Made by a program: the position numbers and the translations under genes. This document shows, in pieces, positions 1 through 5,931 of a DNA stretch of 5,931 nucleotides (positions are counted from its first letter, which is position 1; every line of letters begins with the position of its first letter). This DNA is from Candidatus Altarchaeota archaeon (GTDB taxonomy: Archaea; SpSt-1190), in assembly GCA_030590165.1 (NCBI GenBank), contig JAUUZA010000038.1:1-5931 (forward strand). The letters run 5' to 3'. A model generated the notes under the pieces. The model was not told the DNA's origin. It did no database searches and was given only the letters and a program-made list of their open reading frames with translations.

Positions 1-929
1 AAAAAACAAGGACTAAAATTTCTTTAAGATGTGATGTTCCTTTAAATGCTGTAATTAGTGACCCAACCTTAAAATCAACTTACGAACTTCCTTTACATCT
101 CGCAAAAGAAGGAATTCACACCATTATTCAAGACTTACTTAATCTTCCAAAAAAAGAACCTGACCTTTCTGAATGGGAATCCTTCACAAAAAAATTAAAC
201 GCAAAAAAAGAATTAAAAATTGGTATAGTTGGAAAATATTCAAAAGGAGATACTTATCTCAGTATTATTGAGGCATTAAATCACGCCGGAGCCAGTCTTA
301 ATATTACGCCAAAAATTGTATGGATAAATTCCGAACACTTTAGTGAAAAAGATTTTGAAAATTTGGACGCAATGATTACACCTGGAGGATTTGGAACTCG
401 TGGAACGGAAGGAAAAATTGAAGCAATCAAATTTGCCAGAAAAAACAAACTCCCTTGGCTTGGACTTTGTTTGGGATTTCAGTTAGCCGTTGTTGAATTT
501 GCAAGAAATGAATTGGGCCTACAAGCTCATAGTACTGAATTCCACCCAAATACAAAAGAACCAGTCATTATACCTCACTGGGAAGCTCGCCAGGATGTAA
601 TGGGTGGAACAATGAGACTCGGTGCAATTAATATTAAACTAAACAAAGACAGCCAAGTAGCAAAAATTTATGATACAATAAATATCTCAGAAAGACATCG
701 ACATAGATATGGTTTGAACCCAAAATATCGTTCAGAAATTGAAAAAAAAGGAATGAAATTTGTTGGAATAGCTCCTTGTGATGAAACAATAGAAGTTCTT
801 GAAATTCCTGGTCAATTTTTTATTGGAGTACAATTCCATCCAGAACTCAAAAGTCACCCACTAACTCCTCATTCACTCTTTGTGAATCTATTAAAGGCTT
901 CTATCCAACGGGGTAGCTCTTTTAAATAA
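1..929 (+). CDS. pyrG: CTP synthase, C-terminal part (5' end outside window)
   Basis: CTP synthase makes CTP from UTP, ATP and glutamine in the cytosol, the last step of pyrimidine nucleotide synthesis. The reading frame is already open at base 3 with no start, and 308 residues remain of a family usually near 530-545, so about 225-235 N-terminal residues lie upstream. The first ~60 residues are the end of the synthetase domain (KISLRCDVP, YELPLHL, EPDLSEW). The class I glutamine amidotransferase domain follows: PGGFGTRG oxyanion loop, nucleophile Cys in GLCLGFQ (TGT at 468-470), the SERHRHRYGLN segment typical of this enzyme, and the catalytic His and Glu in GVQFHPE (837-839 and 843-845). All catalytic residues in the visible part are intact. 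A TTG at 363 is internal and is not the start. The minD-like gene starts 17 nt after the stop. The family assignment is close to certain. Confidence 0.97.
   Translation, partial: KTRTKISLRCDVPLNAVISDPTLKSTYELPLHLAKEGIHTIIQDLLNLPKKEPDLSEWESFTKKLNAKKELKIGIVGKYSKGDTYLSIIEALNHAGASLNITPKIVWINSEHFSEKDFENLDAMITPGGFGTRGTEGKIEAIKFARKNKLPWLGLCLGFQLAVVEFARNELGLQAHSTEFHPNTKEPVIIPHWEARQDVMGGTMRLGAINIKLNKDSQVAKIYDTINISERHRHRYGLNPKYRSEIEKKGMKFVGIAPCDETIEVLEIPGQFFIGVQFHPELKSHPLTPHSLFVNLLKASIQRGSSFK
920..928 (+). promoter_or_regulatory. TATA-like box for the minD gene, overlapping the pyrG stop
   Basis: The run TTTTAAATA spans the last codons and stop of pyrG. Its centre lies about 23 nt before the GTG at 947, slightly short of the usual archaeal TATA-to-start-site spacing of about 26 nt. 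No Shine-Dalgarno sequence precedes the GTG. This fits leaderless transcription of minD from its own promoter, but in A+T-rich DNA such a run can arise by chance, and readthrough from pyrG is equally possible. Confidence 0.4.
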
Positions 930-946
930 ATGAAACTAAATCAGAT

Positions 947-1720
947 GTGGCCGAAGTAATTGGGTTTTTCTCAACCAAGGGTGGTGTCGGTAAGACGACA
1001 ATGACAGCCAATGTTGGGGCCACATTAAAACACGAATTTGATTTCAAAGTTTTACTTGTAGATACACACATACTCGGTGCAGACCTCGCAAGCCATTTTG
1101 GGTTGCTTAATCCACCGGTTAGTATTACTGATATGTTGAGGGGAACTTTACCTGCTGAAAAAACAATTTACAAAGACCCACGCACAGGAATTGATATTAT
1201 ACCCGGCCCATTTCATGCAGATCAAGGAACTTCCGCACTCAAAACATTCAAACAAAAAATTAATCAATTAAGAGATGATTATGATTTCATACTTGTTGAT
1301 ACGCCTCCTTGGTTAGGGAAGGAAACGGCAGGAATCATTAAAGGTGTTGATTATGCAATTATTGTTGGTACGCCAGCAATCTCTGGAATGATGGAGGCTA
1401 AAAGAACACTAGACCTTCTAAATAAAAAGAAGACAAAAACTTCAGGAATGATTTTGAACTTTTATCGTGGGCTTGATTATGAACTTCATCCTGACGAAGT
1501 TGAAAGTTTCCTAAAAAGACTTCCATTATTAGGAGTTGTCCCAGAAGATGAAAAAATTCGTAGAGCCTTAGGATATGGAGTTCCGGCAGTTGTCTCAAGT
1601 CCAACAAGTCAAGGAGTTGAATCAATCATTGAATTAGCTTCAATAATTGCAGATGTCGATTACATTCCAAGATCAAGAGGAATTTTATCAAAACTAAAGG
1701 GACTTTTCGGATTCAGATAA
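947..1720 (+). CDS. minD: MinD-family ATPase (SIMIBI class) with C-terminal membrane-targeting helix
   Basis: A 257-residue ParA/MinD ATPase, about the usual MinD length. The deviant Walker A motif KGGVGKTT lies at residues 11-18 with the signature Lys11 and Lys16. The segment VLLVDTHILGADLA (Asp39) corresponds to switch I, and ILVDTPPW (Asp118) to Walker B/switch II. The last 13 residues, GILSKLKGLFGFR, form a basic amphipathic helix almost identical in pattern to the membrane-targeting tail of bacterial MinD, which separates this protein from soluble ParA and Mrp relatives. These ATPases dimerise on ATP and bind the membrane as dimers. In archaea, MinD homologues have been linked to positioning surface machines such as archaella and chemosensory arrays rather than to division. 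The start is GTG at 947; ATGs at 930 and 945 are in another frame that stops at once. No MinC or MinE gene is visible. The membrane-protein gene follows after 31 nt. The cellular role here is unknown. Confidence 0.9.
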   Translation: MAEVIGFFSTKGGVGKTTMTANVGATLKHEFDFKVLLVDTHILGADLASHFGLLNPPVSITDMLRGTLPAEKTIYKDPRTGIDIIPGPFHADQGTSALKTFKQKINQLRDDYDFILVDTPPWLGKETAGIIKGVDYAIIVGTPAISGMMEAKRTLDLLNKKKTKTSGMILNFYRGLDYELHPDEVESFLKRLPLLGVVPEDEKIRRALGYGVPAVVSSPTSQGVESIIELASIIADVDYIPRSRGILSKLKGLFGFR

Positions 1721-1723
1721 AAG

Positions 1724-1731
1724 CTTAAAAT
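1724..1731 (+). promoter_or_regulatory. TATA-like box for the membrane-protein gene
   Basis: CTTAAAAT is centred about 24.5 nt before the GTG at 1752, in the short gap after minD. The region between has no Shine-Dalgarno sequence, so a leaderless transcript starting near the GTG is plausible. The box is weak and rests on spacing alone. Confidence 0.35.
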
Positions 1732-1751
1732 CCCTTACACCATTTCCTAAT

Positions 1752-2327
1752 GTGATAGCAGTTGAAACCATACTCACAGCTGGCTTAGGCTTTCTTGTTC
1801 TTTTGTGGATAGGAATAAGATTCAGAAAGGGCGGACGATGGTTCAAAGAGAAAGGTCTTTTTGGTTTTGCCTTAGTTCTTATAATTGTTGGAACGGCTCT
1901 CTTGTTAATTGCCTTCCTAACAAATAAACTTGAATTTTTAAGTTTATTTGCCGACTACATTCAAGCAAACATTAAAATTGGAACTATTCTTCTTGTCGCT
2001 GGAGCTGTTGGAATAATTATTGACCAACTCTATAGAACTTGGAAAAAAGAACAAAAACTTGGTATTGAACATGAAAGGCGCAGATATATTGAACGTGTTC
2101 GTTTTGGATTAGATGTTGGGGATGCTGAAAAAATTGCAAAAAACCATATCAAAAAGGTTACAGGAAAAACCACTAAACTTGTAGCAAGTAAGAAGGAATT
2201 CAAACACTGGGCTGTTTATCTCAAAGACTCAGACAAAAACTATTATCGAATTGTTATCAACGGTGATGGAAAGATTGAGGAATGGGAAACTATGGATGAA
2301 ATTCCAAGTTATATTCTTAGTCCTTAA
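1752..2327 (+). CDS. Three-helix membrane protein with PepSY-like cytosolic tail
   Basis: A 191-residue protein with three hydrophobic segments at about residues 5-22, 35-56 and 75-93. The loop between the first two is strongly basic (RFRKGGRWFKEK) and the third helix is followed by a basic stretch (RTWKKEQK, ERRR), so by the positive-inside rule the N-terminus is outside and the ~98-residue tail is in the cytosol. From about residue 121 the tail reads like a PepSY-like unit: DAEKIA opens a helix, then HWAVYL, YYRIVING and DGKIEEW form strands. PepSY domains are usually extracytoplasmic, so a cytosolic one would be unusual; the domain call is by pattern only. It follows minD on the same strand, and a cytosolic domain on a membrane anchor could contact MinD, but this is inference. 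The GTG start is chosen because the overlapping ATG at 1750 meets a stop immediately. It has no recognised named family. Confidence 0.75.
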   Translation: MIAVETILTAGLGFLVLLWIGIRFRKGGRWFKEKGLFGFALVLIIVGTALLLIAFLTNKLEFLSLFADYIQANIKIGTILLVAGAVGIIIDQLYRTWKKEQKLGIEHERRRYIERVRFGLDVGDAEKIAKNHIKKVTGKTTKLVASKKEFKHWAVYLKDSDKNYYRIVINGDGKIEEWETMDEIPSYILSP

Positions 2328-2347
2328 AATTGGATTGAATTTCCAGC

Positions 2348-2920
2348 TTAAGAATATAAAGTATATTTTTGTGGATTGTTCTCCATTTTAGTCAAATCAT
2401 CTTCTAAACACATTAAATGATTCTGTCCTAAACAATCTTTCACATACATCTTAAAACCTACTTTTTTGATATTATCTAAATCGAAACCAAAATTTCCTTG
2501 TTTCAAATAAGCTTGAAAACAAGATGAAATGGCTTGAGCACTTACCCTCTTCATATCGCCATTAGTAATATAATTAATTCTAGAGTAACCCATATCTGAC
2601 TTTGTATTTTCAGCATCTTCAGGTGTTATTTTTATCTCAGAACTATTAGGTTCTAAAGTTAAAAAATCCCAATTATCAATCTTACCTTCTTCATGATGTT
2701 CTAAATAAGTTTCAACTCGAAAAAGCTTACTTCCCCATTTTTTACCTTCCCTTGTTTCACTAACAAACCTTTCTGAATAATTTTGTAAAGTTGCTGTTAT
2801 TGCATTAAGCAAATGTTCAGTTATTGAAGCGTTGATATTACTTAATCCTGAAGTGTCTATTGTGTTAAACTCTTTCGCTCCAGAATAATCTGAACTGGGT
2901 TTGGATAATGAACTCATCAT
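2348..2920 (-). CDS. Hypothetical soluble protein, 190 residues
   Basis: I do not recognise this protein. It has no signal peptide and no hydrophobic segment. The first ~25 residues are Ser/Thr-rich and probably disordered. A helix-like stretch (about 30-55) leads into a segment that looks like alternating strands (KLFRVETYLEHH, NWDFLTLEP, SEIKITPED), then a helical part with SAQAISSCFQAYL and a final strand-rich part ending KYTLYS. Three Cys (two close to the C-terminus) do not form a metal-binding motif. Two adjacent ATG codons open the gene; the first, at 2920, fits a leaderless transcript because a TATTATAA-type box (TTATATAA) is centred 27.5 nt upstream. It is transcribed alone, convergent with the membrane-protein gene (20-nt gap) and divergent from the gene at 3038. 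Codon use resembles its neighbours. The open frame and promoter make a real gene likely; the function is unknown. Confidence 0.75.
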   Translation of the reverse strand: MMSSLSKPSSDYSGAKEFNTIDTSGLSNINASITEHLLNAITATLQNYSERFVSETREGKKWGSKLFRVETYLEHHEEGKIDNWDFLTLEPNSSEIKITPEDAENTKSDMGYSRINYITNGDMKRVSAQAISSCFQAYLKQGNFGFDLDNIKKVGFKMYVKDCLGQNHLMCLEDDLTKMENNPQKYTLYS

Positions 2921-2921
2921 A

Positions 2922-2937
2922 ACTACTTACTTGTAGT
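2922..2937. promoter_or_regulatory. Small inverted repeat between TATA box and start codon
   Basis: ACTAC and GTAGT form a 5-bp inverted repeat around a 6-nt spacer, lying between the TATA box at 2944-2951 and the ATG at 2920. A protein bound here would block transcription initiation, so it could be an operator. The arms are short, and chance occurrence is quite possible. Confidence 0.2.
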
Positions 2938-2943
2938 AACACT

Positions 2944-2951
2944 TTATATAA
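2944..2951 (-). promoter_or_regulatory. TATA box for the 190-residue minus-strand gene
   Basis: TTATATAA is centred 27.5 nt before the ATG at 2920, with an A-rich AAACCAAA stretch directly upstream on the minus strand where the archaeal BRE element sits. The spacing places the transcription start at or next to the ATG, so the mRNA would be leaderless. The box is self-complementary and could in principle also serve the plus strand. This is among the clearest promoters in the window. Confidence 0.6.
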
Positions 2952-3008
2952 TTTGGTTTTTGTGAATTTTATATAAATAAAATGTTATCAAAAATTGAAG
3001 AAACAATC

Positions 3009-3016
3009 TTATTTAA
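3009..3016 (+). promoter_or_regulatory. TATA-like box for the 3038-4314 gene pair
   Basis: TTATTTAA is centred 25.5 nt before the ATG at 3038, with purine-rich sequence (GAAGAAACAA) upstream in the BRE position. The ATG has no Shine-Dalgarno sequence, which fits a leaderless transcript. A second TATA-like run (TTTTATATAAATA, 2967-2979) lies further upstream and would start a transcript near 2998, giving a leader of about 40 nt. Confidence 0.5.
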
Positions 3017-3037
3017 GGTTTTAGACACTTATTCCCT

Positions 3038-3544
3038 ATGAGTTTTGAAAGTTATCATCCAGGACATGGTTGTTTCATTTACAACCCAAAAAGAGACCGA
3101 GAAATAGAAGAAGAAACATCAAAAAATCTTCACAAGGACCTCGTATCTGGTCATTGGCCAAACAACCACAACCCAATTAAAAAAAGAAATATTGAACACT
3201 TTTCTTATACTATAAATTTTCCAAGTCATGTAGATTTAATACGAGCCCTCAAAGAAACAAAATTTGAAGACTTGATATTTGAATTTTATAAAAATGAAGG
3301 AATTGGAATTATTCATCCTAAAAACATTGAACTTAAAGATTTCTTTTCTGACGGAATTCCCTCAAAATATTTAATCGGAAATGTTAGTAAAGAAAAAGGT
3401 GCTTGGGCCATTACTCTTTTGAATAATAAAGAAGACACCAGAAACAAATTCAACAAATATGTAAGCGAAGTATACAAAAATATTCTTATAAAATATACGC
3501 ACAAAAATATTCTTGGTTATAATTTCTTGAAGGCGAAGGAATGA
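3038..3544 (+). CDS. Hypothetical protein, 168 residues, first gene of a coupled pair
   Basis: I do not recognise this protein. It is soluble, with no signal peptide or membrane segment. The N-terminus has a His/Gly-rich patch, YHPGHGCF at residues 6-13, followed by a charged helix (KRDREIEEE). A strand-like FSYTINFPSHVDLIRAL near residue 55 leads into a probable alpha/beta part with KFEDLIFEFY, GIGIIHP and GAWAITLLNN, and a basic helical C-terminus. The clustered His7, His10 and Cys12 could bind a metal, but nothing confirms this. Its TGA overlaps the ATG of the TrpF-like gene in an ATGA arrangement, so the two are almost certainly co-transcribed and translationally coupled, which suggests a shared pathway or complex. 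The ATG start is supported by a TATA-like box 25.5 nt upstream. Confidence 0.75.
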   Translation: MSFESYHPGHGCFIYNPKRDREIEEETSKNLHKDLVSGHWPNNHNPIKKRNIEHFSYTINFPSHVDLIRALKETKFEDLIFEFYKNEGIGIIHPKNIELKDFFSDGIPSKYLIGNVSKEKGAWAITLLNNKEDTRNKFNKYVSEVYKNILIKYTHKNILGYNFLKAKE

Positions 3545-4314
3545 AGCCTTATATTGGAGTAACAGGATTTTCAACATCGAAACAAGCAGAAAAATTATCT
3601 CGTGTGTTTAAACAAAACCTTCCAGAGTATATGAATGGAATGTTTGGAATACTCTTGTCATATAAAGATTTAATAGGAAAGCACGACGAAATCAAAGCTG
3701 GATGGATTAACAAATATCCCGGACTTGAGAATATCCCACAAATCCTTGAAAACATAGACCAAGAATTTTTGCCCATCCTACACTACAACACAAAAGGAAA
3801 TTTTTACAAGGAACTCAAAAATATTCTCCCTGACTTAATGAAAAAGGGACTAAAAGGAATCCAATTAAATATTGTTTGGCCAAATGAACAACACCTAAAA
3901 AAACTAAAAAAAGAATTTCCGAATCTTCAAGTGGTTCTTCAAATCTCACACAAAGCCGCTGAAAATAAAACACAAAGCCAAATTGTCTCAAAACTAAATT
4001 CATATGGAACTAATTTTGATTATTGTTTATTTGATATGTCAGGAGGTCTTGGGCTTCAAAGAGAATACAAAGGAGCTTTTAATTTCTATAAAGAATGTAA
4101 AAAACAAGGAAAAGAAACACCTCATATCTTTGTTGGAGGATTAAGTTCAGATAATGTCAGTAAACGAATAAAAGAAATTTATTCACAAGGAATAAACAAT
4201 TTTGGAATTGACGCCGAAGGCCAATTAATGGACAAAACAAAAACCCTCTCAATAGAAAAAGCAAGTAAATACATTATCAATGCCAGTAACACATACAAAT
4301 CTCTAAAAAACTAA
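3541..4314 (+). CDS. TrpF-like TIM-barrel protein (phosphoribosylanthranilate isomerase fold)
   Basis: A 257-residue protein with the spacing of a TrpF-type beta/alpha barrel. The N-terminal strand IGVTGFS stands where TrpF has KICGIT, GIQLNIVWP (106-114) resembles the TrpF VQLHG strand, LFDMSGGLG (163-171) matches the LLDS-x-GGTG strand and loop with Asp165 in the place of the catalytic Asp, and IFVGGLSSDNV (196-206) plus FGIDAEGQ (221-228) correspond to the AGGL-x-x-NV and GVD-x-SG phosphate-binding loops. The usual catalytic Cys of the first strand is absent, and the protein is longer than a typical TrpF (about 200), so it may have a different isomerase or lyase substrate. No other trp gene is in view. 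Its ATG overlaps the stop of the previous gene; GAAGG at 3529-3533 is a weak possible ribosome site. Its TAA overlaps the stop of the convergent TGS gene. The fold call is by motif reading only. Confidence 0.7.
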   Translation: MKPYIGVTGFSTSKQAEKLSRVFKQNLPEYMNGMFGILLSYKDLIGKHDEIKAGWINKYPGLENIPQILENIDQEFLPILHYNTKGNFYKELKNILPDLMKKGLKGIQLNIVWPNEQHLKKLKKEFPNLQVVLQISHKAAENKTQSQIVSKLNSYGTNFDYCLFDMSGGLGLQREYKGAFNFYKECKKQGKETPHIFVGGLSSDNVSKRIKEIYSQGINNFGIDAEGQLMDKTKTLSIEKASKYIINASNTYKSLKN

Positions 4315-5069
4315 AGCCTACTCTTAATCCAAACAATATCCCCATCTTTCAATTTGAAGTCAATCCCAACCCTATAATTTTTCTTTCCGCGTTTGACCTT
4401 AGCCCAAGCAAATCCTTCAATCATAGTCTTATGTACATCTTTAACTGCATCTTTCATTGTTGCTCCCACTTTCAACAACATAGGTTCATCAGTACCCTTA
4501 GTATAAACTCGAATAAGTTTCATTGCCTTCCAAGCTGCAAATAAAACTTCTTGCGGTCGCTTTCCCTTTGCATAAACTTTTTTTCTATCCTTAAATTTTT
4601 TTTCCGCCGCCTTGTCTTTATCCATAAAAACGACAACATCTGCATTATTGGCATATGAAAAATCAAAACTCGGACAATCAATAAATTGTATCATAGCATC
4701 TCCATATGGTCCCATAGCAGTTTGGGCCACCTGAGTCGAAAATGCAAACTTCTTCGGTTTTCCCTCACCAGTCAATTCATTAAAGAGCCAAGTTTTTCCA
4801 GAATTCGGAGGGCCAATAATTACTACCAATGGAGCCGTCTTCTTAATCCCTTTTCTTTTACTTCCTTTCTTAGTTTTTCGTATTGATTCTTCCTTTGATA
4901 CAAGCTTAACTAAACTTTTTCGTAACTGTGCTAAAAGATTTTCACCTCCCTTATGTTTTGGAGCAAGTGGAATTAATTCGCGTAAAATACGAATTTTTTG
5001 AATATTAGTTCTTGCCTCATTATATTCCTTAAGTTTCATGGCATAATCGAGGGATACATTGGCAGGCAC
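4311..5069 (-). CDS. Shortened TGS-domain GTPase-like protein (Obg/DRG-related)
   Basis: A 252-residue P-loop protein of the TGS-domain, predicted ribosome-associated GTPase family. The N-terminus PANVSLDY and APKHKGGENLLAQL (36-49) are hallmarks of that family; a basic linker (62-77) leads to the G1 P-loop GPPNSGKT at 86-93, a G2-like FST (110-112), and the G3 region GPYGDAMIQFIDCPSF, where the family has MPYE-x-VQIQLVDTPP. After the next strand (ADVVVFMD, 143-150) only about 35 lysine-rich residues separate it from a full TGS domain (IRVYTKG to DGDIVWIK, 186-249). Full-length relatives are about 350 or more residues, so the part with G4 (NKxD) and G5 is missing. The frame is clean with no sign of a frameshift. 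I chose GTG at 5069 because it gives the conserved MPAN start; TTG at 5075 and ATG at 5039 are alternatives. It likely still binds the phosphates of a nucleotide, but guanine specificity is doubtful. Confidence 0.85.
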   Translation of the reverse strand: MPANVSLDYAMKLKEYNEARTNIQKIRILRELIPLAPKHKGGENLLAQLRKSLVKLVSKEESIRKTKKGSKRKGIKKTAPLVVIIGPPNSGKTWLFNELTGEGKPKKFAFSTQVAQTAMGPYGDAMIQFIDCPSFDFSYANNADVVVFMDKDKAAEKKFKDRKKVYAKGKRPQEVLFAAWKAMKLIRVYTKGTDEPMLLKVGATMKDAVKDVHKTMIEGFAWAKVKRGKKNYRVGIDFKLKDGDIVWIKSRL

Positions 5070-5078
5070 AAACAAATG

Positions 5079-5096
5079 ATATAAAAGGGTTAAAAA
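5079..5096 (-). promoter_or_regulatory. Promoter region of the TGS-domain gene (two possible TATA boxes)
   Basis: On the minus strand, TTTTTAAC (5089-5096) is centred 23.5 nt before the GTG at 5069, fitting a leaderless start there. A better-looking box, TTTTATAT (5079-5086), is centred only 13.5 nt before that GTG and would start a transcript near 5056, inside the conserved PANVSLDY codons. Family conservation favours the GTG, so the upstream box is preferred. Confidence 0.35.
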
Positions 5097-5101
5097 CCCT
5101 T
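5085..5101. repeat. Perfect 7-bp inverted repeat in the divergent promoter region
   Basis: AAGGGTT-AAA-AACCCTT is a perfect inverted repeat with a 3-nt centre, lying over the promoter of the minus-strand TGS gene and about 45 nt upstream of the plus-strand promoter at 5146. Its position suits an operator for a dimeric regulator. A hairpin is also possible, but the position upstream of both genes argues against a terminator. Confidence 0.45.
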
Positions 5102-5145
5102 ACGAATTTCACATAAACTCTTATCGTTACTGTATAGTCGTAAAG

Positions 5146-5153
5146 TTTATATT
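5146..5153 (+). promoter_or_regulatory. TATA box for the nucleotidyltransferase gene
   Basis: TTTATATT is centred 26.5 nt before the ATG at 5176, with GTAAAG immediately upstream in the BRE position. The spacing is the canonical archaeal one and puts the transcription start at the ATG. No Shine-Dalgarno sequence precedes the ATG. This is a strong candidate promoter. Confidence 0.6.
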
Positions 5154-5175
5154 GAACAAGGTACATCTTTTTAGA

Positions 5176-5931
5176 ATGAGTCACGGACTTACCCAAAAAT
5201 TTGGTTCAAAACTTAGTGATTTTAAGTCGGTGCTATACAACTTAGTTGATTTTGAAGACAATCTGAAAAAAAAGAAAATTATTGAAGAAAATGACTTAGG
5301 GTATGGTATAGTCGGTGGTATGGCAGTTCAAATTTATTTACAAAAATTTAAAGAAGACTCACCGGATAAACAAACCAAACACAAATTGAAATCATTAACA
5401 AGACCTTCATTTGACATTGATGTTAAAATAAGCCAAGATTTCAAAGAAAATCTTTTTGACAATCTTAATGAATATAAAATTTCAGTGGGAAAATTAAACT
5501 TAGATAAATCTCCCTACAACCTTATAATAAATAAAAACAAGGAAGAACAACTCAATATACAATTAATAGATGACGAAGAAATTTTAAAAAATGAAAATAT
5601 GTTTGAAAAAGTTGAAATTTACAAGGGTTTGAAAGTCAATGTATTATCTCTTGAACATTTATTAGCCTTCAAAATATCTCGATATAATTCCCATAATAGA
5701 AATCTTGATTATTGTGATATTCTGGCATTGGCACCAGTTGTTGCTTCAAGAATTGAAAAAGGAACTTTTTCATATAATAATCTAAACACTCTCCTAACAG
5801 AGGTTTATCCAACTAATTCTGAAGAAAGTAATGGATTATATCAAAATTTCAAACATCTCGTTACTTTTTTCCAAGAAGAAAAAGCCAATTCTGAAAAAAT
5901 TACAAGGATGTACAACAAAATACACCAATGT
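5176..5931 (+). CDS. AbiEii-like nucleotidyltransferase (3' end outside window)
   Basis: An open frame of 252 codons runs from ATG to the window edge without a stop, so the C-terminus is missing. It has the nucleotidyltransferase-fold signature: IVGGMAVQIYL (45-55) is the GG-x-A helix motif, and RPSFDIDVKI (76-85) supplies the two metal-binding Asp residues (80 and 82) in the R-x-[ST]-x-D-I-D pattern. Downstream, VLSLEHLLAFKI (156-167) with Lys166 and LDYCDILAL (177-185) match the SLE-x-LLA-x-K and KD-x-x-D-[IL] segments of the AbiEii/DUF1814-type family. That family includes toxins of type IV abortive-infection systems that transfer nucleotides to RNA such as tRNA. The third carboxylate is not obvious. 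The usual AbiEi-like antitoxin is not upstream, where a divergent gene sits; a partner could lie beyond 5931. The ATG is supported by a TATA box 26.5 nt upstream. The fold is fairly sure; the role in defence is an inference. Confidence 0.8.
   Translation, partial: MSHGLTQKFGSKLSDFKSVLYNLVDFEDNLKKKKIIEENDLGYGIVGGMAVQIYLQKFKEDSPDKQTKHKLKSLTRPSFDIDVKISQDFKENLFDNLNEYKISVGKLNLDKSPYNLIINKNKEEQLNIQLIDDEEILKNENMFEKVEIYKGLKVNVLSLEHLLAFKISRYNSHNRNLDYCDILALAPVVASRIEKGTFSYNNLNTLLTEVYPTNSEESNGLYQNFKHLVTFFQEEKANSEKITRMYNKIHQC

Follow-up and report, generated by a model that had tools for sequence, protein, structure and literature searches.

The window, by which we refer to the whole stretch of DNA under analysis, is a 5.9-kb contig (C64) from an archaeal genome of 724 kb (G000). 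Our study concerns two genes on its forward strand: ORF A (positions 3038 to 3544), which encodes an orphan protein of 168 amino acids with a His-rich N-terminus, and ORF B (3541 to 4314), which encodes a 257-residue protein with the predicted features of a TrpF-derived (β/α)8 barrel and the diagnostic residues T8, H81, Q108, N110, D165, G199-G200 and D224. Both are present with open frames in an ORF check of the window. At their junction, ...GAATGAAG..., the TGA of ORF A sits within the ATGA start of ORF B, and this overlap of four bases confirms the ATGA coupling described in an initial sequence-only reading of the locus. Upstream of the pair, the window encodes a 191-residue protein with hydrophobic N-terminal segments and exclusively sub-threshold Pfam matches (1752 to 2327, forward strand) and a 190-residue protein with no match in Pfam (2348 to 2920, reverse strand). 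On the other side, a compact DRG/Obg-like GTPase of 254 residues with a TGS domain (4311 to 5075, reverse strand) carries the sequences DCPS and FMDKDK at the expected G3 and G4 sites, and a protein truncated at the end of the contig (5152 to 5931) is marginally similar to the AbiEii nucleotidyltransferase family (E 0.22).

The AlphaFold2 model of ORF B, which was built on three aligned sequences, contains a complete eight-stranded barrel (pLDDT 86.2, pTM 0.86) and predicts a (β/α)8 fold with good confidence. In a comparison of this model with VIA-align, TrpF structures occupy the top eleven ranks (Z 17.4-19.9, rmsd 2.5-3.1 for 194-203 residues), followed by other families at Z 16.2 and lower, and the best match in Foldseek is the TrpF 4wui. 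Folds that rank next are those of aldolases, ribulose-phosphate epimerase and hexulose-phosphate synthase, among others, and a close match in a viral structure library was not found. On the level of sequence, ORF B stays below the curated TrpF cut-offs, and far under every such cut-off in NCBIfam, with 17.8 bits against PRK01222.2-4 (E=0.0018, cut-off 181) and 13.1 bits against Pfam PRAI (E=0.078, cut-off 22.7), the latter of which is narrowly exceeded by three members of the family described below. A profile constructed from 24 of these members matches the Pyrococcus TrpF 4aaj with E=1.4e-4 and gives a weak signal on many genuine archaeal TrpFs as well. ORF B is thus a homologue of TrpF. The TrpF-like barrel claimed in the initial reading is borne out by the predicted fold and these weak sequence matches, with TrpF being the nearest family among the structural matches listed.

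A first search for relatives of ORF B identified proteins in the archaeal genome G143 and in a metagenome-assembled genome of the Nanoarchaeota (L003), and a further relative was located in an uncultured phage of 485 kb (L005). When the phylum of G143 (371 genomes) was searched with a profile of the first relatives, we obtained 25 matches, 23 of which were kept after leaving out a genuine TrpF residing in a trp operon (G393) and a match that was too weak (G296). In this phylum, to which also G197 belongs, the family shows a patchy distribution in about 6% of genomes. Outside, it is found in the genome of the window, two further archaea and three large viral contigs, including two more of 84 and 232 kb, and it was detected in none of nine other genomes of the window's own phylum. 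Among 394 archaeal genomes, only five proteins are full family members (190-297 bits), and the remaining matches, at 41 bits or less, are genuine TrpFs at the loci that were inspected. No relatives were found in plasmids. In a phylogenetic tree containing 16 genuine archaeal TrpFs, the family forms one clade with a branch support of 100/100. Within this tree, the three viral proteins (L005, L108 and L109) cluster with a support of 98/94. The genome G197 contains a second family copy (C117; L087, 1503-2339), in which the first half of the barrel up to the β6 Asp is followed by an unrelated C-terminus. It may represent either a true fusion or a gene that is broken or misassembled, and it was the only addition from a second scan of the phylum that started from G197. 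A description of the family was not found in the literature. Judged from its sequences, it is a previously unnamed sister clade of TrpF and distinct from TrpF itself.

The distinction between both clades is manifested in the active site. In TrpF, a Cys serves as general base and the Gly-Gly sequence following β7 constitutes the phosphate site. The acid-base pair of the enzyme consists of Asp126 and a Cys (PMC9088769). When 28 family members are aligned to 16 genuine archaeal TrpFs, the position of this Cys, which is part of a Cys-Gly sequence at the end of β1 in TrpF, coincides with T8 of the IGVTGF sequence in ORF B (T8-G9, codons at 3562 to 3567, forward strand) and contains Thr or Ser in all family members and Cys in all 16 TrpFs. 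The loss of the catalytic Cys that was proposed in the initial reading thus holds for all 28 members, and no conserved Cys replaces it elsewhere, with C162 and C186 of ORF B both being variable. The Asp strand and the phosphate-binding loops, whose retention was equally proposed, are conserved. Asp165 at the end of β6 (4033 to 4035, forward strand), which aligns to the general acid of TrpF (D126 in the Thermotoga protein), and D224 are present in 28 of 28 members, as is Gly199, which together with Gly200 (27/28) is located after β7 (4135 to 4140, forward strand) and aligns with the phosphate-site Gly-Gly of TrpF. Q108, D165, D224 and the first Gly after β7 are invariant in both groups. Conversely, two residues are invariant in the family and different in TrpF: His81 on β3 (3781 to 3783, forward strand), a candidate general base that is replaced by Val or Ile in TrpF, and N110 on β4, which defines a QxN motif where TrpF contains QxH. 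The conservation of these polar residues among sequences that are at most 35% identical to ORF B argues for a catalytic site. An invariant Lys, as would be suited for Schiff base formation, was not seen among the invariant columns of the family.

To relate the family to tryptophan synthesis, we searched 26 genomes carrying a family member and 14 control genomes for IGPS, the enzyme following TrpF that uses its product. No IGPS above cut-off was found in any of the 26 carriers, whereas all 14 controls were positive for both TrpF and IGPS. Since several carriers are incomplete genomes, the absence from any single one of these carries little weight. A separate genuine TrpF exists beside the family member in a single carrier (G456). 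The initial reading had pointed out that trp genes are missing next to ORF B, and indeed none adjoin it. The lack of IGPS in the carriers implies that the family plays no part in the usual route to tryptophan. The family was found in very small archaea of the symbiont type and in a small number of large phages, which do not use it for tryptophan. A repurposed enzyme with isomerase fold, as suggested from the sequence, agrees with a TrpF fold lacking its Cys in hosts lacking IGPS.

The genomic surroundings of the family vary. Its gene is either solitary or accompanied by genome-specific neighbours, frequently with a divergent gene upstream, and a conserved neighbour was not found in the examined loci. 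Several neighbours recur in two to three loci each, including a HEPN-like/nucleotidyltransferase pair, a TctA-like membrane protein, a helicase with a phosphoesterase and ProRS with a methyltransferase, whose names were all judged by eye, and an HTH-Nudix protein. In G199 and G215, two genomes belonging to one family, the barrel gene is immediately preceded by a gene for a protein that combines a winged-helix with a degenerate Nudix-like domain devoid of the catalytic box (L077, 5306-6028; L079, 1697-2410). The two genes overlap by four bases in G199, and the winged-helix protein looks like a ligand-sensing regulator. The 485-kb phage contains a macro-domain gene about 2.4 kb upstream. These Nudix-like and macro-domain neighbours provide a hint towards nucleotide-sugar chemistry, but no proof of it.

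ORF A shows a codon signal of 0.28 bits per codon in its frame and of about zero in the five other frames, which compares to 0.19-0.38 bits per codon for the other ORFs of the window and marks it as a coding gene. Its N-terminus, claimed to be rich in His and Cys, is His-rich but not Cys-rich, with six His and a single Cys within the first 56 residues. A single-sequence AlphaFold2 prediction (pLDDT 44.9) is not interpretable, and we found no relatives in 197 archaeal genomes, phages, plasmids, PDB sequences, Pfam, NCBIfam or PHROGs. The initial reading had regarded ORF A as a dedicated partner of ORF B, possibly in a two-gene pathway. Such a functional pair, which elsewhere would have been lost or diverged past recognition, could account for the ATGA overlap and for small ORFs located near two relatives of ORF B, one of 86 residues at a gap of 6 bases in L003 and one of 110 residues at a gap of 2 bases in the phage L005. 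We nevertheless consider it highly improbable. These small upstream ORFs are unlike ORF A, which lacks a relative in any searched set, a gene resembling it is found next to the family in none of 25 other contexts and the gene upstream of the family member is divergent in many carriers. The adjacency is thus not kept and the proposals of a partner and of a two-gene pathway fall with it. Instead, ORF A is a lineage-specific orphan that precedes ORF B by chance in the same presumed transcript.

From the retained and altered residues, we infer that the family would bind a phosphorylated substrate and act as an isomerase. ORF B has kept the TrpF barrel, the acid Asp on β6 (D165) and the Gly-Gly/Asp phosphate site of β7-β8. 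The base Cys on β1 has been replaced by Thr or Ser, and the His on β3 (H81) and the Asn on β4 (N110) have been gained. In this enzyme, D165 would function as acid and H81 as base on a phosphorylated substrate outside of tryptophan synthesis, where the putative roles of H81 and T8 are read from the alignment and the predicted positions of strands. We regard the chances as about even that ORF B belongs to a non-TrpF sister family, which isomerises another phosphorylated sugar or phosphoribosyl-amine instead of phosphoribosylanthranilate by means of D165 and H81, with ORF A not being a partner. The closeness to TrpF in fold and sequence, together with the three members barely exceeding the Pfam cut-off, could also reflect a genuine but divergent TrpF, which would use Thr in place of Cys on host-derived or scavenged intermediates. 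This appears improbable in light of a score of 17.8 bits where NCBIfam demands 181, the Cys missing throughout the family, the absence of the next enzyme from the carriers and the coexistence of a genuine TrpF with a family member in G456.

The loss of the base Cys would also fit if ORF B were no enzyme at all but a ligand-binding or regulatory barrel sensing a sugar phosphate, and the location of the gene just downstream of a possible sensor-regulator in G199 and G215 could be viewed in the same way. Since a binding shell would have less need for the invariance of D165, H81, Q108, N110 and D224 in 28 sequences, and since the link to a regulator is confined to two of 25 other contexts, we find this role unlikely. 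A comparably small probability is assigned to chemistry other than isomerisation on a TrpF scaffold, such as an aldol or epimerase reaction, a decarboxylation or the cleavage of a phosphosugar by a lyase. The folds ranking next after TrpF, which include aldolases and the epimerase and synthase named above, speak for it, and a His on β3 is also known from ribulose-phosphate epimerases, but the acid Asp and the phosphate site both match TrpF and a Schiff-base Lys is not among the invariant residues. We tentatively propose, as a possibility to which we would not give even chances, that this TrpF-derived family, in which a new His-based site would replace the Cys base, catalyses a phosphosugar reaction that is useful to archaea of reduced genome size and large phages and that points to a novel pathway of salvage or nucleotide type.

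Substrate change in enzymes has its standard models in TrpF and HisA. The family of ORF B offers a natural clade where scaffold, acid and phosphate site were kept, the base was changed and the original pathway is absent from the hosts, and it thus provides a direct test of the repurposing of a barrel. It would also name a gene that in small-genome archaea and large phages is now annotated, if ever, as TrpF-like or hypothetical.

Among known systems, the closest is TrpF (PF00697), the N-(5'-phosphoribosyl)anthranilate isomerase, which is the best structural match of ORF B, shares its (β/α)8 fold and can be aligned from β1 to β8, including the Gln on β4, the Asp on β6, the Gly-Gly on β7 and the Asp on β8. 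In contrast to TrpF, the family contains Thr or Ser instead of the catalytic Cys on β1, a new His81 on β3 and a QLN in place of a QLH sequence, and it is found without IGPS or trp genes. ORF B also exceeds TrpF in length by about 50 residues and contains a long connection between β2 and β3. In HisA and PriA, the second catalytic residue is an Asp on β1, a position that is occupied by Thr or Ser in all 28 family members. Both enzymes catalyse the same type of reaction as TrpF, an Amadori rearrangement, with a barrel Asp as general acid (PMC9088769). They are not among the 50 structural matches listed for ORF B. Ribulose-phosphate 3-epimerase resembles ORF B as a phosphate-binding barrel of comparable size with a His on β3, but it matches the model with a Z of about 15.5, below TrpF, and differs in its other invariant residues.
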